The position numbers and the translations under genes were made by a program. Shown piece by piece: positions 1 to 64,000 of a DNA stretch of 64,000 nt (positions are counted from its first letter, which is position 1; each line of letters opens with the position of its first letter). The notes under the pieces were generated by a model. It saw only the letters and a list, made by a program, of their open reading frames with translations, had not been told where the DNA came from and made no database searches. The DNA comes from Actinoplanes sp. SE50/110 (GTDB taxonomy: Bacteria; Actinomycetota; Actinomycetes; Mycobacteriales; Micromonosporaceae): positions 5,365,001-5,429,000 of the forward strand of contig NZ_LT827010.1 in NCBI RefSeq assembly GCF_900119315.1. The letters run 5' to 3'.

Positions 1-1059
1 CCGACCGTCGACCGGCTGGCCCGATCGTTGGGTGTCACCCTGACGCCCAGCGCGCGGACCGGCGGGACCGCGCTCACCACACCCGACGTCGGGCTGTTCC
101 GCGGCGCCGGGGTGTCCACCACGTCCGGCTCGTACGGCGAGGCCCGCTACCTGCTCGGCAGCCGCTGGGGGCTGAACCTCACCCCGGTGACCAGCGCCGA
201 CATCAACGACAACACGCCCGCGTTCACCCGGCGCAGCGTGCTGCTGGTGCCCGACGGCAGCAACCCGACCGGTGGACTGACCGCCGCCGGACAGGCCAAC
301 CTGCGGGCCTGGATCGGCGCGGGGCACACCTACGTCGGTCTCCGCAACGAGGGCACCCGCCTGGCCCGGGCCGCCGGGCTGACCTCGACCACCGAGAAGC
401 CGCAGCCCGACGACTACCTGGTGATCGGCTCGCACCTGCGGGTCGACGTGAACCCGGCCAGCCCGGTCGGCACGGGCCGGCCGGCCGCGGACTTCGCGTT
501 CAACAACGGCGACCCGATCCTCACCCCGAGCACCACCGGCGTGAACGTGCTGACCTATCCGAGCGACGGCACATTCTGGCACAACGGCTACACGGTGCAC
601 GAGGACGTGCTCAAGGGCACCTCGGTGGTGGTCGACGAGCCGACCGGGGCGGGGCGGGCGGTGCTGTTCGCGAACGACCCGCTGTTTCGCGGGTACACCG
701 AGAGCGGCATGCAGCTGGTGGCCAACGCGCTGCTGTACCCGGCCGGGAACCCGAAGCCGGCGGCGCGCACGGCGAGACCGGAACCGGCGAGGGCGGCCGC
801 GGCCGCGCGGCCGGCGGCGCCGAACCTGGGCGGCGAGTGGCGGCCGGACCGGATCCAGGTGGCGGTGGCCGACCTGGCCCGCACCCGGAGCGTGGTGAGC
901 CGGTACACGAGCACGGCGACGGTGGCGGTAGCCGGCGACTCGGCCTACCTGACCATCCCGAACCCGGACGGCCTGCAGTTCGACGAGCACCCGTATCTGC
1001 GCGACCTGATCGCCGACCTGCGCGCCGCCGGTATCCCGCTGCGCTCCATCGTGGCCTGA
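1..1059 (+). CDS. C-terminal part of secreted M14 carboxypeptidase-like protein (partial)
   Basis: The reading frame is open from base 1, so the gene starts before the window; the TTG at 28 is only the first in-window start-like codon. About 350 residues are seen. The body resembles the C-terminal extension found after the catalytic domain in large actinobacterial M14 zinc carboxypeptidases: alternating Thr/Asn/Gly-rich strands, FWHNGYTVHE and a late block AVLFANDPLFRGYTESG followed by LVANALLYPAG. No zinc ligands (HxxE) lie in the visible part. An Ala/Pro/Arg-rich linker (about residue 240-270) leads to a further 80-residue tail ending LRSIVA. The stop is one base from the convergent LacI gene. 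The family call is from recall of the C-terminal block only, so moderately sure. Confidence 0.5.
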   Translation, partial: PTVDRLARSLGVTLTPSARTGGTALTTPDVGLFRGAGVSTTSGSYGEARYLLGSRWGLNLTPVTSADINDNTPAFTRRSVLLVPDGSNPTGGLTAAGQANLRAWIGAGHTYVGLRNEGTRLARAAGLTSTTEKPQPDDYLVIGSHLRVDVNPASPVGTGRPAADFAFNNGDPILTPSTTGVNVLTYPSDGTFWHNGYTVHEDVLKGTSVVVDEPTGAGRAVLFANDPLFRGYTESGMQLVANALLYPAGNPKPAARTARPEPARAAAAARPAAPNLGGEWRPDRIQVAVADLARTRSVVSRYTSTATVAVAGDSAYLTIPNPDGLQFDEHPYLRDLIADLRAAGIPLRSIVA

Positions 1060-1060
1060 G

Positions 1061-2020
1061 CTAGCTCGACCCGCGCACGGTCAGCGTCGTCGGCAGCCGC
1101 CGCGGCGCCGGCCGGGCCGGGTCGAGCAGATGCCGGACGGCCGCGGCCGCCTCATCCTCGGCCGGCATGAACACCGAGGTCAGGTCGGCGGCCTCGGCCA
1201 GGGCGCTGCCGTCGAAACCGACCACCGCGACATCCTCCGGCACCCGGCGGCCGGAGGCCCGCAACGCCTGCAGCACACCCATCGCGGTCACGTCGCAGGC
1301 CGCGAAGATCGCGTCCAGGTCCGGGGCGCGGTCCAGCAGTTCGAGGGTCGCCGCGTACGCCCGGGCCCGGGTGAAGTCACCGTCGGCGGCCACCACCTCC
1401 CGGCCGGCCCCGGACATCACCCGCAGGAACCCGGCACGCCGTTCCCGCGCGCACGGCGTCGCCGGCCCGAACACCGCGCCGACCCGTTTCCGGCCGCTCA
1501 TCACCAGGTGTGCGGCGGCCTGGAACCCGCCGCCGTCATTGTCCGGCGCGACGAACGTGACCCCCGGCGCACAGCGGCCCAGCGCCACCGTCCGACCGCG
1601 GCGCGCATACGCCGCCCCGGCCGCCCCGGAGATGTTGATCAGCAGGCGTCCGAACGGCGGATCGTCGTCCGCGGCCGGCGGCACGTCCACCCGGCGCACC
1701 TCCAGCGCGATGTCCTGCCCGTCCACCGCGGTCATCGCCCCGGCCAGCACCCGGCCGTAGAACGGCTTGACGCCCATCGCCGCCGGATCCGGATCGACGA
1801 TCAGGATCTCGATCCGCTCGCGGCGGCCGCCCCCGCCCCGCCCGGTCGCCAGCGCCCGCGCCGCCGCGTGCGGCTCGAACCCCAGCCGCCGGGCCACCGC
1901 GCGCACATGCTCGCGCATCTCCGGGGAGGTGCCGTACGCCCCGTTGATCGCCCGGGAGGCGGTCGCCCGCGACACCCGGGCCTCCCGCGCCACGTCGGCG
2001 AGCGTCGCCCGTTTCTCCAT
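1061..2020 (-). CDS. LacI-family transcriptional regulator
   Basis: This 319-residue protein starts with the LacI helix-turn-helix (ATLADVAREARVSRATASRAI, recognition helix VSRATASRAINGAYG) and the hinge-helix region AARALATG at about residue 55. A periplasmic-binding-protein-like ligand domain follows, with the typical C-terminal block VPEDVAVVGFDGSALAEAADLTSV. Length fits the family. It probably represses a sugar-use gene set, but neither neighbour (a carboxypeptidase-like protein, convergent, and the CHAT gene, upstream on the same strand) is an obvious target. The ligand-binding part is shorter and more Ala/Gly-rich than usual between residues 60 and 130. The ATG start at 2020 is directly before the HTH. 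Effector unknown. Confidence 0.9.
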   Translation of the reverse strand: MEKRATLADVAREARVSRATASRAINGAYGTSPEMREHVRAVARRLGFEPHAAARALATGRGGGGRRERIEILIVDPDPAAMGVKPFYGRVLAGAMTAVDGQDIALEVRRVDVPPAADDDPPFGRLLINISGAAGAAYARRGRTVALGRCAPGVTFVAPDNDGGGFQAAAHLVMSGRKRVGAVFGPATPCARERRAGFLRVMSGAGREVVAADGDFTRARAYAATLELLDRAPDLDAIFAACDVTAMGVLQALRASGRRVPEDVAVVGFDGSALAEAADLTSVFMPAEDEAAAAVRHLLDPARPAPRRLPTTLTVRGSS

Positions 2021-2052
2021 GACCCGACGATAACCTGATCGACACGAGTGGG

Positions 2053-5000
2053 TCAGGGCCGATCCGCTGGGCCTCGACCCGGGGTGGCGGCGCGCTGACG
2101 AAAAGCCTCTCCGAACTCGCCCCGCAGCTCCACCGGGACGAGGTCCGCAATCGCCTGCTGGAGTGTCCGGTCGATCGGGTGCCCCTCCTCCTCGTGAAGT
2201 CGGTCAAGCACATTCACCGCCCAGATTCCCCTGCTCAATCTGTAGGCGACGATGGACCGGATGAAGTGCACGAAAGCAACGTCGTGCCGGCCGGAGAGGC
2301 ATATCACATCACCGAGCTGGAAGCCGACGACGGCGCACCCGGACAGTTCGCCCAGATCCACGAAGGTGTCGAGCGCCTGCTGAAAGTACTGTTCCGCCTG
2401 CTCGACTCGATGTTGTGCCACCGCGACCAGACCGAGCTGGTGGTAGGTGCTCGCCGCGCCGATTCGATCACCAGAGTTGATCTCGATATCGAGAGCCAAC
2501 CGGTAATAGTAGACCGCCTTGTCGAGCGATCCCTGCTGGAAGGCGGACATACCGAGCTGGTGGTACGTGAAGGCCATCTTGTGCCGGTCGTTGAATTCGG
2601 TGGCGATGGCGAGCGACTGTTCGAAGAATTCATTGGCGCGATCCCATTCCCCCTTATCGGAAAAAATGATCCCGAGCTGATGGTAGGGGGCTGCGAGTTC
2701 CTGCCGAGCACCGGACTCACGGATGAGATCGGCGGCCTGTCGATAATAGTCTTCCGCTACTTCCAGGCCCCCCTCCTCGTGCGCGACCATACCGAGTTGG
2801 TGGTAGGAAGTGGCCGCAGATTTGCGGTCGTTGTGCTCCAGGCTGATGTCGATGGAGTCCTGGAAATACTGCTTCGCCTCCGCAAAACGGCGCTGCTCCT
2901 GCGCAATCTTCCCGAGCTGGTTGAGGGTGACGGCCTCATACTCGCGGAGCCCGAGAGCCCGCTTCATGTCCAATTCCAGCTGGTAATGATAAGTTGCGTC
3001 GTCCAGTTGCCCCTGCGTCAGGGCCGCGTTGCCCGCAATGTTGTGCAGATCCAACAATTCCCATCGATCGTCGGCGGTTTCCGGTTCGGGGAGTCGCTCT
3101 ATCGCCTGCTCCAGCAGAGCCCGGCGGACGTTGTGCTGATGTTCCACATCGAGGTACATGTTGAGGGCGCGGACGACGGACAGGACCGGCTCCCCCGCCC
3201 CTTGCGCATAGTGGAGGGAAGCCATGAGGTTCGCATACTCGGCCTTGACCATTACACGGCCGAGCGCGCGCCGATAGGGGTCACCGGAAAGAACGGCATC
3301 CTGCATGAAAGCGGCACAGTCGACGTAAAGGCGGTAATGCGCGTGACGACACACCCGCTCCAGGTCCGGATCACCGCGGATTCGATTCCGGAGAAAGTAG
3401 GGGAGGATGGGTACGGTCTCCACGAATCCAGTCAACTCCGGATGCGCACGGGCGAGGCCGACACTACGCAGCTCGGCGACCGCACCGGCCAGATCAACTT
3501 CCCCGATGTTCACTTCCCCGGCGCCGGCGCGCAACTCATTGACGTAAATGTGCAACACCGGAACCGGAATGCTACCGGTGAACGGCGCCAGCAAGAGAAT
3601 GGACTCCTGCAGAGCCGGGTCGAGCTTGCCATGGCTGTATTCGATCGCACGACGAGCGGCCATCGACGGATCGACGGCATCACCGCCGCTGCCGAACTCG
3701 GCGAGGATCCGGGCCGGCGGCGTGCCGGCCAGCTGCGGCATGATCACCGTCATCGGCAGCGGATAGCCGTCGATCAACCGCATCAGCTCGCTCAGCGCCT
3801 TACGCTGCTCGTCATCGACGGTGTCACCCAGCCACCGGCTGCCGCCGTGCCGCGCCACGATCCGCTCCAACAGGGCCGTGGCGGCCTGTGGATCCAGACC
3901 TGGCAGGTGGTGGACGCCGCCGGCAAAGGTCGACGTCGCCAGCCACTCCTCGGCCTCCCGCGAACCCACCAGCACCAGCGTCCGCCCGCCGCGCAGGCCG
4001 GACAGGAAGCGGGCCAGCCGGTCACGTTCCCGCTCCGGGAGCGCGTGCGGGATCGCCGCCGGGCTGGCCGTGATCGACTCGGCGTTGTCGATCACGATCA
4101 GGTGCCGGGTGGCGCGCAGCCGGTCGATGATCAGGCCGGTCCGGGCCGCCGGGCCCAGCGACTCCCAGGCCGCGAACTCCGGCGCGGGCAGCAGCTCGTG
4201 CGCGATCTGGCGGGTGATCTGCTCGGCCGTCCAGGCCCGCTGCTCGTACGAGAAGGAGAAGACCTGCTCGATCAGTCCGGTCCGCTGCCACCACCAGCCG
4301 GCGTGCGCGAGCAGGGTGGACTTGCCCGCCCCGGCCATGCCACGGACCAGCACCTGGGTGCGCTCAGGATCGATCAGCAGCAGCCGTTCCAGGGCGTGCA
4401 GGTCGAGGTCACGGCCGACGAAACCGTAATCCACCGCGGGCGCCACGCTCACCTGCTCGCGACGCCGGTAGAAGACCTCCTGCTCGCCGGCGGTCATCGG
4501 CCGCAGGTCCAGCCGGGACTCCCGCTGGGCGAAGACGACCGGCAGGATCCAGTCCTCCAGATCGAGATCCTGTTCGAAGTGTCCGCGACGCGCTTTCACG
4601 TCGTGCAGGGCCGGCGGGCCTCGTACGCCGCAACGACCGGGTCGTCGCCGGCCGCGAGCCGGCCGTACAGCACCGGCATCGCCTGTTGGGCGGCGCTGAC
4701 CGTGACCGAGTACGCCATGCCGATCGCGACCGGCGCCCCGGCCGCCACCAGGTCCTGCGCCAGGCTGGCCTCGCCGCCGTCCTGCATCGCCGACTGGCAC
4801 GCGTTCAGCACCGCCACCGCCACCCGGTGCTCGGCCAGCAGCTGCGCCACCTGATCGGCCGGCACCGGCCGTGCCCGGCCCACCGTGCCGGTCTCGAAGA
4901 ACAGGAATCCCTGCCGCGCGTCGGCGGGCCGCTCGCCCGGCTCGAACAGGTAGCGCCCGGAGGTCACCCCGGAAGTCATCGCCTCGGCCGTCCCGAACCC

Positions 5001-5696
5001 GCCGTGCACGTCGAAGTGGACCACCTGATACCAGCCCTGGCCGTGGTCGCGCGCGGCCGTCCGCAGCGTCTCGCGCAGCGCCTCCCAGGTGCCGGGCCGA
5101 ACCAGGTCGACGGTGACCGGCAGCCGGGTCCGGCCGATCGCGTCCAGCAGCGGCTGCGAGATCGTCCGGTATCCCACGTCGCGGGAGCCGAACGGTCGCG
5201 CCGTCACCACCAGGATGTTCAGCGTGGGTGCGGGGTCGGGCAGCCGGTACGGCAGCGGCACCCGGGTGTCCTGGCGCACCAGCGGCATCCGCAGCGCGAG
5301 CCGCTCCCCCCGCTCCGGATCGCACAGCGTCTCCCAGTGCAGCCGCTGGAAGGCCGCCGACCCGCGCACCAGCAGCCGGCAGCCCTGGAAACCCTGGTCG
5401 AAGGCGCGGCGGTAGCCGTATCTCGCCTCGCCGGCGAAGACCTGCCGGAACAGTGCGCGACCGTATTCCGCCACCACCTCGGCGGCCTGCCGCTCCAGGT
5501 CCCGGTCCAGGAACGGGAACTGCAGGTGCTGCTCGAAATACCAGGCCAGCAGCTTCTCGTCGCCGTCGTCGACGGGCGCGCGGACGGTCACGGTCTCGCC
5601 GCCGGAGTCACCGAACTCGACCCGGGCCGCGAACGAGCCGTCGTCCGCTGCCGACAGCTCCCGCACCACGATGTCGACGCCCGCCGCGCGGTTCAT
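2053..5696 (-). CDS. CHAT-protease / STAND-type NTPase / TPR protein, frameshifted
   Basis: One gene of about 1213 codons split by a one-base frameshift near 4608-4614. Starting at ATG 5696, the first 362 codons form a CHAT (caspase-like) domain with the catalytic pair visible as VVHFDVHGG (His) and LNACQSA (Cys). That frame stops at 4596. The other frame continues as HDVKARRGHFEQDLDLEDW and carries Walker A (GMAGAGKSTLLA), Walker B (HLIVIDNAES), a GSREAEEW sensor-like block, and at least six 40-residue TPRs sharing YHQLG. In the related copy at 56.2-57.1 kb this join is in frame, so a base has been lost here. Family knowledge: CHAT peptidases fused to NTPase and TPR modules act as signal-triggered proteases in bacterial conflict or cell-death systems. 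The TPR half uses fewer G/C-ending codons than the CHAT half. Whether the frameshift is real, programmed or a sequencing error cannot be told. Confidence 0.8.
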
Positions 5697-6054
5697 CACT
5701 CCACTGTGCCAGCCCCCGCGACGGGAACGACCGACAGGAAGTGCGATCAAAGGGAGAACGGGCTGTAGCCGTCATCGTCGCAGGTGCGGTTGGCACCGCG
5801 CGCGACGCCGTCGATGTCGCCGGGGCCGTCTTGCTCACAGTAGAACCGGCCCCGCGCACCGCACGGGTGGGCACCTGCCTGCCGGCGTCGCCCGCGATCG
5901 TCCGCAGGCCGTTCGGGATCGGCATGACCACCGTGGAACGGGTGCGGGTCGAGCGGCTTCCGGGTGGCGCCTCATCGAGGACGGGCACCCGGTAGGCGGA
6001 ATGGTCGAGCACCGGCTTGCAGGTGGTGGCGGTGAACCTCTACGGGACGAGGCG
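5697..6054. other. Non-coding stretch with no recognisable content
   Basis: About 360 bases between the CHAT gene and the desaturase remnant. Open frames exist on both strands (for instance a minus-strand frame ending inside the CHAT gene at 5608), but the translations are Arg/Ser/Thr-rich and show no domain, no clear ribosome site and no promoter I can defend. It may hold further decayed sequence from the same event that truncated the desaturase. Confidence 0.4.
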
Positions 6055-6336
6055 TCAGCGGGTGATGCGGGCGAGCCGGGCCGCGGTGGGCCGGTTCACG
6101 GCGCCCTGCACGGCCAGGCTGCCGGCGACCGCGAGACCGATCCGCAGCGGGCGCCCGGCCTTGAACGAGCCGTGCGTGAAGTACCGGTGGTGACCGGCCG
6201 TGGTGCCCAGGCAGGTCAGCGTGCACCAGCCGACGGCCAGCGCCAGATCGAGCCGGCTCAACCCTCGGCCCCAGGCGAACGGGACGGCCGCGAGCAGCGC
6301 CACGAACCGCACGATCACGAACAGGTGGACGGTCAC
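6055..6336 (-). pseudogene. 3'-truncated membrane fatty-acid desaturase remnant
   Basis: The 93-residue frame contains a hydrophobic segment (VIVRFVALLAAVPFAWG), a second one (LDLALAVGWCTLTCLG) and then the first histidine box of acyl-CoA/acyl-lipid desaturases, AGHHRYFTHGSFKAGRPLR, followed by LAVAGSLAVQGAV. In intact family members (about 300 residues) the chain continues with HRxHH and HNxHH boxes that complete the di-iron site. Here it diverges after VQGAV and stops within 18 residues. Two of three histidine boxes are therefore missing and it cannot bind the di-iron centre. Sequence similar to the family extends a little upstream (DGKRPLPAHV), so the original start may lie upstream of the GTG used here. 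Confidence 0.65.
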
Positions 6337-6497
6337 GTGGGCGGGCAGCGGACGCTTTCCGTCCAGTATGGCCCGCGGCGACCCGTCGCACCGTCTGCGG
6401 TGAGGGACATGTCGACCTGCCTCCGCCGTAGGAATTTCGCGCCGAATCTACGGCCCGCGGGCGGCCGTCCGCGTTCAGATGCGTGAATTCCCGCAGA

Positions 6498-7712
6498 TCA
6501 ACCGGTGGCGTCGGGGGCACTCACCGCTTCCCGGCGCGACCGTACGGCCGTCACCACCGCGGTCACCGCCAGCAGCCCGGCGCCGGTCAGGAAACCCGGG
6601 CCGGGACCCCGGGACTCGGCGATCGTCCCGGCCAGCGCGGCGCCGGCCGCCCCACCCGCCGTGGCGGCGACGTTCAGCCAGGTGCCGGCCTCGGTGGCGG
6701 ACCCGTCGGGCGCGGCGTCGTCGGCGGCCAGATAGGCGACCACATAGACCGGCCCGACCGCCGTACCCGTCAGGCACAGGACGAGACCCAGCATGAGCAG
6801 CCCGGCGGCCGCCGCGGCGACGGCCAGACCGGTCGCGAGCACACCGGTCAGCAGGGCGAGATGGCGCAGGTGACGCCGGCCCGCGTGTTCGCGGCGGCCC
6901 CAGAGCAGGCCCCCGGTCACACTGCCGACGGCCAGCGCCGCCTCCAGCAGGCCGGCCGCTCCCGGGGCGCCACGGTCCTCGGCGAAGGCGGCCAGGCAGG
7001 TGTACGCCGCGCTGGTGCCGGTCCCCACCGCCAGGATCGTCACCACCAGGCCCCGCAGGGCAGGCGAGCGCAGCGGCCCGGTGTCCACCAGCCACCGATG
7101 GCCGCCCGGGTCGTCGCCGGTGGGTGGCCGCCGGTCCCGCGCCGGTGGGGTGGCGACCATGCCGAGGGTGCCGGCCAGCAGCAGGGCCGCGGTCAGCAGC
7201 AGAGCCCAGCGGGCCGGCCCGGCCGCCACCAGCAGGCCGGCGAGCAACGGCCCGGTCAGGTACAGCGCCTCCTCGACGACCGAATCGAGACCGTACGCCC
7301 GGGCTTTGAGACCGGTGCCGGCCGTGAGCCGGCGCCAGGTGGCCCGCATCGCCGGCCCCAGGGGCGGCGCGGCCAGGCCGGCCACGGTGATCAGCGCGAC
7401 CAGCGCGGCGGGCCGGGTGACCATGGCCGCGCCCGCCAGGGCCGCGGCACAGGTCAGCGCCAGCGGCGGCAGGACGGCGCGCTGGCTGTGCCGGTCGGCC
7501 AGGCGGGCCTTGAGCGGCAGCAGCACGGCGGTGACCCCGAAGCCGGCCGAGGCCAGGCCCGCGGTGGCGAACGAACCGGTGGCCTGCTGGACGGTGAACA
7601 GGGTGGCGAGTGGGAACAGCCCGTAGGCCAGCCGGGCGCCGGCCGCGGGCACGAAGGTGCGCACCGCGTACGGCAGGGCCAACACGGCGCGGTAGCCGCC
7701 CCCGCCGGTCAC
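6498..7712 (-). CDS. MFS transporter
   Basis: A 404-residue, very hydrophobic protein with about 12 predicted membrane spans, beginning GYRAVLALPYAVRTFVPAAG. It belongs to the major facilitator superfamily and is probably a proton-driven exporter; the substrate is unknown. The motif-A-like loop after the second helix is LKARLADRHSQRAVL. The GTG start at 7712 is chosen because it overlaps the stop of the upstream gene (GTGA), giving translational coupling with the small zinc-ribbon protein. The long upstream extension of the same frame (to 8120) is the antisense-like shadow of that gene. A TetR gene stands divergent upstream, with a strong palindrome between, so the pair is likely under TetR control. 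Confidence 0.85.
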   Translation of the reverse strand: MTGGGGYRAVLALPYAVRTFVPAAGARLAYGLFPLATLFTVQQATGSFATAGLASAGFGVTAVLLPLKARLADRHSQRAVLPPLALTCAAALAGAAMVTRPAALVALITVAGLAAPPLGPAMRATWRRLTAGTGLKARAYGLDSVVEEALYLTGPLLAGLLVAAGPARWALLLTAALLLAGTLGMVATPPARDRRPPTGDDPGGHRWLVDTGPLRSPALRGLVVTILAVGTGTSAAYTCLAAFAEDRGAPGAAGLLEAALAVGSVTGGLLWGRREHAGRRHLRHLALLTGVLATGLAVAAAAAGLLMLGLVLCLTGTAVGPVYVVAYLAADDAAPDGSATEAGTWLNVAATAGGAAGAALAGTIAESRGPGPGFLTGAGLLAVTAVVTAVRSRREAVSAPDATG

Positions 7713-8098
7713 GACCGGGCGGTGCTGAACGCCACGTAGATGATCAGCAGCGCGGGCACCAGCAGGCCGTACGCGGCGGGGCGGTCCAGCAGCGGCTTTC
7801 CCGGATCGAGCGTCCGGTCGTTGGCCGGGCGGTCCGCCTCGGGCAGCGCCGCGATCCGGGCGCGCCGCACCGTGTTGAGCACCAGCACCCCGGCGGTGAC
7901 GAAGAACGAGCCCAGCCCCCACCAGCCGCGCAGCAGCGTGCGTCCGGTGATGTCGCGGTACGCCGCGAGGCCGCACTCCCGGCAGAACGGGCCGTGCACC
8001 CGGCTGAAGCGCATCAGCACGATCATGCCCTCGTGCCCGTGGAAGGTGACCTCCGCGGCGGGCGCCCGGTGGCAGATGCGGCACGAACTCTCGGACAA
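7709..8098 (-). CDS. Small zinc-ribbon membrane protein
   Basis: A 129-residue protein with two CxxC-type pairs near the N-terminus (CRICH at about residue 6 and FCRECG at about 38), spaced like a zinc ribbon, then two membrane segments (GSFFVTAGVLVLNTV and YGLLVPALLIIYVAF). No known function is recognised. Its stop overlaps the GTG start of the MFS gene by four bases, so the two form an operon. It could be a membrane-anchored accessory of the exporter or a redox/metal sensor; this is inference. The start ATG at 8098 sits about 120 bases from the TetR gene on the other strand. Confidence 0.75.
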   Translation of the reverse strand: MSESSCRICHRAPAAEVTFHGHEGMIVLMRFSRVHGPFCRECGLAAYRDITGRTLLRGWWGLGSFFVTAGVLVLNTVRRARIAALPEADRPANDRTLDPGKPLLDRPAAYGLLVPALLIIYVAFSTARS

Positions 8099-8187
8099 GG
8101 CATTCCCCCGCTGGTGACAACCATGATCAATATGGTCGGCACATGCTATGTCCCGCGTCGATGCCCGTCCAATCGCCGCCCGCCTTG

Positions 8188-8209
8188 ACGGAGTGAGTAC
8201 TCACTCCGT
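8188..8209. promoter_or_regulatory. Perfect 22-bp palindromic operator inside the TetR promoter
   Basis: The half-site ACGGAGTGAG is followed by TA and its exact inverse complement CTCACTCCGT. The first bases lie inside a -35-like TTGACG (8185-8190), and a -10-like TACTCT sits at 8209-8214, with an 18-base spacer made almost wholly of the palindrome. A repressor bound here would block RNA polymerase. The start codon at 8222 is only about 7 bases from the -10, so the message is probably leaderless or nearly so. Confidence 0.75.
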
Positions 8210-8221
8210 ACTCTGATCGGC

Positions 8222-8848
8222 ATGACAGCCGAGAGTGACCGGCGCCGCGCGCCGGGAATGTCCACCGAACAACGCCGCGAGATGATCGTCCGCGCCGCCC
8301 TGCCCCTGGTCGCCGAGCACGGCGCCGCCGTCACCACCGCGCAGATCGCCCGCGCCGCCGGGATCGGCGAGGCCACCGTGTTCCGCGTCTTCACCGACAA
8401 GAACGAGCTGTTGGGCGCGTGCATCGTCGCCGCCATGGACTCGACCACCGTGCTCGGCGAGCTCCGGTCGATCTCCGTCGACCAGCCCCTCGCCGACCGG
8501 CTGGTCGAGGCGGTCGACGCGCTCGACGCCTACTTCGCCCGGATGGGCGCCGTCGTCGGGGCCGTGCACGCCTCCGGTACCCCGAACCGGCGGCCGGGCA
8601 CCGAAGCCGTCGACCCGACCCGGCCGGCGGGTGGTACCGGCGACCGGGAAGCCGCCCGGGCCGCCACCCGGCAGGCCGTTCTCAACCTGTTCGCGCCGGA
8701 CGAGGCCACCCTGCGCGTCCCGGCCGCCACCGCCACCGACGCCTTCCTCGCCCTGTTCTTCGGCCGCCGCGGCGCCGGCCGCCACACCCCCGTCCCCGAC
8801 CTGGTCGACCTGTTCCTGCACGGCGCGGTCAACACCGGCCCGGCGTGA
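8222..8848 (+). CDS. TetR/AcrR-family regulator
   Basis: A 208-residue protein with an N-terminal TetR DNA-binding domain: QRREMIVRAALPLVAEHG, then the helix-turn-helix TTAQIARAAGIGEATVFRVF and FTDKNELLG. The C-terminal ligand domain is not classifiable by eye; it contains a Gly/Pro/Thr-rich loop (about residues 115-140). It is divergent from the zinc-ribbon/MFS operon, and its own promoter is overlaid by the palindrome at 8188-8209. The simplest model is autorepression plus control of the exporter, released by a ligand of the exporter. The ATG at 8222 fits the nearby -10 box and needs no ribosome site. Confidence 0.9.
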   Translation: MTAESDRRRAPGMSTEQRREMIVRAALPLVAEHGAAVTTAQIARAAGIGEATVFRVFTDKNELLGACIVAAMDSTTVLGELRSISVDQPLADRLVEAVDALDAYFARMGAVVGAVHASGTPNRRPGTEAVDPTRPAGGTGDREAARAATRQAVLNLFAPDEATLRVPAATATDAFLALFFGRRGAGRHTPVPDLVDLFLHGAVNTGPA

Positions 8849-8850
8849 CC

Positions 8851-8866
8851 GGTGCCCGCCGGCACC
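8851..8866. terminator. Short hairpin between convergent genes
   Basis: GGTGCC, a four-base loop CGCC, then GGCACC, placed just after the TetR stop and just before the stop of the convergent F420-type gene. The stem is only six base pairs and has no T tract, so it is a weak candidate for a bidirectional terminator. Confidence 0.35.
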
Positions 8867-9256
8867 TCAGGTCGCGGACCAGGCGTGCCAGGAGGTGACC
8901 CGGATGCGCAGGAACGGACCGGGCGGGGGCGACACCCGATACTGCGGGTAACGGTCGATCAGCGCGGGCTCCGGCTCGTCGCTGACCGTCGCGACGCCGT
9001 CGGCACGCACCCACCACAGCTGCGACCAGTCCTCGTCGTACCCGTCGGCGAGAACACTGACCCGCGGCTCGCGGGCGATGTTCACCAGCCGGCGCAGGTT
9101 GCGGTACCGCTTCGGCTTACCGTCCACCCCGGTGTGGATCACGTCCCCGACCAGGGCGAACACGATCGGCACGAGGTGCGGCGCGCCGTCCGGGGTGACC
9201 GTGGCCAGCCGGGCCACCCGCGCGCTCGCGAACCGTTGCGCCGGGGTCGTCTCCAC
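8867..9256 (-). CDS. PPOX-class F420-dependent oxidoreductase-like protein
   Basis: About 129 residues from the GTG at 9256, with the split-barrel start typical of the pyridoxamine-5'-phosphate-oxidase-like fold: [39 protein letters not shown], then [19 protein letters not shown] and [12 protein letters not shown]. In actinobacteria this subgroup uses the deazaflavin F420 (or a flavin) rather than making PLP. The frame stays open upstream to 9517, but that part lies antisense to the MraY gene and lacks family features, so the start near the conserved [11 protein letters not shown] is preferred. The substrate is unknown. Convergent with the TetR gene. Confidence 0.8.
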
Positions 9257-9344
9257 CCGGCCCAGCCTAGGCTCCCACCGACGCTTGCCGGCAGATGGCA
9301 AGATCGTGCCCCGTGGGCAATCCGGATCTCCTGCAGGGCCGCCC

Positions 9345-10448
9345 GTGAGGGCGGTCATCGTCGCGGCGGCGGTCGCGTTCCTCGTCTCCCTGTTCGCCAC
9401 CCCGGTGGCGATCCGGGTCTTCACCGCGCTCAAGGCCGGGCAGCCGATCCGCTCTCTCGGGCTGGCCTCGAACGAGGGGAAGAAGGGCACCCCCGCGATG
9501 GGCGGGGTCGCGTTCATCGTGGCGACCCTCGTCGCCTACGTCGCCGGGCACTTCGCGCTGACCACGCTGCCGAAACGGCAGATCGCGCAGGAGAAGCCGA
9601 CCATGACGGCGCTCGTGCTGCTCGGCGTGTTCGTCTTCTGCGGGGTGGTCGGTTTCCTCGACGACTTCCTCAAGGTGCGCCGGCGCAACTCCGACGGCCT
9701 GTCCGCCAAGGGCAAACTGCTCGGCCAGGCGCTCGTGGGTGTCGGGTTCGGCATCGCCGCGCTCTACGTGCGGAGCACCAACGGCCAGACGGTGGCCAGC
9801 GAGCACATCTCGTTCATCCGTGACCTCGACTGGCTGGACGTCGGCAAGGTCGGCTCGGTGATGGTGTTCGCCTTCGTGGTGACGGCGATGTCGAACGGGG
9901 TGAACCTCACCGACGGCCTCGACGGCCTGGCCACCGGCGCGTCCACCCTGGTGCTGGGCGCGTACGCGCTGATCGGCTTCTGGCAGTACCGGCACTGGTG
10001 CGCCGACCCGACGTACGCCCGCCCCGGCCAGTACTGCTACCAGGTGCGGGATCCGCTGGAGATCGCGATGATCGCGGCCGCGGCGGCCTGCGCCTGCCTG
10101 GGCTTCCTGTGGTGGAACACGTCGCCGGCCCGGATTTTCATGGGCGACGTGGGCTCGCTGGGACTCGGCGCGCTGATCGGCGGACTCGCGGTGGCCACCC
10201 GTACCACGTTGCTGTCGATCCTGATCGGTGGCCTGTTCGTCATCATCACGGTCACCTGGGTGATCCAGATCGTCTCCTACCGGACCACCGGGCGGCGGGT
10301 GTTCCGGATGGTGCCGTTGCACCACCACTTCGAGCTGGCCGGGTGGAGCGAGGTCAACATCGTCGTGCGGTTCTGGATCGTGGCCGGGGTCTGCGCGGCG
10401 ATCGGCCTCGGCCTGTTCTACACCGACTTCCTGGCGGCCGTCGGGTAG
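9345..10448 (+). CDS. mraY: MraY-type phospho-N-acetylmuramoyl-pentapeptide transferase
   Basis: A 367-residue polytopic membrane enzyme of the polyprenyl-phosphate N-acetylhexosamine-1-phosphate transferase family, which joins UDP-MurNAc-pentapeptide to undecaprenyl phosphate to give lipid I. Visible signatures are [12 protein letters not shown], the double aspartate in [37 protein letters not shown] and the MraY-specific HHHFELAGW near the C-terminus. About ten membrane helices are expected and the length is normal. Start chosen at GTG 9345, directly before the first helix; the frame upstream is antisense to the F420-type gene. It stands alone, between an oxidoreductase and an epimerase, not in a mur/fts cluster. 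It could be an extra copy or a relocated essential gene. Confidence 0.9.
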
Positions 10449-10450
10449 CG

Positions 10451-10483
10451 GTCGTGGCGCGGGGCGGCTCCCCGCGCCACGAC
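10451..10483. terminator. Strong hairpin terminator between mraY and galM
   Basis: A perfect 14-base-pair stem (GTCGTGGCGCGGGG pairing with CCCCGCGCCACGAC) around a five-base loop CGGCT. It begins three bases after the mraY stop and lies before the stop of the convergent epimerase gene, so it can end both transcripts. No T tract follows, as is common in high-GC actinobacteria. Confidence 0.8.
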
Positions 10484-10494
10484 CTGCCGAACGG

Positions 10495-11535
10495 TCAGCC
10501 GAAGACGCCGAACGTGTGCGTCGTGCTCGACGTGTACGTCTCCCCCGGCCGCAGCGTCGTCGACGGGAAATGCGGCTGGTTCGGGCTGTCCGGGTAGTGC
10601 TGGGTTTCCAGCGCGAACGCGTCACCCTGCCGGTACTGCCGCCCGGAGATGCCGCGCAGCCGACCGTCGAGGAAGTTCCCGGAGTAGAACTGCACGCCCG
10701 GCTCGGTCGTCTCGATGGTCAGCTGCCGCCCGGTCGCCGGGTCCCGGACGATCGCCGCCACCCGGTCGGCGAGCACATAATTGTGGTCGTAGCCCCGCCC
10801 GTACGCCAATTGCGGATCGTCGTCGCGCAGCCGTTCACCGATCGCGTGGAACGTGCGGAAATCGAACGGGGTGCCCTCGACCGGCGCCAGTTCACCGGTC
10901 GGAATCAGCGCCGCGTCGACCGGCGTGTAATGGCCGGCGTTGATCTGCAGAAGATGGTCGCCGATCGTCCCACTGCCCTCGCCGGCCAGATTCCAGTACG
11001 CGTGGTTGGTCAGATTCACCACGGTCGGCTGGTCGGTCGTCGCGTGATAGTCGATCCGCAGCCGGAGCTCGTCGTCGAAGCTGAAGGTCACGGCCGTCTC
11101 GACGGCGCCGGGAAAACCTTCTTCACCGTCAGGACTGGTGTACGTCATCCGCACCCCGTCCGTGACCTCGGTGGCCGCCCAGACCCGCTTGTCGAAACCG
11201 CGCAGCCCGCCGTGCAGCGTATTCGCCCCCTCGTTCCCGGCCAGCTTGTACGCCTGCCCGTCGAGGGTGAACGTACCGCCGCCGATCCGGTTCCCGTACC
11301 GCCCGATGGTCGCGCCGAAGTACGGATTGTCCGGGTCGGTGTAACCGCTCATGTCGGCGAAGCCGAGCGTCACCTCGCCCAGCCGCCCGTCCCGATCCGG
11401 CACGATCACCGACTGGATGGTGGCACCCCAGGTGAGGACCGACACCGACGCCCCGCTCGCGCCGGTCAGCGTCCACTTCTCGATCGCCGTGCCGTCGGGT
11501 GCCTCGCCGAACGGGGTGCTGTCGATTCTCGTCAT
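10495..11535 (-). CDS. galM: Aldose 1-epimerase (galactose mutarotase)
   Basis: A 346-residue protein that should interconvert alpha and beta anomers of aldoses such as galactose or glucose in the cytoplasm. It has the family hallmarks in order: [35 protein letters not shown], the acid histidine in [14 protein letters not shown], the central GYDHNYVL and the catalytic glutamate in [15 protein letters not shown]. Start chosen at ATG 11535, with GGAAGG nine bases upstream; the frame remains open far upstream but only as antisense of the dehydrogenase gene. No signal peptide. It is divergent from the zinc dehydrogenase, suggesting a shared sugar-use role. Confidence 0.93.
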
Positions 11536-11658
11536 CGGGTTCCTTCCGCGAACTTCCCGGCTTACCGGACCGGGAGGAAACGTACCGTTTTCCCGGCACG
11601 TCAGGAATGGTGATCCCACGGGCGGAAGTGGCCGGGAGCAAGCTCTACGCTGGCGACC

Positions 11659-12654
11659 ATGCGCGCGCTCGTCTTCACCGATCCCGGCCGGGCCGAGGTC
11701 CAGGACGTGCCGGAGCCACAGGCCGGCCCCGGCCAGGTGGTGGTCGGCATCGAGCGGGTCGGGGTGTGCGGCACCGACGTCGAGCTGTTCACCGGCGAGA
11801 TGAGCTACCTGCACACCGGCGCCGCGTCGTATCCGCTGCGCCCCGGCCACGAGTGGGCCGGAACGGTCATCGCCACCGGCCCCGGCGTCGACGAGAGCTG
11901 GCTCGGCCGGCGGGTCACCGGCGACACCATGATCGGCTGCGGCGCGTGCCCACGCTGTCGCTCCGGCCGGCACCACGTCTGCCCCGACCGGCACGAGCTG
12001 GGCTGCCGCGACGGCCTGCCCGGCGCGCTGGCCGAGCGGCTGCTCTTCCCGGCGGCCTATCTGCATCCGCTGCCCGACCCGGTCGACGCCACGCTGGGTG
12101 CCCTGGTCGAGCCGGGCGGCAACGCGCTGCGCGCGGTCCGGGCCGCCGCGGTGGCCCCCGGCGAACGGTTGCTGATCCTCGGCACCGGCACCATCGGCCT
12201 GCTCGCCGCCATGTTCGGGGCGGCCCAGGGCGCCGAGGTGCACCTGCTCGGCCTCGGCGACGAGCCGCTCGCCGACACCCCGGTGTGGACCCGCGACACC
12301 CTGCCCGACCTGCCCTGGCACGGGGTCGTCGACGCCACCAACGCGGCGGCCGTGCCGAGCCTCGCGGTGCACCTGGTCGAACCCGGCCGCACCGTGGTCT
12401 ATATCGGTCTCGCCGGCTCGCCCAGCCTGGTCGACACCCGCGACATCGTGCTCAAGGACGTCACCACCGTCGGCATTCTCGGCGCCTCCTCAGGTCTTTC
12501 CGGAGCGATTGCGGCGTACGCCGCGAAGCCCACCGCCCCGCGCAGACTGGTCGCCGCCACCCTCACCCTGCCCGAGATCGTCGACGTCCTCGCCGGCAAC
12601 CGCCCGGCCGGCGCCGGCCCCGGCCCGAAATTCCACGCCGACCCCCGCCGCTGA
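11659..12654 (+). CDS. Zinc-dependent alcohol/polyol dehydrogenase
   Basis: A 331-residue medium-chain dehydrogenase. The N-terminal GroES-like half has the catalytic zinc site pattern [11 protein letters not shown] and [11 protein letters not shown], and the structural zinc cysteines in [15 protein letters not shown]. The cofactor half has [24 protein letters not shown], a Rossmann motif with GTGTIG, but the segment after it is short and lacks the usual acidic residue signature at the end of the second strand, so NAD versus NADP cannot be judged. It resembles threonine/sorbitol dehydrogenase-like proteins. Shorter than the usual 340-350 residues. Divergent from galM, so oxidation of a sugar or polyol is plausible. 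Confidence 0.85.
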
Positions 12655-12970
12655 GCAACCCGGCCGCGCTCGCGCCCGACAGGACCGTCGTCACCGTCGC
12701 TGACGCCGTGGAAATCCTGCTCTGAGTGGCCGGTCCTACGGTGCAGTGACGGGTCGCAGCGGTCGTTCGCGAGCGGTTGACCCCGGCCTGGAGGGTATGG
12801 CTCAATGCCTGTTGCCGAGCGATGGCCAGCGAGACTCGGCCGTCCGGGACGCCATGACGACTTCGGCCAGCACCGAGGTGATTCGTGACCGGTGACCTCG
12901 TCGATCATCGCCGCAAGCCGCTGAAAGGCCCCGGCGGCGAAGTGGCGACGTCGGAAGCGATGAGCCGATA
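12655..12970. other. Non-coding stretch, possibly decayed sequence
   Basis: About 316 bases between the dehydrogenase and the FtsX-like gene. The first 70 bases continue an open plus-strand frame ending DRTVVTVADAVEILL at 12725, which looks protein-like but has no start or domain of its own. The remainder shows no recognisable gene, repeat or hairpin. Confidence 0.35.
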
Positions 12971-13513
12971 TCAGTGGCAGCGAACCTGCAGGACTGGGTT
13001 CTCATCGATGGATCCCATGACGACACTGTATTGCTCCACCCCGGGGAGCGCACGTATCGCCTCCATGGTTCGACAATCGAAATCGGAAGCCTTCATATCC
13101 AGGCGGAACGACACGGGCAGGCCGTTATCCGAACCCGACTTTTCTATCGCTTCAATCATCTCCGGTTTATCCTTGTACATTTCCTTGAACTTTGCGAGGG
13201 CTTCCTCCTTGGACTCGTATCGCAGGTCTTTGACGGCGGGGACCTTCTCCAGCTCTGTCCGTATCGCTGACGTCTGTGCCGCCGTGACGCTCTGCTTCAG
13301 AAAGAAGGAAACGTTGTACCGCTGTTCTGCGGGTTTACGCCAGCCCGACAACAGCAATACTGAGGTGGCTCCAGCGGCCCCGACGACCAGCGCCACGAGG
13401 GCTGTCGCGAGAAGGGTGACGCTTCGCCGCTTCGGCGCAGTCCCGTGGGACATGAGCGGCGGCTGTGTGGGTGCGGGCAGGTCGACGCCGGAATAAGAGC
13501 TTGAATCAGACAC
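12971..13513 (-). CDS. Single-pass protein with FtsX-type extracellular domain
   Basis: From GTG 13513 the protein has about 180 residues: a Pro-rich cytoplasmic tail, one membrane segment (SVTLLATALVALVVGAAGATSVLLLSGW), then a domain matching the FtsX extracellular region (VSFFLKQSVTAAQTSAI, VKDLRYESKEEALAKF, LPVSFRLDMKASDFDC, GVEQYSVVM). In real FtsX (about 300 residues) this domain sits between membrane helices of an ABC-like permease that works with FtsE to activate cell-wall hydrolases. Here all later helices are missing and no FtsE is nearby. A decoy or regulator of wall hydrolysis is possible. Codon use is less GC-rich than in the sugar genes to the left. An ATG at 13453 is an alternative start. 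Confidence 0.7.
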   Translation of the reverse strand: MSDSSSYSGVDLPAPTQPPLMSHGTAPKRRSVTLLATALVALVVGAAGATSVLLLSGWRKPAEQRYNVSFFLKQSVTAAQTSAIRTELEKVPAVKDLRYESKEEALAKFKEMYKDKPEMIEAIEKSGSDNGLPVSFRLDMKASDFDCRTMEAIRALPGVEQYSVVMGSIDENPVLQVRCH

Positions 13514-14107
13514 GGCGGGCCACTCTATCAGAGGGGGCCAATACTGCGACTGCCGCCTCGATTCCACAGCGTTGACGATGAGATATTGCCGTCCGACCGA
13601 AGGACGACCAGCTATCTTTTGTGCAATGCGCCAAACAGCCCTGAGCTGGACCCGCCGATTAGGCGAAAACTGCTGTCCGCACCGCACGGGGTCAGGCCTA
13701 CTCTTCCGAAGCCAAGATCATTTCAGAGCCGCGCCCACAACTGAGTGAGGCTCCGGGCGACAAAGGAGCGACTTCACTGTCATGATTTTCCTGAATGGGC
13801 AAGCACCGCGTCGTCGGTAGCTCGCACAGGCTACGGTCCTGGGCGACACGTAGGGAGATACAGATGGTGGAAATGGATCATCGCCAGGCGATTGAACGAA
13901 CGCTTTCCGTCGGTCGGCCGATGGCCGTAGCGACAGTCTGCCCATATGGTCACGGCCACGACAGGAACCTCGCGAAGCTGGCCGCCACCGGATCTTCGGC
14001 GAAAACGCATCCATCGCCACCGCGGCCCACGGCCGGAGAAATCTGTGCTGAACGGTGCCGTCATCTGATGCGCCAGCGGTGGCCGACCAGCGAGAATACA
14101 AGATTGG
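13514..14107. other. Long non-coding stretch between two orphan membrane proteins
   Basis: Nearly 600 bases with lower GC than the surroundings. Open frames on both strands translate to Arg/His/Ser-rich sequence with no domain. It must hold the promoters of the two divergently arranged flanking genes, but I cannot pick out confident -35/-10 pairs or operators. Confidence 0.35.
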
Positions 14108-14767
14108 GTGGATCTTCCGACGATGGGAATACTCCTGGCGATCTCCGTTCTGGTCGCCATCACGGGTGTACTGATCGTGGCCATCGGTCGATCCACCGGC
14201 GCTGATCGCGCCAGCTGGGCCGGCGTGCTGGTCGGCGTGGTCGGCGTCGCGGCGACAGTCTTTTTCGGCATTCAGGCCCACGGCGACTCGACCGGCGGCA
14301 GCACACACGCCGGCCCCTCGGCGACTCCGCCGTCGAAGCCTTCACCGGAACACGTCATTTATGTCGCCGAGGTCAACCAGTGGTGCCGGGATGCGCAGGC
14401 ACAGCTCGACAGGGCCGGGGAAGCGCCGGATAACGGCATCGCCGCCCAGGTTCGATGGACAACGGCAGCGGAGAACACGTTGAAGGCACTCTATTCCAAA
14501 TGGGCTCCAGCTCCATATCCCGAGGAGGATGAGGAGCACATCAAGGCTATGATGAATTCATTGAACCGCATACAGGTCGATGTCAACCTTCTCTTGACCC
14601 TATTGGAGCAGCAGGGTCAGGCCAAAACGCAAGCCGTCTCCGATGGCCTTCAGAACCAAGTGAATGCCACAATCGCAAAGGTCAGTGACGACTATAACGA
14701 CATCGACGATGCGATCGTCTCCTACGGCGACCTCGCAGACTGCCGGAGCTTCTTCACATCCCGGTGA
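14108..14767 (+). CDS. Hypothetical membrane-anchored protein
   Basis: A 219-residue protein of unknown function. Two membrane segments lie at the N-terminus (ILLAISVLVAITGVLIVAIG and SWAGVLVGVVGVAATVFFG), then a Thr/Ser/Pro linker, then a helical extracytoplasmic domain of about 140 residues with two cysteines (QWCRDAQAQL and LADCRSFF) that could pair. GTG 14108 is the longest start; ATG 14123, with GGTGGA ten bases upstream, is at least as likely. Neighbours are also orphan membrane proteins of lower GC. No family is recognised. Confidence 0.7.
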   Translation: MDLPTMGILLAISVLVAITGVLIVAIGRSTGADRASWAGVLVGVVGVAATVFFGIQAHGDSTGGSTHAGPSATPPSKPSPEHVIYVAEVNQWCRDAQAQLDRAGEAPDNGIAAQVRWTTAAENTLKALYSKWAPAPYPEEDEEHIKAMMNSLNRIQVDVNLLLTLLEQQGQAKTQAVSDGLQNQVNATIAKVSDDYNDIDDAIVSYGDLADCRSFFTSR

Positions 14768-14846
14768 CGCCAGGTTCCCCTGAGAACCATCACCTTCGGG
14801 GCGGGGACGGTGCGACGGCAGGCCTCGACAATGGCGGTCCGGTGCA

Positions 14847-15350
14847 TCAGGGCAATTCCCACTGCACGTCGGTGGTATTCACCGGCTGCGGTCGGTATCC
14901 TTCCGGATCTTTCCGCGATCCCGTTCTCGGATACCTGAGAAATGGAAAGAACGCAACGAGTACAGAAAGTAGCGCAATGGCGCCGACCGTGGTCCATTTC
15001 GCTGGTTCACTGACATCAAAGGACCCAGGACGAGTATGCGGCTCAAGCAAGGGATAGATAGCGCCTGCTTCGCCGAGGATGAACACCACCGAGGAGACGA
15101 CGGCCAACACGATCCCACCACGGTGGCGATTGCGCGACTTGTCGAAACTTCGCGAAAGAATTTCCAGCCTCGTGGTGAAGTCCCCGCTTGCCTTTCCCTT
15201 ACCACTCTCCCAGAGTTCCTCGATTCGTCGACGTGCTGCCATAATTCTCAACGCGCGTTGCCGAGCGAGATGAATATTCTCGATCCAGATGGGAATCATC
15301 AAAGCCGGAAGTATCTGAGCCGAGGCGGCGAAATAGGTCTCCGAGTCCAC
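14847..15350 (-). CDS. Hypothetical membrane protein
   Basis: About 167 residues if the GTG at 15350 is the start; the frame is open to 15488, and the start is uncertain. Three membrane segments are visible: FAASAQILPALMIPIWIENI, GIVLAVVSSVVFILGEAGAI and TTVGAIALLSVLVAFFPFL. A basic helical stretch (LARQRALRIMAARRRIEELW) lies between the first two, probably cytoplasmic. No family is recognised. It is convergent with the previous membrane protein and shares its lower-GC codon use, so the two may have come in together. Confidence 0.65.
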   Translation of the reverse strand: MDSETYFAASAQILPALMIPIWIENIHLARQRALRIMAARRRIEELWESGKGKASGDFTTRLEILSRSFDKSRNRHRGGIVLAVVSSVVFILGEAGAIYPLLEPHTRPGSFDVSEPAKWTTVGAIALLSVLVAFFPFLRYPRTGSRKDPEGYRPQPVNTTDVQWELP

Positions 15351-15617
15351 CTCTTCATTATGCCGATGAGCGCAATAACTGTTCCCCCATTCGGATGACG
15401 GATTTGGGCTCGGCCCCGGCCAGCGTCCGGATCTGCCGCTGATGGCGCCCACCTCCTGCGCGGCGTCCGAGCCGCCGCGTGCGACCAACGCAGGTCGATC
15501 GCCGTTGGAGTAGGCGCCGGCAGCAGGAGCTTCGGATGATCGGGTTGCCGGGGCGGATACGCTTTTCGCGTAACCCGCGGGAAGGTGAAAGATCCGGTGC
15601 CCGTCCAGACTCGACGC

Positions 15618-16589
15618 ATGGACGATCTGGTGGCCGGCACCCCGGCATTGACGCGACTGCGCTGGTTGCTTGAGGGACTCGACGGACGGTGGCCCGTCGA
15701 CGTCGACGTCGACGGCGCCTTGGACCCCGGATTCGCGGCGGGGATCGGCGGCGCCTCAGCACTGCGGGACATCACCGGCAGCCGGGCGGCCGGGCTCGCC
15801 CCGATCCGCGTCGTCGGCGTCGACGCTGACGGGACAGCGGCCACGGCCCGATTCCGCACCCGCGACGACGACCTGTGGGTGTCGCACGTCGAGGTCGGGG
15901 CCGAGGTGCCACATCGGATCACGCTGACCCATACGCAGCGCTGGGTGCCGGACTATCTCACGCCCGGCCTGCCGGCGGACTTCACCGGCGTGCCGATGAC
16001 ATCCAGGTCCGGCGCGGCGCTGATCGTGTTCGGTGGGGTGCCCGGCAGCGGAAAGAGCACGGTCGCCGACCGTGTCGGGGCGGCGTTGGACGTGCCGGTG
16101 TTCGCGCTGGACTGGCTGATGGGTGCACTGAGCCCGTTCGGGATGCGGCACCGCACCGACCTCATGAGCATCGGTGCGGAACTGCTGACGACGCTGGCCT
16201 ATCGGGAGCTGTCCGCCGGACGCTCGGCGATCCTCGACACGACGAGCGAGGAGCCGGGGGTACGGGCCCGCTGGGCGAGTCTCGCGTCAGCGGCCGGCGC
16301 CGCGTTCATCCCGGTGGTCTGCGCCTGCAGCGTGGAGTCTTTGCACCGGGAGCGGGTGGAGACCCGGGTGCGCGGCATTCCCGGCTGGGCTGACGCCGGC
16401 GACTGGCCGGACGCGAAGGCCCGGCTCGCGGCGTTCCCGCCCTGGCCGGACGCCCTGCTCGTCGACACGGCCCGACCGTTGGAGGCCTGTGTCGCGACAG
16501 TGCTCGGCCACATCGATCACCGGCGGGACGCCGATGCGAGCCGGGGTCGAGCAGGCTCGGTGTCGACTTTCCGTGACAAACGGATATAA
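15618..16589 (+). CDS. Two-domain protein: LpqF/ORF12 N-terminal-like domain plus P-loop kinase
   Basis: About 323 residues from ATG 15618 (GTG 15585 is an alternative). Residues 1-125 resemble the small NTF2-like domain found before beta-lactamase-like domains in Cpe/LpqF proteins (LTRLRWLLEGLDGRW, then IRVVGVDADGTAATARFRTR and PHRITLTH). Residues 135-310 form a zeta-toxin/chloramphenicol-phosphotransferase-like P-loop kinase: Walker A in VFGGVPGSGKSTVADRVG, a DTT block (SAILDTTSEEPGVRARW) and a C-terminal LLVDTARPLEACV. It probably phosphorylates a small molecule, target unknown. The fusion of these two parts is unusual. The N-terminal call is by resemblance only. Confidence 0.7.
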   Translation: MDDLVAGTPALTRLRWLLEGLDGRWPVDVDVDGALDPGFAAGIGGASALRDITGSRAAGLAPIRVVGVDADGTAATARFRTRDDDLWVSHVEVGAEVPHRITLTHTQRWVPDYLTPGLPADFTGVPMTSRSGAALIVFGGVPGSGKSTVADRVGAALDVPVFALDWLMGALSPFGMRHRTDLMSIGAELLTTLAYRELSAGRSAILDTTSEEPGVRARWASLASAAGAAFIPVVCACSVESLHRERVETRVRGIPGWADAGDWPDAKARLAAFPPWPDALLVDTARPLEACVATVLGHIDHRRDADASRGRAGSVSTFRDKRI

Positions 16590-16650
16590 CAGTTCTGGAC
16601 ATACGATTCGAAGATTACGGCCGCCAATAGATGACCCCCCTCAACGGCTC

Positions 16651-16661
16651 CGAAACTTTCG
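16651..16661. promoter_or_regulatory. Xylanase-type operator CGAAACTTTCG
   Basis: CGAAA, a central C, then TTTCG: a perfect 11-base inverted repeat 325 bases before the xylan-enzyme start. The GAAA(C/G)TTTC palindrome is known upstream of xylanase genes in Streptomyces and relatives, where a repressor binds it. The distance to the start codon implies a long leader or an additional promoter nearer the gene. Confidence 0.6.
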
Positions 16662-16817
16662 ATGCATTACATCCGTCGCGTCTCACTGGCCTCGCCAGCA
16701 TGCCCATCACCGACGGCGCATCCACCGATGATCCCACCATCGCCGCAGCTAGGAGCCCTCCCGAACCGGCTGACGATCGTCGTACTGTCGCATCTGGATT
16801 CCGGAAGTTCTTCGTAA

Positions 16818-19379
<2,562 letters not shown>

Positions 19380-19386
19380 CGACGCT

Positions 19387-19432
19387 CCGCATCGCTGCCA
19401 CCGGGACTGTTCGCCCGGTGGCAGCGATGCGG
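19387..19432. terminator. Strong hairpin terminator after the xylan enzyme
   Basis: A perfect 19-base-pair stem (CCGCATCGCTGCCACCGGG with its inverse complement) and an eight-base loop ACTGTTCG, beginning eight bases after the stop codon. Confidence 0.9.
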
Positions 19433-19458
19433 TCAACGGTCGTCGGCCGCGCGCACCG

Positions 19459-19563
19459 TCAGGCGATGCGGGTGCAGGTCAGCGACAGGCCGGGCGCCCA
19501 CGCGTCGCCGTCGCGAGACATCGGGTCGGGTGTCAGGGCTTCGCCGCCGACCACGTCAGCCAT
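19459..19563 (-). CDS. Possible 34-residue peptide
   Basis: An ATG at 19563 opens a 34-codon frame starting MADVVGGEALTPDPMS and ending LTCTRIA. It follows the three tiny genes of the acyltransferase operon on the same strand. There is no strong ribosome site and no recognised family, so this may be chance. It is noted because the operon upstream is made of similarly small proteins. Confidence 0.2.
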   Translation of the reverse strand: MADVVGGEALTPDPMSRDGDAWAPGLSLTCTRIA

Positions 19564-19596
19564 GCCAGCGGGATCGGCGGCCGGTGAAACCTGTGC

Positions 19597-19830
19597 CTAT
19601 TCCGCCTTGGCGGACTCTTCGCCGGGTGGCGCCATCCGGTTCCCGCGCATCGGCGGCTCGCCCGCCGGATGCGATGCGGCCGGCGGCTCGGCCGGCGGGG
19701 CGGGGTGGCCGGAGCGGAACGCGCGGGGGTCGAACGCGCCGCCGGGGTGCTCCTGGACGAACTCGCCCTGGGCGTCACTGATCAGGCCGCGGGCGCGGTC
19801 GGGGTCGTTCCGGTCCGGTGCGTTGCTCAT
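19597..19830 (-). CDS. Small hydrophilic hypothetical protein (77 aa)
   Basis: This small soluble protein begins MSNAPDRNDPDRARGLI, then QGEFVQEHPGGAFDPRAF and a Pro-rich tail. It is rich in Asp, Glu, Pro and Arg, with no membrane segment or cysteine, and is probably disordered. It is the last sure gene of the operon: its ATG overlaps the stop of the preceding 57-residue gene (ATGA) and has GAGGAG eight bases upstream. Function unknown; a stress or desiccation role would be a guess. Confidence 0.6.
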   Translation of the reverse strand: MSNAPDRNDPDRARGLISDAQGEFVQEHPGGAFDPRAFRSGHPAPPAEPPAASHPAGEPPMRGNRMAPPGEESAKAE

Positions 19831-20000
19831 CGCGGCTCCTCGACCGGGGCGCCGGGCAACGGCTCGGCCGTGCGGTGACCGGTGTCGTCGACCAGCCCGG
19901 GCGCCATGCTGCCGCCGTGCGCCTCCTGCGCGTCCCGCTTCGGGACGCGCTCCTGCCCGGGGGTGTCCTCGTCGTACTGCTCGGGATCGACATCATTCAT
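19827..20000 (-). CDS. Small acidic hypothetical protein (57 aa)
   Basis: This 57-residue acidic protein begins MNDVDPEQYDEDTPGQERVP and ends PGAPVEEPR. GGAG lies six bases before its ATG. The stop overlaps the start of the 77-residue gene by four bases. It is the middle member of three tiny hydrophilic proteins behind the acyltransferase. The frame is open upstream, but that part lies across the acyltransferase end and is not protein-like. No family recognised. Confidence 0.6.
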   Translation of the reverse strand: MNDVDPEQYDEDTPGQERVPKRDAQEAHGGSMAPGLVDDTGHRTAEPLPGAPVEEPR

Positions 20001-20056
20001 GATCGCTCCTATACCCGCGCCGTCCGGTCCGATGCAGCGAACCCGGCGCGACCGCA

Positions 20057-20260
20057 TCAGTCGGGGCGGTAGGCGGTGCTGTCGCCGGACACCGCGTTCT
20101 CGTCGTAGCCGGCGCCGGTCGGTGCCTCGTCGGGCTCGGGCTCCTCGGCGGGCGCCCCGGCAACCGATTCGCCGGGACGGCGCAGGGAGGCCGCGTAGGC
20201 GGGCGTGCCGTCCGGCTCGTCGGTGGGATGCCGGCCCGCGGCTTGCTGTTCGGTACTCAT
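20057..20260 (-). CDS. Small hydrophilic hypothetical protein (67 aa)
   Basis: A 67-residue protein, MSTEQQAAGRHPTDEPDG and onward, rich in Ala, Glu, Pro and Asp, without membrane segment or cysteine. Its ATG overlaps the stop of the acyltransferase gene (ATGA), so it is translationally coupled. Composition is like that of the next two genes downstream, 57 bases further on. No family recognised. Confidence 0.6.
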   Translation of the reverse strand: MSTEQQAAGRHPTDEPDGTPAYAASLRRPGESVAGAPAEEPEPDEAPTGAGYDENAVSGDSTAYRPD

Positions 20261-22221
20261 GAGCGCTGCCTTCCCGGTCGGGACCCGGGTAAACCCGCCG
20301 GCCCGCGATCACCGCCGACGGCGAGGGCGGCGAGCCGGGGCAGCAGCCACGGGGCGATGACCTGCTGCACACCGGCCGGGGTGAAGTGCAGGCCGTCGCT
20401 GCGCACCCGCAGCCCGTGGACCGTGGCGGTGTATCGCCCGTCCGGGCACACCACCGCGTTGAGGTCGAGGACGGTGACCCGGCCCGGGTGCCGGGCCGCG
20501 ACCCGGCGCAGCAGGCTGTTCCAGGCGTCGACCCGGTCCGGCCGGTCCTCGCCGTAGAGGCTGCCGTCGCTGCGTTCGGCGCGGTGCGTGTACGCGGCGG
20601 TGAGCAGGGCGACCGCGGCACCGCGGGTGGCGGCGGCCTGGATCGCGAGGTCCAGCCGGTCGGTCAGGTAGCCGTCGTAGCCGGGCTGCCCGACGTGCTG
20701 ATAGCCGCCCTGGTAGCGGCGGTCCATCAGCTCCCAGCGGTTGAGCAGGATCACCGACACGTCCGGGCTGTCCTTGATCACCGCCTGCCGCCAGCGCCGC
20801 GGCCACTCGGTGCAGCCCGGATAGTTGGTGTGCGGGGTGCCCTGCTGCAGGATGTCGGGCAGGGTGGCGATGCCGCAGCCCTGGATGGCGCGCACGCTGG
20901 TCCACATGCCGGGGTGCGGGGGCAGGTAGGTGCCGATCGTCCAGGACACCGAGTCGCCGAGGAAGGTGACCCGGGGTTCGCGGGTGGGCGCCGGGAGCCG
21001 GCCGGTGGTGCGGTGTGCCGGCGCGGCCGGGATCGGCGGGATCACCACCGGCGCGGCGACCGCCGGGGGCGGGCCGGCCGGCAGCGTGCTGAGGCCGATG
21101 GTGAGCAGGACCGCCGCGGCGGCGGCCGCGGTGACGGCGGCCGGGCCGTGACGCGGCAGGGTGCGGGCCAGCAGACCGCGTCGCACCGGCAGCTCGATCA
21201 GGTGATAGCTGACGACCGCCAGGGCCAGGGCGCCGGCGAGACGGACGGCCAGCAGCGGCCAGCGGGACAGGCCGGTGGTCTCCGTGGTGGCGAAGGTGAA
21301 CAGCGGCCAGTGCCACAGGTAGACGCCGTAGGAGATCCGGCCCAGCCAGACCAGCGGCGGCAGGGCGAGCAGCCGGGCCGGCCCGGATCCGGGGTCGCCG
21401 ACCACACCGGTGACGACCAGGGCGGCGGCGAGCGCGGCGGCGGTCAGGCCGCCGTGATACATCCAGCGGGCCTGTTCGGACGCCAGGTGCCAGAGCCCCG
21501 CGGTGGCGGCGACGCCGGCCAGGACGGGCACCGGGCCACCCACGTACCGGGCACGCCCGGAGCGGGCCAGCAGCACAGCGGATGCCGCGCCGATCAGCAG
21601 AGCCTGGGCCCGGGTGTCGGTGCCGAAATAGGCACGGCCCGGCGCCGCCGGCTGGAACAGTGCCGCGCAGAGCAGGGCGGAGACGATGATGCCGGCGGCG
21701 CAGCCGGCGAGCAGCAACCGGCGGGCGGTGCGGGTGGCGAGCCCGACCAGCACCCCGGCGACCAGCAGCGGCCACAGCAGATAGAACTGTTCCTCGATCG
21801 CCAGCGACCAGGTGTGCTGCAGCGGCGACGGGGTGGCCGTGACCGCCACGTACCCGGTGCCGCGGAAGATCATCCGCCAGTTCGCGGCGTAGCCGAGCGC
21901 GGCCCAGGCGTCGGTGCGCAGCAGTCCGAGCGCGTCCGGGTCGAGCAGGTACCGTCCGGCCACGACGGTCGCGGCGAGCATCGCCAGCAGGGCGGGCAGC
22001 AGCCGCCGGACCCGGTGCCGCCAGAACCGTCCGAGGTCGATCCGGCCGGTGCGCCGGTGCTCGTCGAGCAGCAGCGAAGTGATCAGGAAGCCGGACAGGA
22101 CGAAGAACGCGTCGACGCCGAGGAACCCGCCGCCCACGCCGGGGACTCCGGCGTGGAACAGCAGGACCGCGGTGACGGCGAGCGCGCGGAGGCCGTCGAG
22201 GGCCGGGTGGTAGCGCCACAC
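20257..22221 (-). CDS. Acyltransferase-3 membrane protein with SGNH domain
   Basis: A 654-residue protein of the OafA/YrhL type. The first 370 residues form the acyltransferase-3 membrane domain with about ten helices, starting YHPALDGLRALAVTAVLLFHAG and containing GVDAFFVLSGFLITSLLL and LQHTWSLAIEEQFYLLWP. After a Pro/Ala linker, a C-terminal SGNH/GDSL-like domain (about 420-640) has VTFLGDSVSWTIG as block I and a late SDGLHFTPAGVQ carrying the catalytic-type Asp/His. Such proteins move acyl groups across the membrane onto surface polysaccharide or lipid sugars. It heads an operon with three tiny hydrophilic proteins. Confidence 0.93.
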   Translation of the reverse strand: MWRYHPALDGLRALAVTAVLLFHAGVPGVGGGFLGVDAFFVLSGFLITSLLLDEHRRTGRIDLGRFWRHRVRRLLPALLAMLAATVVAGRYLLDPDALGLLRTDAWAALGYAANWRMIFRGTGYVAVTATPSPLQHTWSLAIEEQFYLLWPLLVAGVLVGLATRTARRLLLAGCAAGIIVSALLCAALFQPAAPGRAYFGTDTRAQALLIGAASAVLLARSGRARYVGGPVPVLAGVAATAGLWHLASEQARWMYHGGLTAAALAAALVVTGVVGDPGSGPARLLALPPLVWLGRISYGVYLWHWPLFTFATTETTGLSRWPLLAVRLAGALALAVVSYHLIELPVRRGLLARTLPRHGPAAVTAAAAAAVLLTIGLSTLPAGPPPAVAAPVVIPPIPAAPAHRTTGRLPAPTREPRVTFLGDSVSWTIGTYLPPHPGMWTSVRAIQGCGIATLPDILQQGTPHTNYPGCTEWPRRWRQAVIKDSPDVSVILLNRWELMDRRYQGGYQHVGQPGYDGYLTDRLDLAIQAAATRGAAVALLTAAYTHRAERSDGSLYGEDRPDRVDAWNSLLRRVAARHPGRVTVLDLNAVVCPDGRYTATVHGLRVRSDGLHFTPAGVQQVIAPWLLPRLAALAVGGDRGPAGLPGSRPGRQRS

Positions 22222-22258
22222 GACGCCCGGCTACCACGCGCGGTTCGGGATAAACCGC

Positions 22259-22825
22259 TCAGGGCAGGAAGATCTCCGCCAGCGACACGATCCGGTTCGC
22301 GTCGATGGTGAACTTGATGACGGTGTCCGGGTGGGTGCCGGCCAGGAACGTCTTCAGGTCGACGGACTTCAGCGTGCCCTCGACGGTCAGCTTGATGGTG
22401 GCGTCCGGGTCGACGGTGAGGGTGCGCAGCTTCGTGTTGTTGTTCCGGATGTACCAGCCGGTGCACTGGTCGTCGTCGGTGTCCTTGACCCCGTCCTCGG
22501 CGCAGGCCTTGGTGGCCTCCTTGCCCTCGTACCACTCGATCAGGTCGTAGGTGATCTGCCGGGTGGCCGGCTTGCTCGACTTGAGCAGCGCGTACTGGAT
22601 GCCGAAGGCCGGATTGGACGAGCCGGCCGGCTTCGCCTTCACCACGGCCGGGCTCTTCGGAGCCGCCACCGGCTTGGCCGAGGCGGGGGCGACCCCCGAC
22701 TCGGCGGTCGCGGTCGTCGTGGTCGTGGTCGTGACCGGGGTCGCGGCCGGCGCGGCGACCTTCTTGTCGCCGCAGGCGGCCAGCGACATGATCAGAATCG
22801 GGACGAGGGCGTATGTCAGGCGCAT
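22259..22825 (-). CDS. Lipoprotein, function unknown
   Basis: A 188-residue protein from ATG 22825, with GGAGAG five bases upstream. The signal peptide ends in a lipobox (LIMSLAAC, Cys at about 19), so it should be lipid-anchored outside the cell. A Thr run and Ala/Pro/Lys linker (about 30-70) lead to a small folded part (QYALLKSSKPATRQITYDLI to the end) with two cysteines and repeated Thr/Val/Asp beta-strand-like sequence. No family is recognised. It stands between the acyltransferase operon and a helicase remnant. Confidence 0.8.
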   Translation of the reverse strand: MRLTYALVPILIMSLAACGDKKVAAPAATPVTTTTTTTATAESGVAPASAKPVAAPKSPAVVKAKPAGSSNPAFGIQYALLKSSKPATRQITYDLIEWYEGKEATKACAEDGVKDTDDDQCTGWYIRNNNTKLRTLTVDPDATIKLTVEGTLKSVDLKTFLAGTHPDTVIKFTIDANRIVSLAEIFLP

Positions 22826-22873
22826 GTTCTCTCCAGGTGTGATGCCCGTAAGGTAAGGCAACCCGGCAAGTAC

Positions 22874-23160
22874 TCAGACCGGCAGGTCACCCGTGTGCAG
22901 CACGTCCATCCGGGAGACCGCGCGGGTGAGCACCACGTGGAGGCGGTGGTGGCCGCGCGGCTCGGCGGCGACGATCTCGGCCGGCTCGACGGCGCCGCAC
23001 CGAGCCGCTCGGTGACCGCGGTGGCCAGGTCCGGCACGCGACTCACGGTGAGCTCGGCGTCACCGCGAACCGACCGCGTCTGCGGCACGGTGGACTTCAG
23101 CAACGGCAGGAGACGATCAGCGTACGTCAACACGACCGCCGGGACGCGGAAACCCGGGTG
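22874..23160 (-). pseudogene. Remnant of the C-terminus of a UvrD/HelD-like helicase
   Basis: Two pieces in different frames join to give a helicase tail. The upstream piece reads VVLTYADRLLPLLKSTVP, QTRSVRGDAELTVSRV. A shift near 22980-23000 leads to PAEIVAAEPRGHHRLHVV and LTRAVSRMDVLHTGDLPV with a stop at 22874. The second piece matches the motif-VI end of superfamily-1 helicases (RLYVALTRAxxRLxVLH), but with His-Val in place of Tyr-Val. All ATPase motifs are absent. It lies between the lipoprotein and the TetR gene and is not expected to be functional. Confidence 0.55.
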
Positions 23161-23216
23161 AGAACGGTGCCCGGCGCCTCTGGTCACGCTCCCTTACTTG
23201 GTAAGAAAAGTTACAA

Positions 23217-23232
23217 GGTTACAAATTTAACC
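23217..23232. promoter_or_regulatory. AT-rich promoter with inverted repeat GGTTA-N6-TAACC
   Basis: In a strikingly AT-rich patch (about 23203-23245), GGTTA and TAACC face each other across six bases, and a second GTTACAA lies just upstream (23210-23216). A -10-like TAGCCT is at 23240-23245, close to the GTG start codons. This looks like the TetR gene's own promoter and operator. Confidence 0.5.
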
Positions 23233-23245
23233 AGAATGCTAGCCT

Positions 23246-23875
23246 GTGGTGGTGAGCGAGACGGGCCTGCGGCAGCGCAAGAAGCAGCGCACCTTCGACA
23301 CGGTCTCCGAGATCGCCATCGGCATGTTCCTCGAACACGGCTTCGACCGGGTGTCGGTGACCGACATCGCCGCGGCCGCGGAGATCTCCAAGCCGACCCT
23401 GTTCCGTTACTTCGCGTCGAAGGAGGACCTGGTCCTGCACCGGTTCGCCGACCACGCCGGCGAACCGGCCCGGACCGTGAGTTCCCGCCCGGCCGGGCGC
23501 TCCCCGCTCGATGCGCTGCACCGGCGGTTCCTCGACGGGCTGGCCACCCGCGACCCGGTCACCGGACTCAACGACGTGCCGCAGGTGCTCGCCTTCCACG
23601 ACCTGGTCTTCTCCACACCCAGCCTGGCCACCAGGGTCTACGACTATCAGCTGCGCGACGAGCGGAGCCTGGCCGAGAGCCTGGCGACGGCGACGCCGGA
23701 CCCGCTGACGGCGCGGCTGGCGGCGGCCCAGATCCTGGCGGTCCAGCGGGTCCTGGCCCGGGAGAACTGGCGGCGCCTGACCGCCGGCGCCACCGCCGAC
23801 GACCTCTACCCGGCGGCGGTCGAGGCGGCCAACCGCGCCTTCGACCAGCTCCGCTCCGGCCTCCCGCTCCGCTGA
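23246..23875 (+). CDS. TetR-family regulator
   Basis: Up to 209 residues; three successive GTG codons (23246, 23249, 23252) are possible starts, the last giving VSETGLRQRKKQRT. The HTH region is TVSEIAIGMFLEHGFDRVSV, TDIAAAAEISKPTLFRYFAS and KEDLVLHRF, typical of TetR. The C-terminal half contains LARENWRRLTAGATADDL, as in actinobacterial mycofactocin/antibiotic-type TetR proteins. No obvious target lies beside it: the helicase remnant is upstream and the chemoreceptor gene is convergent. Likely autoregulated through the AT-rich operator. Confidence 0.88.
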   Translation: MVVSETGLRQRKKQRTFDTVSEIAIGMFLEHGFDRVSVTDIAAAAEISKPTLFRYFASKEDLVLHRFADHAGEPARTVSSRPAGRSPLDALHRRFLDGLATRDPVTGLNDVPQVLAFHDLVFSTPSLATRVYDYQLRDERSLAESLATATPDPLTARLAAAQILAVQRVLARENWRRLTAGATADDLYPAAVEAANRAFDQLRSGLPLR

Positions 23876-23890
23876 GCGGGCATGGCGCGG

Positions 23891-25849
23891 TCAGACCCGG
23901 AACTGGCCGACCAGCGACCGCAGCTCGCCGGCGAGTTCGGCCAGTTCCTGGGCGGCCCGGCCGGTGGCCTGGCTGCCGACGTTGGTCTCGTGGACCGCGT
24001 CCGCCACCGCGCCGATCGTGCCGGCGATGGCCGCGGAGCCGCCGGCGGCCTCGGCGACGTTCCGGGTCATCTCGTGCGTGGTGGCCGTCTGCTGTTCCAC
24101 CGCGCTGGCGATGGTGCTCTGCAACTCGTGGATGCGGTCCACCACCTCGGCGATCTCCCGGATCGCGTCGGCCGCCGCGAGCGCGTCCGACTGGATCGTC
24201 TCCACCCGGCTGGTGATGTCCCCGGTGGCCCGGCCGGTGTCCTGGGCCAGTTGCTTGACCTCACCCGCCACCACCGCGAAACCCTTGCCGGTCTCGCCGG
24301 CCCGGGCCGCCTCGATGGTGGCGTTGAGGGCGAGCAGGTTGGTCTGCTCGGCGATGGCCGTGATCAGCCGGACCACCTGCCCGATCTCGGTCGACGACTC
24401 ACCCAGCTTGGTGACGCTGGCCGTGCTGGCCTGCGCCGCCTCCGCGGCCCGCAGGCTGACCTGCGCCGCCTCCATGGTGCTGGCCGAGATCTCCCGGATC
24501 GCCGCGTTCATCTCCTCGGAGCCGGCCGCGATCGTCTGGATGTTCCCGGAGACCTGGTCGGCGGTGTCCGAGACCTGCGCCGCCCGTCCGGCGCTGTCGT
24601 CGGCGGTGCCGCGCATCCGCTCACTGACCCCGGTCAGCGCGTCGGCCGCGGCGGAGACACCCTCGGCCTTCTCCCCGATGCGCCGCACCACGTCCGCGAT
24701 CTTGGCGGTGAACCGGTTGAACGCCGCGCCCAGCTCACCGATCTCGTCCCGCCGATCCTGGTCGACCCGCTGGGTGAGGTCGCTGTCGCCGGCCGCGATC
24801 TCGACGAGCCGGTCGCGCAGCCGGTGGATCGGCCGGGCCAGGCCGGTACCGATCGCCCAGGCCACCGCGCCGGCCGCCAGGAAGGCCAGCCCCGCCGCCA
24901 GCAGCAGGTTGCGGCGCATGTCGTCGGCGGCGGCGGTGATCGTGCTGTGTGGCACCGCGACGAGCAGCGCCCAGGAGTCACCCGTCGCCAGCGGCACCGG
25001 CGCCACCACAGCCGTCGCCGCGGACTTCAGATAGGGGTCCTGGCCGCTCCAGCGCACCGGCCGCTGGCCACTGACCGCGGCGCCGACCTGCGCGCTCACC
25101 TCGGACAGCGGTTTGCCGAGCAGGTCCGCCAGCGGGTGCGCGACGACGGCACCACCCGCGGTCAGCAGCGCCTGATACCCGGTGCCGTACGGCTTCTCGG
25201 CGGTCACCGCGGTGCGCAGGTCGGCCAGTGCCAGGTCGGCCGTCACCACGCCGAGGAAACGGCCGCCGGACAGGATCGGGGCGGTCGCGGTGGTCATCAG
25301 GACGTCCTTGCCGTTGACCTGGTACACGTACGGGTCGACGACCAGGCTCTTGCTGTTCGCCTTCGGCTGGAGATACCAGTCCCCGGCGCCCGGCTTGTCG
25401 TAGTCGACGAGCGGGTCGGTCCGCAGCCGGTCCCCGTCGCGGTACCAGTACGGGATCAGCCGGCCGGTGGCGTCGCTGGGCGCGACCTTGCGGAAGTCAC
25501 GGTCCCGGCCGTCGAACGCGTTCGGCTCCCACCCGGTCGACATGCCGAAGAAATCCGGATGCCGACGCAATGCCGCGCCCACCAGATCGGTCACCACCCG
25601 GCGGTCGGTGACCCCGGACTCCTTGAGCCGCGCCAGCGTGCCGGCCAGCTCCTCGGTGGCGTGCACCGCCACGTCGATCACCCGGCTGACCGCCGCGGAC
25701 TGTCGCATCGCCAGCTGCTCGGTGTAGTCACCGGCCTGACGCAACGCCAGGGAGCGCGTCATCACCACCGCGATGGTCACCAGCGAGGCCACGGCGATCA
25801 GCACGGTCACCAGGACGCTGGTGACCAGCCTTGTCCGAATGCTGTGCAC
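23891..25849 (-). CDS. Methyl-accepting chemotaxis protein with dCache sensor
   Basis: A 652-residue membrane receptor. An N-terminal helix ([22 protein letters not shown]) is followed by an extracellular double-Cache domain (about 35-285; [15 protein letters not shown]-like region and [20 protein letters not shown]). A second helix ([20 protein letters not shown]), a HAMP domain and a long coiled-coil signalling domain follow, with the conserved hairpin tip [19 protein letters not shown]. It should sense a small extracellular molecule and control a CheA kinase; no che genes are in the window. GTG 25849 is the start, with GAGGTGA six bases upstream. A 27-bp tandem repeat lies just upstream. 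It fits an organism with motile spores. Confidence 0.95.
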
Positions 25850-25921
25850 CGTGTCACCTCGGCGGCATGCGGCTGATCCGGGATGGTCCGGTTCAGCTTA
25901 GGCCGGGCCCCGCTCCCGGCT

Positions 25922-26029
25922 GCCACCTTCCGCGATCTCGCCCCGGCCGCCACCTTCCGCGATCTCGCCCCGGCAGCCACCTTCCGCGATCTCGCCCCGG
26001 CAGCCACCTTCCGCGATCTCGCCCCGGCA
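25922..26029. repeat. Four tandem copies of a 27-bp unit
   Basis: Units start at 25922, 25949, 25976 and 26003, each beginning GCCACCTTCCGCGATCTCG and ending CCCCGGCA (CCCCGGCC in the first). Apart from that last base the copies are identical. The array lies 73 bases upstream of the chemoreceptor start and just after the desulfurase-like gene. Read on the minus strand it encodes a repeated GARSRKVAA, but no good gene contains it. Confidence 0.95.
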
Positions 26030-26052
26030 GCCCGCCCGCGGAGCCGCGAGCG

Positions 26053-27255
26053 TCACGACAGGAAGTCGGTCAGGGCGGTCAGGAAGCGGTCGACCTCGGC
26101 CGCGGTGTTGTACGGGGCGAGGCCGACGCGCAGCGCCGGGTCGGTGATCTTCAGGGCGGTGAAGGGTTCGTACGCGTAGAAGGACCCCGCCGGAGCCAGC
26201 ACCCCCACAGCCGCGAGGTGGACCTGCGCCGCGCGGGCATCACGGCCGGTCAGCGTCATCAGGGTGGTCGGGGTGCGGTCGGCGGCCGTGGAATGCACCG
26301 TGACCGCGTCGCCCAGCGCGGCCAAACCCGCCTCCAGCCGGGCGCGCAGGGCCAGCTCGTGCTCGTGCACGGCGGCCATCGAGTGCGCCAGCCGCTCACG
26401 GCGGCTCGATCCGGGCCCGGGGGCGATCGCGGCGATGAAGTCGACCGCGGCGGTGGCGCCGGCCAGCATCTCGTACGGCAGGGAGCCGAACTCGAAACGC
26501 TCCGGCACCTCGTCCGAGGACGGCAGGATCTTGTCCGGCCGCAGCGTCTCCAGCAGCGCCGGCTGGGCGGCGAGCACGCCGCAGTGCGGGCCGAAGAACT
26601 TGTACGGCGAGCAGACGAAGAAGTCCGCGCCGAGCGCCGGGACGTCGACCAGGTCGTGCGGGACCAGGTGCACGCCGTCGACGTAGACCAGCGCGCCGAC
26701 CGTGTGGGCCAGGTCGGCGAGGTGCCGCAGCGGCGGTTTGGCGCCCAGCACGTTGGAGGCGCCGGCGACCGCGACCAGCCGGGTGCGCGGGGACAGCGCC
26801 CGCCGGTAGGAGTCCAGGTCCAGGGTCGCGGCGGCCGGGTCCAGCTCGATCCAGCGGACCGTCACACCGGCCCGGTCGGCGGCCTGGATCCACGGGCGGA
26901 CGTTGCTGTCGTGCTCCAGGCGGCTCAGCACGATCTCGTCGCCGGCCCGCCACGTCTTGGCCAGATGCCGGGAGAAGTCGTAGGTGAGCTGGGTGGCGCT
27001 GCGCCCGTGCACGATGCCGGCCGGCGGCACGTGGAGCAGGTCGGCATAGGCGGCGCGGAACTCCCGGACGGCCCGCTCGGCGTTGCCGTCCGGAATGCCG
27101 ACCGTCCCCCGGATCGACAGCGGCGCGGTCATCGTCGCGGCGATCGCCTCGGCGACCACGGCCGGCGTCTGCGTGCCGCCCGGGCCGTCGAAGAACGCCA
27201 GACCGTGCCGCAGGGCCGGGAAGTGCTCACGGAACGCCGCCACCTCGAAGACCAT
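26053..27255 (-). CDS. Cysteine desulfurase-like PLP protein
   Basis: About 400 residues from ATG 27255. It is a class-V aminotransferase-fold protein of the cysteine-desulfurase-like subfamily: FFDGPGGTQTPAVVAEAI near the N-terminus, VHGRSATQLTYDFSRHL, a His-containing LSRLEHDSNVRPW, the PLP-phosphate/base region VYVDGVHLVPH and the Schiff-base lysine in FFVCSPYKFFGPHCG. Unlike IscS/SufS it has no obvious mobile-loop catalytic cysteine in a conserved position, and no Fe-S assembly genes are nearby, so true desulfurase activity is uncertain. It could act on another amino-acid-like substrate. Confidence 0.88.
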   Translation of the reverse strand: MVFEVAAFREHFPALRHGLAFFDGPGGTQTPAVVAEAIAATMTAPLSIRGTVGIPDGNAERAVREFRAAYADLLHVPPAGIVHGRSATQLTYDFSRHLAKTWRAGDEIVLSRLEHDSNVRPWIQAADRAGVTVRWIELDPAAATLDLDSYRRALSPRTRLVAVAGASNVLGAKPPLRHLADLAHTVGALVYVDGVHLVPHDLVDVPALGADFFVCSPYKFFGPHCGVLAAQPALLETLRPDKILPSSDEVPERFEFGSLPYEMLAGATAAVDFIAAIAPGPGSSRRERLAHSMAAVHEHELALRARLEAGLAALGDAVTVHSTAADRTPTTLMTLTGRDARAAQVHLAAVGVLAPAGSFYAYEPFTALKITDPALRVGLAPYNTAAEVDRFLTALTDFLS

Positions 27256-27306
27256 GCGCGCAGTCTGCCATCCGGCGCCCACTGTCCGCCGGATCGGGTC
27301 AGCCGT

Positions 27307-27729
27307 TCAGGAGCTCCTCCGGTTGCTGACGAAGCCCGCGGTCGAGGCGAACGCCGCGGCGACCGCCAGCACGGCGAGGAAGCCCGGGGCGGAGGCCCAC
27401 ACCGGCGTGGAGTAGCCGTCCGCGGTGGCGATCCGCTCCGGACGGTCCGCGTCGACGTAGACGGTGAGCTCCGAGCCGACCGGGAAGGTGTCGATCACCC
27501 ACGGATACCGCAGGTCGGCGCTGCGGGTGGTGCCCTGTACCGGGTAGTCGACGGTGTACCAGTGGTCGAACTCGTCCTCGTGGTCGGCGGTGACCACGGC
27601 CCGCACCTGATGGCCCTGGTCGACGATCCGGCCGCGCTGGTGGTCGTCGACCAGGAAGACGCCGGCGGCGAGCAGGCCGAGGACGGCGGCGACCGTCAGG
27701 CAGCCCGCGGTCCAACGGGTCGAGGTCAT
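27307..27729 (-). CDS. DUF3592-like membrane protein
   Basis: About 140 residues, with membrane segments at both ends (CLTVAAVLGLLAAGVFLV and GFLAVLAVAAAFASTAGFV) and an extracellular beta-rich domain between. That domain has the DUF3592 features: VRAVVTADHEDEFDHWYTVDY and the FPVGSELTVYVDADRPER block. Function unknown. The ATG at 27729 is preferred over 27735 because AAGGGG lies seven bases before it. It sits between the desulfurase-like gene and the amine oxidase on the same strand. Confidence 0.75.
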   Translation of the reverse strand: MTSTRWTAGCLTVAAVLGLLAAGVFLVDDHQRGRIVDQGHQVRAVVTADHEDEFDHWYTVDYPVQGTTRSADLRYPWVIDTFPVGSELTVYVDADRPERIATADGYSTPVWASAPGFLAVLAVAAAFASTAGFVSNRRSS

Positions 27730-27840
27730 CGGCATGCCCCTTCACGTGGTCGATCGCGTGGTCGATCGGTCCCCACACTGTCCTCCGGCCGCGCAAGGGC
27801 CGAGTCGCACCCGGCCGCGATCCGCGCCCGGCCGCTGCTT

Positions 27841-29067
27841 CTACCCGACCGCGGCGCGGAACACCTCGGCGGCGCGGGCGGCGACCTCCCGGTCGGTGCC
27901 GGTCCACAGGTCGTCCAGCCACGGGCCGGCGAACAGGCCGACCAGGGTCGGGACGCCGTCGGCGGCGCTGGCGTCCAGCCACTCGCTGATGCAGAGCTCG
28001 GAGGGACCGTGCACCCGGTAGTAGCCGTGCTCCGGCCAGAACCGCCGGTCGAACCGCAGGATCACCTTCTCCACCCGGCCGGCGCCCAGCCGCGACAGGG
28101 CGGTGCGGTGCGGCTCCGGCAGCGGCGGGTCGAAGGTGATGGCGCCGGCGGCCAGGACCGGCACCGGGGCCGTCACGATGGCCGCGTCGGCGCGCAGGGT
28201 GCCGGCGTCACCGGTCAGGACCACGCCGTCCGGCAGGGTCAGGAGGTGGCGGGCCGGGTGCCGAAGACGTACGTCGATTCCGGTCGCCAGGTGTCGAACG
28301 AGCAGACGGTAACCGCCGGCGATCCAGCGGTCGCCCTCACCGACGCCCGGCTCGAAGCCGTGCCGGGCGCTCAGCCAGGACAGCGGGGCGCCGGCGTCCA
28401 TGACGATCTCGGCGGCGACGAAACGATGGATCTCCGCGGCGGTCCACGGGGCCGGATCGCGCAGCCAGGCGTCGAGCACGTCGGCGATGCCCGCGTCCGG
28501 CGCGGCCGAGGCCAGACGCCGGCGCAGATCGTCCTCGAGGCCGTCGGGGAACGGCTCGCCGCGCAGCACCAGCGGATCGTTGAAATCGGTCACGATCATG
28601 GTGAGACCGAGGTCCTCGGCGATCCGCGCGAGGACGTTCTCGTCGTACTGCTGCAGCCAGTTGGCGCCCAGATCGAAGGCGCCCCCGGCGACGTCGACCC
28701 CGGCTGTCCGGCCGCCGATCCGGTCCCGCGCCTCCCAGATCGTCACCTCGACGCCACCATCGGTGAGCGCGCGGGCCGCGGCCAGGCCGGCCATCCCGGC
28801 GCCGACCACCGCGACGCGGGCATGCCCCCGATCCGCGGCCCAGGCGGCCGCGGCAAGGCCCTGCTCGTACGCGCCATGGGTCATCCCGGCGCGCGTCGCG
28901 TGGGTGGCCTCCCCCGCGATCCGCACCCGGCCGCCGATCGGCGTGCCGAGCGCGACCCGGTCCCGCGGGCCGCCGTGCCGGCCGATCAGGCTCCACGAGC
29001 CGAGCGCCCACGGATCAGCGCCCCACCGGGACACCGCGGAACCGAGCAACTGCACCGGATGCGACAT
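27841..29067 (-). CDS. Flavin amine oxidase-like protein with circularly permuted order
   Basis: A 408-residue FAD enzyme related to monoamine oxidases. The Rossmann dinucleotide site, normally at the N-terminus, begins at residue 85 (VAVVGAGMAGLAAARALTDG, then EARDRIGGRTAG). The first 80 residues hold what is normally the C-terminal end of the family: SRWGADPWALGSWS, then RIAGEATHATRAGMTHGAYE and QGLAAAAWA, which closes the FAD site. The actual C-terminus ends at VAARAAEVFRAAVG, exactly where the usual chain would go on to that block. So nothing seems lost, only re-ordered. Expected role: oxidation of an amine with release of peroxide; substrate unknown. The start ATG 29067 has no clear ribosome site. 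Confidence 0.8.
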   Translation of the reverse strand: MSHPVQLLGSAVSRWGADPWALGSWSLIGRHGGPRDRVALGTPIGGRVRIAGEATHATRAGMTHGAYEQGLAAAAWAADRGHARVAVVGAGMAGLAAARALTDGGVEVTIWEARDRIGGRTAGVDVAGGAFDLGANWLQQYDENVLARIAEDLGLTMIVTDFNDPLVLRGEPFPDGLEDDLRRRLASAAPDAGIADVLDAWLRDPAPWTAAEIHRFVAAEIVMDAGAPLSWLSARHGFEPGVGEGDRWIAGGYRLLVRHLATGIDVRLRHPARHLLTLPDGVVLTGDAGTLRADAAIVTAPVPVLAAGAITFDPPLPEPHRTALSRLGAGRVEKVILRFDRRFWPEHGYYRVHGPSELCISEWLDASAADGVPTLVGLFAGPWLDDLWTGTDREVAARAAEVFRAAVG

Positions 29068-29110
29068 GGGCGGCAGGGTACCGCCCGGTCCGTGACCTGC
29101 GACGACAGGA

Positions 29111-29761
29111 TCAGGCGGCGTCCCGGTGGAGACGGCGCTCGTTGATCTCCCACTCCATCACGTAGCGGCGGATCGCCCGGGCCGCGCTTTCCCGCGGGTC
29201 GAACGTCAGCACCACATGCCGGCCCGGATCGCCGTACGGGGCCTCGCGGACCGACAGGATCGTGCCGCTCACCTCGATCGTGCCCGCGGCGCCGAGCGTG
29301 ACGGCGGCCGCCATCCGCCCGCCCGCGGCCAGCGCCGCCGGCTCGTCGATCCAGCAGCGCAGCCCGCCCTCGCTGATGTCCAGCAGGGCGCCCTCGATCT
29401 CACCGTCGTCGGTGGTCAACCGGACGGCGGCGCCACCACCACCGCGGACGAACTCGCGGCGGTTGCTGTGCTGCGGGAGCCCCGCCGCGGTGAGACTCCA
29501 CCGGAACGGCGCCTCGTCGGAGACCGCGACCAGCCGGGCCGGGAGCACGATCCGGGTGCTCGGCGGCGCCCAGAAGACGTCGAACTGCTGACCGGCCGAG
29601 ATCACGACCGGGCCGGCGGTCTCCAACGGCGCGGCGACCGTGAAACGGTCACCGTCCACCGCCTCGAGGCGCGACCGGAAGTTCATCCCCTCACCGAGGA
29701 CGAGAAACATCGGCGTGCCGACGGCGGGCAGCTCGACGGTGGAAGAGACCGCAGCAACCAT
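29111..29761 (-). CDS. PilZ-domain (c-di-GMP-binding) protein
   Basis: A 216-residue soluble protein. The N-terminal half (about 1-95) is a YcgR-N-like beta barrel (MFLVLGEGMNFRSRLEAVDG). The C-terminal half is a PilZ domain with both binding motifs: the arginine motif in HSNRREFVRGGGGA and the (D/N)xSxxG motif as LLDISEGGLRCW. It should bind cyclic di-GMP and transmit the signal to an unknown partner; in motile bacteria such proteins act on the flagellum. A chemoreceptor gene is 3.3 kb away on the same strand, which may be coincidence. Confidence 0.88.
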   Translation of the reverse strand: MVAAVSSTVELPAVGTPMFLVLGEGMNFRSRLEAVDGDRFTVAAPLETAGPVVISAGQQFDVFWAPPSTRIVLPARLVAVSDEAPFRWSLTAAGLPQHSNRREFVRGGGGAAVRLTTDDGEIEGALLDISEGGLRCWIDEPAALAAGGRMAAAVTLGAAGTIEVSGTILSVREAPYGDPGRHVVLTFDPRESAARAIRRYVMEWEINERRLHRDAA

Positions 29762-29867
29762 GATGGAGACACCTCGCGAGCCGGGTGGAATGGGTTCGGC
29801 CCCTCCATTCGGTCGGGTCGGCCCGCACGTGAGGATCCCGGTGCCGCCGCGGCGTGAGATATCTCAT

Positions 29868-30593
29868 TCACCAGGGCACGACACCGCCGTCGTCGAAGAA
29901 GCCGCCGGTCGGACCATCGTCCGGGAGCGTCGCCAGGCGGATCGCGGTGGCGGCACCCTGCTGCGGGGTGCGGTGGCCGCGGAACCCGTTCAGGTCGGTG
30001 GCGCAGTAACCCGGGCAGGCCGCGTTGATCAGGATGCCGGTACCGGCCAGCTCCTTGGCGTACTGCAGGGTGACCGCGTTCAGGAACGACTTCGACGGCG
30101 AGTACGCCGCGCTGATCGGCCCGGTCTCGGCGCCCGGCGTGGACTGCCGGGTCAGCGAACCGACGCTGCTGGACACGTTCACGATCCGCGGCGCCGGCGA
30201 CCGGCGCAGCAGCGGCAGCATCGCGTTGGTCACCCGGACCACCCCGATCACGTTGGTCTCCACGACCGTGCGGATCACGGCGGGATCGACGACCGTCGGC
30301 TCCTGCGGCCGCCCACCGGTCACCCCGGCGTTGTTGACGAGTACGTCGAGACGGCCGAACCGCCGCTCGACGAGTTCCGCCGCGGCCACCACGCTGCCCT
30401 CGTCGGTCACGTCCAGCGGCACGCCGACCGCGTCCACCCCGGCCGCCCGCAGCTTCGCCACCGCCTCCTCGCGCCGCCCGGCATCCCGCGCACCCACCGC
30501 GACGGTGTGCCCGAGCTCGCCCAGGCCGGCCGCGATCTCGTACCCGATCCCCTTGTTCGCGCCGGTGACCAGCGCGACCCTCGTTTCGCTCAT
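29868..30593 (-). CDS. Short-chain dehydrogenase/reductase (SDR)
   Basis: A 241-residue NAD(P)-dependent classical SDR: cofactor motif VALVTGANKGIGYEIAAGLG, LVNNAGVTGG, the catalytic serine in IVNVSSSVGSL and the YxxxK pair in AAYSPSKSFLNAV. A GARDAGRREE block after the second strand suggests NADPH, as in carbonyl-reductase-like SDRs. The C-terminal block PGYCATDLNGFRGHRTPQQG is like that of carbonyl reductase relatives. ATG 30593 has AGGA nine bases before it. It is divergent from a LysR gene, 70 bases away, which probably regulates it. Confidence 0.93.
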   Translation of the reverse strand: MSETRVALVTGANKGIGYEIAAGLGELGHTVAVGARDAGRREEAVAKLRAAGVDAVGVPLDVTDEGSVVAAAELVERRFGRLDVLVNNAGVTGGRPQEPTVVDPAVIRTVVETNVIGVVRVTNAMLPLLRRSPAPRIVNVSSSVGSLTRQSTPGAETGPISAAYSPSKSFLNAVTLQYAKELAGTGILINAACPGYCATDLNGFRGHRTPQQGAATAIRLATLPDDGPTGGFFDDGGVVPW

Positions 30594-30663
30594 GACCCGA
30601 TCCTGTCCGCGCCGGCGGCCGGGGCCCAATACCGATCGGGTGGCGGGGTCATACCCTGTGGTC

Positions 30664-31527
30664 ATGGAGACGCGGGAGCTACGGTATTTCGTCGCGGTCG
30701 CCGAGGAACTCCACTTCGGCCGGGCCGCCCAGCGCCTCGGCATCGCCCAGCCACCGCTGTCCCGCGCGATCAGCCGGCTGGAACGCCGGCTCGGCGTCAC
30801 CCTGCTCGACCGCGACCACCGCGGCGCCGCCCTCACCGAGGCCGGCGCGGTGCTGCTCCGCGAGGCCCGGGTGGCGCTGGACGCGGTCGAGGCCGCCGAA
30901 CGCCGCACCCGCCGGGCCGCCGCCGGACGCCCCGGACTGGTCCTGGTCACCAAGGCCGGAGCCACCACCGAGCTGCTGGCGAAACTCCTCGACGCATACG
31001 CCGCGGAACCCGGCGCGGTGCCCGTCGAAGTAGCCCTGTGCGGCATCGCCGAACAGGAACGCGTCCTGCGCGCCGGCCGCGCCGACGTCGCCCTGCTCCA
31101 CCTGCCGTTCGACTCCACCGCGGGCCTCGACACCGAAGAGCTCGGCACCGAGAACCAGATCGCGGTCCTGCCCGCCGGCCACCCCCTGACCACCCGCCCG
31201 CACCTGCGCATGGCCGAGCTCCGCAACCTGCCCGGCCTGCCCCTGCCCCGCTGGCCACGCCCGGACGGCACCTACCCGGACGGTCCCGGCCCGGAGATCC
31301 GCGACCACGCCCAGCTGCTGCAGCTGGTCGCCCTCGGCCGCCTCTGCACGGTCCTGCCCGAGTCCGCCCGCCCCCACCTGCGCGAGGGCCTGGCCACCAT
31401 CCCGGTCCTGGACGCACCCCCGGTGACCACGGTGATCGCCTGGCCGCCACACAGCCGCTCCCGGCCACTGGCCACCCTGATCCACACCGCGACCCGCCTG
31501 CACCAGGCAACGATCACCGGGCCGTGA
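30664..31527 (+). CDS. LysR-family regulator
   Basis: A 287-residue protein. The winged HTH is at the start (LRYFVAVAEELHFGRAAQRL, GIAQPPLSRAISRLERRLGV) and the effector domain follows, with VLVTKAGATTELLAKLL and DVALLHLPFDSTAGLD. The layout, divergent from the SDR gene with a 70-base gap, is the classic LysR arrangement, so it probably controls the SDR in response to the enzyme's substrate. ATG 30664 lies directly before the HTH; the frame is open upstream but runs antisense through the SDR gene. Confidence 0.93.
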   Translation: METRELRYFVAVAEELHFGRAAQRLGIAQPPLSRAISRLERRLGVTLLDRDHRGAALTEAGAVLLREARVALDAVEAAERRTRRAAAGRPGLVLVTKAGATTELLAKLLDAYAAEPGAVPVEVALCGIAEQERVLRAGRADVALLHLPFDSTAGLDTEELGTENQIAVLPAGHPLTTRPHLRMAELRNLPGLPLPRWPRPDGTYPDGPGPEIRDHAQLLQLVALGRLCTVLPESARPHLREGLATIPVLDAPPVTTVIAWPPHSRSRPLATLIHTATRLHQATITGP

Positions 31528-31642
31528 GTCCGTCCCCCCGCGGCAGGGAGGGAATCGCTGTTCCGGCCGGGCGCCGGCCAGGGGCCGTGCCCGTCGTGCT
31601 GTCCAGAGCCGGCTTCGGCTGTCGGCGGCAGCCCGCGGACCG

Positions 31643-32182
31643 TCAGGTGGTGGGCACCCAGAAGCGCAGCTTCTCGGCGCGCTGATCCTCGAAGACGCCG
31701 CCGTTGGCTTCGATGACCCTGCGGGAGCCGACATTGGTGACGTCGCAGGTGACCAGGGCGGAGCTGATGCCGAGCGCGCGTGCCAGCGGGAGGGCGGCGC
31801 GCAGCATGGCGGTCGCGTGGCCGCGGCGCCGGGCGGAAGGTCGCACGTCGTAGCCGATGTGACCGCCGAAGTCGAGCAGCTGCGGGGTGAGGCGATGCCG
31901 GATCGCCAGCCGGCCCAGGTACTCGTCGCCGTCGACCCACCACAGGGTGGTGGAGGGCACGAACCCCTCGGGTCGCGGGGTGTCCTCCACCGGCTCGGAC
32001 AGCAGCCGGTCCACATAGGCGGCGAAGCCCTCCGGGGTGGGCCACCGGTCGCCGAACTCGCGCCACTCCCGGCCGATCATGGACTGGTCGCCGGGGCCGG
32101 CGCGCCCCTCGGCGCGGAACTCGGCCATGGCGGCGAGGAACGACTGACGTACACGCCCGGTGGGCGCGATCAATGCGGGCAC
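31643..32182 (-). CDS. GNAT-family N-acetyltransferase
   Basis: About 179 residues from the GTG at 32182. It fits GNAT acetyltransferases of the YpeA/YokL type: LWWVDGDEYLGRLAIRH, then GGHIGYDVRPSARRRGHATA (acetyl-CoA pyrophosphate loop RRRGHA) and the late block VTCDVTNVGSRRVIEANGGV. It should move an acetyl group from acetyl-CoA to an amine, target unknown. The upstream codons (MWRRRRFRDHVG) are Arg-rich and probably not translated, but the start is uncertain. Confidence 0.82.
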   Translation of the reverse strand: MPALIAPTGRVRQSFLAAMAEFRAEGRAGPGDQSMIGREWREFGDRWPTPEGFAAYVDRLLSEPVEDTPRPEGFVPSTTLWWVDGDEYLGRLAIRHRLTPQLLDFGGHIGYDVRPSARRRGHATAMLRAALPLARALGISSALVTCDVTNVGSRRVIEANGGVFEDQRAEKLRFWVPTT

Positions 32183-32239
32183 ACCGACATGATCCCGGAA
32201 CCGGCGCCGCCGCCACATCCGGATTTCACCCGGGCCGCA

Positions 32240-33238
32240 TCATCGCGAGAGGGAGAGCGGTGTGGCCCCGGACGTGTGCGGAACGGACACGAGGGCGGGC
32301 TGATCAGCCGGCTTCGGGAAGGCGTACCACCGGATCGCGACCTCCCGCGTGTCCGGGCCCGGCGCCGAGCGCAGCAGACAGTACCGGTTGCTGAGCTCCT
32401 GATACTCGCGGATGAAAGCGGCGAGCTCCGGGCCGCTGAGATGGGTGACGGCGCGCTCGCCGTGGCCCCACCGGCCGAACTCGGCGTGGTGCTCGACCGC
32501 CCAGGCCAGCAACTCCAGCTCGCTGCGGTACTTGGCGTCGAGGAACCGCAGCAACCGCTCGCGGTCCTCGCCGTCCCGGGCGGCCTCCAGGGACGGCAGC
32601 CGCAGGTTCTGATGGGCGGGCAGCAGCCACCGGCCGTCCCGCCGCCGGTCGACCAGGTTCAGCTGCTCGGCCTCGCGCAGTTGCAGCCCCACCTGCGCCT
32701 CGCTGACCCCGACCGCGGCGGCGATGGTGCGGCAGTCGGCCGGGCCGAGACGGTCCAGCGCGACCATCGTCCGGTCGAATTCCGGATCCTCCCGGGCCCG
32801 CAGGTGGCGCATCGTGAGCTGGGTGTGGCGCATGCCGCCGCTGATCAGCCGCCGGGCCCAGACCAGTAGCAGAATCCCGAACGGGACCTCGACCAGCAGC
32901 GCCAGCACCACGCTGACGGCCAGGTCGGACGACGCCCAGTCGAGCGAGATGTCGAACCAGGCGTCGCAGAACAGCAGCGCCGCGGTGGCGGACAGCACCG
33001 GAACCGCGGCCGGACGCCGGCGCAGCCCGAGCCGCAGGCTGATCGCCAGGCAGGCGGCCAGGGCGAGGTCGAAACCCACCCATGTCGCCCGCCACTGGCC
33101 GGTCGCATACCGGTCCGGCAGGGTGTCGGCGAGATAGACGCTCCACGGCACCAGCACCACGGCGGCTGCCCCGATGATCAGTAGCACGAGTCGGCGGGTC
33201 ACCTCGAAACCGTAGGCGCGACGCGGCTTCCCGGTCAT
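32240..33238 (-). CDS. Membrane protein with C-terminal winged-helix domain
   Basis: A 332-residue protein with four membrane segments in the first 135 residues (LVLLIIGAAAVVLVPWSVYL, GFDLALAACLAISLRLGL, VLSATAALLFCDAWFDISL, SVVLALLVEVPFGILLLVWA). A cytoplasmic part follows with an HTH-like stretch (GPADCRTIAAAVGVSEAQVG, LQLREAEQLNLV) and a marR-like wing (RRRDGRWLLPAH). It may be a membrane-tethered regulator. The N-terminus resembles the small family of actinobacterial proteins of the type 'hypothetical, DNA-binding'. It is divergent from the spore photoproduct lyase-like gene, 43 bases away, so it may control it. Confidence 0.7.
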   Translation of the reverse strand: MTGKPRRAYGFEVTRRLVLLIIGAAAVVLVPWSVYLADTLPDRYATGQWRATWVGFDLALAACLAISLRLGLRRRPAAVPVLSATAALLFCDAWFDISLDWASSDLAVSVVLALLVEVPFGILLLVWARRLISGGMRHTQLTMRHLRAREDPEFDRTMVALDRLGPADCRTIAAAVGVSEAQVGLQLREAEQLNLVDRRRDGRWLLPAHQNLRLPSLEAARDGEDRERLLRFLDAKYRSELELLAWAVEHHAEFGRWGHGERAVTHLSGPELAAFIREYQELSNRYCLLRSAPGPDTREVAIRWYAFPKPADQPALVSVPHTSGATPLSLSR

Positions 33239-33281
33239 CGGGGTTCACCCCGACCGCGGAGATTAAGGGGATACTCGGGGT

Positions 33282-34340
33282 GTGAGCGAGCTGCTGGACA
33301 TCCGCCGGATCTATGTCGAGCCGGCCGCCGCCGAACTGCCCCGCGGCAAGGAGATTCTGGCCCGGTTTCCCGGGGCGCAGCTGGTCGAGGTGGAGTCGCA
33401 CCACCGGATTCCGGAGCTCTACGGGGATGAGACGAACGTCAACCGGTGGGTGCGGATCAAACGGGAAGCGCTGGTGCTCGGGGTCAAGAAGACGCTGGCC
33501 GCCCGGCCGAACGGGCGCAGCGCCGATTTCATCGCCCCGTCCACCGCCAACGGGTGTGCGATGGCCTGCGCCTACTGTTACGTGCCGCGGCACAAGGGCT
33601 ACAGCAATCCGATCACGGTCTTCGCCAACATCGACAAGATCACCGGGTACGTGGCGCGGCACGCGAAGCGCCAGGGCGTCAAGAGCGCGCCGAACGAATG
33701 TGATCCGGTCGCCTGGGTCTACGACATCGGGGAGAATTCGGATTGCAGCGTCGACGCGCGGATCAGTGACAACGTGCGGGATCTGGTCGAGTTGTTCCGC
33801 TGGCTGCCGACCGCGAAGGCGTCGTTCGCCACCAAGCACGTCAACCGGGACCTGCTCGGCTGGGATCCCCAGGGCCGGACCCGGATCAGATTCTCCCTGA
33901 TGCCCGCGAAGGATGCGAAGGTGCTGGACATCCGCACCTCGCCGGTGGCCGAGCGGATCGCGGCGATCGACGATTTCGTGGCGGCCGGCTATGAGGTGCA
34001 CGTCAATTTCAGCCCGGTCGTCGTCCGCGACGGATGGCTGCAGGATTGGGCGGAACTGCTCGATCAGCTCGATGCCGGAATCGGCGATGCGGCCAAACGG
34101 CAGCTGGCAGCCGAGGTCATTTTCCTGACCCACAATCGGGAACTGCACGAGGTGAACCTGGGCTGGCATCCGAAAGCCGAGGAGCTGATCTGGCGGCCGG
34201 AGCTGCAGCAGCCGAAACGGTCGCAGAACGGGTCGTGGAACGTGCGGTACCGGACCGGGGAGAAAGGAAGATACGTGGCTGAGCTGGTCGATCTGATCGG
34301 TGCGCGCACGCCCTACTGCCGGGTCCGCTACGCGTTCTGA
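33282..34340 (+). CDS. Spore photoproduct lyase-family radical SAM protein
   Basis: A 352-residue protein of the actinobacterial SPL-like family. The [4Fe-4S]/SAM motif CxxxCxxC is in NGCAMACAYCYVPRHKGYS. N-terminal RIYVEPAAAELPRGKEILAR and C-terminal EVIFLTHNRELHEVNLGWHP match the same family. Bacillus SplB repairs spore photoproduct (5-thyminyl-5,6-dihydrothymine) in UV-damaged spore DNA; whether this branch does the same in non-endospore formers is not established. A cysteine (ENSDCSVDARISDNV) might serve as the hydrogen donor. The GTG start has AAGGGG about ten bases upstream. Sporangia-forming actinobacteria meet UV as dry spores, so the context is plausible. Confidence 0.9.
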   Translation: MSELLDIRRIYVEPAAAELPRGKEILARFPGAQLVEVESHHRIPELYGDETNVNRWVRIKREALVLGVKKTLAARPNGRSADFIAPSTANGCAMACAYCYVPRHKGYSNPITVFANIDKITGYVARHAKRQGVKSAPNECDPVAWVYDIGENSDCSVDARISDNVRDLVELFRWLPTAKASFATKHVNRDLLGWDPQGRTRIRFSLMPAKDAKVLDIRTSPVAERIAAIDDFVAAGYEVHVNFSPVVVRDGWLQDWAELLDQLDAGIGDAAKRQLAAEVIFLTHNRELHEVNLGWHPKAEELIWRPELQQPKRSQNGSWNVRYRTGEKGRYVAELVDLIGARTPYCRVRYAF

Positions 34341-34380
34341 GGACGCGGGGCTGCCGACGGCGTACCGCCGCAATCGGAAA

Positions 34381-34414
34381 AGCCGCCACGGTCCGTTGCC
34401 GGATCGTGGCGGCT
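34381..34414. terminator. Hairpin terminator between convergent genes
   Basis: A 15-base-pair stem, AGCCGCCACGGTCCG against CGGATCGTGGCGGCT, with one G-T wobble and a four-base loop TTGC. It lies between the stops of the spore photoproduct lyase-like gene and the DHA2 transporter and can serve both. Confidence 0.85.
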
Positions 34415-34430
34415 CGTGGCCGGTGACCGT

Positions 34431-35963
34431 CTAGACCGCCTGCAGCTCCTCGGCGGCCTGCTCCGGGGCCTTCGGTGCGTCGGCGAAGCCGCGCAGCGGC
34501 ACGTGGCGGATGAACAGCGCCACCACGATGCCGGCCGCGGCCGCGACCGCGCCCCAGGTGAACGCGGCGCCGATGCCGTCGGTGACCGCCTGGGCGAACA
34601 GGTGCCGCACGTTGTCCGGCAGGGCCCGCAGCATGGCCGGGGTCATCCCGGCGGCCGAACCGGTCGGCACGCCGCCGCCCAGCGCGTGGATCAGGTGGTT
34701 GGTGTAGAGCGTGCTCAGCAGCGAGACGCCGAGCGAGCCGCCCATGTTGCGCAGGAAGGTGGCCGCGCCGGTCGCCGCGCCGATCGCCTGGATCGGGGCG
34801 CTGTTCTGCGCGATCAGCATGGTGGTCTGCATCAGGCAGCCCATGCCGGCGCCGAGGACCGCCATGAACAGGCCGGTGGTGAACCGCGAGGTGCCGATGT
34901 CCATGGTGGCGAACAGGGCGAGGCCGGCGGTCATCAACACGGTGCCCAGGATCGGCAGCGCACGGTAGTGGCCGGTGCGGGTGATCAGCTGACCGCCGAC
35001 CAGCGAGACGACCATGGCGGACAGCATCATCGGCATCAGCAGCAGGCCGCTGTTGGTGGCCGAGGAACCCTGCACGTACTGCTGGAACTGCGGGAGCAGG
35101 GTGATGCCGCCGAACATGGCGAAGCCGACGATCAGGCTGAGCGCGCCGGCCAGCGCGAAGTTGCGGTTGGCGAAGACGGACAGCGGCATGATCGGCTCGG
35201 CGGAGCGGCGCTCGACGACGACGAACGCGACGAAGGCGACCACCGCGAGCGCGAGCAGGCCGAGAATCTGCGCGGAGGCCCAGGCGTACTGGCTGCCACC
35301 CCAGGTGGTGATCAGCACCAGCGCGGTGATCCAGACGCTGAGCAGGGCCGCGCCGAGCCAGTCGATGCGCACCGCACCCGCGCCGCGCGGAAGCTTGGCC
35401 AACACGAACCAGCAGACACCCAGCGCCACGACGCCCAGCGGCAGGTTGACGTAGAACGCCCAGCGCCAGTTGAGGTGGTCGGTGATGAAGCCGCCGACCA
35501 GCGGGCCGCCGATCATCGCGACCGGCATGACGGCCATCATCACGCCCTGGTACTTGCCACGCTCGCGGGGCGGGATGATGTCGGCCAGCACCGCCATGAC
35601 GCCGACCATCAGGCCGCCGGCGCCGAGACCCTGCAGCGCCCGGAAGCCGACCAGCTCGCCCATGTTCTGCGACATGCCGCACAGCGCCGAGCCGAGCAGG
35701 AAGATCGCGATCGAGCTGAGGAAGGTGATCCGGCGGCCGAGCAGGTCACCGAGCTTGCCCCAGATCGGGGTGGCGACCGTGGAGGCCAGGATGTAGCCGG
35801 TGGTCACCCAGGCCAGGTGGTTGAGGCCGTGCAGCTCGCCGACGATGGTCGGCAGGGCGGGCGCCACGATCATGTTGTCGAGCATGGCGAGCAGCATCGC
35901 GATCACGAGGCCGCTCATGGTCACCATGATCTCTCGATGGGTGAACCGGGTGGGTGGGGTCAC
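34431..35963 (-). CDS. DHA2-type multidrug MFS exporter
   Basis: A 510-residue transporter with 14 predicted helices, of the EmrB/QacA (DHA2) proton antiporter group. Visible motifs are motif D1 in LLAMLDNMIVAPALPTI, motif A in GKLGDLLGRRITFL and motif C in GVMMAVMPVAMIGGPLVGG. It exports hydrophobic drugs or metabolites; the substrate is unknown. The start is GTG 35963. It is divergent from a TetR gene, 98 bases away, with palindromes between, the usual arrangement for an inducible exporter and its repressor. Confidence 0.93.
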   Translation of the reverse strand: MTPPTRFTHREIMVTMSGLVIAMLLAMLDNMIVAPALPTIVGELHGLNHLAWVTTGYILASTVATPIWGKLGDLLGRRITFLSSIAIFLLGSALCGMSQNMGELVGFRALQGLGAGGLMVGVMAVLADIIPPRERGKYQGVMMAVMPVAMIGGPLVGGFITDHLNWRWAFYVNLPLGVVALGVCWFVLAKLPRGAGAVRIDWLGAALLSVWITALVLITTWGGSQYAWASAQILGLLALAVVAFVAFVVVERRSAEPIMPLSVFANRNFALAGALSLIVGFAMFGGITLLPQFQQYVQGSSATNSGLLLMPMMLSAMVVSLVGGQLITRTGHYRALPILGTVLMTAGLALFATMDIGTSRFTTGLFMAVLGAGMGCLMQTTMLIAQNSAPIQAIGAATGAATFLRNMGGSLGVSLLSTLYTNHLIHALGGGVPTGSAAGMTPAMLRALPDNVRHLFAQAVTDGIGAAFTWGAVAAAAGIVVALFIRHVPLRGFADAPKAPEQAAEELQAV

Positions 35964-35998
35964 GGCTGACTTCTTTCGGTATGGTTGCTGCGTAGCCT

Positions 35999-36008
35999 AC
36001 CGGCCGGT
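35999..36008. promoter_or_regulatory. Palindrome ACCGGCCGGT between exporter and TetR gene
   Basis: A perfect 10-base palindrome in the 98-base divergent region. A second, imperfect inverted repeat, CTTGCC-N4-GGTAAG, lies at about 36019-36034. Either may be the operator of the TetR protein that starts at 36062. Confidence 0.4.
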
Positions 36009-36061
36009 CAGTAGTTTACTTGCCGCACGGTAAGCTGGCAAACCCCGAGGTGAGGACGGTC

Positions 36062-36670
36062 ATGGCGACATCAGGACAGCGGCGCGGCGCCGACACCAAA
36101 GCGGAGATCCGCAGGGTGGCCATCGAGCTGTTCACCGAACGCGGCTACGAGGCGACCAGCCTGCGGGAGATCGCCGAACGGCTGGACATCACCAAGGCGG
36201 CGCTGTACTACCACTTCAGCAGCAAGGAGAGCATCGTCCTGTCGATCTTCCAGGCGCACCTGGACGCGCTCGACGAGCTCGTCGACTGGGCCCGTGAGCA
36301 GCCACCCGGGCCGGAGCTGCGCGCCCAGGTCGTCGACCGGATGGTCGAGCTCGGCGTCGGCAGCGGCATGGCCGCCATGAAGTTCGCGATGGCCAACCAG
36401 CACGTCGTCCGCGACCTGCACCAGCAGCAGGGGCGGGAGAACGCGTTCGGCAAGATGACCGAACTCTTCGACATCGTGACCGGCCCGGACGCCACCGTCG
36501 AGGAGACGCTACGGGTCCGCTCGGCGCTGCTCAGCGTCAACATCGTGCTGATGGCCTCGCGCGGCCTGCCGGTCACCGACACCGAACTCGCGGCGGTCGC
36601 CCGCAACATCGCCCACAGCCTGATCGCCCCCGGCCCGGACCGGCCCGGCGCGGTACGCGACGACGACTAG
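36062..36670 (+). CDS. TetR-family regulator
   Basis: A 202-residue regulator from ATG 36062, which has GAGGTGAGGA within 15 bases upstream. The HTH is TKAEIRRVAIELFTERGYEA, TSLREIAERLDITKAALYYHFSSKE, as in classical TetR proteins. The C-terminal domain has LHQQQGRENAFGKMTELFDI and is all helical. It is divergent from the DHA2 exporter and is likely its repressor. Fourteen further upstream codons are open but carry the palindrome region. Confidence 0.92.
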   Translation: MATSGQRRGADTKAEIRRVAIELFTERGYEATSLREIAERLDITKAALYYHFSSKESIVLSIFQAHLDALDELVDWAREQPPGPELRAQVVDRMVELGVGSGMAAMKFAMANQHVVRDLHQQQGRENAFGKMTELFDIVTGPDATVEETLRVRSALLSVNIVLMASRGLPVTDTELAAVARNIAHSLIAPGPDRPGAVRDDD

Positions 36671-36690
36671 CCACGCCGGCGCCACGTCGA

Positions 36691-37422
36691 TCATCCGGTG
36701 TGCTGCGCGTCGCCGGCCACCAGCCGGCGGAACCGCCGAGCGTCGTCGGCCCGCGCCAGGTTGTTGAACATCACGTACGCCGGCCCGCCGTCCACCATGG
36801 CGGCCAGCCGCGCCAGCTCGTCATCGGTGTGGACGTGGCGGGCGCCGGTCACGCCGTGCAGCCGGTAATAGGCCGTCGGCGTCAGACTCGGCCGCAGGAA
36901 CGGGTCGGCGGCGTGCGTCAGATCGCCGGCCGCACAGATGTCCCGGACCAGGTCGTCCGGCCACGGCCCGCGCGGCTCCCACAGCAGTCGCACCCCGTCC
37001 GGCCGCGGGGCCCGGGCGAGGAATTCCCGCAACCGGGTCACGGCGGGCTCGGTCGGCCGGAAACTGGCCGGGCACTGCAGCAGGATCGCGCCGGCCCGCA
37101 GCAGCGACGCGCACCGGACCGTGGTGTCCCAGGCCCGCGCCACCACCGGTGTCCACCGGAACCCGCCGACCTCGGCCCGTTCCGCCTCGCTCAGCGGGGT
37201 GCGCAACCGCCGATAGGTCGCACTCCGGGCCTCGTGCGTGATCAGCTGCCACGCTTTGACGACGAACTCGAACTCCCCCGGCACGGTGTCCCGCCACCGC
37301 CGCAGGGTGCTCTCGCGGGGCGGCTCGTAGAAGGTCTGCTGCACCTCCAGCACCGGGAAACGCTGCGCATAGGAGGCCAGCGCCATACTCGCCCCGCACA
37401 ATCCCACCCGCACCCCCGCCAT
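36691..37422 (-). CDS. DUF72-family protein
   Basis: About 243 residues from ATG 37422. It is a DUF72 TIM-barrel-like protein: RVGLCGASMALASYAQRFPV, the strand EVQQTFYEPPRESTLRRW, FEFVVKAWQLITHEA, and the late YYRLHGVTG, ARHVHTDDEL and YVMFNNLARADDA blocks. The usual DUF72 tail (YVYFNNDxxGxAxxNAxxL) is kept only in part. The biochemical role of the family is not known. Convergent with the TetR gene and divergent from the DoxX-like gene. Confidence 0.85.
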   Translation of the reverse strand: MAGVRVGLCGASMALASYAQRFPVLEVQQTFYEPPRESTLRRWRDTVPGEFEFVVKAWQLITHEARSATYRRLRTPLSEAERAEVGGFRWTPVVARAWDTTVRCASLLRAGAILLQCPASFRPTEPAVTRLREFLARAPRPDGVRLLWEPRGPWPDDLVRDICAAGDLTHAADPFLRPSLTPTAYYRLHGVTGARHVHTDDELARLAAMVDGGPAYVMFNNLARADDARRFRRLVAGDAQHTG

Positions 37423-37566
37423 GCCGGATCCAGTACCCACCCCGGCCCCCGATCAGCGCGCCGCCGAAGGAAAATGGCGGCGGCCCGGCAGCCGGTGAGC
37501 CACTGCCGGGGCGGGCGGTCACCCGGGCGGGTGGTGGAAAGCGCGGCGATCGGAGATCGTGAAGGC

Positions 37567-37947
37567 ATGAGTCTGCTGCGAACTCTCGGACAGGTCGGCC
37601 TCGGCGCGGTGCTCCTCACCGCGGGCGCCGGGCATCTCACCACGAAACGGCAGGAGTTCCAGGCGCAGGTACCGTCCTGGTTCCCGGTCGACCCGGACCG
37701 GGTGGTGGTGGTGTCCGGGGTGGCCGAGCTGGCGCTGGGGACGGCGCTGCTGGTCACCTGGCGTCAGCCGGCCCGGCGGCGGCTGGGCAACGTGGCCGCC
37801 GCGTTCTTCGCCGGGGTGTTTCCGGGCAACATCGCCCAGTTCGTCGAGCGCAAGGACAGCTTCGGCCTGGACACCGACCGCAAGCGGGCGGTGCGCCTGC
37901 TCGGTCAGCCGGCGCTGATCGCCTGGGCCCGCGCCAGCACCCGGTGA
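37567..37947 (+). CDS. DoxX-like membrane protein
   Basis: A 126-residue protein with four hydrophobic segments, resembling the DoxX family: GQVGLGAVLLTAGAGHLTTKRQEFQAQVPSW is the usual N-terminal block, then VVVVSGVAELALGTALLV and NVAAAFFAGVFPGNIAQFV. DoxX-type proteins are quinone-related membrane subunits or redox partners in some bacteria; the role here is unknown. Start ATG 37567 has a GAAGG just upstream. Confidence 0.8.
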   Translation: MSLLRTLGQVGLGAVLLTAGAGHLTTKRQEFQAQVPSWFPVDPDRVVVVSGVAELALGTALLVTWRQPARRRLGNVAAAFFAGVFPGNIAQFVERKDSFGLDTDRKRAVRLLGQPALIAWARASTR

Positions 37948-37954
37948 GCCTCCT

Positions 37955-38404
37955 CTAGAGGCCGGTCACCGACCGCGTTGCGGTGTCGTAGCTGCGCGCC
38001 GCCACGAACTCTCCGCGCACGTCCGCCGGAGTGATCGTGGCGGCCGCCGCCGCGGGAAACCGGAGTGCCAGGCTGACGTGCGGAATCCACCGGTCCGGCG
38101 GCGGCCACGCCTGCGGCAGCGCCGACCACACCCGGAAATGCAGTTCCCTCAACTCCTCGGTCGGCGTCACCGCCCAGACCAGCGCCCTCCCGAGCATCCG
38201 CACCGGACCGAGCGCGGCGGCCACCGGCAGGTCCAGGTCGGGCAACCCAGCCAGCGACGCGGCGTTGACCAGGGTCAGATGCGGCCGGTTGGTGGGGTGC
38301 CGATGATCGGCGAGGCTGGGCAGGCCGGCGTCCCGCAAGAGCTCCCACTGCCGGCGTACGTCGTCTTCCCGTCCCGCATCGAGCAGCAGTTCCACGGTGT
38401 GCAC
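37955..38404 (-). CDS. 2'-5' RNA ligase / 2H phosphoesterase-family protein
   Basis: A 149-residue protein with the two tandem H-x-(T/S) motifs that define the 2H superfamily: NRPHLTLVNAASLAG at about 45 and WIPHVSLALRFP at about 115. Members hydrolyse or ligate 2'-5' or 2',3'-cyclic phosphodiester bonds in RNA or nucleotides. Length is short for the family (usually 170-200), but both motifs and the intervening strands are present. GTG 38404 is the start; there is no ribosome site, so a leaderless message is possible. The last residues are SVTGL. Confidence 0.8.
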   Translation of the reverse strand: MHTVELLLDAGREDDVRRQWELLRDAGLPSLADHRHPTNRPHLTLVNAASLAGLPDLDLPVAAALGPVRMLGRALVWAVTPTEELRELHFRVWSALPQAWPPPDRWIPHVSLALRFPAAAAATITPADVRGEFVAARSYDTATRSVTGL

Positions 38405-38481
38405 GGCACTATGCGTACCGCACGCGGGCACGGGGAACGCGCCCGGCCGGCCCGCCGGGCGCGTTCCCTCCCCCGATGTGG

Positions 38482-41400
38482 CTACTGCCGGTAGACGCCG
38501 AATTCGTAGAGCGAGTAGCCGTACGCCGTGGCCCGCGCCGTGTTGGTGATCCGGACGTAGCGGCCGGAGCCGTTGATCGCCAGGTTGTCGAAGCCGCCGT
38601 CGCCGGTGGTGGTCGCGTAGGCCGTGGTCCAGGTGGTGCCGTCGTTCGACGTCTGGATCTGGTACGCCGTGGCGTACGCCGCCTCCCACGCCAGGTTCAC
38701 GTGGTCGAACGACTGCACCGAGCCGAGGTCGACCTGCAGCCAGGCGGTGTCCACCCATTCGCTGGCCCAGCGGGTGCCGTAGTCGCCGTCGACCGCGTAC
38801 GACGGCAGCTGGGGTCCGTTAATGCCGGTCGGCTGGTACCCGGAGGCGGTGGCGGGCCTGCCCTTGGCCAGGTTGGTGCCGGTCACGGTGGGCGGCACCA
38901 CCCTGATCGACCGGGTTTCGATGCCGACGTTGCCCTGCCCGTCGAAGGCGTACACGTAGACCTTCCAGACGCCGAGTGTCTCGGGCGCCTTGACGGTGAA
39001 CGATCCGTTGCCGTTGTCGGTGAAACTGACGTTGGTCAGGCCGGTGCCACCGCTGATGTACTTGTCGGAGTACATCAGGTTGTAGCGGATCAGGTCGCCG
39101 TTCGGATCCGTCGTGCTGGTCGTGATCGTGTAGGTGCCGCCGGCCGGTACCGCCGCCGGGTTCGACACGGTCATCGCGGTGATCTCCGGCGCGGTGTTCG
39201 CCAGGGCCCTGCCGGTGTACGCCTTGGCCAGCGCCCCGTATCCGAGCCGCCGCCACCCTCCGGTGAAGGTGTTCAGCCAGACGCCGCCGAAGTCGTTCTC
39301 CAGGCCGTAGTGGAACTCGGTCGCGCCGAGCGCCACCCCCGGATGCGCGGTGATCGCGTTCCAGCTGGCCGTGTAGCCGTCGCGTTTCTGCAGGTCGCTC
39401 GGCTCGGTCGGCACCCCGTTGGCGTCGCCCGGCACCTCCCATTCGCCGGCCGGGCCGCCCTCGGTGACCACGTACGGCTTGGTGTAGCCGCCGGCCACCC
39501 AGTCGTCGTAGACGTTGCCGATCGCACCGTACGAGTTGACCGCGAGCAGGTCGAGGTGGGGCGCGTACTGCCGGTAGTACGGCCACGCCCCGGTGTACGC
39601 GTCGGTCGAGGTAACCGGGTGGTTCGGGTCGGCCGCGTGGATCGCGTCGGCGAGCTGGTCGACGAACTTGGCGTAACCGACGCGCCGCGCCTCGACGTCG
39701 GCCGCGGACAGCCCGTGGTCCTGCATGGTGAGGATGACCTCGTTGCCGACGTCCCACATCAGCGTGCCCGGGTTGCCCTTGAGCGCGTTGACCTGGTTGA
39801 CGATCGAGGTCTTCACCGAGTTCATGTACGCGGTGTCGTTGACGTAGTCGGCGCCCTGGTTGAGCCACTCCCCGACGATCACGTGGATGCCCTGCCGGGC
39901 CGCGGCGTTCAGCAGGATCGGGGTATCGGTGTCGTCGACGCCCCAGATCCGGATGGTGTTGACGCCCATGTTCTTCAGGTCGCGCAGGTAGCCGTCGGCG
40001 GCCCGGGCCGGCGGGCCGTAGGTCAGGCCCTTGATCTGGTACGGCTGCCCGTCGACGGTGAGCTTCCAGTTGCCCTGGCTGCCGGTCACCTTGACGACGC
40101 TGGGCCCGGCCGGGATCGCGGGGTCGGTCATGGCCGTCGGCGTGGTGCCGGTGGCCCGGGACACGGTCACCGAGTCGACGCTGAGCACGCCGCCCGGGGT
40201 CGTGTCGGCCGTCGGCGTGGTTCTGCCGGCGATCGCGTTCGGCAGCGAGCCCCCGATCGCCAGGTCGAGGCGCAGGAAGAAGCCGTGGTGCACGGCCGCG
40301 TTCCAGGCCGCGACGCCGACCTGCGACTCGCGCACCACCCAGCTCTGCCGCCCGTCGAGGTAGAAGCGGATCTCCTCGTCGGTCCTGGTCCGATCGACCA
40401 CCTGCGAGTACTCGTGGTAGCCGGTCTGGCAGCCGGCGCAGGACGCGAAGCCGGAGTTGCGGCCGTTGTACTCGGCGCACGGCCCGTCGGGGGCGGTGCC
40501 GCAGTGCAGCGTCTGGGACAGCTGGCTGCGCCCGTTGACGTCGGTCATGATGTCGGTCTCGCCGACACCCGGCCAGTTGGTGTAGTTGCCGCGGTACGCC
40601 GCGCCGGTGGCTCGGAAGCCCGGCCAGTAACCCAGGCCGTTGGCCACGTCGGGCTGCCTGAGCACCGCGGTGAACCTGGTGAGCTGCCCGGCGAGCGGCT
40701 CGAAGTCGGTGCGCCGGGTCTCCAGGCGGCCGGAGGTCCAGTTGCCGGAAGCGTCGCGCAGCGCCCTGATCGCCAGATGGCCGCTGCCGTCGAGGGACAC
40801 GTTCGCGGTGCTCGCGCTGGCCGTCTCGACCTCACCGGTGCCCCAGGCCGCGGCCCCGCCGGGGTAGGCGGTGCCGGTGCGCAGCAGCCAGTCGGCGGCG
40901 GACGGGGTGGTCCCCGACGTACCGTCGAAATCGTCCTGCCAGACCGTCGTGTAGTTCGTCGGATCCTGCGTGGGCGGCGTGCTCGGGGTGGTTGTCCCGC
41001 CGCCGGTGAGCACCTTGAACTCCCACAGCGAGTAGCCGTAGCCGGAGGCCCGCGTGGTGCCGTAGAGCCGGACGTAGCGGCCGCTGCCGCTGACCGTCAA
41101 CGCCTCGGTGCCGCCGGCACCGTTGCCGGTGGAGAAGATGTCGGTCCAGGTGGTCCCGTCCGGGCTTGTTTGGATCTTGTACGCCTTGCCGTACGCCCCC
41201 TCCCACTGCAGCACCACGCCGCAGAGGGTCTTGGTGGCGCCCAGGTCGACACGGATCCACTGCGGGTCGCTGAACTGGCTGGACCAGCGGGTCCCGGTGT
41301 TGCCGTCGACCGCCTTGTCGGCGCTGACGTCCGCTCCCTCGACCGACGACGCGGCGGCCGGCTGGCCCTGCGCGGCGTTCGTCGTGCAGTCGGCGCCCGG

Positions 41401-41916
41401 CGTGCCGGTGCTGAGCGAGCCGTAGACCTGGAACTCGTACAGGGAGTAGCCGTAGCCGGAGGCCCGCGCGGTGCCGTAGAGCCGGACATAGCGCCCGCTG
41501 CCGCTGACGGTCAGCGACTCGGTGCCGCCGGCGCCGCTGGTCGTCGCGTAGATGTCGGTCCAGGCCGTCCCGTCGCTGCTCGTCTGAATCCGGTACGCCT
41601 TGCCGTACGCCCCCTCCCACCGCAGCTCGACCTTGCTGATCGTGGCGGCGGCGCCGAGGTCGACCTGGATCCACTGCGGGTCGGTGAACCGGCTGGACCA
41701 GCGGGTGCCGGCATTGCCGTCGAAGGCGTTGCCCGGGCCGACGTCGGCGCCTTCCTGGGACGAGGCGGTGGCCGGCCTGCCCTGCGAGAGCAGGGTGTCG
41801 GCGGCGTTCGCGGCGGTGGCCACCGCGACCGCGGCGAGGCCGAGCAGCAGCGCGACGACCGCGGCGACGAGGGACGGTCGGCGGCGTCGCGGACCGGACG
41901 CGGATATTTGACTCAT
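38482..41916 (-). CDS. Secreted CBM32x2 - GH16-like - GH2/GH5-type barrel - CBM32 protein
   Basis: An 1144-residue extracellular protein. Order: signal peptide (about 1-38), two F5/8-type C (CBM32) domains (about 39-166 and 178-305; both with GYGYSLYEF or WEF near the end), a GH16-type jelly roll (about 325-580), a clan-A TIM barrel (about 610-905) with acid/base Glu in WDVGNEVILT and nucleophile Glu in YVVTEGGPAGEW, a beta-sandwich (about 910-1000) and a third CBM32 (about 1005-1144). In the GH16 part the catalytic ExDxxE reads GETDIMTDVN, so the second Glu is Thr and it may be inactive. It should bind and cut a beta-glucan-like polymer. ATG 41916 is the start; a GGAAAGCGCTCTCC operator lies 54 bases upstream. 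Confidence 0.88.
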   Translation of the reverse strand: MSQISASGPRRRRPSLVAAVVALLLGLAAVAVATAANAADTLLSQGRPATASSQEGADVGPGNAFDGNAGTRWSSRFTDPQWIQVDLGAAATISKVELRWEGAYGKAYRIQTSSDGTAWTDIYATTSGAGGTESLTVSGSGRYVRLYGTARASGYGYSLYEFQVYGSLSTGTPGADCTTNAAQGQPAAASSVEGADVSADKAVDGNTGTRWSSQFSDPQWIRVDLGATKTLCGVVLQWEGAYGKAYKIQTSPDGTTWTDIFSTGNGAGGTEALTVSGSGRYVRLYGTTRASGYGYSLWEFKVLTGGGTTTPSTPPTQDPTNYTTVWQDDFDGTSGTTPSAADWLLRTGTAYPGGAAAWGTGEVETASASTANVSLDGSGHLAIRALRDASGNWTSGRLETRRTDFEPLAGQLTRFTAVLRQPDVANGLGYWPGFRATGAAYRGNYTNWPGVGETDIMTDVNGRSQLSQTLHCGTAPDGPCAEYNGRNSGFASCAGCQTGYHEYSQVVDRTRTDEEIRFYLDGRQSWVVRESQVGVAAWNAAVHHGFFLRLDLAIGGSLPNAIAGRTTPTADTTPGGVLSVDSVTVSRATGTTPTAMTDPAIPAGPSVVKVTGSQGNWKLTVDGQPYQIKGLTYGPPARAADGYLRDLKNMGVNTIRIWGVDDTDTPILLNAAARQGIHVIVGEWLNQGADYVNDTAYMNSVKTSIVNQVNALKGNPGTLMWDVGNEVILTMQDHGLSAADVEARRVGYAKFVDQLADAIHAADPNHPVTSTDAYTGAWPYYRQYAPHLDLLAVNSYGAIGNVYDDWVAGGYTKPYVVTEGGPAGEWEVPGDANGVPTEPSDLQKRDGYTASWNAITAHPGVALGATEFHYGLENDFGGVWLNTFTGGWRRLGYGALAKAYTGRALANTAPEITAMTVSNPAAVPAGGTYTITTSTTDPNGDLIRYNLMYSDKYISGGTGLTNVSFTDNGNGSFTVKAPETLGVWKVYVYAFDGQGNVGIETRSIRVVPPTVTGTNLAKGRPATASGYQPTGINGPQLPSYAVDGDYGTRWASEWVDTAWLQVDLGSVQSFDHVNLAWEAAYATAYQIQTSNDGTTWTTAYATTTGDGGFDNLAINGSGRYVRITNTARATAYGYSLYEFGVYRQ

Positions 41917-41969
41917 GATCACCCCAACGGGGAATGTTGCGGACGGGGGCCTGCTCCGGAATCGAACAG

Positions 41970-41983
41970 GGAAAGCGCTCTCC
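41970..41983. promoter_or_regulatory. LacI-type operator copy 1
   Basis: GGAAAGCGCTCTCC, a near-palindrome of the kind bound by CebR/LacI-family regulators in actinobacteria. It lies upstream of the large CBM32/GH16-like gene (start 41916) and also upstream of the divergent DUF305-like gene (start 42069). The same sequence recurs at 44177 and 44280. Confidence 0.75.
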
Positions 41984-42068
41984 AAGCGAGAGCGATTGTT
42001 TCTCTCGTGTTGCCGGACGTCAATACTCGGCATTGACATCACGGTTCCGGAACTGGAAACTCCGCGAC

Positions 42069-42629
42069 GTGAGAACACGCCGCCGCCTCGGCGCCCTGGC
42101 GGCCGCCTGCGGGCTGGCCGCCGTCACCGCCTGCGGCTCCCCCACCGCTACCACCCCACCCGCCGGCCCACCGCCGGGCACCCCCGCGGCAAGCTTCGGC
42201 GGCACCGACATCGCCTGGATCCAGATCAACATCGCGATGGACGAGCAGCTGCTGCCGCTGCTCGCGCTGACCCCGAGCAACGGGGCGGACACCGGGTTAC
42301 GAGCAGTATCTGACCAGGTCAGGGCGCTTTCCGAGAGGGAACTCGGCACGCTGCGCAAGCTGCACGACGAGGCCGGGCTGTCCGGCGGGAATCCGCACGA
42401 GGGGATGCCGATGCCCGGGATGGTGACGCCGGCGATGCTCGCCGCGGCGACCGGGCAGCACGGGGCCGCGTTCGACCGGACCCTCGGCGTGGCGCTGCGG
42501 GAGTACCTGGAGCAGAGCCGGCAGCTGGCCGGCAGCGAGCAGTCGGCCGGTGCGGAAACGCGCACGAGGGCACTCGCGGCGAGCATTCTGCAAAGCCGCG
42601 CGGCGGCGCTCGGGGCGCTCAAGAAATAG
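42069..42629 (+). CDS. DUF305-like lipoprotein
   Basis: A 186-residue protein from GTG 42069. The signal peptide ends in a lipobox (GLAAVTAC, Cys at about 22), so it should be lipid-anchored outside. The rest is a helical ferritin-like DUF305 arrangement (IQINIAMDEQLLPLLALTPS, RALSERELGTLRKLHDE, HEGMPMPGMVTPAMLAA, TLGVALREYLEQSRQL). Normal DUF305 proteins have an HHxGAxxMA metal-type motif in the first helix; here those histidines are absent (MDEQLLPLL), so metal binding is doubtful. A -35-like TTGACA is at 42033-42038. It is divergent from the large glycoside hydrolase gene. Confidence 0.75.
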   Translation: MRTRRRLGALAAACGLAAVTACGSPTATTPPAGPPPGTPAASFGGTDIAWIQINIAMDEQLLPLLALTPSNGADTGLRAVSDQVRALSERELGTLRKLHDEAGLSGGNPHEGMPMPGMVTPAMLAAATGQHGAAFDRTLGVALREYLEQSRQLAGSEQSAGAETRTRALAASILQSRAAALGALKK

Positions 42630-42689
42630 TGCTGAAAACGTACGGGAAAAATTCGTTGTCGATATTGCTTTTGACCGTCGGTGGAAGCG

Positions 42690-42729
42690 CCCCGGCCGAG
42701 GGCAGTCAATGCTGTCACCCCGGCCGGGG
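42690..42729. terminator. Hairpin between convergent genes
   Basis: CCCCGGCCG at 42690-42698 pairs perfectly with CGGCCGGGG at 42721-42729 around a 22-base loop. It lies between the stops of the DUF305-like and the DUF1996 genes. Confidence 0.6.
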
Positions 42730-42741
42730 GCGGTCGGTGGG

Positions 42742-44142
42742 TTACGGGAGTTCGTAGTTCTCGTTGAGCGCGGCTCCCCGGTCCGGCTTGTACTGGTCGA
42801 AACCGCGCGGGTTGCACTGCAGCCCACCGTTGATGCAGTGCGTGGTCAGCGCCGCGAGCGTCGGCCCGTCCCAGGCGTTGAACACGTCGTAGTGGAACGA
42901 GTAGCCTCGCCCGCTCGCGAAGTGCACGTTGGCCATGGTGCCGCTGACCGGCCAGGCCATCTTGAACTCGATCATCGGCACCGCGACCGGGTGGTCGGCC
43001 GGGCAGACGCCGACGATCGGGTACGCCATGTGGCTCTTGTGGTCGGGCGTGTCCAGGTGGATGCCGTCCCAGCAGCTCGGCGCCTGCAGTCGGACGTTGA
43101 GCTGGGATCCGGCGACGCAGTTCGCCGGGATGTCCCAGTTGCGGGTGCTGTCGCCGCACTCGAAGCCTTCGACGGCGCCCGGGTTGTTGCGGAATTCGTC
43201 GATGGTCGCGTTCGGGCTGCCGACGACGTAGCGCAGCCCGGCCGGGAACGGCCGGACGCTGGTGTAGTCGAGCACTCCACTCTTGTAGTAGATGACCTGC
43301 GGGCCGTCCGGCTGCACCGCGGTGTCGCCGTTGAGCAGGGTCGGCATCCAGTAGCCGGTCTTGTCCCCGGGGGTGATGCAGGAGGTGCCTCCGGCCTGCA
43401 GCGACGCCAGTGTGGTGGTGGCGTTGGTGGTCCGGTTGCCCAGGAAGGTGTGTGAGTGCGAGGCCCCGGGCAGGCCGGGGAAGACGATCGGGTCGTCGGT
43501 GAGGTTCGTGCGGCTGACCGAGCAGTTCGCCTGGAATTCGTGGTGGGTGACCGGCGGGTTCTGTGCGGGCGGGGTCGCGGTGGACGGGATCACGCCGGTG
43601 ACCGGCGGGTTCGCCATGATGTAGCCGGGGCCGTCGGTGGCCGGCGGGGTGACCGTCGACGTGCCGTAGACCCGGAATTCGTACAGCGAGTAACCGTATC
43701 CGGTGCCGCGCTGGGTGCCGTACATCCGCACGTACCTGCCGGTGCCGGTGACGCTCAGCGTCTGTGTGCCGCCGGCGCCCGTGGTGGTGCTGTAGATGGT
43801 GGTCCAGGCGGTCCCGTCGGGCGAGGTCTGGATCTGGAAGGACTTGGCGTACGCCGCTTCCCACTGCAGTGTGACCTGCGTGATCGTGGCGGCGGCGCCG
43901 AGGTCGACGCGCAGCCACTGCGGGTCGGCCCACTGGCTGCCCCACCGGGTGTCGGAGCGCCCGTCGACCGCGGCGATGGCGGGGGACTCGCCGTTCTCGA
44001 CGGACGACGCGAGTGCGGGCCGGCCCTGCGACAGCAGGGTGTCGGCGGCGCTGGCCGGCTGGATGACAGCGACCAGCCAGGCGCCGGCCAGCAGCGCGGC
44101 GCTCAGGGGCGCCACGAGCCTGCGGAGCGTTCTTCTGTTCAC
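42742..44142 (-). CDS. Secreted CBM32-DUF1996 protein
   Basis: A 466-residue extracellular protein: signal peptide (about 1-32, ending QPASA), one CBM32/F5-8C domain (about 33-160, ending GYGYSLYEFRVYG), a linker, and a DUF1996 domain (about 195-466; THHEFQANCSVSRTNLTDDP, GASHSHTFLGNRTTN, and YWMPTLLNGDTAVQPDG, WPVSGTMANVHFASG). DUF1996 proteins occur in fungi and actinobacteria and are linked with cell-wall polysaccharides, but no reaction is established. Start GTG 44142 with GGGAG eight bases upstream. Its CBM32 closely resembles those of the large protein downstream. A LacI-type operator copy lies 35 bases upstream. Confidence 0.88.
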   Translation of the reverse strand: MNRRTLRRLVAPLSAALLAGAWLVAVIQPASAADTLLSQGRPALASSVENGESPAIAAVDGRSDTRWGSQWADPQWLRVDLGAAATITQVTLQWEAAYAKSFQIQTSPDGTAWTTIYSTTTGAGGTQTLSVTGTGRYVRMYGTQRGTGYGYSLYEFRVYGTSTVTPPATDGPGYIMANPPVTGVIPSTATPPAQNPPVTHHEFQANCSVSRTNLTDDPIVFPGLPGASHSHTFLGNRTTNATTTLASLQAGGTSCITPGDKTGYWMPTLLNGDTAVQPDGPQVIYYKSGVLDYTSVRPFPAGLRYVVGSPNATIDEFRNNPGAVEGFECGDSTRNWDIPANCVAGSQLNVRLQAPSCWDGIHLDTPDHKSHMAYPIVGVCPADHPVAVPMIEFKMAWPVSGTMANVHFASGRGYSFHYDVFNAWDGPTLAALTTHCINGGLQCNPRGFDQYKPDRGAALNENYELP

Positions 44143-44176
44143 GGGGGATCTCCCAAGGTTGGCGGACGATACGCTT

Positions 44177-44190
44177 GGAGAGCGCTTTCC
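44177..44190. promoter_or_regulatory. LacI-type operator copy 2
   Basis: GGAGAGCGCTTTCC, the exact inverse complement of the copies at 41970 and 44280. It lies 35 bases before the start of the DUF1996 gene, in the region shared with the divergent LacI gene. Confidence 0.8.
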
Positions 44191-44279
44191 AGTTTTCGAG
44201 GGTGTTACCACCGACGTCAATGGTTTTCCGTTCCGGAACGTCGAGTGCCCCTGTTTGTCCCGGTTCGATCAACGGCCGC

Positions 44280-44293
44280 GGAAAGCGCTCTCC
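44280..44293. promoter_or_regulatory. LacI-type operator copy 3
   Basis: GGAAAGCGCTCTCC, 22 bases before the LacI start codon, with a -10-like CTATAAC just after it (44301-44307). Binding here would block the regulator's own promoter. Confidence 0.8.
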
Positions 44294-44314
44294 AGCCGTG
44301 CTATAACTGCGGGC

Positions 44315-45346
44315 ATGCAGAGCCAGCGGCTACCGACGCTCGAGGACGTGGCCCGGGTGGCGGGCGTCTCGAGAGCCACCGTCTCCCGAGTCGTCAACGG
44401 CGTCCGCAACGTCGACCCGCAGTTGCACGAGCTGGTCTGGAGCGCCGTCGAGCAGACCGGCTACGTGCCGAACAGGCTGGCCCGCTCGCTGGTCACCCGG
44501 CGCACCGGCACGATCGCCCTGGTCGTCTCCGACTCGGAGACCCACGACGACGACCCGTTCATGAGCCGCTTCTTCGCCGACCCGTATTTCGGTCGGGTCG
44601 TCGGCGGCCTGATGAGCGTGCTGCGCCCCGCCGCCACCCAGCTGGCCCTGCAGATGGTCGGCGCCGACGGTCACAAACGTCTGGTCGGCGATCTGCGCAA
44701 CGGCCAGGCCGACGGTGCCGTGGTGCTCTCCCTGCCGGCCCGCGACCCGCTGCCCGGCCTGCTCGCCGCGGCCGGCATCCCGGCCGTGCTGATCGGCCGC
44801 CCACCCGAGCCGGTCCCGATCAGCTACGTCGACCTGGCCAACGAGACCGGCGCCGCGCTGGCCGCCGACCGCCTGGTCGCCCGCGGCTGCCGGCAGATCG
44901 CCATGATCTCCGGCCCCGCCGACGTCCCGGCCAGCCAGGACCGCGTCACCGGCTTCCGCCGTGCGATGGCCCGGCACGGCCACGCCTGGGTGCCCACCCT
45001 GGCCGGCAACTTCACCCAGGACAGCGGCGAGCGCGCGATGCGCGCCCTGCTGGCCGCCGAGCCGCACCTGGACGGCGTGTTCGTCGCCAACGACCTGATG
45101 GCCCTGGGCGCCCTGCTCGTCCTGCGGGATGCCGGCAAACGGGTCCCGGAGGACGTCGCGGTCGTCGGCTTCGACGACAGCAGCGCGGCGCTGGCCGCCC
45201 GCCCGGCCCTCACCACGGTCCGCCACCCACTGGAGGACATGGCCGCCGAGGCCGCCAAACTCCTGCTCCTGCGCATCGACGACCCGGCGGCCCGGGTCAG
45301 CTCGGTGATCTACGAGCCGACCCTGGTGCGCCGCCACTCCGCTTAG
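44315..45346 (+). CDS. LacI-family repressor of the local polysaccharide genes
   Basis: A 343-residue LacI protein: HTH LEDVARVAGVSRATVSRVVN, GVRNVDPQLHELVWSAVEQT, the hinge region NRLARSLVTRRT, and a sugar-binding domain ending VPEDVAVVGFDDSSAALAAR. The HTH is of the CebR type, whose members bind GGGAGCGCTCCC-like palindromes in cellulose/glucan regulons. Three copies of a related box lie before this gene, before the DUF1996 gene and before the CBM32/GH16-like gene, so it most likely controls all three and itself. The inducer is probably a short glucan or other oligosaccharide. Confidence 0.92.
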   Translation: MQSQRLPTLEDVARVAGVSRATVSRVVNGVRNVDPQLHELVWSAVEQTGYVPNRLARSLVTRRTGTIALVVSDSETHDDDPFMSRFFADPYFGRVVGGLMSVLRPAATQLALQMVGADGHKRLVGDLRNGQADGAVVLSLPARDPLPGLLAAAGIPAVLIGRPPEPVPISYVDLANETGAALAADRLVARGCRQIAMISGPADVPASQDRVTGFRRAMARHGHAWVPTLAGNFTQDSGERAMRALLAAEPHLDGVFVANDLMALGALLVLRDAGKRVPEDVAVVGFDDSSAALAARPALTTVRHPLEDMAAEAAKLLLLRIDDPAARVSSVIYEPTLVRRHSA

Positions 45347-45705
45347 CTTGGCGTTCAACCTCCAGCGCAGATCCGTGCCCCAGAGGCGGGATCGTAGCGG
45401 TTTTGGCGTTACCTACGCTCGGTGACGGCCCATGGCTCGGGTGGGGCTGGAGCGGGTGCGGACCGCGCGTTGTACGCGGCTACTTATCTACTGGTGGGAC
45501 GACCGCAGCCCGGGCCAGGCTTGGTCGAGGTGACCGGTGGGATCGCTCGTATTGCGGCTGTCCACCGCTGGTTGGTATGACTCACTCATGGCATGCGTCC
45601 TGCCGGTCACCGTGGCGCGGAGAGGCTCAAGAGGGGACTGCCCAGCTCGAAGTAGCGCTGCCCTCCTCGCCGGATTCACCCCCGGTTCGATCGAGGAGAG
45701 CAGGC
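45347..45705. other. Non-coding left flank of the IS110 element, possible bridge-RNA region
   Basis: About 360 bases with no gene. A perfect 9-base inverted repeat (GGTGACCGG at 45529-45537 and CCGGTCACC at 45603-45611) encloses a second one (CGGTGG at 45535-45540 and CCACCG at 45562-45567), and CCGCG/CGCGG flank TTGTA-containing sequence near 45463-45479. IS110-group elements are known to encode a structured bridge RNA in the non-coding end upstream of the recombinase. The exact left end of the element is not visible. Confidence 0.4.
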
Positions 45706-46883
45706 ATGGGACAGGTCATCATCGGTATGGACCCGCACAAGCGGTCCGCGACCATCGAGATCATCAACGACCGGGAGAAGATTCTCGCGCAAGGCCGGTT
45801 CGGCACCGACCGCGACGGATACCAGACGATGCTCAAGCTCGGCCGGCAGCACAAGGACCGGGTCTGGGCAGTCGAGGGCTGCAACGGCATCGGCAAACAC
45901 CTCGCCCAGCGCTTGGTCGCCGACGGCGAAACCGTCCTCGATGTCCCGGCAAAGTTGTCCGCCCGTGCCCGGGTGTTCGACACCGGCCAGGGACGCAAAA
46001 CCGACCCGGCCGACGCCCACCACATCGCGGTCGCCGCCCTGCGCAGCAAGGGCTTGCGGCAAGTGGCCGCCGACGACGCGACGGTGGCGCTGCGGCTGCT
46101 GGTCGACCGCCGCGACGAACTGGGCCGCGCCCACACCGATCTGCTCAACCGGATCCACAAACTGCTGCTCGAACTACTGCCCGGCGGCGCCAAGAAGTAT
46201 CTGTCCGCTACCCAGGCCCGTGAACTGCTCGCCACGATCCGCCCGCGTGACCTGGTCGGCCGGACCCGGCGCCGGCTCGCCTCCGAGCTGATCAGCGAAC
46301 TCGTCCAGGTCGACAAGAAGACCAAAGCGGCCGACAAGGAACTGCGTGAGCTTGTCGAGGCGACCGGCAGCAGCCTGCAGGACCTGCACGGCATCGGCCC
46401 GTCCGGCGCAGCCCGGCTCATCGGCGACGTCGCCGACATCAACCGCTTCGCCAGCCGCGGGCACTTCGCATCCTGGAACGGCACCGCACCGATCGACGCC
46501 TCCTCCGGCGACCAGACTCGGCACCGGCTGTCCCGAGCCGGGAACCGGCGCATCAACCGCACCCTGCACATCATGGCCGTCGTCCAGCTGCGCAACGACA
46601 CCGAAGGCCGCGCCTACTACCGGCGCAAACTCGCCGCCGGTAAAACCCCGATGGAAGCCATGCGCGCGCTCAAACGACGACTGTCCGACGTCGTCTACCA
46701 GCAGATGGTCAACGACGCCAAAACCGTCGAGACGGGCCCGGGAGGACACGCGGGGGCGACTCTGAAATCCAGCGCGGCCGATCCAATCCCCATGATCGAC
46801 ACTTCGGACAAGTCACTTCCCGGACCCGCCGAACCCCAGCCTAGAACACCACTTCCGACCACCTCTTGACACAGAGGGGTGCC
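45630..46883 (+). mobile_element. IS110-family insertion sequence (ends approximate)
   Basis: Contains the DEDD-type transposase at 45706-46869. AGAGGGG followed shortly by TGCC occurs on both sides (45630-45636 and 46873-46879), a possible trace of the recombination core. IS110 elements lack clear terminal inverted repeats, and the true left end may lie further upstream within 45347-45630, so these bounds are a guess. The LacI gene on the left is intact. Confidence 0.6.
45706..46869 (+). CDS. IS110-family transposase (DEDD/serine recombinase)
   Basis: A 387-residue recombinase from ATG 45706. The N-terminal RuvC-like domain carries the acidic residues: GMDPHKRSATIEI, WAVEGCNGIGKHLA and GRKTDPADAHHIAV. 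After a coiled-coil (LVDRRDELGRAHTDLLN and onward) comes the Tnp_20 domain with LHGIGPSGAARLIGDV, the putative catalytic serine in IDASSGDQTRHRLSRAGN and RRINRTLHIMA. Both halves are intact, so the element could be active. The frame is open far upstream but that is read-through of non-coding sequence and earlier shadows. A short low-complexity tail (SLPGPAEPQPRTPLPT) ends the protein. Confidence 0.93.
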   Translation: MGQVIIGMDPHKRSATIEIINDREKILAQGRFGTDRDGYQTMLKLGRQHKDRVWAVEGCNGIGKHLAQRLVADGETVLDVPAKLSARARVFDTGQGRKTDPADAHHIAVAALRSKGLRQVAADDATVALRLLVDRRDELGRAHTDLLNRIHKLLLELLPGGAKKYLSATQARELLATIRPRDLVGRTRRRLASELISELVQVDKKTKAADKELRELVEATGSSLQDLHGIGPSGAARLIGDVADINRFASRGHFASWNGTAPIDASSGDQTRHRLSRAGNRRINRTLHIMAVVQLRNDTEGRAYYRRKLAAGKTPMEAMRALKRRLSDVVYQQMVNDAKTVETGPGGHAGATLKSSAADPIPMIDTSDKSLPGPAEPQPRTPLPTTS

Positions 46884-47065
46884 ATGAGAGTGCGCCGTGC
46901 CGAGATTTGCTCAAGGAAGAGCGTTGAACGAGCGACTGCTTTCGACGAAAGTTGGTAAACGCCGCAGACTATACGACGTCTCGCTCCGAGGTCGATGCAA
47001 CTCGCCGGAAGTTGCACTACGAAATACGGGCGTAGAAGTCCCCTGCCGCATACATTGACGTAGAG

Positions 47066-48169
47066 ATGCTGTCCCGACGACGACTTGGGGATCCTGCTGT
47101 GGTGGTGAACCGTTCAGAACCGCGTGAAGGCAATGCTAACGTCTGGCGTGCCGTGCTCGGCTGGATTGGCATCGGAATCTTGGCTGCGGTCGCCGCGCTC
47201 GTTGTCTTCTCCTCGCAACAAGCCGCCGGCACCGCCATATTCGCCGTAGGCATCGTCGTTTCGTTGGCCGCGATGCTGAGTGGCGGCCTAATAGGGTTCG
47301 TATTCGGTGTTCCAAGACAGCTGACCACGGAGAACGCCGAGCGTCGTGCGGACTCTTTCGGTGTTGCCGCCAACACCAACTTGGAACAAATTAGTGACTG
47401 GCTCACTAAAATCTTGGTCGGCGTCGGCTTAACGCAGTTTCACTCGATCGGGAAGTCCGCTGTTGATCTGTTCGGTGCGCTGGCGCCCTCGTTTGGCGGC
47501 GGAGTGGCCGGTAAGGCGTTCGCAGGAGGGCTGGTCACGTTCTCCGCCGTATTCGGTCTGGTTACAGGTTGGCTCTACACGCGGCTGGTACTGGGAACGG
47601 CAATGGTGCGGGCCGACCGGCGAGCGGCCGCGGCCGCGGTGCTGAACCATATGGCTGACGAGATGGAAAGGGCAGGTGATCCTCTCGGCGCCGAAGGCGC
47701 GCGGGAACAGGCGCGCGACGTACTGCGCGGACTATCTCCTATAAGCGCAGCGTATGACAGAGCGCGAAGATTGATGCCAGCCGGACCTCCGAGAACCGCG
47801 GAGTTCGACAGGTTGGCAGACGAAGCACGCTCCGTCGTGAAGCTGGGCAGGTACGACCCGGTGGCGGTAATAGAAGCTTTGTCGAGCGGAAGCAGCGGCG
47901 AGCGCATCGCCGCATTGACGATCATGGAGATACATCCCGATGCGAGTTACCTTGATTCCGTCTGTACAGTGGCGCTCGAGGCGCGATCACGCGATGAACA
48001 GTACCGAGCGTTGCTCGTCGCAAGAGCTTTAGTCCCCTATCTAGGCGACCCTGAGAAGGAGCGCCTCCGTGCCCTTTTGAAGGAGTTAAGGAAAAGCTTG
48101 TCATCGACGACTGCTCGGGCGAAACTGGCAGCAGAAATCGCTGCCCTGGTAAAAGTAGGAGATAGTTAA
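47066..48169 (+). CDS. Hypothetical membrane protein in an IS-bracketed segment
   Basis: A 367-residue protein. Three membrane segments lie in the first 190 residues (WIGIGILAAVAALVVFSS, AVGIVVSLAAMLSGGLIGFVFG, GLVTFSAVFGLVTGWLYTRL), with a conserved-looking FGVPR after the second and NLEQISDWLTKILVGVGLTQ before the third. That combination recurs in a family of bacterial membrane proteins of unknown role. The rest is a soluble helical repeat-like domain (about 200-367). GC and codon use are clearly lower than in the neighbours, and it lies between two insertion sequences, so it is probably foreign. The ATG at 47066 is the longest start; GTG codons near 47099 are alternatives. Confidence 0.75.
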   Translation: MLSRRRLGDPAVVVNRSEPREGNANVWRAVLGWIGIGILAAVAALVVFSSQQAAGTAIFAVGIVVSLAAMLSGGLIGFVFGVPRQLTTENAERRADSFGVAANTNLEQISDWLTKILVGVGLTQFHSIGKSAVDLFGALAPSFGGGVAGKAFAGGLVTFSAVFGLVTGWLYTRLVLGTAMVRADRRAAAAAVLNHMADEMERAGDPLGAEGAREQARDVLRGLSPISAAYDRARRLMPAGPPRTAEFDRLADEARSVVKLGRYDPVAVIEALSSGSSGERIAALTIMEIHPDASYLDSVCTVALEARSRDEQYRALLVARALVPYLGDPEKERLRALLKELRKSLSSTTARAKLAAEIAALVKVGDS

Positions 48170-48413
48170 CCGCCGCGGCGCTCTTAATGCCAAGGCCCAC
48201 CGTCTCCCTATAAGCAGGCCCGGTCCACCGTAGAGTTCGTCGCGACTGAACCTCTTTTTCAGTGACGCTCACTCGCCGTCGCTAACTAGTTCCGCAAACC
48301 AATCTGGCTGCCCGCGATTAGAGCCTGCCAGAGCCCGGGAATGTGGAGCCGGGAAGCCAAGGCTATAAGCACCTAACACGATCTGTTGAATCGATGTTCA
48401 TCAGCGTTGCGGA

Positions 48414-49246
48414 GTGAGGATCAGTCTCGTTCCGGTCTTCGTGAGCAAGGCCTGGGTCGTCGATGACGAGTTGTGGAAGCTGATCGAGCCGGTGCTGCCT
48501 GCTTGGCCAGCGAGGGCGCCGGGACCGCGGCCGGTGCCGGACCGGCTGTGCTTGCAGGGCATCCTGTTCGTCCTGCACACCGGGATCGGCTGGGAGGACC
48601 TGCCGCAGGAGCTCGGGTTCGGCTCGGGGATGACCTGCTGGCGCAGGCTGCAGCGGTGGACCGAGGCAGGCGTGTTCGACCAGGTCCACCAGATACTGCT
48701 GGACAAGCTGAACGCGGCGAACCGGATCGACTGGTCGAGAGCGGCGATTGACGCCAGTCACATCGACGCTAAAAAGGGGGTGCCGGGACAGGCCCGTCGC
48801 CGGTCAACCGGGGCAAGCCCGGCTCCAAGCACCACCTGATCTGCGACGGCAACGGCACCCCGATCTACGTGCTGACCAGCGGCGCGAACGTACCTGACAT
48901 CAAACGTGCCCTGGATCTGCTCGACTGCTACCCGCCGATCGCCGGCAGGCTGGGCCGGCCTCGGCGCCGGTTCGCGGCGCTGCTGGCTGACAAGGCCTAC
49001 AGCAGTGCGGCGTTCCGCCAGGCCTGCCGTGAACGTGGCACCGAACCCCTCATCCCCAAACCGAAGACCACCGGGATCAAGGGCCTCGGCAAGCTCCGGT
49101 ACGTCGTCGAGCAGACCTTCGCTCTGCTGCATCAGTTCCGCCGATTGGCTGTTCGCTGGGAGCGCCGCCTCGACATCCACGACGGCTTCGTCAGCCTTGC
49201 CTGCGTCCTGATCTGCTGGCGCAGATTGATCAATTGGACCGATTAG
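48414..49246 (+). CDS. IS5-family transposase made by -1 frameshifting
   Basis: Frame A runs 48414-48839 and frame B continues to 49246. Frame A gives the N-terminal domain (VVDDELWKLIEPVLPAWPAR, GIGWEDLPQELGFGSGMTCW) and the first catalytic Asp in AAIDASHIDAKKG. Frame B gives NRGKPGSKHHLICDGNGTP, the second Asp in ALLADKAYSSAAFRQ, and the catalytic Glu in RYVVEQTFALLHQFRRL, so a fused product has the DDE triad. At the join is the slippery heptamer A AAG GGG (48773-48779), the standard form for -1 slippage of both tRNAs; the shift from A to B is exactly -1. This is as in other IS5-family members of this group. The element looks intact. Confidence 0.9.
48773..48779 (+). promoter_or_regulatory. 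Programmed -1 frameshift site A_AAG_GGG
   Basis: In the zero frame the codons are AAG and GGG preceded by A; slipping back one base keeps pairing and moves the ribosome into the frame that encodes the rest of the transposase. Confidence 0.8.
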
Positions 49247-49259
49247 AGATCGTGTTAGG

Positions 49260-49499
49260 AGTTTTATGTCCGCTCATCGGCAGTTGAGCGCGTTCGTAGG
49301 GCCCCGCCGCCGAGCCGACGGCTGTGACCCAGCGTCGTCCGGCGCCCGGGTAGGTGACGCTTCGGCCGTCGCGGTTGAGTAGCTCGAGGGCGCCGAGTAG
49401 CAGGTCGTCGCGGGTGCCGAAGTAGTACTGCAACTGCCGGGCGGGCACTCCCGCCTCCGCCGCGACGCGGCGGATCGTCGCGTCTTCGAGCTCTGTCAT
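49260..49499 (-). pseudogene. TetR-family gene cut by the IS5 element
   Basis: From ATG 49499 the frame gives a TetR-type DNA-binding domain: MTELEDATIRRVAAEAGVPA, RQLQYYFGTRDDLLLGALEL. After about 80 codons it enters the IS right end. The ligand-binding half is missing and nothing on the far side of the element (48170-48371) resembles it. Its start codon overlaps, in divergent orientation (CATG), the start of the small membrane protein gene. Confidence 0.75.
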
Positions 49500-49701
49500 G
49501 AGGACCACGACGCTGGTCATCGGCATGATTCTGCTGGTCTACGGAGCTCAAGGCGCAGTCCGCCAACTCGTGGACCACGACAACGCCGGCCTGCTCGGTT
49601 GGCTACCCGGCGGCTTCAGGGCTCAACTGGCTGGCCATATTGTCCTTGTGGTCGCCGGTCTCCTCCTTGCCGGCCGGGGCGGACGCCGCCCCAGCCACTG
49701 A
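49498..49701 (+). CDS. Small integral membrane protein (67 aa)
   Basis: A 67-residue protein with two membrane segments: TTLVIGMILLVYGAQGAVRQ and GHIVLVVAGLLLAGRG, joined by an LVDHDNAGLLGWLPGG loop. Small membrane proteins like this often stand next to a TetR regulator; here the two start codons overlap head to head. With the regulator broken by the IS, its control may be lost. Function unknown. Confidence 0.7.
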   Translation: MRTTTLVIGMILLVYGAQGAVRQLVDHDNAGLLGWLPGGFRAQLAGHIVLVVAGLLLAGRGGRRPSH

Positions 49702-50016
49702 ACGCCCGTCCCACCGGAGTAGTGACCAGCGTTGCGCAAGTCTGCTGTGACTGCGTCAGCTCGACCGAGGCGGGACGATCGCCCCGGCTTCTACCGTTCT
49801 CATCAGCGAGCCCGGACTGAAGGAGCGCGCGCGGGAACATCGGTGTTCGTGTTCGCAGCCTCCCGCCAGGGTCGGTTCGAGATCCGACCCTTCCGGCGGC
49901 ACCGGACCGCGCCTCGACCGCCACGGCCCCACCTCACTGGCCGGCCACGGATCGGCCGAGGATGTGATAGCTTCCCATCAATTAGGCAGAATGGTTAACA
50001 GTTGAGGGGGCGCGCG
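49702..50016. other. Non-coding stretch upstream of the hexosaminidase
   Basis: About 315 bases with no credible gene. Near its right end there is an AT-richer patch (about 49965-50000) with TGATAGCT, CAATTAGG and GGTTAAC that may hold the hexosaminidase promoter. No xylanase- or CebR-type operator is seen. Confidence 0.4.
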
Positions 50017-51534
50017 ATGGTGCGTCGGACGCTGGTGTCGATGCTGCTAGCCGTGGCTTCATCGGTGGCAGGGGTGGCGCCGCCCGCCGCGGCAAGCCCG
50101 CCGACCCCCGGTAACGCCTACGCGACCATCGTTCCCGCGCCGGTCTCCGCACAGGCCGGGCGCGGCGCCTTCCGTATAGACCGACACACCACGATCACCG
50201 CCGCCGGACCGGGCGCGGCCGGGGTCGCCGACTACTTGGGCGAGCTCCTCGGGCTGCCGGTCGTACGCTCGGTCCGGGCCGGCGCGATCGTGCTCACGGT
50301 GGGCGGCGGCGGGGCCCCGGAGTCGTACCGGCTCGGCGTCGATCGGCGCGGCGTGCGTATCGCCGCCCCGGACGCGCACGGCCTGTTCAACGGGGTGCAG
50401 ACACTGCGCCAGCTGCTGCCCACCCGCGGTCCGCTGTCCGTGCCCGCCGGGCGGGTCGCCGACCGGCCGCGGTTCGGCCAGCGCGGGGCGATGCTCGACG
50501 TGGCGCGGCACTTCTTCACCGTCGAGCAGGTCGAGCGGTACCTCGACCAGCTGGCCGCGTACAAGGTGAACACCTTCCACTTCCACCTCACCGACGACCA
50601 GGGGTGGCGGATCGAGATCAGGAGCTGGCCGCGGCTGGCCACCTACGGCGGCAGCACCGCCGTCGACGGCGACCCGGGCGGCTATTACACGCAGGCGCAG
50701 TACCGGGAGATCGTCGCCTACGCCCAGCGGCGCTTCATCACCGTCGTGCCCGAGATCGACATGCCCGGGCACGTCAACGCTGCCCTCGCGTCCTATGCCG
50801 AGCTCAACTGCGACGGGGTGGCGCCGCCGCTGTACACCGGGACCGACGTCGGCTTCAGCTCGCTGTGCGTCGGCAAGGAGATCACCTACCGCTTCCTCGA
50901 CGACGTCATCGGCGAGTTGGCCGCCATCACGCCGGGGCGCTACCTGCACATCGGCGGCGACGAGGCAGACTCCACCCCGGCGGCCGACTACGCGACGTTC
51001 ATGCGCCGCGCCCAGGCCATCGTCGCCCGGCACGGCAAGGCGGCGTCGGCCTGGCACCAGATCGTGGCGGCCGGCCCGCGGCCGTCGACGGTCGCGCAGT
51101 ACTGGGACACCACGCCCGACAACCCCGCCGTCGCCGCCGCCGCGAACGCCGGAACCGGGATCGTGCTGTCGCCGGCGAACCTGGCTTACCTGGACATGAA
51201 GTACACCCCGCAGACACCGCTGGGACAGGACTGGGCCGGGCTCATCGAGGTCCGCGACGCCTACGGCTGGGACCCCGGCGCCTACCTCACCGGCGTGCCG
51301 GCGGCCGCGGTCCGCGGTGTGGAGGCCCCGCTGTGGACGGAGACCCTGCGCACGTCGAACGACCTGGAGTACATGGCGTTCCCGCGGTTGCCGGCCATCG
51401 CCGAGTTGGGCTGGTCGCCGGCCGCGACCCACGACTGGGACGTGTTCCGGCTGCGGCTGGCCGCGCAGGCCCCGCGCTGGCGGGCCGCGGGCCTCAACTT
51501 CTACCCGTCGCCCCAGGTGCCCTGGGTGGCGTAG
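50017..51534 (+). CDS. Secreted GH20 beta-N-acetylhexosaminidase
   Basis: A 505-residue secreted enzyme from ATG 50017, with GAGGGGG eight bases upstream. A signal peptide (about 1-27) precedes the GH20b domain (about 35-150; ending HGLFNGVQTLRQLLP) and the GH20 barrel, which begins PRFGQRGAMLDVARHFF. The catalytic Asp-Glu pair is in YLHIGGDEADST; HFHLTDDQGWRIEI and EIDMPGHVNAA are also typical. It removes terminal GlcNAc or GalNAc from chitin oligomers or glycoconjugates by substrate-assisted catalysis. C-terminal EAPLWTETLRTSNDLEYMAF carries the conserved Trp and Glu. No chitin regulator or transporter is nearby. Confidence 0.95.
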   Translation: MVRRTLVSMLLAVASSVAGVAPPAAASPPTPGNAYATIVPAPVSAQAGRGAFRIDRHTTITAAGPGAAGVADYLGELLGLPVVRSVRAGAIVLTVGGGGAPESYRLGVDRRGVRIAAPDAHGLFNGVQTLRQLLPTRGPLSVPAGRVADRPRFGQRGAMLDVARHFFTVEQVERYLDQLAAYKVNTFHFHLTDDQGWRIEIRSWPRLATYGGSTAVDGDPGGYYTQAQYREIVAYAQRRFITVVPEIDMPGHVNAALASYAELNCDGVAPPLYTGTDVGFSSLCVGKEITYRFLDDVIGELAAITPGRYLHIGGDEADSTPAADYATFMRRAQAIVARHGKAASAWHQIVAAGPRPSTVAQYWDTTPDNPAVAAAANAGTGIVLSPANLAYLDMKYTPQTPLGQDWAGLIEVRDAYGWDPGAYLTGVPAAAVRGVEAPLWTETLRTSNDLEYMAFPRLPAIAELGWSPAATHDWDVFRLRLAAQAPRWRAAGLNFYPSPQVPWVA

Positions 51535-51605
51535 GTGACCGGGCGCGGCACCGAGACACCGCCTGATCTGCCGGCCGACCAGGACACTGCCCTGGACCGC
51601 CCGGA

Positions 51606-51839
51606 TCAAGCCGTACGCCGGGGACCCGGAGCCCGGCGACGACCGACGTCCGTGACGACCCGGGCGCCACCGGCCTGCACGGCGAGCATCAGACAGGAGC
51701 GGATCTCCACTCCGTCCACCGCGAGGTCACAGTCGCCGCAGGCGCCGTCCGGGCAGACGGGCATCCCGAGCACGCCGGCGAGAGTGCGGCGGGGCTCGAC
51801 GTCGAGGTCGTGAGGCACGCCGTCCACGGTCAGCCTCAC
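51606..51839 (-). pseudogene. Truncated [2Fe-2S] small subunit of a molybdenum hydroxylase
   Basis: About 77 residues from GTG 51839, which overlaps the stop of the FAD-subunit gene (GTGA). It holds only the first, plant-ferredoxin-like cluster domain (VCPDGACGDCDLAVDGVEIR, then SCLML), with four cysteines. CoxS-type small subunits have about 160 residues, with a second helical [2Fe-2S] domain containing QCGFCTPG; here it ends in an Arg/Pro/Gly tail. No large molybdopterin subunit follows, so a functional enzyme seems impossible from this locus. Confidence 0.7.
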
Positions 51840-52696
51840 CCGCACCGGCCGGCTCCCTGCCGGGCCTGCCGGAGGGCCCGGCGGGTCAGCACCTCGAAGG
51901 CTTGCCGCCGTCCCGGACGCCGGGCGTCGCCGGCGAGCAGGCGGGTGTCGTCCTGCGCGGCGGTGCGCGCCGCGGCGGCGATGGCGGCGTCCGAGAACGT
52001 GCTGCCGAGCAGGGCTGTCGCGGCCGCCGTCGCGCGCACCGGACAGGGTCCCGAGTTCACCAGACAGATCGCCGCCGAGCTGATCGCGCCCGCGGTCACC
52101 GTGATCGCCGCGAGCACGGCCGCGTGCGGGAACGTGGTGCTGCGCCGATCCTCCGCGTAGCCGATGCCGGTCCCGCCCGGCAGCACCGGCAGCTCCGCCT
52201 CGATCAGCATCTCCTCGGGCCGGCGGATGGTCTGGAACGGCCCGGTGAAGAAGTCGCCGGCCGGCACCGTGCGGCGGCCGGCCGGTCCGTCCAGCACCAG
52301 CCGCGCGCCGACGGTCACCGCCACCGCCGGCCATTCGGCGGCCGGATGCGCGTACGCGAGGCTGCCCAGCATCGTGCCCCGGGCCCGGATCGGTGGGTGC
52401 CCGATGTGGCGCACCACCACCCGCAGCAACTGGCCGAGCGCTCCGCCGACCGCGTCGGACTCGAACGCTCGGTGCCGGACCAGCGCCCCGACATGCAGGA
52501 AGCCGTCCACCTCGGTCAGCGTGTCGAGCCCCGCCACCCGGTTGATGTCCACCAGGCGGGAGCGCGGCGCGCCCGGGCGGGTCACGAGCGGGACCAGACT
52601 CTGCCCGCCGGCCAGCACCGACGTCCGGCCGTCCGCCAACGCGGCGAGCACCTCGTCGACGCTGTCGGCGGCCAGATAGTCGACGGTGGTGAGCAT
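51836..52696 (-). CDS. FAD-binding medium subunit of a xanthine dehydrogenase/CO dehydrogenase-type enzyme
   Basis: A 286-residue protein of the CoxM type. It has the FAD-contact motifs AGGQSLVPLVTRPGAP and TMLGSLAYAHPAAEWPAV (the usual TVGGxxAxxDPAxE), GDFFTGPFQTIRRPEEMLI, the flavin-side IGYAEDRRSTTFPHAAV and the C-terminal CO-dehydrogenase flavoprotein domain. The usual pair of Gly-Gly in the second motif is changed to LG, and typical RKxxF reads RRSTTF. In an intact enzyme electrons pass from the molybdenum subunit through [2Fe-2S] clusters to this FAD. The small subunit next to it is cut short and the large one is absent, so it may be a stranded remnant. Confidence 0.85.
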   Translation of the reverse strand: MLTTVDYLAADSVDEVLAALADGRTSVLAGGQSLVPLVTRPGAPRSRLVDINRVAGLDTLTEVDGFLHVGALVRHRAFESDAVGGALGQLLRVVVRHIGHPPIRARGTMLGSLAYAHPAAEWPAVAVTVGARLVLDGPAGRRTVPAGDFFTGPFQTIRRPEEMLIEAELPVLPGGTGIGYAEDRRSTTFPHAAVLAAITVTAGAISSAAICLVNSGPCPVRATAAATALLGSTFSDAAIAAAARTAAQDDTRLLAGDARRPGRRQAFEVLTRRALRQARQGAGRCG

Positions 52697-52821
52697 GCGC
52701 CGAGCTTATCGATCCCGATGCGCATCGTCGCACCTCGCGACCCGCCCAGGGCGGAGTTTCCCACGGGCGGGTGAACCGCCCCGGGACTGCCGGAAACCGG
52801 GGAACGGAGTATGACTGGGGG

Positions 52822-53718
52822 GTGAGCGTCGACGGGTGGGACGGGCGGGGGCTGCCCCCGGTGGCTCGCGCGCGGATCGCCCGGGCCGCCAACGGCGGGG
52901 TGCGGACCTCGCTGCTGTCCGCGGACGGCGTGGCCGGCCTGGAGGTGGCCGGCTTCGACACCGTGGGCGAGGTGCTCGGCACCACCGTGATGCAGATCGG
53001 GTGGACCGGATGGGGTGGCTGCGGCTGGCGTCCCGGCGTCAACCCGGGGCTGATCGCCGGGCTGCTCGGCGACCCGGGGCCCGCGGCCGGGCGGCCCAGC
53101 GGCGCCGGCTTCGCGCCGTACACGCGGGCCATCCGGCACGGGCGCGACACCGCACTCGACCGGATGCGGCAGGAGGCCGCGGCGCTCGGCGCCGACGGCG
53201 TCGTCGGCGTCCGGCTCACCGAGACCCGGATGGACGATCAGAAACGGGAATTCATGGCCCTCGGTACGGCGGTCCGCGCCCGCGGTCGCCAGCGCGCCGG
53301 CGTGCCGTTCACCACCGACCTGGCCGCCCAGGACGTGGCGAAGCTGCTCGGCGCCGGATGGGTGCCGGCCGGGATCGTCTACGGCCTGTCCGTCGCGATC
53401 CGGCACGACGACTGGCGGACGACATCGTCGTTGTCGTTTTTCGCCGGCAATGTCGAGGTGGCCGGGTACACCGAGCTGATCAGCCACGTGCGGGCGGTCG
53501 CGCGTGACGAGTTCGCCCGGCGGGTCGCCGCCACCGGCGCCGACGCGGCACTGATGTCCGGGCTGTCGTCCCGGATGTGGGCGATCGAGGTCGCCGACAA
53601 CCACACCGATCACGCCGCCGAGTGCATCGTCACCGGCAACGCGATCGCCCAGTTCAGAACCGGACAGCTCAGCACCCCGAACAGTCTGACCATCCTGCCG
53701 TTGCGGAGCCCTCGATGA
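52822..53718 (+). CDS. Two-domain YbjQ-like protein 1
   Basis: About 298 residues from GTG 52822. Two tandem copies of a YbjQ/heavy-metal-binding-like fold are visible: first about 30-150 (VAGLEVAGFDTVGEVLGTTV, the helix ALDRMRQEAAALGADGVVGV, then MALGTAVRA) and second about 160-290 (LLGAGWVPAGIVYGLSVAIR, RDEFARRVAATGADAALMSG and IVTGNAIAQFR). Such small domains form pentamers in other bacteria; function unsettled. Its stop overlaps the next gene's ATG (ATGA), so it heads a three-gene operon. A GTG at 52771 is another possible start. Divergent from the molybdenum-hydroxylase remnant. Confidence 0.75.
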   Translation: MSVDGWDGRGLPPVARARIARAANGGVRTSLLSADGVAGLEVAGFDTVGEVLGTTVMQIGWTGWGGCGWRPGVNPGLIAGLLGDPGPAAGRPSGAGFAPYTRAIRHGRDTALDRMRQEAAALGADGVVGVRLTETRMDDQKREFMALGTAVRARGRQRAGVPFTTDLAAQDVAKLLGAGWVPAGIVYGLSVAIRHDDWRTTSSLSFFAGNVEVAGYTELISHVRAVARDEFARRVAATGADAALMSGLSSRMWAIEVADNHTDHAAECIVTGNAIAQFRTGQLSTPNSLTILPLRSPR

Positions 53719-54539
53719 CCGTGCCGACCCCCGGCGTCCCCGATGATGCGATGCGCCGCCTGGCGCAGATGCGGCCCGGGCAGCCGACCAGCCTGTTCAC
53801 CTCCGACCTGAGCGTCAACGAGTTCCTGCTGGTCCGCGAGGCCGGCTTCCGGCCGCTCGGGCTGGTTCTGGGATCGAGCATCTACCACGTCGGCATCCAG
53901 TTCGGCCGCTGGAGCCAGAACCGGGAGCTCGACCAGCTGTCCCAGGCGATGTATCACGCCCGGGAGCTGGCGATGACCCGGATGGAGGCGGAAGCGGACG
54001 CGCTCGGCGCCGACGGGATCGTCGGGGTGCGCCTCGACATCGAGTTCAAGGAGTTCGGCTCCGAGCTCGCCGAGTTCATCGCGATCGGCACCGCGGTGAA
54101 GGCGGATGCGCCCCCGGACAGCGGCGGCGGCTGGCGCAACCGGCACGACCAGCCGTTCACCAGCGACCTGTCCGGCCAGGATTTCTGGACGCTGATCCAG
54201 GCCGGGTACGCCCCGCTGGGCATGACCATGGGCACCTGCGTCTACCACATCGCGCACCAGCGGTTCTGGCAGGCGGTCGGCAACATCGGGCAGAATGTGG
54301 AGATTCCGCAATACACCGAGGCGTTGTACGACGCTCGGGAGCTGGCGATGAGCCGGATGCAGGCCGAAGCGGAACAACTGGGCGCGGAAGGGATCGTCGG
54401 GGTGCAGATGCTGTCCAACTCGCACCGCTGGGGCGGGCACACCACCGAATTCTTCGCGATCGGCACGGCGGTCCGGCCGCTGCGCGCCGATCACGTGATC
54501 GCCAAGCCGCAGCTCGTGCTCCCGCTGACCGACCGATGA
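53715..54539 (+). CDS. Two-domain YbjQ-like protein 2
   Basis: A 274-residue paralogue of the preceding protein. Each half has the same plan: FTSDLSVNEFLLVREAGFRP, GLVLGSSIYHVG, MTRMEAEADALGADGIVGVR, FIAIGTAVK; then FTSDLSGQDFWTLIQAGYAP, GMTMGTCVYHIAHQ, MSRMQAEAEQLGAEGIVGVQ, FFAIGTAVRP. The repeats suggest four stacked domains across the two proteins. The ATG overlaps the previous stop and its own stop overlaps the next start, so the three are translated together. Cytoplasmic, no signal peptide. Role unknown. Confidence 0.8.
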   Translation: MTVPTPGVPDDAMRRLAQMRPGQPTSLFTSDLSVNEFLLVREAGFRPLGLVLGSSIYHVGIQFGRWSQNRELDQLSQAMYHARELAMTRMEAEADALGADGIVGVRLDIEFKEFGSELAEFIAIGTAVKADAPPDSGGGWRNRHDQPFTSDLSGQDFWTLIQAGYAPLGMTMGTCVYHIAHQRFWQAVGNIGQNVEIPQYTEALYDARELAMSRMQAEAEQLGAEGIVGVQMLSNSHRWGGHTTEFFAIGTAVRPLRADHVIAKPQLVLPLTDR

Positions 54540-54943
54540 CCGACGGACTCGGCCCGATGGGCGACCTGCACCTGATCGCGGCGGCGCTGCGGGCCGACCG
54601 GGCGGACGTGGAGTCGTACACCCGGGTGTTGACCGCCGTCCTCGGCGACGCGCTCCCGGCCGGCATGGTCGAGGTGGAGCGCAAGCGGTCCCTGGCCGAC
54701 CGGATGGGCGGCCGGCCCGGGACCCCCGTGTCGCTGACCGTGACCACACCCGACGAGCAACTGGTGCTCCGGCAGGCGGCGCACGGGGTGCACGCCGAGG
54801 TGTGCCGGATCGTGCGCGGGGTGACCATCAAGCGCAGCACGGTCGATGTCGACGACTGGCTGGTCGCCCTCGCCGGGGTGCTGTCGAAGCTGGCCGCCGG
54901 ATCGGCCGCCGCTCGCGAAACCCTCGACCGCCTCCTCGGCTGA
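54536..54943 (+). CDS. Hypothetical protein, third gene of the YbjQ-like operon
   Basis: A 135-residue soluble protein: MGDLHLIAAALRADRADVES, VEVERKRSLADRMGGRPG and WLVALAGVLSKLAAGSAAAR. Its ATG overlaps the stop of the second YbjQ-like gene (ATGA). The alternating strand/helix pattern has no recognised family. The tight overlap implies it is needed in set proportion to the other two, perhaps as part of one assembly. Confidence 0.75.
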   Translation: MTDGLGPMGDLHLIAAALRADRADVESYTRVLTAVLGDALPAGMVEVERKRSLADRMGGRPGTPVSLTVTTPDEQLVLRQAAHGVHAEVCRIVRGVTIKRSTVDVDDWLVALAGVLSKLAAGSAAARETLDRLLG

Positions 54944-54960
54944 CGCGGCGGGCACCCTCG

Positions 54961-54990
54961 CCGCCGGGCGCTTTCGCGCCTTGCCGGCGG
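54961..54990. terminator. Nested hairpin between convergent genes
   Basis: CCGCCGG (54961-54967) pairs with CCGGCGG (54984-54990), and inside lies GGCGC-TTTC-GCGCC. It follows the YbjQ-like operon and precedes the stop of the convergent small membrane gene. Confidence 0.55.
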
Positions 54991-54995
54991 TCAGG

Positions 54996-55208
54996 TCAGC
55001 GGCTGAACGAGAAGCGGCTGCGCTTCTTCTGCCGGCCGAAGCCCTGCAGGGTGTCGGCGCCCTGCCGGAGCAGGCGGCTGGTCTTGTTCGGGCCGCGCCG
55101 CGCCTCCAGGGTGTTGCCGAGCTTGCGCGCGCCCGCCGCGGCGAGCGGCACTGCGATCAACGTGATGACGAAGCGGCGGATCAGGTTGAAAATCATGACC
55201 TGTTCCAT
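54996..55208 (-). CDS. Small basic membrane-associated protein (about 70 aa)
   Basis: Up to 70 residues, starting MEQVMIFNLIRRFVITLIAV; an internal ATG (55196) gives 66 residues. One membrane segment (FVITLIAVPLAAAGA) is followed by a strongly basic tail (RKLGNTLEARRGPNKTSRLL, GRQKKRSRFSFSR). No family recognised. It is the third gene in a row on the minus strand after the hemerythrin and a four-helix protein. Confidence 0.6.
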   Translation of the reverse strand: MEQVMIFNLIRRFVITLIAVPLAAAGARKLGNTLEARRGPNKTSRLLRQGADTLQGFGRQKKRSRFSFSR

Positions 55209-55226
55209 ACCCGCCCGGTGCCCCGG

Positions 55227-55592
55227 TCATTCGCCCGTTTCTGCTCGACGCCCGGTCAGCCCGACCACGATCATCAGCACCGCGGAGACCGCGGAGCAAC
55301 CCAGGAAGGCGCCGATCGGCATTCCGGTCCCGACCGACGGCCGCCACCACCACAGCAGTGTGGCGAGTACGCACAGCCCGAGGGCGCAGCCGAAGTTCGC
55401 CGCCAGCTGAGGGCTGCGCACCCCGCGGGCCACCGGCCCGCGACCCCGGCGGGCACCCACCGCGCCGCCGACCGTCAGCAGCGCGCAGAACGCGATGCCG
55501 AACGGCCGGCCGGCGCCGGTACCCGCACTCAACAGGATCAGGAGTCCCGCACCCAGCGTCGCCGAGGCGAGAAGGAACAGCAGCCGGCGCAC
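55227..55592 (-). CDS. Hypothetical four-helix membrane protein
   Basis: A 121-residue protein with four hydrophobic segments (LLFLLASATLGAGLLILLS, PFGIAFCALLTVGGAVGA, NFGCALGLCVLATLLWWW, FLGCSAVSAVLMIVVGL). No family is recognised. It begins four bases after the hemerythrin stop and ends 18 bases before the next gene, so the three are probably one transcript. Confidence 0.7.
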   Translation of the reverse strand: MRRLLFLLASATLGAGLLILLSAGTGAGRPFGIAFCALLTVGGAVGARRGRGPVARGVRSPQLAANFGCALGLCVLATLLWWWRPSVGTGMPIGAFLGCSAVSAVLMIVVGLTGRRAETGE

Positions 55593-55596
55593 GGGC

Positions 55597-56160
55597 CTAC
55601 TTGGTGGCGCGGCCGGTCAGCTTGTCCCGCAGCCGGTCGACCAGTCCGACACCCGGCCCGACCAGCTTGTGGAACAGCTCGTTGTTCGGCGCCCCCGGGT
55701 GCGGCCGGGTCGGCGCCACCTTCTTCGCCGTCTCCACCTTGGTGCCCAGCTCAATCAGCTCCTCGCGCGGGATGTGCAGGCGCAGCAGCGGGAACTGGTC
55801 GGTCTCCTCATCCTGCACGTGATCGGCCAGGATGGTCTCCAGTTCGAGCAGCACGGCGTCGAACTCGGCGCTGGAGACGTCGACGTCCTCCAGCCGCTTC
55901 ATCGTCTGCTCCAGCTCCTTGTGCTCCTCGACGTCATGCTCCACGGACTTCTCACCGTCCGGCAGGTGCTTCTTCATCGCCGGATAGACGTACATCTCCT
56001 CGGCGACGGCGTGCCGCACCAGCTCACTGATCGCGGTGTCGATCAGATCCCGCCGGATCATCGGATCGGCGACCTGCTTGATCTCCCCGATCAACGCGGT
56101 CACGTCACGGTGGTCGGCGGTCAGGATGTCGATCACGTCGCGCTGAGACGTGTCGGTCAC
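55597..56160 (-). CDS. Hemerythrin HHE-domain protein
   Basis: About 187 residues from GTG 56160, which has GGAGG six bases upstream; an ATG four codons earlier is possible. A four-helix hemerythrin domain carries the di-iron ligands: ILTADHRDVTALI, RHAVAEEMYVYPAMKK, VEHDVEEHKELEQ and LADHVQDEETDQFPLL. Such proteins bind O2 or NO or sense redox state through an Fe-O-Fe centre. A C-terminal extension of 45 residues ends in a basic stretch. It is the first gene of a short operon with two small membrane proteins. Confidence 0.92.
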   Translation of the reverse strand: MTDTSQRDVIDILTADHRDVTALIGEIKQVADPMIRRDLIDTAISELVRHAVAEEMYVYPAMKKHLPDGEKSVEHDVEEHKELEQTMKRLEDVDVSSAEFDAVLLELETILADHVQDEETDQFPLLRLHIPREELIELGTKVETAKKVAPTRPHPGAPNNELFHKLVGPGVGLVDRLRDKLTGRATK

Positions 56161-57130
56161 GGCTTCCTCCATGGGTCGCGGTCATCGGAACGAGCATCCG
56201 CATACCCACCATCGGCCCCGTCAATCCGTGCCGGGGTCCACCACTGCTGCGCCCGCACCGAACATCCGCTCCCATTCGTCCCCCAGCCCGGCGGGAACGA
56301 TCTCCGCGACCAGGTGACCGAGCGTCCCCACGGGCACCTTCGCGATCCTGCTCCGGATCTCGTCGACGTCGCTCGGCCAGCTACCCCGGGACTCGCGCCA
56401 CTCCACCAGTCCCTGGAGGAAGGCCCGGGCGGCGTCCCACCTGCTCGCGGCGGCGGTAGAACGACTCCTGCTCCGCGGCGGTCATCGGACGCCGGCTCAG
56501 CGACGAGTCGCGCTGGGCGAACACCACCGGCAGCACCCAGTCCTCCAGGTCCAGGTGCTGCTCGAAGTAGCCGCGCCGGGACTTGTCGTCGTGCAGGCAT
56601 CGGCGCGCCTGCCACGCCGCCAGCACCGGGTCGTCGCCGGCCGCGAGACGACCGTACAAAATCGGCATTGCCTGTCGTGCCGCGGAAACCGTGACCGAAT
56701 ATGCCATCCCCATCGCGACCGGCGCTCCGGCTGCCACGAGGTCCTGCGCGAGACTCGCCTCGCTGCCGGTCTGCATGGCGGACTGGCAGGCGTTGAGCAC
56801 CGCGACCGCCACCCGGTGCTCGGCCAGCAGCTGCGCCACCTGCGCCGACGGCACCGGTAGCCGACATCCCGGGACCCGAACGGCCGGGCCGTGACCACCA
56901 GGATGTTCAAGGTCGGCGCCGCGGCCGGCAGTCGGTGCTGCAGCGGCACCCGGGCGTCCTGGCGTACGAGCGGCATGCGCAGGGCCAGACAGACCCCGGT
57001 GTCCGGGTCGCGCAGAGTCTCCCAGTGCAGCCGCTGGAACGCCGCCGACCCTCGGATGACCAGCCGGTATCCGTCGAGGCCGCCGTCGCGGGCGCGCCGG
57101 TAGCCGAATGCCGCCTCACCGGTGCCACTG
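56160..57130 (-). pseudogene. Truncated and internally deleted CHAT-domain gene copy
   Basis: A decayed relative of the CHAT gene at 2053-5696. The 5' part, reading GEAAFGYRRARDGGLDGYRL, FQRLHWETLRDPD, MPLVRQDARVPLQ and VVTARPFGSRDVGYR, stops matching at about 56860. It joins directly, in another frame, to SAQVAQLLAEHRVAVAVLNA, CQSA and FEQHLDLEDWVLPVVFAQRD. The missing middle (about 115 residues) holds the catalytic His region, so it is dead. The deletion joint lies at TACCGGTGCCG, and the intact gene has a CCGG on both sides of the lost piece. Everything before GEAAFGYRR, and the NTPase/TPR part, are gone. After 56440 another frame (FLQGLVEWRESRGSWP to VDPGTD) looks protein-like but is not from the CHAT gene. 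Confidence 0.8.
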
Positions 57131-57256
57131 TGACAGCCGCCCGCACGAGCGGACCACCCGTTACGGTGAAGCCGGTCGGCGTCGGCGGGCCGACCGGGAC
57201 CCCCGGGTCAGGCGGGCCCGGGCCGGCCGCGGCGGGCCGGCCCGGCAGTCCCGAGG

Positions 57257-59170
57257 TCAGGCGGGGCTGGGGTGGGCTTTCGGTGGCGGCTCGGTGGTGC
57301 GCCGGACGGTGGCCCGGGGGCGGCCGAAGGCGAAGCCGCGCAGCATGCGGCCCAGCACGATGCCGATCGGGACGGCCAGGATCACCGCGACGTTGTCGGT
57401 GTCCGCGCTGTTGATTTCCGGGTTGCCGGCCAGGGCGGTGAACAGCGCGCCGTACGGCAGTGCGATGGACGCGATGACCAGCGGGAACAACATCAGCGGG
57501 ACGGACACCGTGGTGATCAGCACGGTGGCCGGGTAGCGCAGCCAGTCGCGGTGGGTCCGCGGCCGGGGGGCGGCCAGGGCGACCACGGCGGAGCCGAGCA
57601 GCACGGTGAAGGCCAGCGTGCCGTAGTTGCGGGCGTCGGTGGGGTGCGGGTAGATCAGGCGCAGCACCCACGGGGTGGCGGCGGCGACCAGGCCGGCCGG
57701 GATCGCGGCGGCGATCCGGCGGCGGCTGACCGTGGCGGCGACCCGGGCCGCCGCGACGATCGCGACGACCGCCAGCAGCGAGCCGGCCGCGGCGCTGCCC
57801 AGGTTGAGGCCGCGTTCGACGTCGGTGGGTGATTCGGTGTCGGTGGCCAGGCCGGCGGCGATCGCGGCGACCAGGGCGGCACCGAACAGGGTGCGGGGTT
57901 GCGGCACGAGGGGCAGGCCACCGGCGGCGGCGCAGCAGAGCAGGGCGGTGAGCGCGGCGGCGACCGGCAGCAGCACGGTGGTCGGGTTGATCCGGTCGAG
58001 CGCGATGTCGGCGGCCAGCCAGGCGACGCCCCCCAGCAGGACGCTCCGGGTGGCCCGGCGGTCGCCCCGCACGTACACCAGAATGATCACAACCAGCGCG
58101 ATGAGGGCGCCCCAGCGGAGTTCCCGCGCCCAGTAGGTGTTGTTCTCGCCGTAGGCGTCGGGGCCGGTGGGCTCGCTCATCGGCTGGAGCACGGTCATCC
58201 CGAGCGCCCAGCCGGTCGCCGCGGTGACGGTGAGGGCCAGCAGCAGGAGGCGTTCGGCGGTCGGCTGCCACCAGCCGAGCTGCACGGCGGCCTGCTCCGG
58301 GGCCGGGACGGCGTCGGTCGCGGGCCCGGTGGTGGACCAGCGGCGCACCGCCGCCCGGCCGAAGGTCACCGCACAGATGGTCCACGGCAGCAGGAACAGG
58401 GCCACGTCCAGGAGCGCCTGGATGAGGTAGATGTTGTAGCCGGCGATGTCGGCGAGCAGCAGGGGGGCGGCCGACAGCATCGGGGTGAGCGGGACGCCGA
58501 GGCCGGCGACCAGCCAGGCGCGGCCGCGGCGGCCGGCGCTGAGCGCGCGGACGGTGGCCACCACCAGGCCGATGGTGAGCGCCGCCCAGGTGGCGGTGAT
58601 CCCCAGGCAGATGGTGAACACCGTGTCCGCGTGCACGGCCAGGAAGAACGGCACCATCCAGGCGATCGGCAGGACGGCGGTGGCGGCGACGCCGAGGCTG
58701 CCGCTGGGGCCGGGCTCGGGAGCACCCCGCGAGCCGGCCCACCGGGCGGCGGTCACCGCGTACCCGGTGATCAGCAGCGTGGTCACCAGGCCGACGGTGA
58801 GCTGGAAGACCAGCCAGTCGGCGTCGTCGGCGAGGTCGTCGAGGAACAGGTCGCCGGCGAACAGGCGGACCGCGGACGCACCGCCCAGGCCGAACCCGGC
58901 GACCAGCATCAGGCGCACGACGGTACGCAGGGTGACCCCGGCGCGCATCCACTCCCAGCGGCCGCGCGGGGCGCCGCTCTCGTCGATGGCCAGCGGGGTG
59001 GCGGCGAGGCTGATCGCGAAGGTCAGCCGGCGCCAGGCGGTGCCCGGCCGCTGCTGCAGGGCGCCGAGTTCGGCGATCCAGTCCCGGGCCATCTCGTCGC
59101 GGATGTCGGCCGGCCAGCGGCGGGCGGCGGAGCGCAGGAAGGCGGCGATCAGGGTGTTCAGGAGGCCCAT
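57257..59170 (-). CDS. Large polytopic membrane protein, function unknown
   Basis: A 637-residue protein. It opens with a short soluble helix-rich head (AAFLRSAARRWPADIRDEMA, RDWIAELGALQQRPG) typical of actinobacterial membrane proteins paired with PadR regulators, then about 14 membrane segments to the C-terminus (RATVRRTTEPPP tail). No transport or enzyme motif is recognised. The ATG at 59170 lies inside the end of the PadR gene (13-base overlap), so the two are translationally coupled and the regulator probably controls this protein. The frame is open upstream to 59497 only as a shadow of PadR. Confidence 0.8.
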   Translation of the reverse strand: MGLLNTLIAAFLRSAARRWPADIRDEMARDWIAELGALQQRPGTAWRRLTFAISLAATPLAIDESGAPRGRWEWMRAGVTLRTVVRLMLVAGFGLGGASAVRLFAGDLFLDDLADDADWLVFQLTVGLVTTLLITGYAVTAARWAGSRGAPEPGPSGSLGVAATAVLPIAWMVPFFLAVHADTVFTICLGITATWAALTIGLVVATVRALSAGRRGRAWLVAGLGVPLTPMLSAAPLLLADIAGYNIYLIQALLDVALFLLPWTICAVTFGRAAVRRWSTTGPATDAVPAPEQAAVQLGWWQPTAERLLLLALTVTAATGWALGMTVLQPMSEPTGPDAYGENNTYWARELRWGALIALVVIILVYVRGDRRATRSVLLGGVAWLAADIALDRINPTTVLLPVAAALTALLCCAAAGGLPLVPQPRTLFGAALVAAIAAGLATDTESPTDVERGLNLGSAAAGSLLAVVAIVAAARVAATVSRRRIAAAIPAGLVAAATPWVLRLIYPHPTDARNYGTLAFTVLLGSAVVALAAPRPRTHRDWLRYPATVLITTVSVPLMLFPLVIASIALPYGALFTALAGNPEINSADTDNVAVILAVPIGIVLGRMLRGFAFGRPRATVRRTTEPPPKAHPSPA

Positions 59171-59490
59171 GTCGGCCTCGTCCGCACGGCCGGGCCGATC
59201 GCGTTGCGCTGGCGGTGGGCGGCGAGTTCGGTGCGGGCCGTGGTCAGTCCGTCCGGGGTGAGTCGATACCAGCGGCGGGCCGGGCGGCCGGCGGCGACCG
59301 GGTCGATCTCCTCCCAGTGCGCGGCGAGCCAGCCGGCCTTCTGCAGGCGCATCAGGATCGGGTACACGGTGCCGCTGGGATACCCGGTGGCCTGCATGAT
59401 GTCGAGTCCGTACCGCTCGGTGCCCGGCGCGGCGAGAAACGCCTCCAGGACGCCGGCGACGGCGGCGGTGATGCGTAGGGGTGACGCCAT
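59158..59490 (-). CDS. PadR-family transcriptional regulator
   Basis: A 110-residue PadR protein from ATG 59490: LRITAAVAGVLEAFLAAPGT, ERYGLDIMQATGYPSGTVYP, ILMRLQKAGWLAAHWEE and PARRWYRLTPDGLTTARTEL. It is the winged-helix part with only a short dimerisation helix, as in PadR-s2 types. Upstream are two direct repeats CGCTACATAG at 59499 and 59522 that fit a dimer operator. Its 3' end overlaps the membrane protein gene by 13 bases. Confidence 0.92.
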   Translation of the reverse strand: MASPLRITAAVAGVLEAFLAAPGTERYGLDIMQATGYPSGTVYPILMRLQKAGWLAAHWEEIDPVAAGRPARRWYRLTPDGLTTARTELAAHRQRNAIGPAVRTRPTWAS

Positions 59491-59498
59491 CCCGCACA

Positions 59499-59531
59499 CG
59501 CTACATAGCGTGAGCACATTTCGCTACATAG
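59499..59531. promoter_or_regulatory. Two direct repeats CGCTACATAG before the PadR gene
   Basis: The repeats at 59499-59508 and 59522-59531 are 23 bases apart, about two helical turns. On the minus strand each reads CTATGTAGCG; the nearer one gives a TATGTA -10-like box about 12 bases from the ATG. A likely PadR operator and promoter. Confidence 0.55.
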
Positions 59532-59546
59532 GGTCCGGCGCTCATT

Positions 59547-59556
59547 GTGACGTCAC
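59547..59556. promoter_or_regulatory. Palindrome GTGACGTCAC before the flavin reductase gene
   Basis: A perfect 10-base palindrome in the divergent PadR/flavin reductase region, followed by AT-rich CCTATAGG and GATATAGATT (59572-59591). It may be an operator for either gene. Confidence 0.35.
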
Positions 59557-59628
59557 CAATACTTCCGAAAACCTATAGGATCGATATAGATTCAGGTCAG
59601 GCGCACGTCCCACGGTGAGGAACAGACC

Positions 59629-60159
59629 ATGACCATTTCGCAGACCCCCGCGACCTTCACCACCAACCAGGACCTCGATCCGATCCGGCTGCGCAGGGCG
59701 TTCGGCGTGTTCCCGAGCGGGGTGGTGGCCGTCGCCGCCGCCGTCGACGGGCGCCTGGTCGGGCTCGCCGCCAGCTCGTTCACCTCGGTCAGCCTGGACC
59801 CGCCGCTGGTCTCCTTCTCCATCGCCAACACCTCGAAGACCTGGCCCGACCTGCGCCGCGCCGACCACCTCGGGGTGACCGTGCTGGCCGCCCACCACGG
59901 GGCGATCTGCCGGCAGCTGGCCGGGGCGGTCGAGCACCGCTTCGACGGCATCCCGGTGTCGGTCAGCGACGAGGGCTCGGTGACCATCGACGACGGGCTC
60001 GCCCGTTTCGACACCACCGTCTACCGCGAGGTGGAGGCCGGCGACCACACCATCGTCCTGCTCCGTCTGCACGCCGTCGACCACCCGGCCGACCAGGGTG
60101 ACCCGCTGTCGCCGCTGGTCTTCCACCGCTCGGTGTTCGGCCGGGTCGCCGACGTCTGA
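59629..60159 (+). CDS. Flavin reductase-like FMN-binding protein
   Basis: A 176-residue protein of the HpaC/flavin-reductase-like split-barrel family. Typical features are LRRAFGVFPSGVVAVAAAVD, GLAASSFTSVSLDPPLVSFS, SKTWPDLRRADHLGVTVLA, the GDHTIVLLRLHAVD strand and PLVFHRSVFGRV at the end. It supplies reduced flavin to a partner monooxygenase or acts on its own; no oxygenase is adjacent. ATG 59629 has GAGGAA seven bases upstream. Convergent with the LuxR gene, with no spacer. Confidence 0.92.
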   Translation: MTISQTPATFTTNQDLDPIRLRRAFGVFPSGVVAVAAAVDGRLVGLAASSFTSVSLDPPLVSFSIANTSKTWPDLRRADHLGVTVLAAHHGAICRQLAGAVEHRFDGIPVSVSDEGSVTIDDGLARFDTTVYREVEAGDHTIVLLRLHAVDHPADQGDPLSPLVFHRSVFGRVADV

Positions 60160-62736
60160 CTAGCCGGCGAGCGCCCCGGGCAGGTCGCGCCGGCCGGTCA
60201 CGCCGAGCTTGGCGTACGCCCGGTTGAGATGATTGTCGACGGTCCGCACCGAGAGCGTGAGGCTGCGCGCGATGTCACGGCTGGAGGCTCCCGCGGCGGC
60301 CCGCAGGGCCACCTCCCGCTCCCGGCCGGTCAGCGGGACCACCGGCTCACGGACCGCGAGCAGCGGCGTCGCGGCGCCGTCGGGCCGGACCGCGAGCGTA
60401 GCGGCCGCGGCCGCGCGCCGCGCCTGGCCGGCCGCCGCGAAGGCCAGCGACGCGGCGTTGGCGGCCTCGGCGGCGAGCAGATCCGCGCCGATCCCGCGCA
60501 GCGTCGCCGCCGCGCCGAGGAGCCGGTCCGGGTCGTCCCCGGCCAGCGCGGCGACGAACGCGGCCCGGGCCGCGGCCAGCCGGCCGTCGCACTCCCGGGC
60601 CAGCTCGGCCACCCGGTGCGCGACAGGCTTCGCCCCGCCCAGCCGGGAGATCTCGGTGAGCAGGTACAGCTCCTCGGTGACCCGGCCACCCGCGCGAGCC
60701 ACCCCCACCGCGCCGCCGAGCAGCTCGCGGGCCTCGGTGAGGTGGCCGGCCGCGGCCAGCGTCCACGCCCGGCCGACCTCGTGATCGGTGTCGACCGTGC
60801 CGTCCGCCGGCATCCCGTCCGGCCGCGGCTCGCCCTGCTGGGCGGCGGCGGCGGCCAGACCGGCCGTGGCGATGGCGTGCGCGCGCCGGTACCCGAGAGC
60901 GCGGGTGAGCGTCGCAGCCTCGCTGTACCAGTGCCGGGCCGCGGTGAGCCGGCCCGCGATCAGCTCGGTCCGGCCCAGATTCATCGCGGCCCACACCTGG
61001 GGACGGGCGGCACCGGCGTCGAGCAGTTCGGCGAAGGCAGCGGTCAGCGTCTCGCGGGCGACCGCCAGGTCACCGGCCTCGGCCTGGGCGGCACCGAGCG
61101 AGGTCAGGTGCGACGCGGCGTGCGGCAGCAGGCCACGGACGGCATGGCGCCGGTTGGCCCGGTAGGCCCGCCGGGCCCACTCGATCGCCTCGGCGGTCCG
61201 GCCGGCGGCGGCGAGCGCGTCCGGCTTCAGGCCCGCGGCCAGGAACCAGACGGTCACGTCGGCGGCATCGTCGACCTCGGGTTCCAGACGATCCAGTAGG
61301 CGCACGGCTTCGGTCATCTCCCCCTGGACGAACCGGAGGCAGCCCTCGTTCAGGTCGAGGACGTGATGCAGAGTGGCGCTCTTCACGGCCGCCCGGGCCC
61401 GGCGGTTGATCGCCAGAGCGCGGGCCGGCGAGGTGTCCTGCCAGTACAGGTTGCGGGTGCGGGCGATGGTCAGCTGGACCCGGTCGGATTCGGCGAGAGC
61501 GTGATGCCCGGCCGCGGCCGCCAGCTCCCGCTCGGCCGTCGCGCCGCGGCCCAGGTGCAGCAGGGCGTCGGCGAGCAGCAGCACGTCGGCCACCGTGCGC
61601 ACGCCCTGCGGGATGGCACGCAGCAGCGTGATGGTGTGCGGGTAGTCGTGCGCGTGCCGCGCCACCGTCGCGGCCCGGCGGAGCAGCTCCGGATCGGCGG
61701 TGCCGGTGGCCGCGAGCCGGAAGCTGACGGTCCGCAGCCCGTACCCCTCGACCCGCTCCGCCTGCTCCAGCAGCACCGTCCGGCGGCGCAGCAGCGGCAC
61801 GTCGGCCCGGGCCACCTCGCCGTACATCGGATGCGCGAAGCTCACTGTGGTGTGCGGGCCGTCCCGGTCGGCACGCAGCAGCCCGGCGGCCTCCATCCCG
61901 GCCAGTTCGCCCGGCGTCGCGACCCGCTCGGCCTCGGCCAGCGGTACCGGTTCGCAGAGCGCGACCAGCTCGATCAGGTCCCGGCCCGCCGCAGCCAGCA
62001 GCGGCCGGACCATTTCCCGCAGCCGGGTGGTGCCGGCCGGCGCATCGGCCTCCCAGACCAGCCCGTCCCACCGGAAGGCCGCGCGGCGCAGCGCGTCGAC
62101 CACCAGCTCGTGCAGGTAGAGGGCGTTCCCCGCGGAGGCCGTGCCGAACTCGCGGACGGTCTGCTGGGCCACCGGGCCGCCCAGCACCCGCCGCAGCAGG
62201 TCGGCCACGTCGTCCCGGCGCAGCGGCCCGAGATCCACCCGCAGCACCGCATCCGTACGGCACAGCGCGTCGGCCGCGGCGGTCTGCGGGGCACCGGCCC
62301 GGACGGTCGCGACGAACCGGATCGACCCGGCGTCGACCAGCTGCCGCAGCAGCACCGCCGAGGCCCGGTCCAGCAGGTGCAGATCGTCGATGAGCAGGAG
62401 CCATCCCGGCTCGTCGCGCCCGACGGCGAACACCTCGGCCGCCCGGCGGAACGCCGCGACCGGGTCGGCCAGGTCCAGGTCGGGCGGCAGCAGGTGCACG
62501 ACGGCGCCGAGCGGCACGGTGCCGGCGGCCTCGGAGCAGTTGACCCGGGCCGTGCGGAACCCGGCCGCGCCGGCCCGGGTCAGGCACTCGACCGCCAGCC
62601 GTGACTTGCCGACGCCCATCGGGCCGCTGATCACGAAGCCCTGCCGCCGTGCGCCGCTCAGCAGGCCGGCGAAGGCGTGCAGTTCGTCCTCGCGCCCGAC
62701 GAGGGGCCATCGGCCGTCATCGTTCCAGGTGTACAT
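60160..62736 (-). CDS. LAL-type (MalT-like) LuxR-family regulator
   Basis: An 858-residue regulator from ATG 62736 (GGAGG seven bases upstream). The N-terminal AAA/STAND ATPase has Walker A in ISGPMGVGKSRLAVE and Walker B in WLLLIDDLHLLDRA. A long helical, TPR-like middle part follows (about 300-780), then the C-terminal LuxR helix-turn-helix (PLTGREREVALRAAAGAS, SRDIARSLTLSVRTVDNHL). LAL regulators often sit beside secondary-metabolite or catabolic genes, which are not evident here. It is divergent from the secreted beta-helix protein at the right edge, 141 bases away, which may be its target. The frame is open upstream to 63429 only as the antisense of that gene. Confidence 0.93.
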   Translation of the reverse strand: MYTWNDDGRWPLVGREDELHAFAGLLSGARRQGFVISGPMGVGKSRLAVECLTRAGAAGFRTARVNCSEAAGTVPLGAVVHLLPPDLDLADPVAAFRRAAEVFAVGRDEPGWLLLIDDLHLLDRASAVLLRQLVDAGSIRFVATVRAGAPQTAAADALCRTDAVLRVDLGPLRRDDVADLLRRVLGGPVAQQTVREFGTASAGNALYLHELVVDALRRAAFRWDGLVWEADAPAGTTRLREMVRPLLAAAGRDLIELVALCEPVPLAEAERVATPGELAGMEAAGLLRADRDGPHTTVSFAHPMYGEVARADVPLLRRRTVLLEQAERVEGYGLRTVSFRLAATGTADPELLRRAATVARHAHDYPHTITLLRAIPQGVRTVADVLLLADALLHLGRGATAERELAAAAGHHALAESDRVQLTIARTRNLYWQDTSPARALAINRRARAAVKSATLHHVLDLNEGCLRFVQGEMTEAVRLLDRLEPEVDDAADVTVWFLAAGLKPDALAAAGRTAEAIEWARRAYRANRRHAVRGLLPHAASHLTSLGAAQAEAGDLAVARETLTAAFAELLDAGAARPQVWAAMNLGRTELIAGRLTAARHWYSEAATLTRALGYRRAHAIATAGLAAAAAQQGEPRPDGMPADGTVDTDHEVGRAWTLAAAGHLTEARELLGGAVGVARAGGRVTEELYLLTEISRLGGAKPVAHRVAELARECDGRLAAARAAFVAALAGDDPDRLLGAAATLRGIGADLLAAEAANAASLAFAAAGQARRAAAAATLAVRPDGAATPLLAVREPVVPLTGREREVALRAAAGASSRDIARSLTLSVRTVDNHLNRAYAKLGVTGRRDLPGALAG

Positions 62737-62877
62737 CCGGGACCTCCGGCGGGCGACTCTACCCACGCCGGGGCCGCGGCGAAGTCGGCCTTCCGACGCC
62801 GCGTAGGTAGTGCCGACGAAGAGATGAGTATCCATTACCGCTCCGGCCGGACCCGGGCCGATCCTACGGTCAGCGCC

Positions 62878-64000
62878 ATGGCACGCATTCACCACAGACC
62901 CTGGGCGGCCGCCGCCCTGACCCTGGCCATGACGGCCGGCGGCCTGGCCGTCGCCGGCCCGGCCGTCGCCGACATCCTCGACCCCGCGGCCTGTCTGGCC
63001 GCCGCCACCGGCTCGCTGGCCTTCGACTCCACGGTCCAGTGGGGCGAATCCACCAAGCTCAGCTGGACCACCAACCTGGCCGCCACCAAGGTCTGCGACG
63101 GCGGCACCCCGCAGATCCGCCTGTTCGAGGGCAACCGGCGCCAGATCGGCCCGGTCCTGTCCGCCACCGGCTCGATGACCGTCACACCCACCGAACACAA
63201 GGCGTGGACGCTGGAACTGTCGATAGGTACCAGCTCCACCAAGACGCTGGCGTCGGTCTTCCCGACCGTCGTCCCGTACCCCGCCGAACCCCTGCCGGCC
63301 GGTACCGCGGTGACCATCAGCAGCAACGACCTCGCCGAGCGACGCGAGTTCCTCCGGGCGATCCGGACGCCCGGGGCGACGATCCAGATCCCCGGCGACG
63401 TCGTGCTCGACCTCAGCGGACTCGACCACGTGCAGGTCGCCCCCGGCGTCAAGGTGCTCGGCGACCGGTCGGTCAACCCCCGGGGCCCGCGGGTGTTCAC
63501 CACCACCTATCCGGACTCACTGCTGTGGATCGGTGTCTACGGAGCGCCGTCGGACAACGTCCGGATCAGCGGCGTCCGGTTCGACGGCCTGGAACCCGCG
63601 GACCCGATGGCGTCGGCCGACACCCCCGACGCCACCGCGATCTCGATCTTCTCCAGCCAGCACATCGAGATCGACCACAGCGAGTTCGCCCGCTGGCGGG
63701 GCTTTGGCGTGGCCGTCTACGACCACGACCAGCGGATCAACCTGGACAACGCCGACACGGTGTGGATCCACGACAATTCCATCCACGACAATCAGCACCC
63801 GGCCGGCGACGACGGCCACGGCGCCGGCTACGGCATCGTGCTCTACGAGAGCGCCTACGCCCTGATCGAGCGGAACGCGTTCGACCTCAACCGCCACTCC
63901 ATCGCGGCCGACGGGCACCCTGGAACCGGCTATCTGGCCTACCGCAACCTCTTCGAACGCCCGGGCTACGCCGCCACGAACGGCAAGCACGGCTGGCCGA
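62878..64000 (+). CDS. Secreted parallel beta-helix protein, pectate lyase-like (partial)
   Basis: Starts at ATG 62878 with a signal peptide (MARIHHRPWAAAALTLAMTA, ending at about AVA) and is still open at 64000 (374 codons seen). Residues 40-150 form a beta-sandwich-like pre-domain with two cysteines. From about 155 (GATIQIPGDVVLDLSGLDHV) the sequence shows right-handed beta-helix turns: NVRISGVRFDGLE, HIEIDHSEFARWRGFGVAVY, TVWIHDNSIHDNQ, GYGIVLYESAYALIERNAFD, and HSIAADGHPGTGYLAYRN. This fits pectate lyase/inverting hydrolase (PbH1) proteins; Asp-rich turns could bind calcium. The catalytic end is not visible. No stop or terminator is in the window. Confidence 0.75.
   Translation, partial: MARIHHRPWAAAALTLAMTAGGLAVAGPAVADILDPAACLAAATGSLAFDSTVQWGESTKLSWTTNLAATKVCDGGTPQIRLFEGNRRQIGPVLSATGSMTVTPTEHKAWTLELSIGTSSTKTLASVFPTVVPYPAEPLPAGTAVTISSNDLAERREFLRAIRTPGATIQIPGDVVLDLSGLDHVQVAPGVKVLGDRSVNPRGPRVFTTTYPDSLLWIGVYGAPSDNVRISGVRFDGLEPADPMASADTPDATAISIFSSQHIEIDHSEFARWRGFGVAVYDHDQRINLDNADTVWIHDNSIHDNQHPAGDDGHGAGYGIVLYESAYALIERNAFDLNRHSIAADGHPGTGYLAYRNLFERPGYAATNGKHGWP

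Follow-up and report, generated by a model that had tools for sequence, protein, structure and literature searches.

A single-pass protein with an FtsX extracellular domain in Actinoplanes sp. SE50/110 and its stand-alone relatives in Micromonosporaceae

The locus and its genomic setting

The window analysed here is the whole stretch of 64 kb (C1:5365001-5429000) taken from the 9.24 Mb single-contig genome of Actinoplanes sp. SE50/110, which belongs to the family Micromonosporaceae. Across about 12.75-15.5 kb of the window the GC content drops from 0.70-0.76 to 0.57-0.65, and the three open reading frames concerned have GC3 values of 0.71, 0.73 and 0.63, whereas the 39 predicted window genes longer than 150 aa average 0.93 (sd 0.04); the lower-GC patch of membrane proteins that an earlier note had described on this DNA is therefore real. 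The gene-free gap of 594 bases that the same note had reported is likewise exact, between 13513 and 14108, and holds no recognisable gene or RNA, since no Rfam match was found in it at E 0.5 and its overlapping ORFs do not have the high-GC codon pattern. The coordinates of all features are given in Table 1.

Table 1. Features of the locus, in window coordinates (ECD, extracellular domain; TM, transmembrane).
Feature	Position	Strand	Remarks
Accessory segment	12655..22258		between the presumed zinc alcohol dehydrogenase gene and 22259; absent there in relative G206
Single-pass FtsX-ECD protein (type C; gene 1)	12971..13513	-	180 aa from GTG at 13513
Codon of C-terminal Cys179	12977..12979	-	invariant in 8-row alignment; putative disulphide partner of Cys147
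FtsX extracellular domain (PF18075)	13031..13315	-	profile match and model, pLDDT blocks mostly 84-95
Codon of Cys147, FDC motif	13073..13075	-	invariant in 8-row alignment
Predicted transmembrane helix	13349..13423	-	model residues 31-55, low pLDDT; hydrophobic sequence seen directly
Gap with no recognisable gene or RNA	13514..14107		594 bases
Lineage-specific membrane protein (gene 2)	14108..14767	+	219 aa; unrelated to the FtsX-ECD gene, no established link
Possible two-TM protein (gene 3)	14847..15488	-	213 aa; weakly DUF4231-like; coding uncertain; no established link to the FtsX-ECD gene

The three genes had also been regarded as lacking family partners, which does not hold for the first, as it has four other PF18075 genes in the same genome and belongs to a large family clade, and does hold for the other two. 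Besides itself, gene 2 has three matches in 67 Actinoplanes genomes (E 2.9e-4 to 7.3e-4), and no relative of gene 3 was found among the same 67. The GC content of gene 3 by codon position is 0.60/0.52/0.63 and its DUF4231 match (E 0.027) lies below the cut-off; its coding status is uncertain. As far as sequence comparison goes, genes 2 and 3 are lineage-specific, with nothing tying them to the FtsX-ECD gene.

Regarding the wider setting, in four of six loci from relatives (L144, L145, L146 and L149) the order is alcohol dehydrogenase gene (window 11659-12654), one large gene, TetR-like gene (window 23246). In the relative G206 (L148), a homologue of window 22259-22825 comes almost directly after the alcohol dehydrogenase gene (4368 to 4374) and the kinase homologue sits elsewhere, with 91% identity. 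It follows from this comparison that the window gene lies within a variable segment of about 9.6 kb. The names alcohol dehydrogenase, TetR-like and kinase, as well as ftsE and smpB below and HelD-like for a gene found in the relatives, are assumed from recognition. A plasmid origin and a phage origin were both considered and discarded, as the window protein, searched by tblastn, weakly matched a single entry of the plasmid collection (27% identity, E 6e-3, in a Nonomuraea record of 11.9 Mb) and nothing in phages. As to signs of a mobile element, the window holds no tRNA and short repeats only, and scans for promoters and terminators did no better than shuffles. The window also encodes a large secreted protein at 17049-19379 (+), which, recognised by eye, we take to be a multi-domain xylan-degrading enzyme.

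An FtsX extracellular domain on a single membrane helix

The first gene encodes a Pro/Ser-rich tail, then one hydrophobic helix and then the FtsX ECD, with alternative in-frame starts possible at 13687, which would give a longer protein, or at 13453. PF18075 matches it over profile positions 2-95 of 96 with 70.4 bits (cut-off 23.5, E 2e-19), and with the full-length FtsX models it scores 33.9 bits for NF038346 (cut-off 250), 43.0 for NF038347 (225) and 40.2 for TIGR00439 (255). The frame stops directly after the ECD, and the protein has neither the permease helices nor the four-TM layout of FtsX. None of the predicted genes nearby looks, by eye, like an ABC ATPase (FtsE); the gene has no hydrolase gene as a direct neighbour, and the ftsE-ftsX operon sits elsewhere in the genome. 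In all of this the locus agrees with what the earlier note had read from it, namely an isolated FtsX domain with no permease helices and no FtsE.

An AlphaFold2 model, made from an alignment of eight rows (the window protein and its related loci), has a mean pLDDT of 71, its ECD blocks lying at 65-95 (mostly 84-95) and its tail and helix below 50. The secondary structure of the model, E-H-E-H-H-E-H-E, has the upper lobe and the helical lower lobe of the FtsX ECD fold; ranks 1-7 of a Foldseek search with it are all FtsX, and its best solved matches by VIA-align are 4n8n (the M. tuberculosis FtsX ECD), with Z 10.5 and 2.8 A over 95 residues, and 6tpi (the FtsX periplasmic domain with EnvC), likewise with Z 10.5. 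The upper lobe being of the widespread ferredoxin-like kind, unrelated folds of that type, permutants of ribosomal S6, score up to Z 10.3, and the homology to the FtsX ECD therefore stands on sequence and fold jointly. A predicted structure unlike the FtsX domain had been named beforehand as the result that would speak against the identification, and the model fits FtsX ECDs best (4n8n, at the Z given above). Judged by profile and model together, the window protein is a real, homologous stand-alone FtsX ECD.

FtsX of M. tuberculosis holds RipC via a Phe cluster of its lower lobes (F61/F110/F113/F122), and the two ECDs of an FtsX dimer grip RipC together (PMC10694151). The residues aligned to this cluster, in one alignment that needed a gap around F110/F113, are F/Y/M/L in the window protein and F/Y/F/L in the genome's own FtsX, so that all four hydrophobic docking positions are kept. 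Regarding possible ligands, a search of the genome at E <= 1e-5 gave ten M23 and nine NlpC/P60 matches. The true FtsX gene lies at C1:1.117-1.119 Mb in the row ABC ATPase-ftsX-M23 peptidase-smpB (the M23 confirmed by profile), and this adjacent peptidase, which is not an NlpC/P60 RipC, has a long helical N-terminal region with a weak RipC match (E 2e-4). By a crude measure, the N-terminal part of five hydrolases includes a long stretch poor in P/G (76-113 residues), namely that of the ftsX-adjacent M23 and of four NlpC/P60 proteins (76-85), so candidate partners outnumber FtsX. Candidates of the NlpC/P60 kind with such a helical N-terminal region lie at C1:2871376, 242350, 1320906 and 358252. 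The window protein may, as had been proposed, rival true FtsX for its hydrolase; no partner is encoded next to it.

Stand-alone FtsX domains in the Micromonosporaceae

The earlier note had suggested looking in this genome for further single-pass proteins with an FtsX domain, and the search was positive. There are five PF18075 genes, namely true FtsX, three single-pass proteins (that of the window, own4 and own5) and a lipoprotein, own3 (L038 4831-5301, minus strand). In the survey of the family, 99 of 101 genomes have at least one PF18075 match, and many have more than one. An expansion throughout the wider lineage was considered and rejected, since hand reading of 196 genomes of the class gave extra PF18075 copies in the window's genome and in two other families (f14 and f15), and in the remaining families PF18075 is single-copy or absent. 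Within Micromonosporaceae, three stand-alone architectures can be distinguished: type A, with a short Arg-ending tail, a TM helix and an ECD with one cysteine on either side; type B, lipoproteins, some of them with two ECDs; and type C, that of the window protein and of own4 and own5, in which tail, TM helix and ECD are combined with the FDC motif and a C-terminal cysteine.

Type C accounts for at least 71 full-length copies in at least 50 of 300 Micromonosporaceae genomes, by a hand count with up to 12 candidates scored per genome. Both of its cysteine features are invariant in six proteins and kept by the majority of the wider set, with a different residue ahead of DC or C in a minority (e.g., L105 and L111). 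A tree of 109 ECDs, whose type labels had been set beforehand from profile scores, locus and architecture by eye, gathers the 57 type C rows into a single clade with support of 99/96 (present in 98% of bootstrap trees) and the 31 true FtsX into a second with 92/97; neither type A nor type B, with few columns available, was recovered as a single group. At the four docking columns, large hydrophobics occupy 31/31 rows each in true FtsX, 11/12, 11/12, 12/12 and 12/12 in type A, 6/7, 7/8, 6/8 and 8/8 in type B, and 43/54, 44/56, 40/56 and 56/57 in type C, where the mean background over 109 columns is 28%. Such a pattern is consistent with retained docking, but these columns rank 9th-25th of the 109 in hydrophobicity, many core columns being their equals.

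Type C is also under purifying selection. Between the window gene and L125, its closest relative in the tree, which has a similarly low GC3 (0.69) and no nearby synteny with the window locus, the NG86 dN/dS is 0.21 (YN00 0.19); in the five other pairs compared the NG86 values are 0.18-0.56, the highest coming from the closely related L104/L116, for which YN00 gives 0.21. Tandem type C genes occur at 11 loci, some of which had been chosen for being tandem, and in 8 of these 11 pairs the copies split into two matching paralogue clades, {L108, L109, L110, L114, L115} and {L106, L112, L113}; the tandem pair therefore predates the species split. By analogy with the two ECDs of the FtsX dimer that grip RipC, this suggests that tandem partners may work together.

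Among the neighbours listed, no conserved partner gene was seen next to type C across lineages. Local synteny exists in close relatives only, presumably with RTX-like repeat genes beside one subclade and with pseudouridine synthase/scp genes beside the own5 type, these names having been recognised by eye. Several loci are peculiar in other ways. At L088 (3404-5086, minus strand; Micromonospora veneta) and L094 (3254-4696, minus strand), the type C protein has an extra C-terminal domain after the ECD, that of L088 having a sub-threshold match to the SCO4651-type lipoprotein family. At L092 (4040-5014, minus strand), a type C frame starts with part of an ECF sigma region (47 bits), which may stem from a sigma gene that has decayed or been fused. 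Across L105-L115, the matching tandem clades hint at heteromeric ECD pairs.

The stand-alone FtsX-ECD proteins are, as a family, apparently undescribed: no description of stand-alone or single-pass FtsX-ECD proteins was found in the literature, and a prior mention in ECF reclassification work is possible. FtsX has been studied as a mechanotransmitter whose ECD acts together with FtsE; a family that keeps the ECD and not the ATPase would be a natural experiment on the ECD acting by itself. For actinomycetes that form hyphae and spores, stand-alone ECDs would, moreover, be at hand as dominant-negative or scaffold forms.

Possible roles and likeness to known systems

How, then, might such a protein act? 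The reading that we prefer, tentatively and with a chance that we put somewhat below even, is that type C is an FtsX ECD that docks coiled-coil wall hydrolases with neither FtsE nor ATP gating, as a clamp, a decoy or a scaffold. The short Pro/Ser-rich cytosolic tail and the one TM helix would present the two-lobed ECD outside, and the cysteine pair probably closes, by a disulphide, the end of the ECD that TM2 anchors in FtsX. The hydrophobic hook of the lower lobe, as used by FtsX, would then dock a secreted wall hydrolase by its helical coiled-coil arm, with no FtsE and hence no ATP gating. Acting as dimers, or as heteromeric pairs of the kind that the tandem genes suggest, type C proteins would keep hydrolases at the membrane. 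They may serve as a reservoir or a decoy, with less FtsEX-driven cutting at the septum as the outcome, or else as a scaffold for other hydrolases. We infer hydrolase binding, dimerisation and the direction of the effect of type C, and this reading is supported by the PF18075 match, the fold of the model, the retained docking residues, the single clade, the dN/dS of about 0.2, the matching tandem clades and the several candidate hydrolases. It is weakened by the lack of an adjacent hydrolase gene and of a conserved partner among the listed neighbours; by the docking hydrophobics, which may serve folding, are kept more loosely by type C than by true FtsX and are matched by many core columns; by the gap needed in the alignment around F110/F113; by the eight-row alignment and mean pLDDT of 71 of the model; and by the one pair with a dN/dS of 0.56.

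Is the domain instead a signalling input, reporting hydrolase occupancy or the state of the wall to the cytosol, in type A through an adjacent sigma factor and in type C through the tail or an unlinked partner? We hold this to be rather doubtful, and it draws its force from type A, which has at least 78 copies in at least 77 of 300 genomes (by a hand count of full-length rows, with up to 10 candidates scored per genome) and whose profile aligns with true FtsX only over positions about 81-190, with at most 134 bits. In a first sample of type A, an ECF sigma neighbour was found at all 12 loci (at nine by Pfam and at three more by NCBIfam, as SigE family), the sigma gene lying upstream and not downstream at L047. 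At the best 30 type A loci (L152-L181), a SigE-family sigma gene lies directly downstream on the same strand in 30/30, with at most 99 bases between the matches, as opposed to 0/30 true-FtsX loci with a SigE-like gene in that place; the sigma profile was built from the first sample, to which several of the best 30 loci belonged. Type A and the sigma gene are probably co-transcribed. Nevertheless, the window has no sigma-factor match anywhere in its 64 kb, and no type A gene was found in its genome at E <= 1e-30. Of 44 type C loci, 3 had a sigma match within 1.5 kb: that of L092 is a fragment, that of L094 belongs with a type A gene close by, and that of L105, directly downstream, is genuine and in favour of an input. 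Furthermore, one type A protein compared with NCBIfam matched FtsX models and, weakly, Spy (E 0.0034) and CU044_5270 (E 0.0088), with no recognised anti-sigma domain. This sigma-linked sister family is more surprising than the window protein itself, and the strictness with which type A is paired with an ECF sigma factor suggests an undescribed path leading from the state of wall hydrolases to transcription. By a term search, FtsX does not occur in a review on non-canonical ways of ECF regulation (PMC8999054).

A recruitment of the ferredoxin-like ECD for unrelated binding (of a lipid, a glycan or another protein), with the hydrolase contact lost, would agree with the extra C-terminal domains of L088 and L094 and with the lack of a conserved hydrolase neighbour, and is nonetheless unlikely, given that the lower-lobe helices that bind hydrolases and the hydrophobic hook are kept. 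That the window gene is a decaying accessory gene with no function, as its GC3 of 0.71, the absence of the variable segment at that place in a relative and the patchy occurrence of type C might indicate, is very improbable in view of its open frame, its conserved motifs and its dN/dS of about 0.2 against L125, whose GC3 is equally low.

Beyond the preferred docking of hydrolases by type C, a broader and speculative proposition, which we consider improbable as a whole, would be that Micromonosporaceae have spread an ATPase-free FtsX ECD as a sensing module, in which type A reads the state of hydrolases or of the wall and switches a SigE-family sigma factor of its own and type C provides ATP-independent, partly heteromeric clamps that set hydrolase availability. 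If this were true, wall cutting and envelope-stress transcription would share one docking domain.

Among known systems, the closest to the window protein is the FtsX ECD (ECL1) of M. tuberculosis FtsEX-RipC, with which it shares PF18075, the two-lobe fold, the hydrophobic docking positions and a membrane helix directly preceding the ECD. Unlike FtsX of FtsEX, it lacks the TM2-TM4 permease part and FtsE, lies outside the ftsEX operon and has an extra C-terminal cysteine pair. By their description in the source, SteA/SteB, the regulators of RipA/RipC in Corynebacteriales, may be analogous in their membrane control of coiled-coil hydrolases apart from the FtsEX ATPase (PMC6705760). Type A, for its part, resembles membrane-bound ECF anti-sigma factors in its short cytosolic segment, its one TM helix, its extracellular domain and its ECF sigma neighbour. 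It differs from them in that no known anti-sigma domain was recognised in the one protein scanned, in that its extracellular part is an FtsX ECD, and in its gene order, with type A ahead of the sigma gene where an anti-sigma gene usually comes after it.

What the first reader, a model, noticed from the sequence alone, without database searches (positions are those of the whole stretch)
45347..45705. Candidate bridge-RNA region of an intact IS110 element
IS110-group recombinases use a structured RNA from the element's own non-coding end to pair donor and target DNA. The 360 bases before this intact transposase contain nested inverted repeats (GGTGACCGG/CCGGTCACC around CGGTGG/CCACCG) and no gene. 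If confirmed, it adds an actinobacterial high-GC example with its own guide loops.
Basis: partly seen in the sequence, partly recalled or inferred. Interest (0 to 1): 0.6.

Follow-up and report, generated by a model that had tools for sequence, protein, structure and literature searches.

The report
IS110 bridge RNA in Actinoplanes relatives
The stretch before this jumping gene does encode the kind of structured guide RNA that tells the element where to insert; comparison of more than 60 insertions shows its guide letters changing together with the insertion sites, so it is a solid new example of a mechanism already described in 2024.

Summary
The call is right in kind; the coordinates need trimming. 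A second copy elsewhere in the same genome, 100% identical over 1,404 bp, and about 40 relatives fix the element at 45480-46883, with a 225-nt non-coding left end (45481-45705) before an intact 387-aa IS110 transposase. Bases 45347-45480 are host DNA: the end of a dispersed ~130-bp repeat that contains the left half of the target. The nested inverted repeat alone is no better than chance. The comparative evidence is decisive. Across 33 insertions, of all positions in the left end, the 9-mer at 45550-45558 best matches each insertion's own left flank (z 8.0), and the segment ending at 45589 best matches the reverse complement of the right flank (z 6.9). After removing close relatives, none of 20,000 permutations equals either match. 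Donor guides also change together with the element's ends. Stems carry compensatory changes, and the layout is that of IS621. A relative with 34 copies and 13 empty sites fixes the junction to the base. It is a new member of the IS110 bridge-RNA family. One possible deviation: donor and target share a single C at the crossover, not IS621's CT. Transcription and activity are untested.

The parts
45480..46883 (+). IS110-family element, 1,404 bp counting the C at 45480 that is shared at the crossover
   Evidence: Second copy G000:C1:6636655-6638085 is 100% identical over this span; ends agree with about 40 relatives and with empty sites
45347..45480 (+). Host DNA outside the element: dispersed ~130-bp repeat starting right after the lacI stop codon and ending in the left half of the target
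   Evidence: Homologous repeats in many genus genomes, ending at the insertion point
45461..45480 (+). Left target flank GACCGCGCGTTGTACGCGGC; shared with the other copy except 45474 (A here, C there)
45481..45705 (+). Non-coding left end (LE), 225 nt, holding the bridge RNA
   Evidence: lengths in relatives mixed modulo 3, so not coding
45500..45527 (+). 5' stem-loop of the bridge RNA
   Evidence: RNAalifold consensus; C-G to G-C and A-U to U-A changes
45529..45611 (+). Target-binding stem-loop; lower stem GGTGACCGG (45529-45537) with CCGGTCACC (45603-45611), upper stem 45544-45546 with 45595-45597
   Evidence: the L087-L090 group replaces the lower stem by GACGTCCGGG/CCCGGGCGTC
45550..45558 (+). 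Left target guide (LTG) TATTGCGGC
   Evidence: Best of all LE positions for matching the left flank, 7.65 of 9, z 8.0; 0 of 20,000 permutations after removing close relatives
45560..45581 (+). Apical hairpin of the target-binding stem-loop
   Evidence: C-G to U-A change in 8 sequences
45584..45589 (+). Right target guide (RTG) ACTCAT, reverse complement of ATGAGT; RT is ATGAGA
   Evidence: Best of all LE positions for matching the reverse complement of the right flank, z 6.9; 0 of 20,000 permutations
45590..45592 (+). GGC after the RTG, complementary to the donor end GCC; probable handshake-guide position
   Evidence: Invariant in 26 sequences; analogy with IS621; inference
45614..45671 (+). 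Donor-binding stem-loop; stem 45614-45626 with 45660-45671
45630..45642 (+). Left donor guide AGAGGGGacTGCC, matching the right end AGAGGGG-TGCC
   Evidence: G to A change in both guide and end in L087-L090
45650..45655 (+). Right donor guide AAGTAG, reverse complement of CTACTT at the left end
   Evidence: L067/L077 change both sides (CTACCT with AGGTAG)
45706..46869 (+). IS110 recombinase, 387 aa; residues aligned to the IS621 DEDD tetrad and catalytic serine are present
46866..46871 (+). TTGACA, likely -35 box of the promoter formed when the ends join; overlaps the transposase stop codon
   Evidence: TTGAC conserved at the right end of nearly all relatives; function inferred from IS621
46870..46883 (+). 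Non-coding right end (RE), 14 bp, CACAGAGGGGTGCC
   Evidence: tandem junction GAGGGGTGCC|TACTTA in L050/L091
46884..46891 (+). Right target flank ATGAGAGT, shared with the other copy

Best explanation
The left end (45481-45705) encodes an IS110-type bridge RNA. In the excised circle, the right end (TTGACA ... GGTGCC) abuts the left end (TACTTA ...) and a promoter forms that transcribes the RNA (inferred). The RNA folds into a 5' stem-loop, a target-binding loop and a donor-binding loop (supported by comparison). [quoted passage not shown] In the donor loop, AGAGGGG..TGCC and AAGTAG pair with the joined element ends (pairing supported by covariation). The recombinase then cuts and exchanges strands beside a shared C (mechanism inferred from IS621), inserting the circle without target duplication (shown by empty sites). 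The targets are dispersed intergenic repeats, and guide changes among relatives redirect the element to other repeats.
For: Ends: an identical second copy and about 40 relatives; empty sites. Target guides: an unbiased scan of all LE positions finds the two loop segments, with the strand senses expected for LTG and RTG (z 8.0 and 6.9; the wrong-sense controls peak at z 5.0 and 4.5 with poor match scores); 21 clusters, 0 of 20,000 permutations for each. Donor guides covary with the ends. Structure: compensatory changes and 97.6% paired cells, against 40-56% when partners are slid. A covariance model finds matches in 36 of 68 genus genomes and recovers a held-out divergent group. Guides differ between copies 4 to 7 times more than stems. 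In one genome 34 insertions all lie at GGCCCGCGC^GGGAGC, with guides GGCCCGCGC and rc GGGAGA. Recombinase family.
Against: No RNA was seen; expression is inferred. Single-sequence folding energy is not unusual. In the shuffle control the count of pairs changed on both sides is only weakly above chance (3 against 1.1, 27 of 500), because the scaffold is highly conserved. This copy's own LTG pairs with its left flank by only five Watson-Crick pairs plus one wobble (two wobbles for the other copy). Permutations do not fully remove shared ancestry. No Rfam family matched the stretch.
Confidence: 0.95

Rival explanations
1. The left end is a structured 5' leader or attenuator that regulates transposase expression, not a guide RNA.
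For: It lies directly upstream of the gene and can fold.
Against: A leader does not explain why two short loop segments match each copy's own genomic flanks, in opposite strand senses, or why two others match the element's ends.
Confidence: 0.03
2. The guide-flank match is homology: what is called the guide is copied flank, or the insertion repeats and the left end share ancestry.
For: The target sequences are repeats and similar in many copies.
Against: Only the 6 to 9 bases of the loops match, not the neighbouring bases; the two guides match opposite strands; guide changes appear in an otherwise conserved scaffold.
Confidence: 0.02
3. The region is protein-coding: the transposase frame is open upstream through it (ORF 43456-46869).
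For: The frame is open in this window.
Against: Lengths of the left end in relatives are mixed modulo 3 (14, 9 and 10 of 33) and an open frame is expected at high G+C.
Confidence: 0.005

Closest known systems
IS621 bridge RNA (IS110 group, E. coli; PMC11208160 and PMC11208158, 2024)
   Same: Long left end upstream of the recombinase; 5' stem-loop, then target loop, then donor loop; left guides in sense with the top strand and right guides reverse complementary; insertion into repeats; -35 box in RE
   Different: IS621 has a CT core shared by donor and target; here only one C is shared (target GC^A or GC^G, donor CC^T). Different scaffold sequence, not found by Rfam; RE only 14 bp with the -35 overlapping the stop codon
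ISEc21 seekRNA and its natural variant ISMch6 (PMC11187229, 2024)
   Same: Upstream non-coding region with bottom-strand then top-strand target matches; a relative with altered guide bases sits in an altered target
   Different: Here 14 LTG and 7 RTG variants are seen in 23 related left ends; the RNA itself was not isolated
REP-targeting IS elements such as ISPpu9, ISPpu10 and ISPa11 (PMC1525189, 2006)
   Same: Insertion at a fixed point in a dispersed intergenic repeat
   Different: Actinobacterial repeats not named in the papers read here; different elements

Membership tests
IS110 family | DEDD RuvC-like plus Transposase_20 (serine) recombinase | tested here: met
   PF01548 and PF02371 above cut-off; NF033542 182.7 bits against a cut-off of 140; DEDD residues and the RLSRAG serine align with IS621
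IS110 family | Insertion without target duplication, no long terminal inverted repeats, circular RE-LE junction | tested here: met
   Empty sites join exactly at the flanks; tandem RE-LE junction in L050/L091. A circle itself was not observed
IS110 group (as opposed to IS1111) | Long non-coding end upstream of the recombinase | tested here: met
   LE 225 nt, RE 14 nt
IS110 bridge RNA | Two loops whose guides pair with target and donor, left with bottom strand and right with top strand | tested here: met
IS110 bridge RNA | 5' stem-loop followed by target and donor stem-loops, with covariation | tested here: met
   scaffold well conserved, so covariation is modest
IS110 bridge RNA | CT core dinucleotide shared by donor and target (as in IS621) | tested here: not met
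   Only one C is shared in the insertions read. PMC11208158 calls the first core base less conserved and other cores work, so this is a feature of IS621 and close orthologues rather than of the whole family
IS110 bridge RNA | RNA expressed and bound by the recombinase | not testable with these tools
   Needs small-RNA sequencing or pull-down
Rfam families | Match to a curated RNA family over 45481-45705 | tested here: not met
   No match at E up to 1 in that stretch

The most novel reading that the evidence does not exclude
This clade recombines across a single shared base (C), with handshake guides placed directly beside it: GGC after the RTG matches the donor GCC, and GCG after the RDG matches the target end. 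Target and donor loops would then be almost independent of each other, freer than IS621, which prefers a shared CT.
Probability: 0.35. Interest if true: 0.5.

Novelty: new member of a known kind. Interest (0 to 1): 0.36.

Why it matters
It gives a high-GC actinobacterial bridge-RNA system with exact ends, all four guides located, empty sites, and a series of naturally redirected relatives in one genus. That is useful for testing how many pairs and how much shared core an IS110 recombinase needs, and possibly as a tool in actinomycetes. It does not change the known mechanism.

Tried and rejected
Using the inverted repeat or folding energy as proof: rejected, both at chance level. Taking the identical span of the two own-genome copies (45461-46891) as the element: rejected, because relatives and empty sites show that its outer 19 left and 8 right bases are shared target. 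Coding left end: rejected. Reading the left-flank repeat as integron-like gene cassettes: considered because it starts at stop codons and ends near ATG, but no clear attC boxes or long-hairpin fold was found and upstream genes look ordinary. Rfam on the repeat: no match. An orthologous empty site for this locus itself was not found: relatives keep lacI but mostly lack the repeat. A relaxed search for unoccupied repeats in G038 used wrong spacing and found nothing, so no inference is drawn. Early searches used a wrong frame.

Full report
What is there. The ORF 45706-46869 (387 aa) is an IS110-family recombinase: PF01548 and PF02371 both above cut-off, NCBIfam NF033542 'IS110 family RNA-guided transposase' at 182.7 bits against a cut-off of 140, and the residues of the IS621 DEDD tetrad and catalytic serine are present in the alignment with IS621 chain 8wt6. 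The genome (9.24 Mb, one contig) holds a second copy on the other strand at 6636655-6638085, identical over window 45461-46891 except one base, 45474. Comparison with about 40 relatives from the same genus and from Micromonospora, Planosporangium, Nocardioides and Serinicoccus shows that similarity starts at (C)TACTTA and ends at GGTGCC. The element is therefore 45480-46883, and over that span the two own-genome copies are 100% identical. The 19 bases before it and 8 bases after it that the two copies also share are common target sequence, which is itself a sign of sequence-specific insertion.

Bases 45347-45480 do not belong to the element. They begin directly after the lacI stop codon (45344-45346) and are a ~130-bp repeat found in many genomes of the genus, mostly ending ...GTTGTnTGCGGC followed by motifs such as ATGAGAGTG, ATGTGAGTG, AGATCCGG. 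Unoccupied copies such as L108 (GCGCGTTGTCTGCGGCATGAGAGCG) are empty versions of the target and put the junction after the final C.

Not from folding energy. A 9-bp inverted pair in this stretch is expected in about a fifth of random sequences of like composition, and the folding energy is unremarkable. The case rests on comparison.

Target guides. I took the left ends of 33 insertions with their own flanks and scanned every alignment position for a match to the left flank (sense) and to the right flank (reverse complement), with permutation of flanks among copies. The best place for the left flank, by score and by z, is the 9-mer ending at window 45558 (TATTGCGGC; 7.65 of 9, z 8.0). For the right flank it is the 7-mer ending at 45589 (CACTCAT; 5.42 of 7, z 6.9). 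Wrong-sense controls peak at z 5.0 and 4.5 with low match scores; some background z of 4-5 is expected from relatedness. After reducing to 21 clusters at 93% identity, no permutation of 20,000 equals the observed match for either guide. Matches extend over the last 9 positions of the left flank (15 or more of 21 at each) and the first 5 of the right (17 or more of 21), and drop just outside. The senses and the order (left guide first) are those of the IS110 group.

Many copies in one genome. Genome G038 carries 34 matches to the covariance model. All 34 sit at GGCCCGCGC^GGGAGC, and their guides read GGCCCGCGC and, in reverse complement, GGGAGA. Thirteen unoccupied sites GGCCCGCG[C/T]GGGAGCATGCG were found, with none for the reversed control pattern. 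Joining the flanks of occupied copies gives exactly the unoccupied sequence, so insertion is precise and without duplication.

Donor guides. The donor is the joined end pair ...TTGACACAGAGGGGTGCC|TACTTA..., seen as a tandem junction in L050/L091. The donor arm holds AGAGGGGacTGCC and AAGTAG, which match the right end and the reverse complement of the left end. They change together: L067 and L077 have CTACCT with AGGTAG; L087-L090 have GAGAGGAGCC with AGAGAGG. These are only two independent changes, so this part is weaker than the target part.

Structure. RNAalifold on 26 left ends gives a 5' stem-loop (45500-45527), a target stem-loop (45529-45611) with an apical hairpin, and a donor stem-loop (45614-45671); 7 of 37 pairs show compensatory changes. 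On 23 sequences the structure is 97.6% paired, against 40-56% with slid partners. The covariation score exceeds all 500 shuffles, though the number of pairs with double changes does so only weakly. A divergent group left out of the model (L087-L090) has a replaced lower stem, GACGTCCGGG/CCCGGGCGTC, and is found at 110 bits. Guide positions differ between sequences in 35-58% of comparisons, stems in 8%. Left-end lengths are mixed modulo 3, excluding a coding role.

The crossover. In IS621 donor and target share a CT core, the top strand is cut just after it, and 'handshake' guide bases pair with the incoming strand. Here the insertions read show target ...C^A or C^G and donor ...C^T; the base before the shared C also differs (G in the target, C in the donor). 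The GGC that follows the RTG matches the donor GCC, and the GCG that follows the RDG matches the target end. I read this as a one-base core with handshake bases beside it. This is an inference from sequence, and PMC11208158 notes that the first base of the IS621 core is already the less conserved one, so the difference may be small.

This copy. The window's own LTG pairs with its left flank by five Watson-Crick pairs and one wobble (two for the other copy), weaker than in most relatives; its RTG pairs with five bases of the right flank plus the shared C. It is therefore probably functional, but it may sit in a second-best site.

What is shown and what is inferred. Shown: element ends, identical second copy, precise insertion, guide-flank covariation, conserved structure. 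Inferred: transcription, promoter at the joined ends, binding by the recombinase, strand-exchange details. Literature: no paper on this element was found in the held library; the family and mechanism are those of PMC11208160, PMC11208158 and PMC11187229, and insertion into dispersed repeats is known (PMC1525189).

Noticed in passing
45347-45480 and L108-L125, L144-L172: A ~130-bp repeat family dispersed over the genus (GCTTGCCGTTYAACCTCC ... GCGTTGTCTGCGGC) often starts right after a gene's stop codon and ends at the IS110 target point; no Rfam match and no single long hairpin. Nature unknown.
   Followed up: partly
L208-L249 (genome G038): One related genome has 34 copies of this IS inserted in the same dispersed repeat (GGCCAGATCGCC ... 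GGCCCGCGC^GGGAGCATGCG ... GCGGACCTGCG); at least 13 copies of the repeat are still empty.
   Followed up: partly
L050 / L091 around 1371-1640: Two copies or remnants of the element head to tail, joined GAGGGGTGCC|TACTTA, the expected RE-LE junction; transposase frames are broken.
   Followed up: no
46866-46871: The conserved TTGACA (-35) at the right end overlaps the transposase stop codon, leaving a right end of only 14 bp.
   Followed up: no
48414-49246: Two adjacent ORFs in different frames look like a frame-shifted IS5-like transposase (by eye only; not searched).
   Followed up: no
46728-46818 (-): Sub-threshold Rfam match to Mycobacterium sRNA ncrMT1302 (31.4 bits, gathering 45) antisense to the end of the transposase gene.
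   Followed up: no
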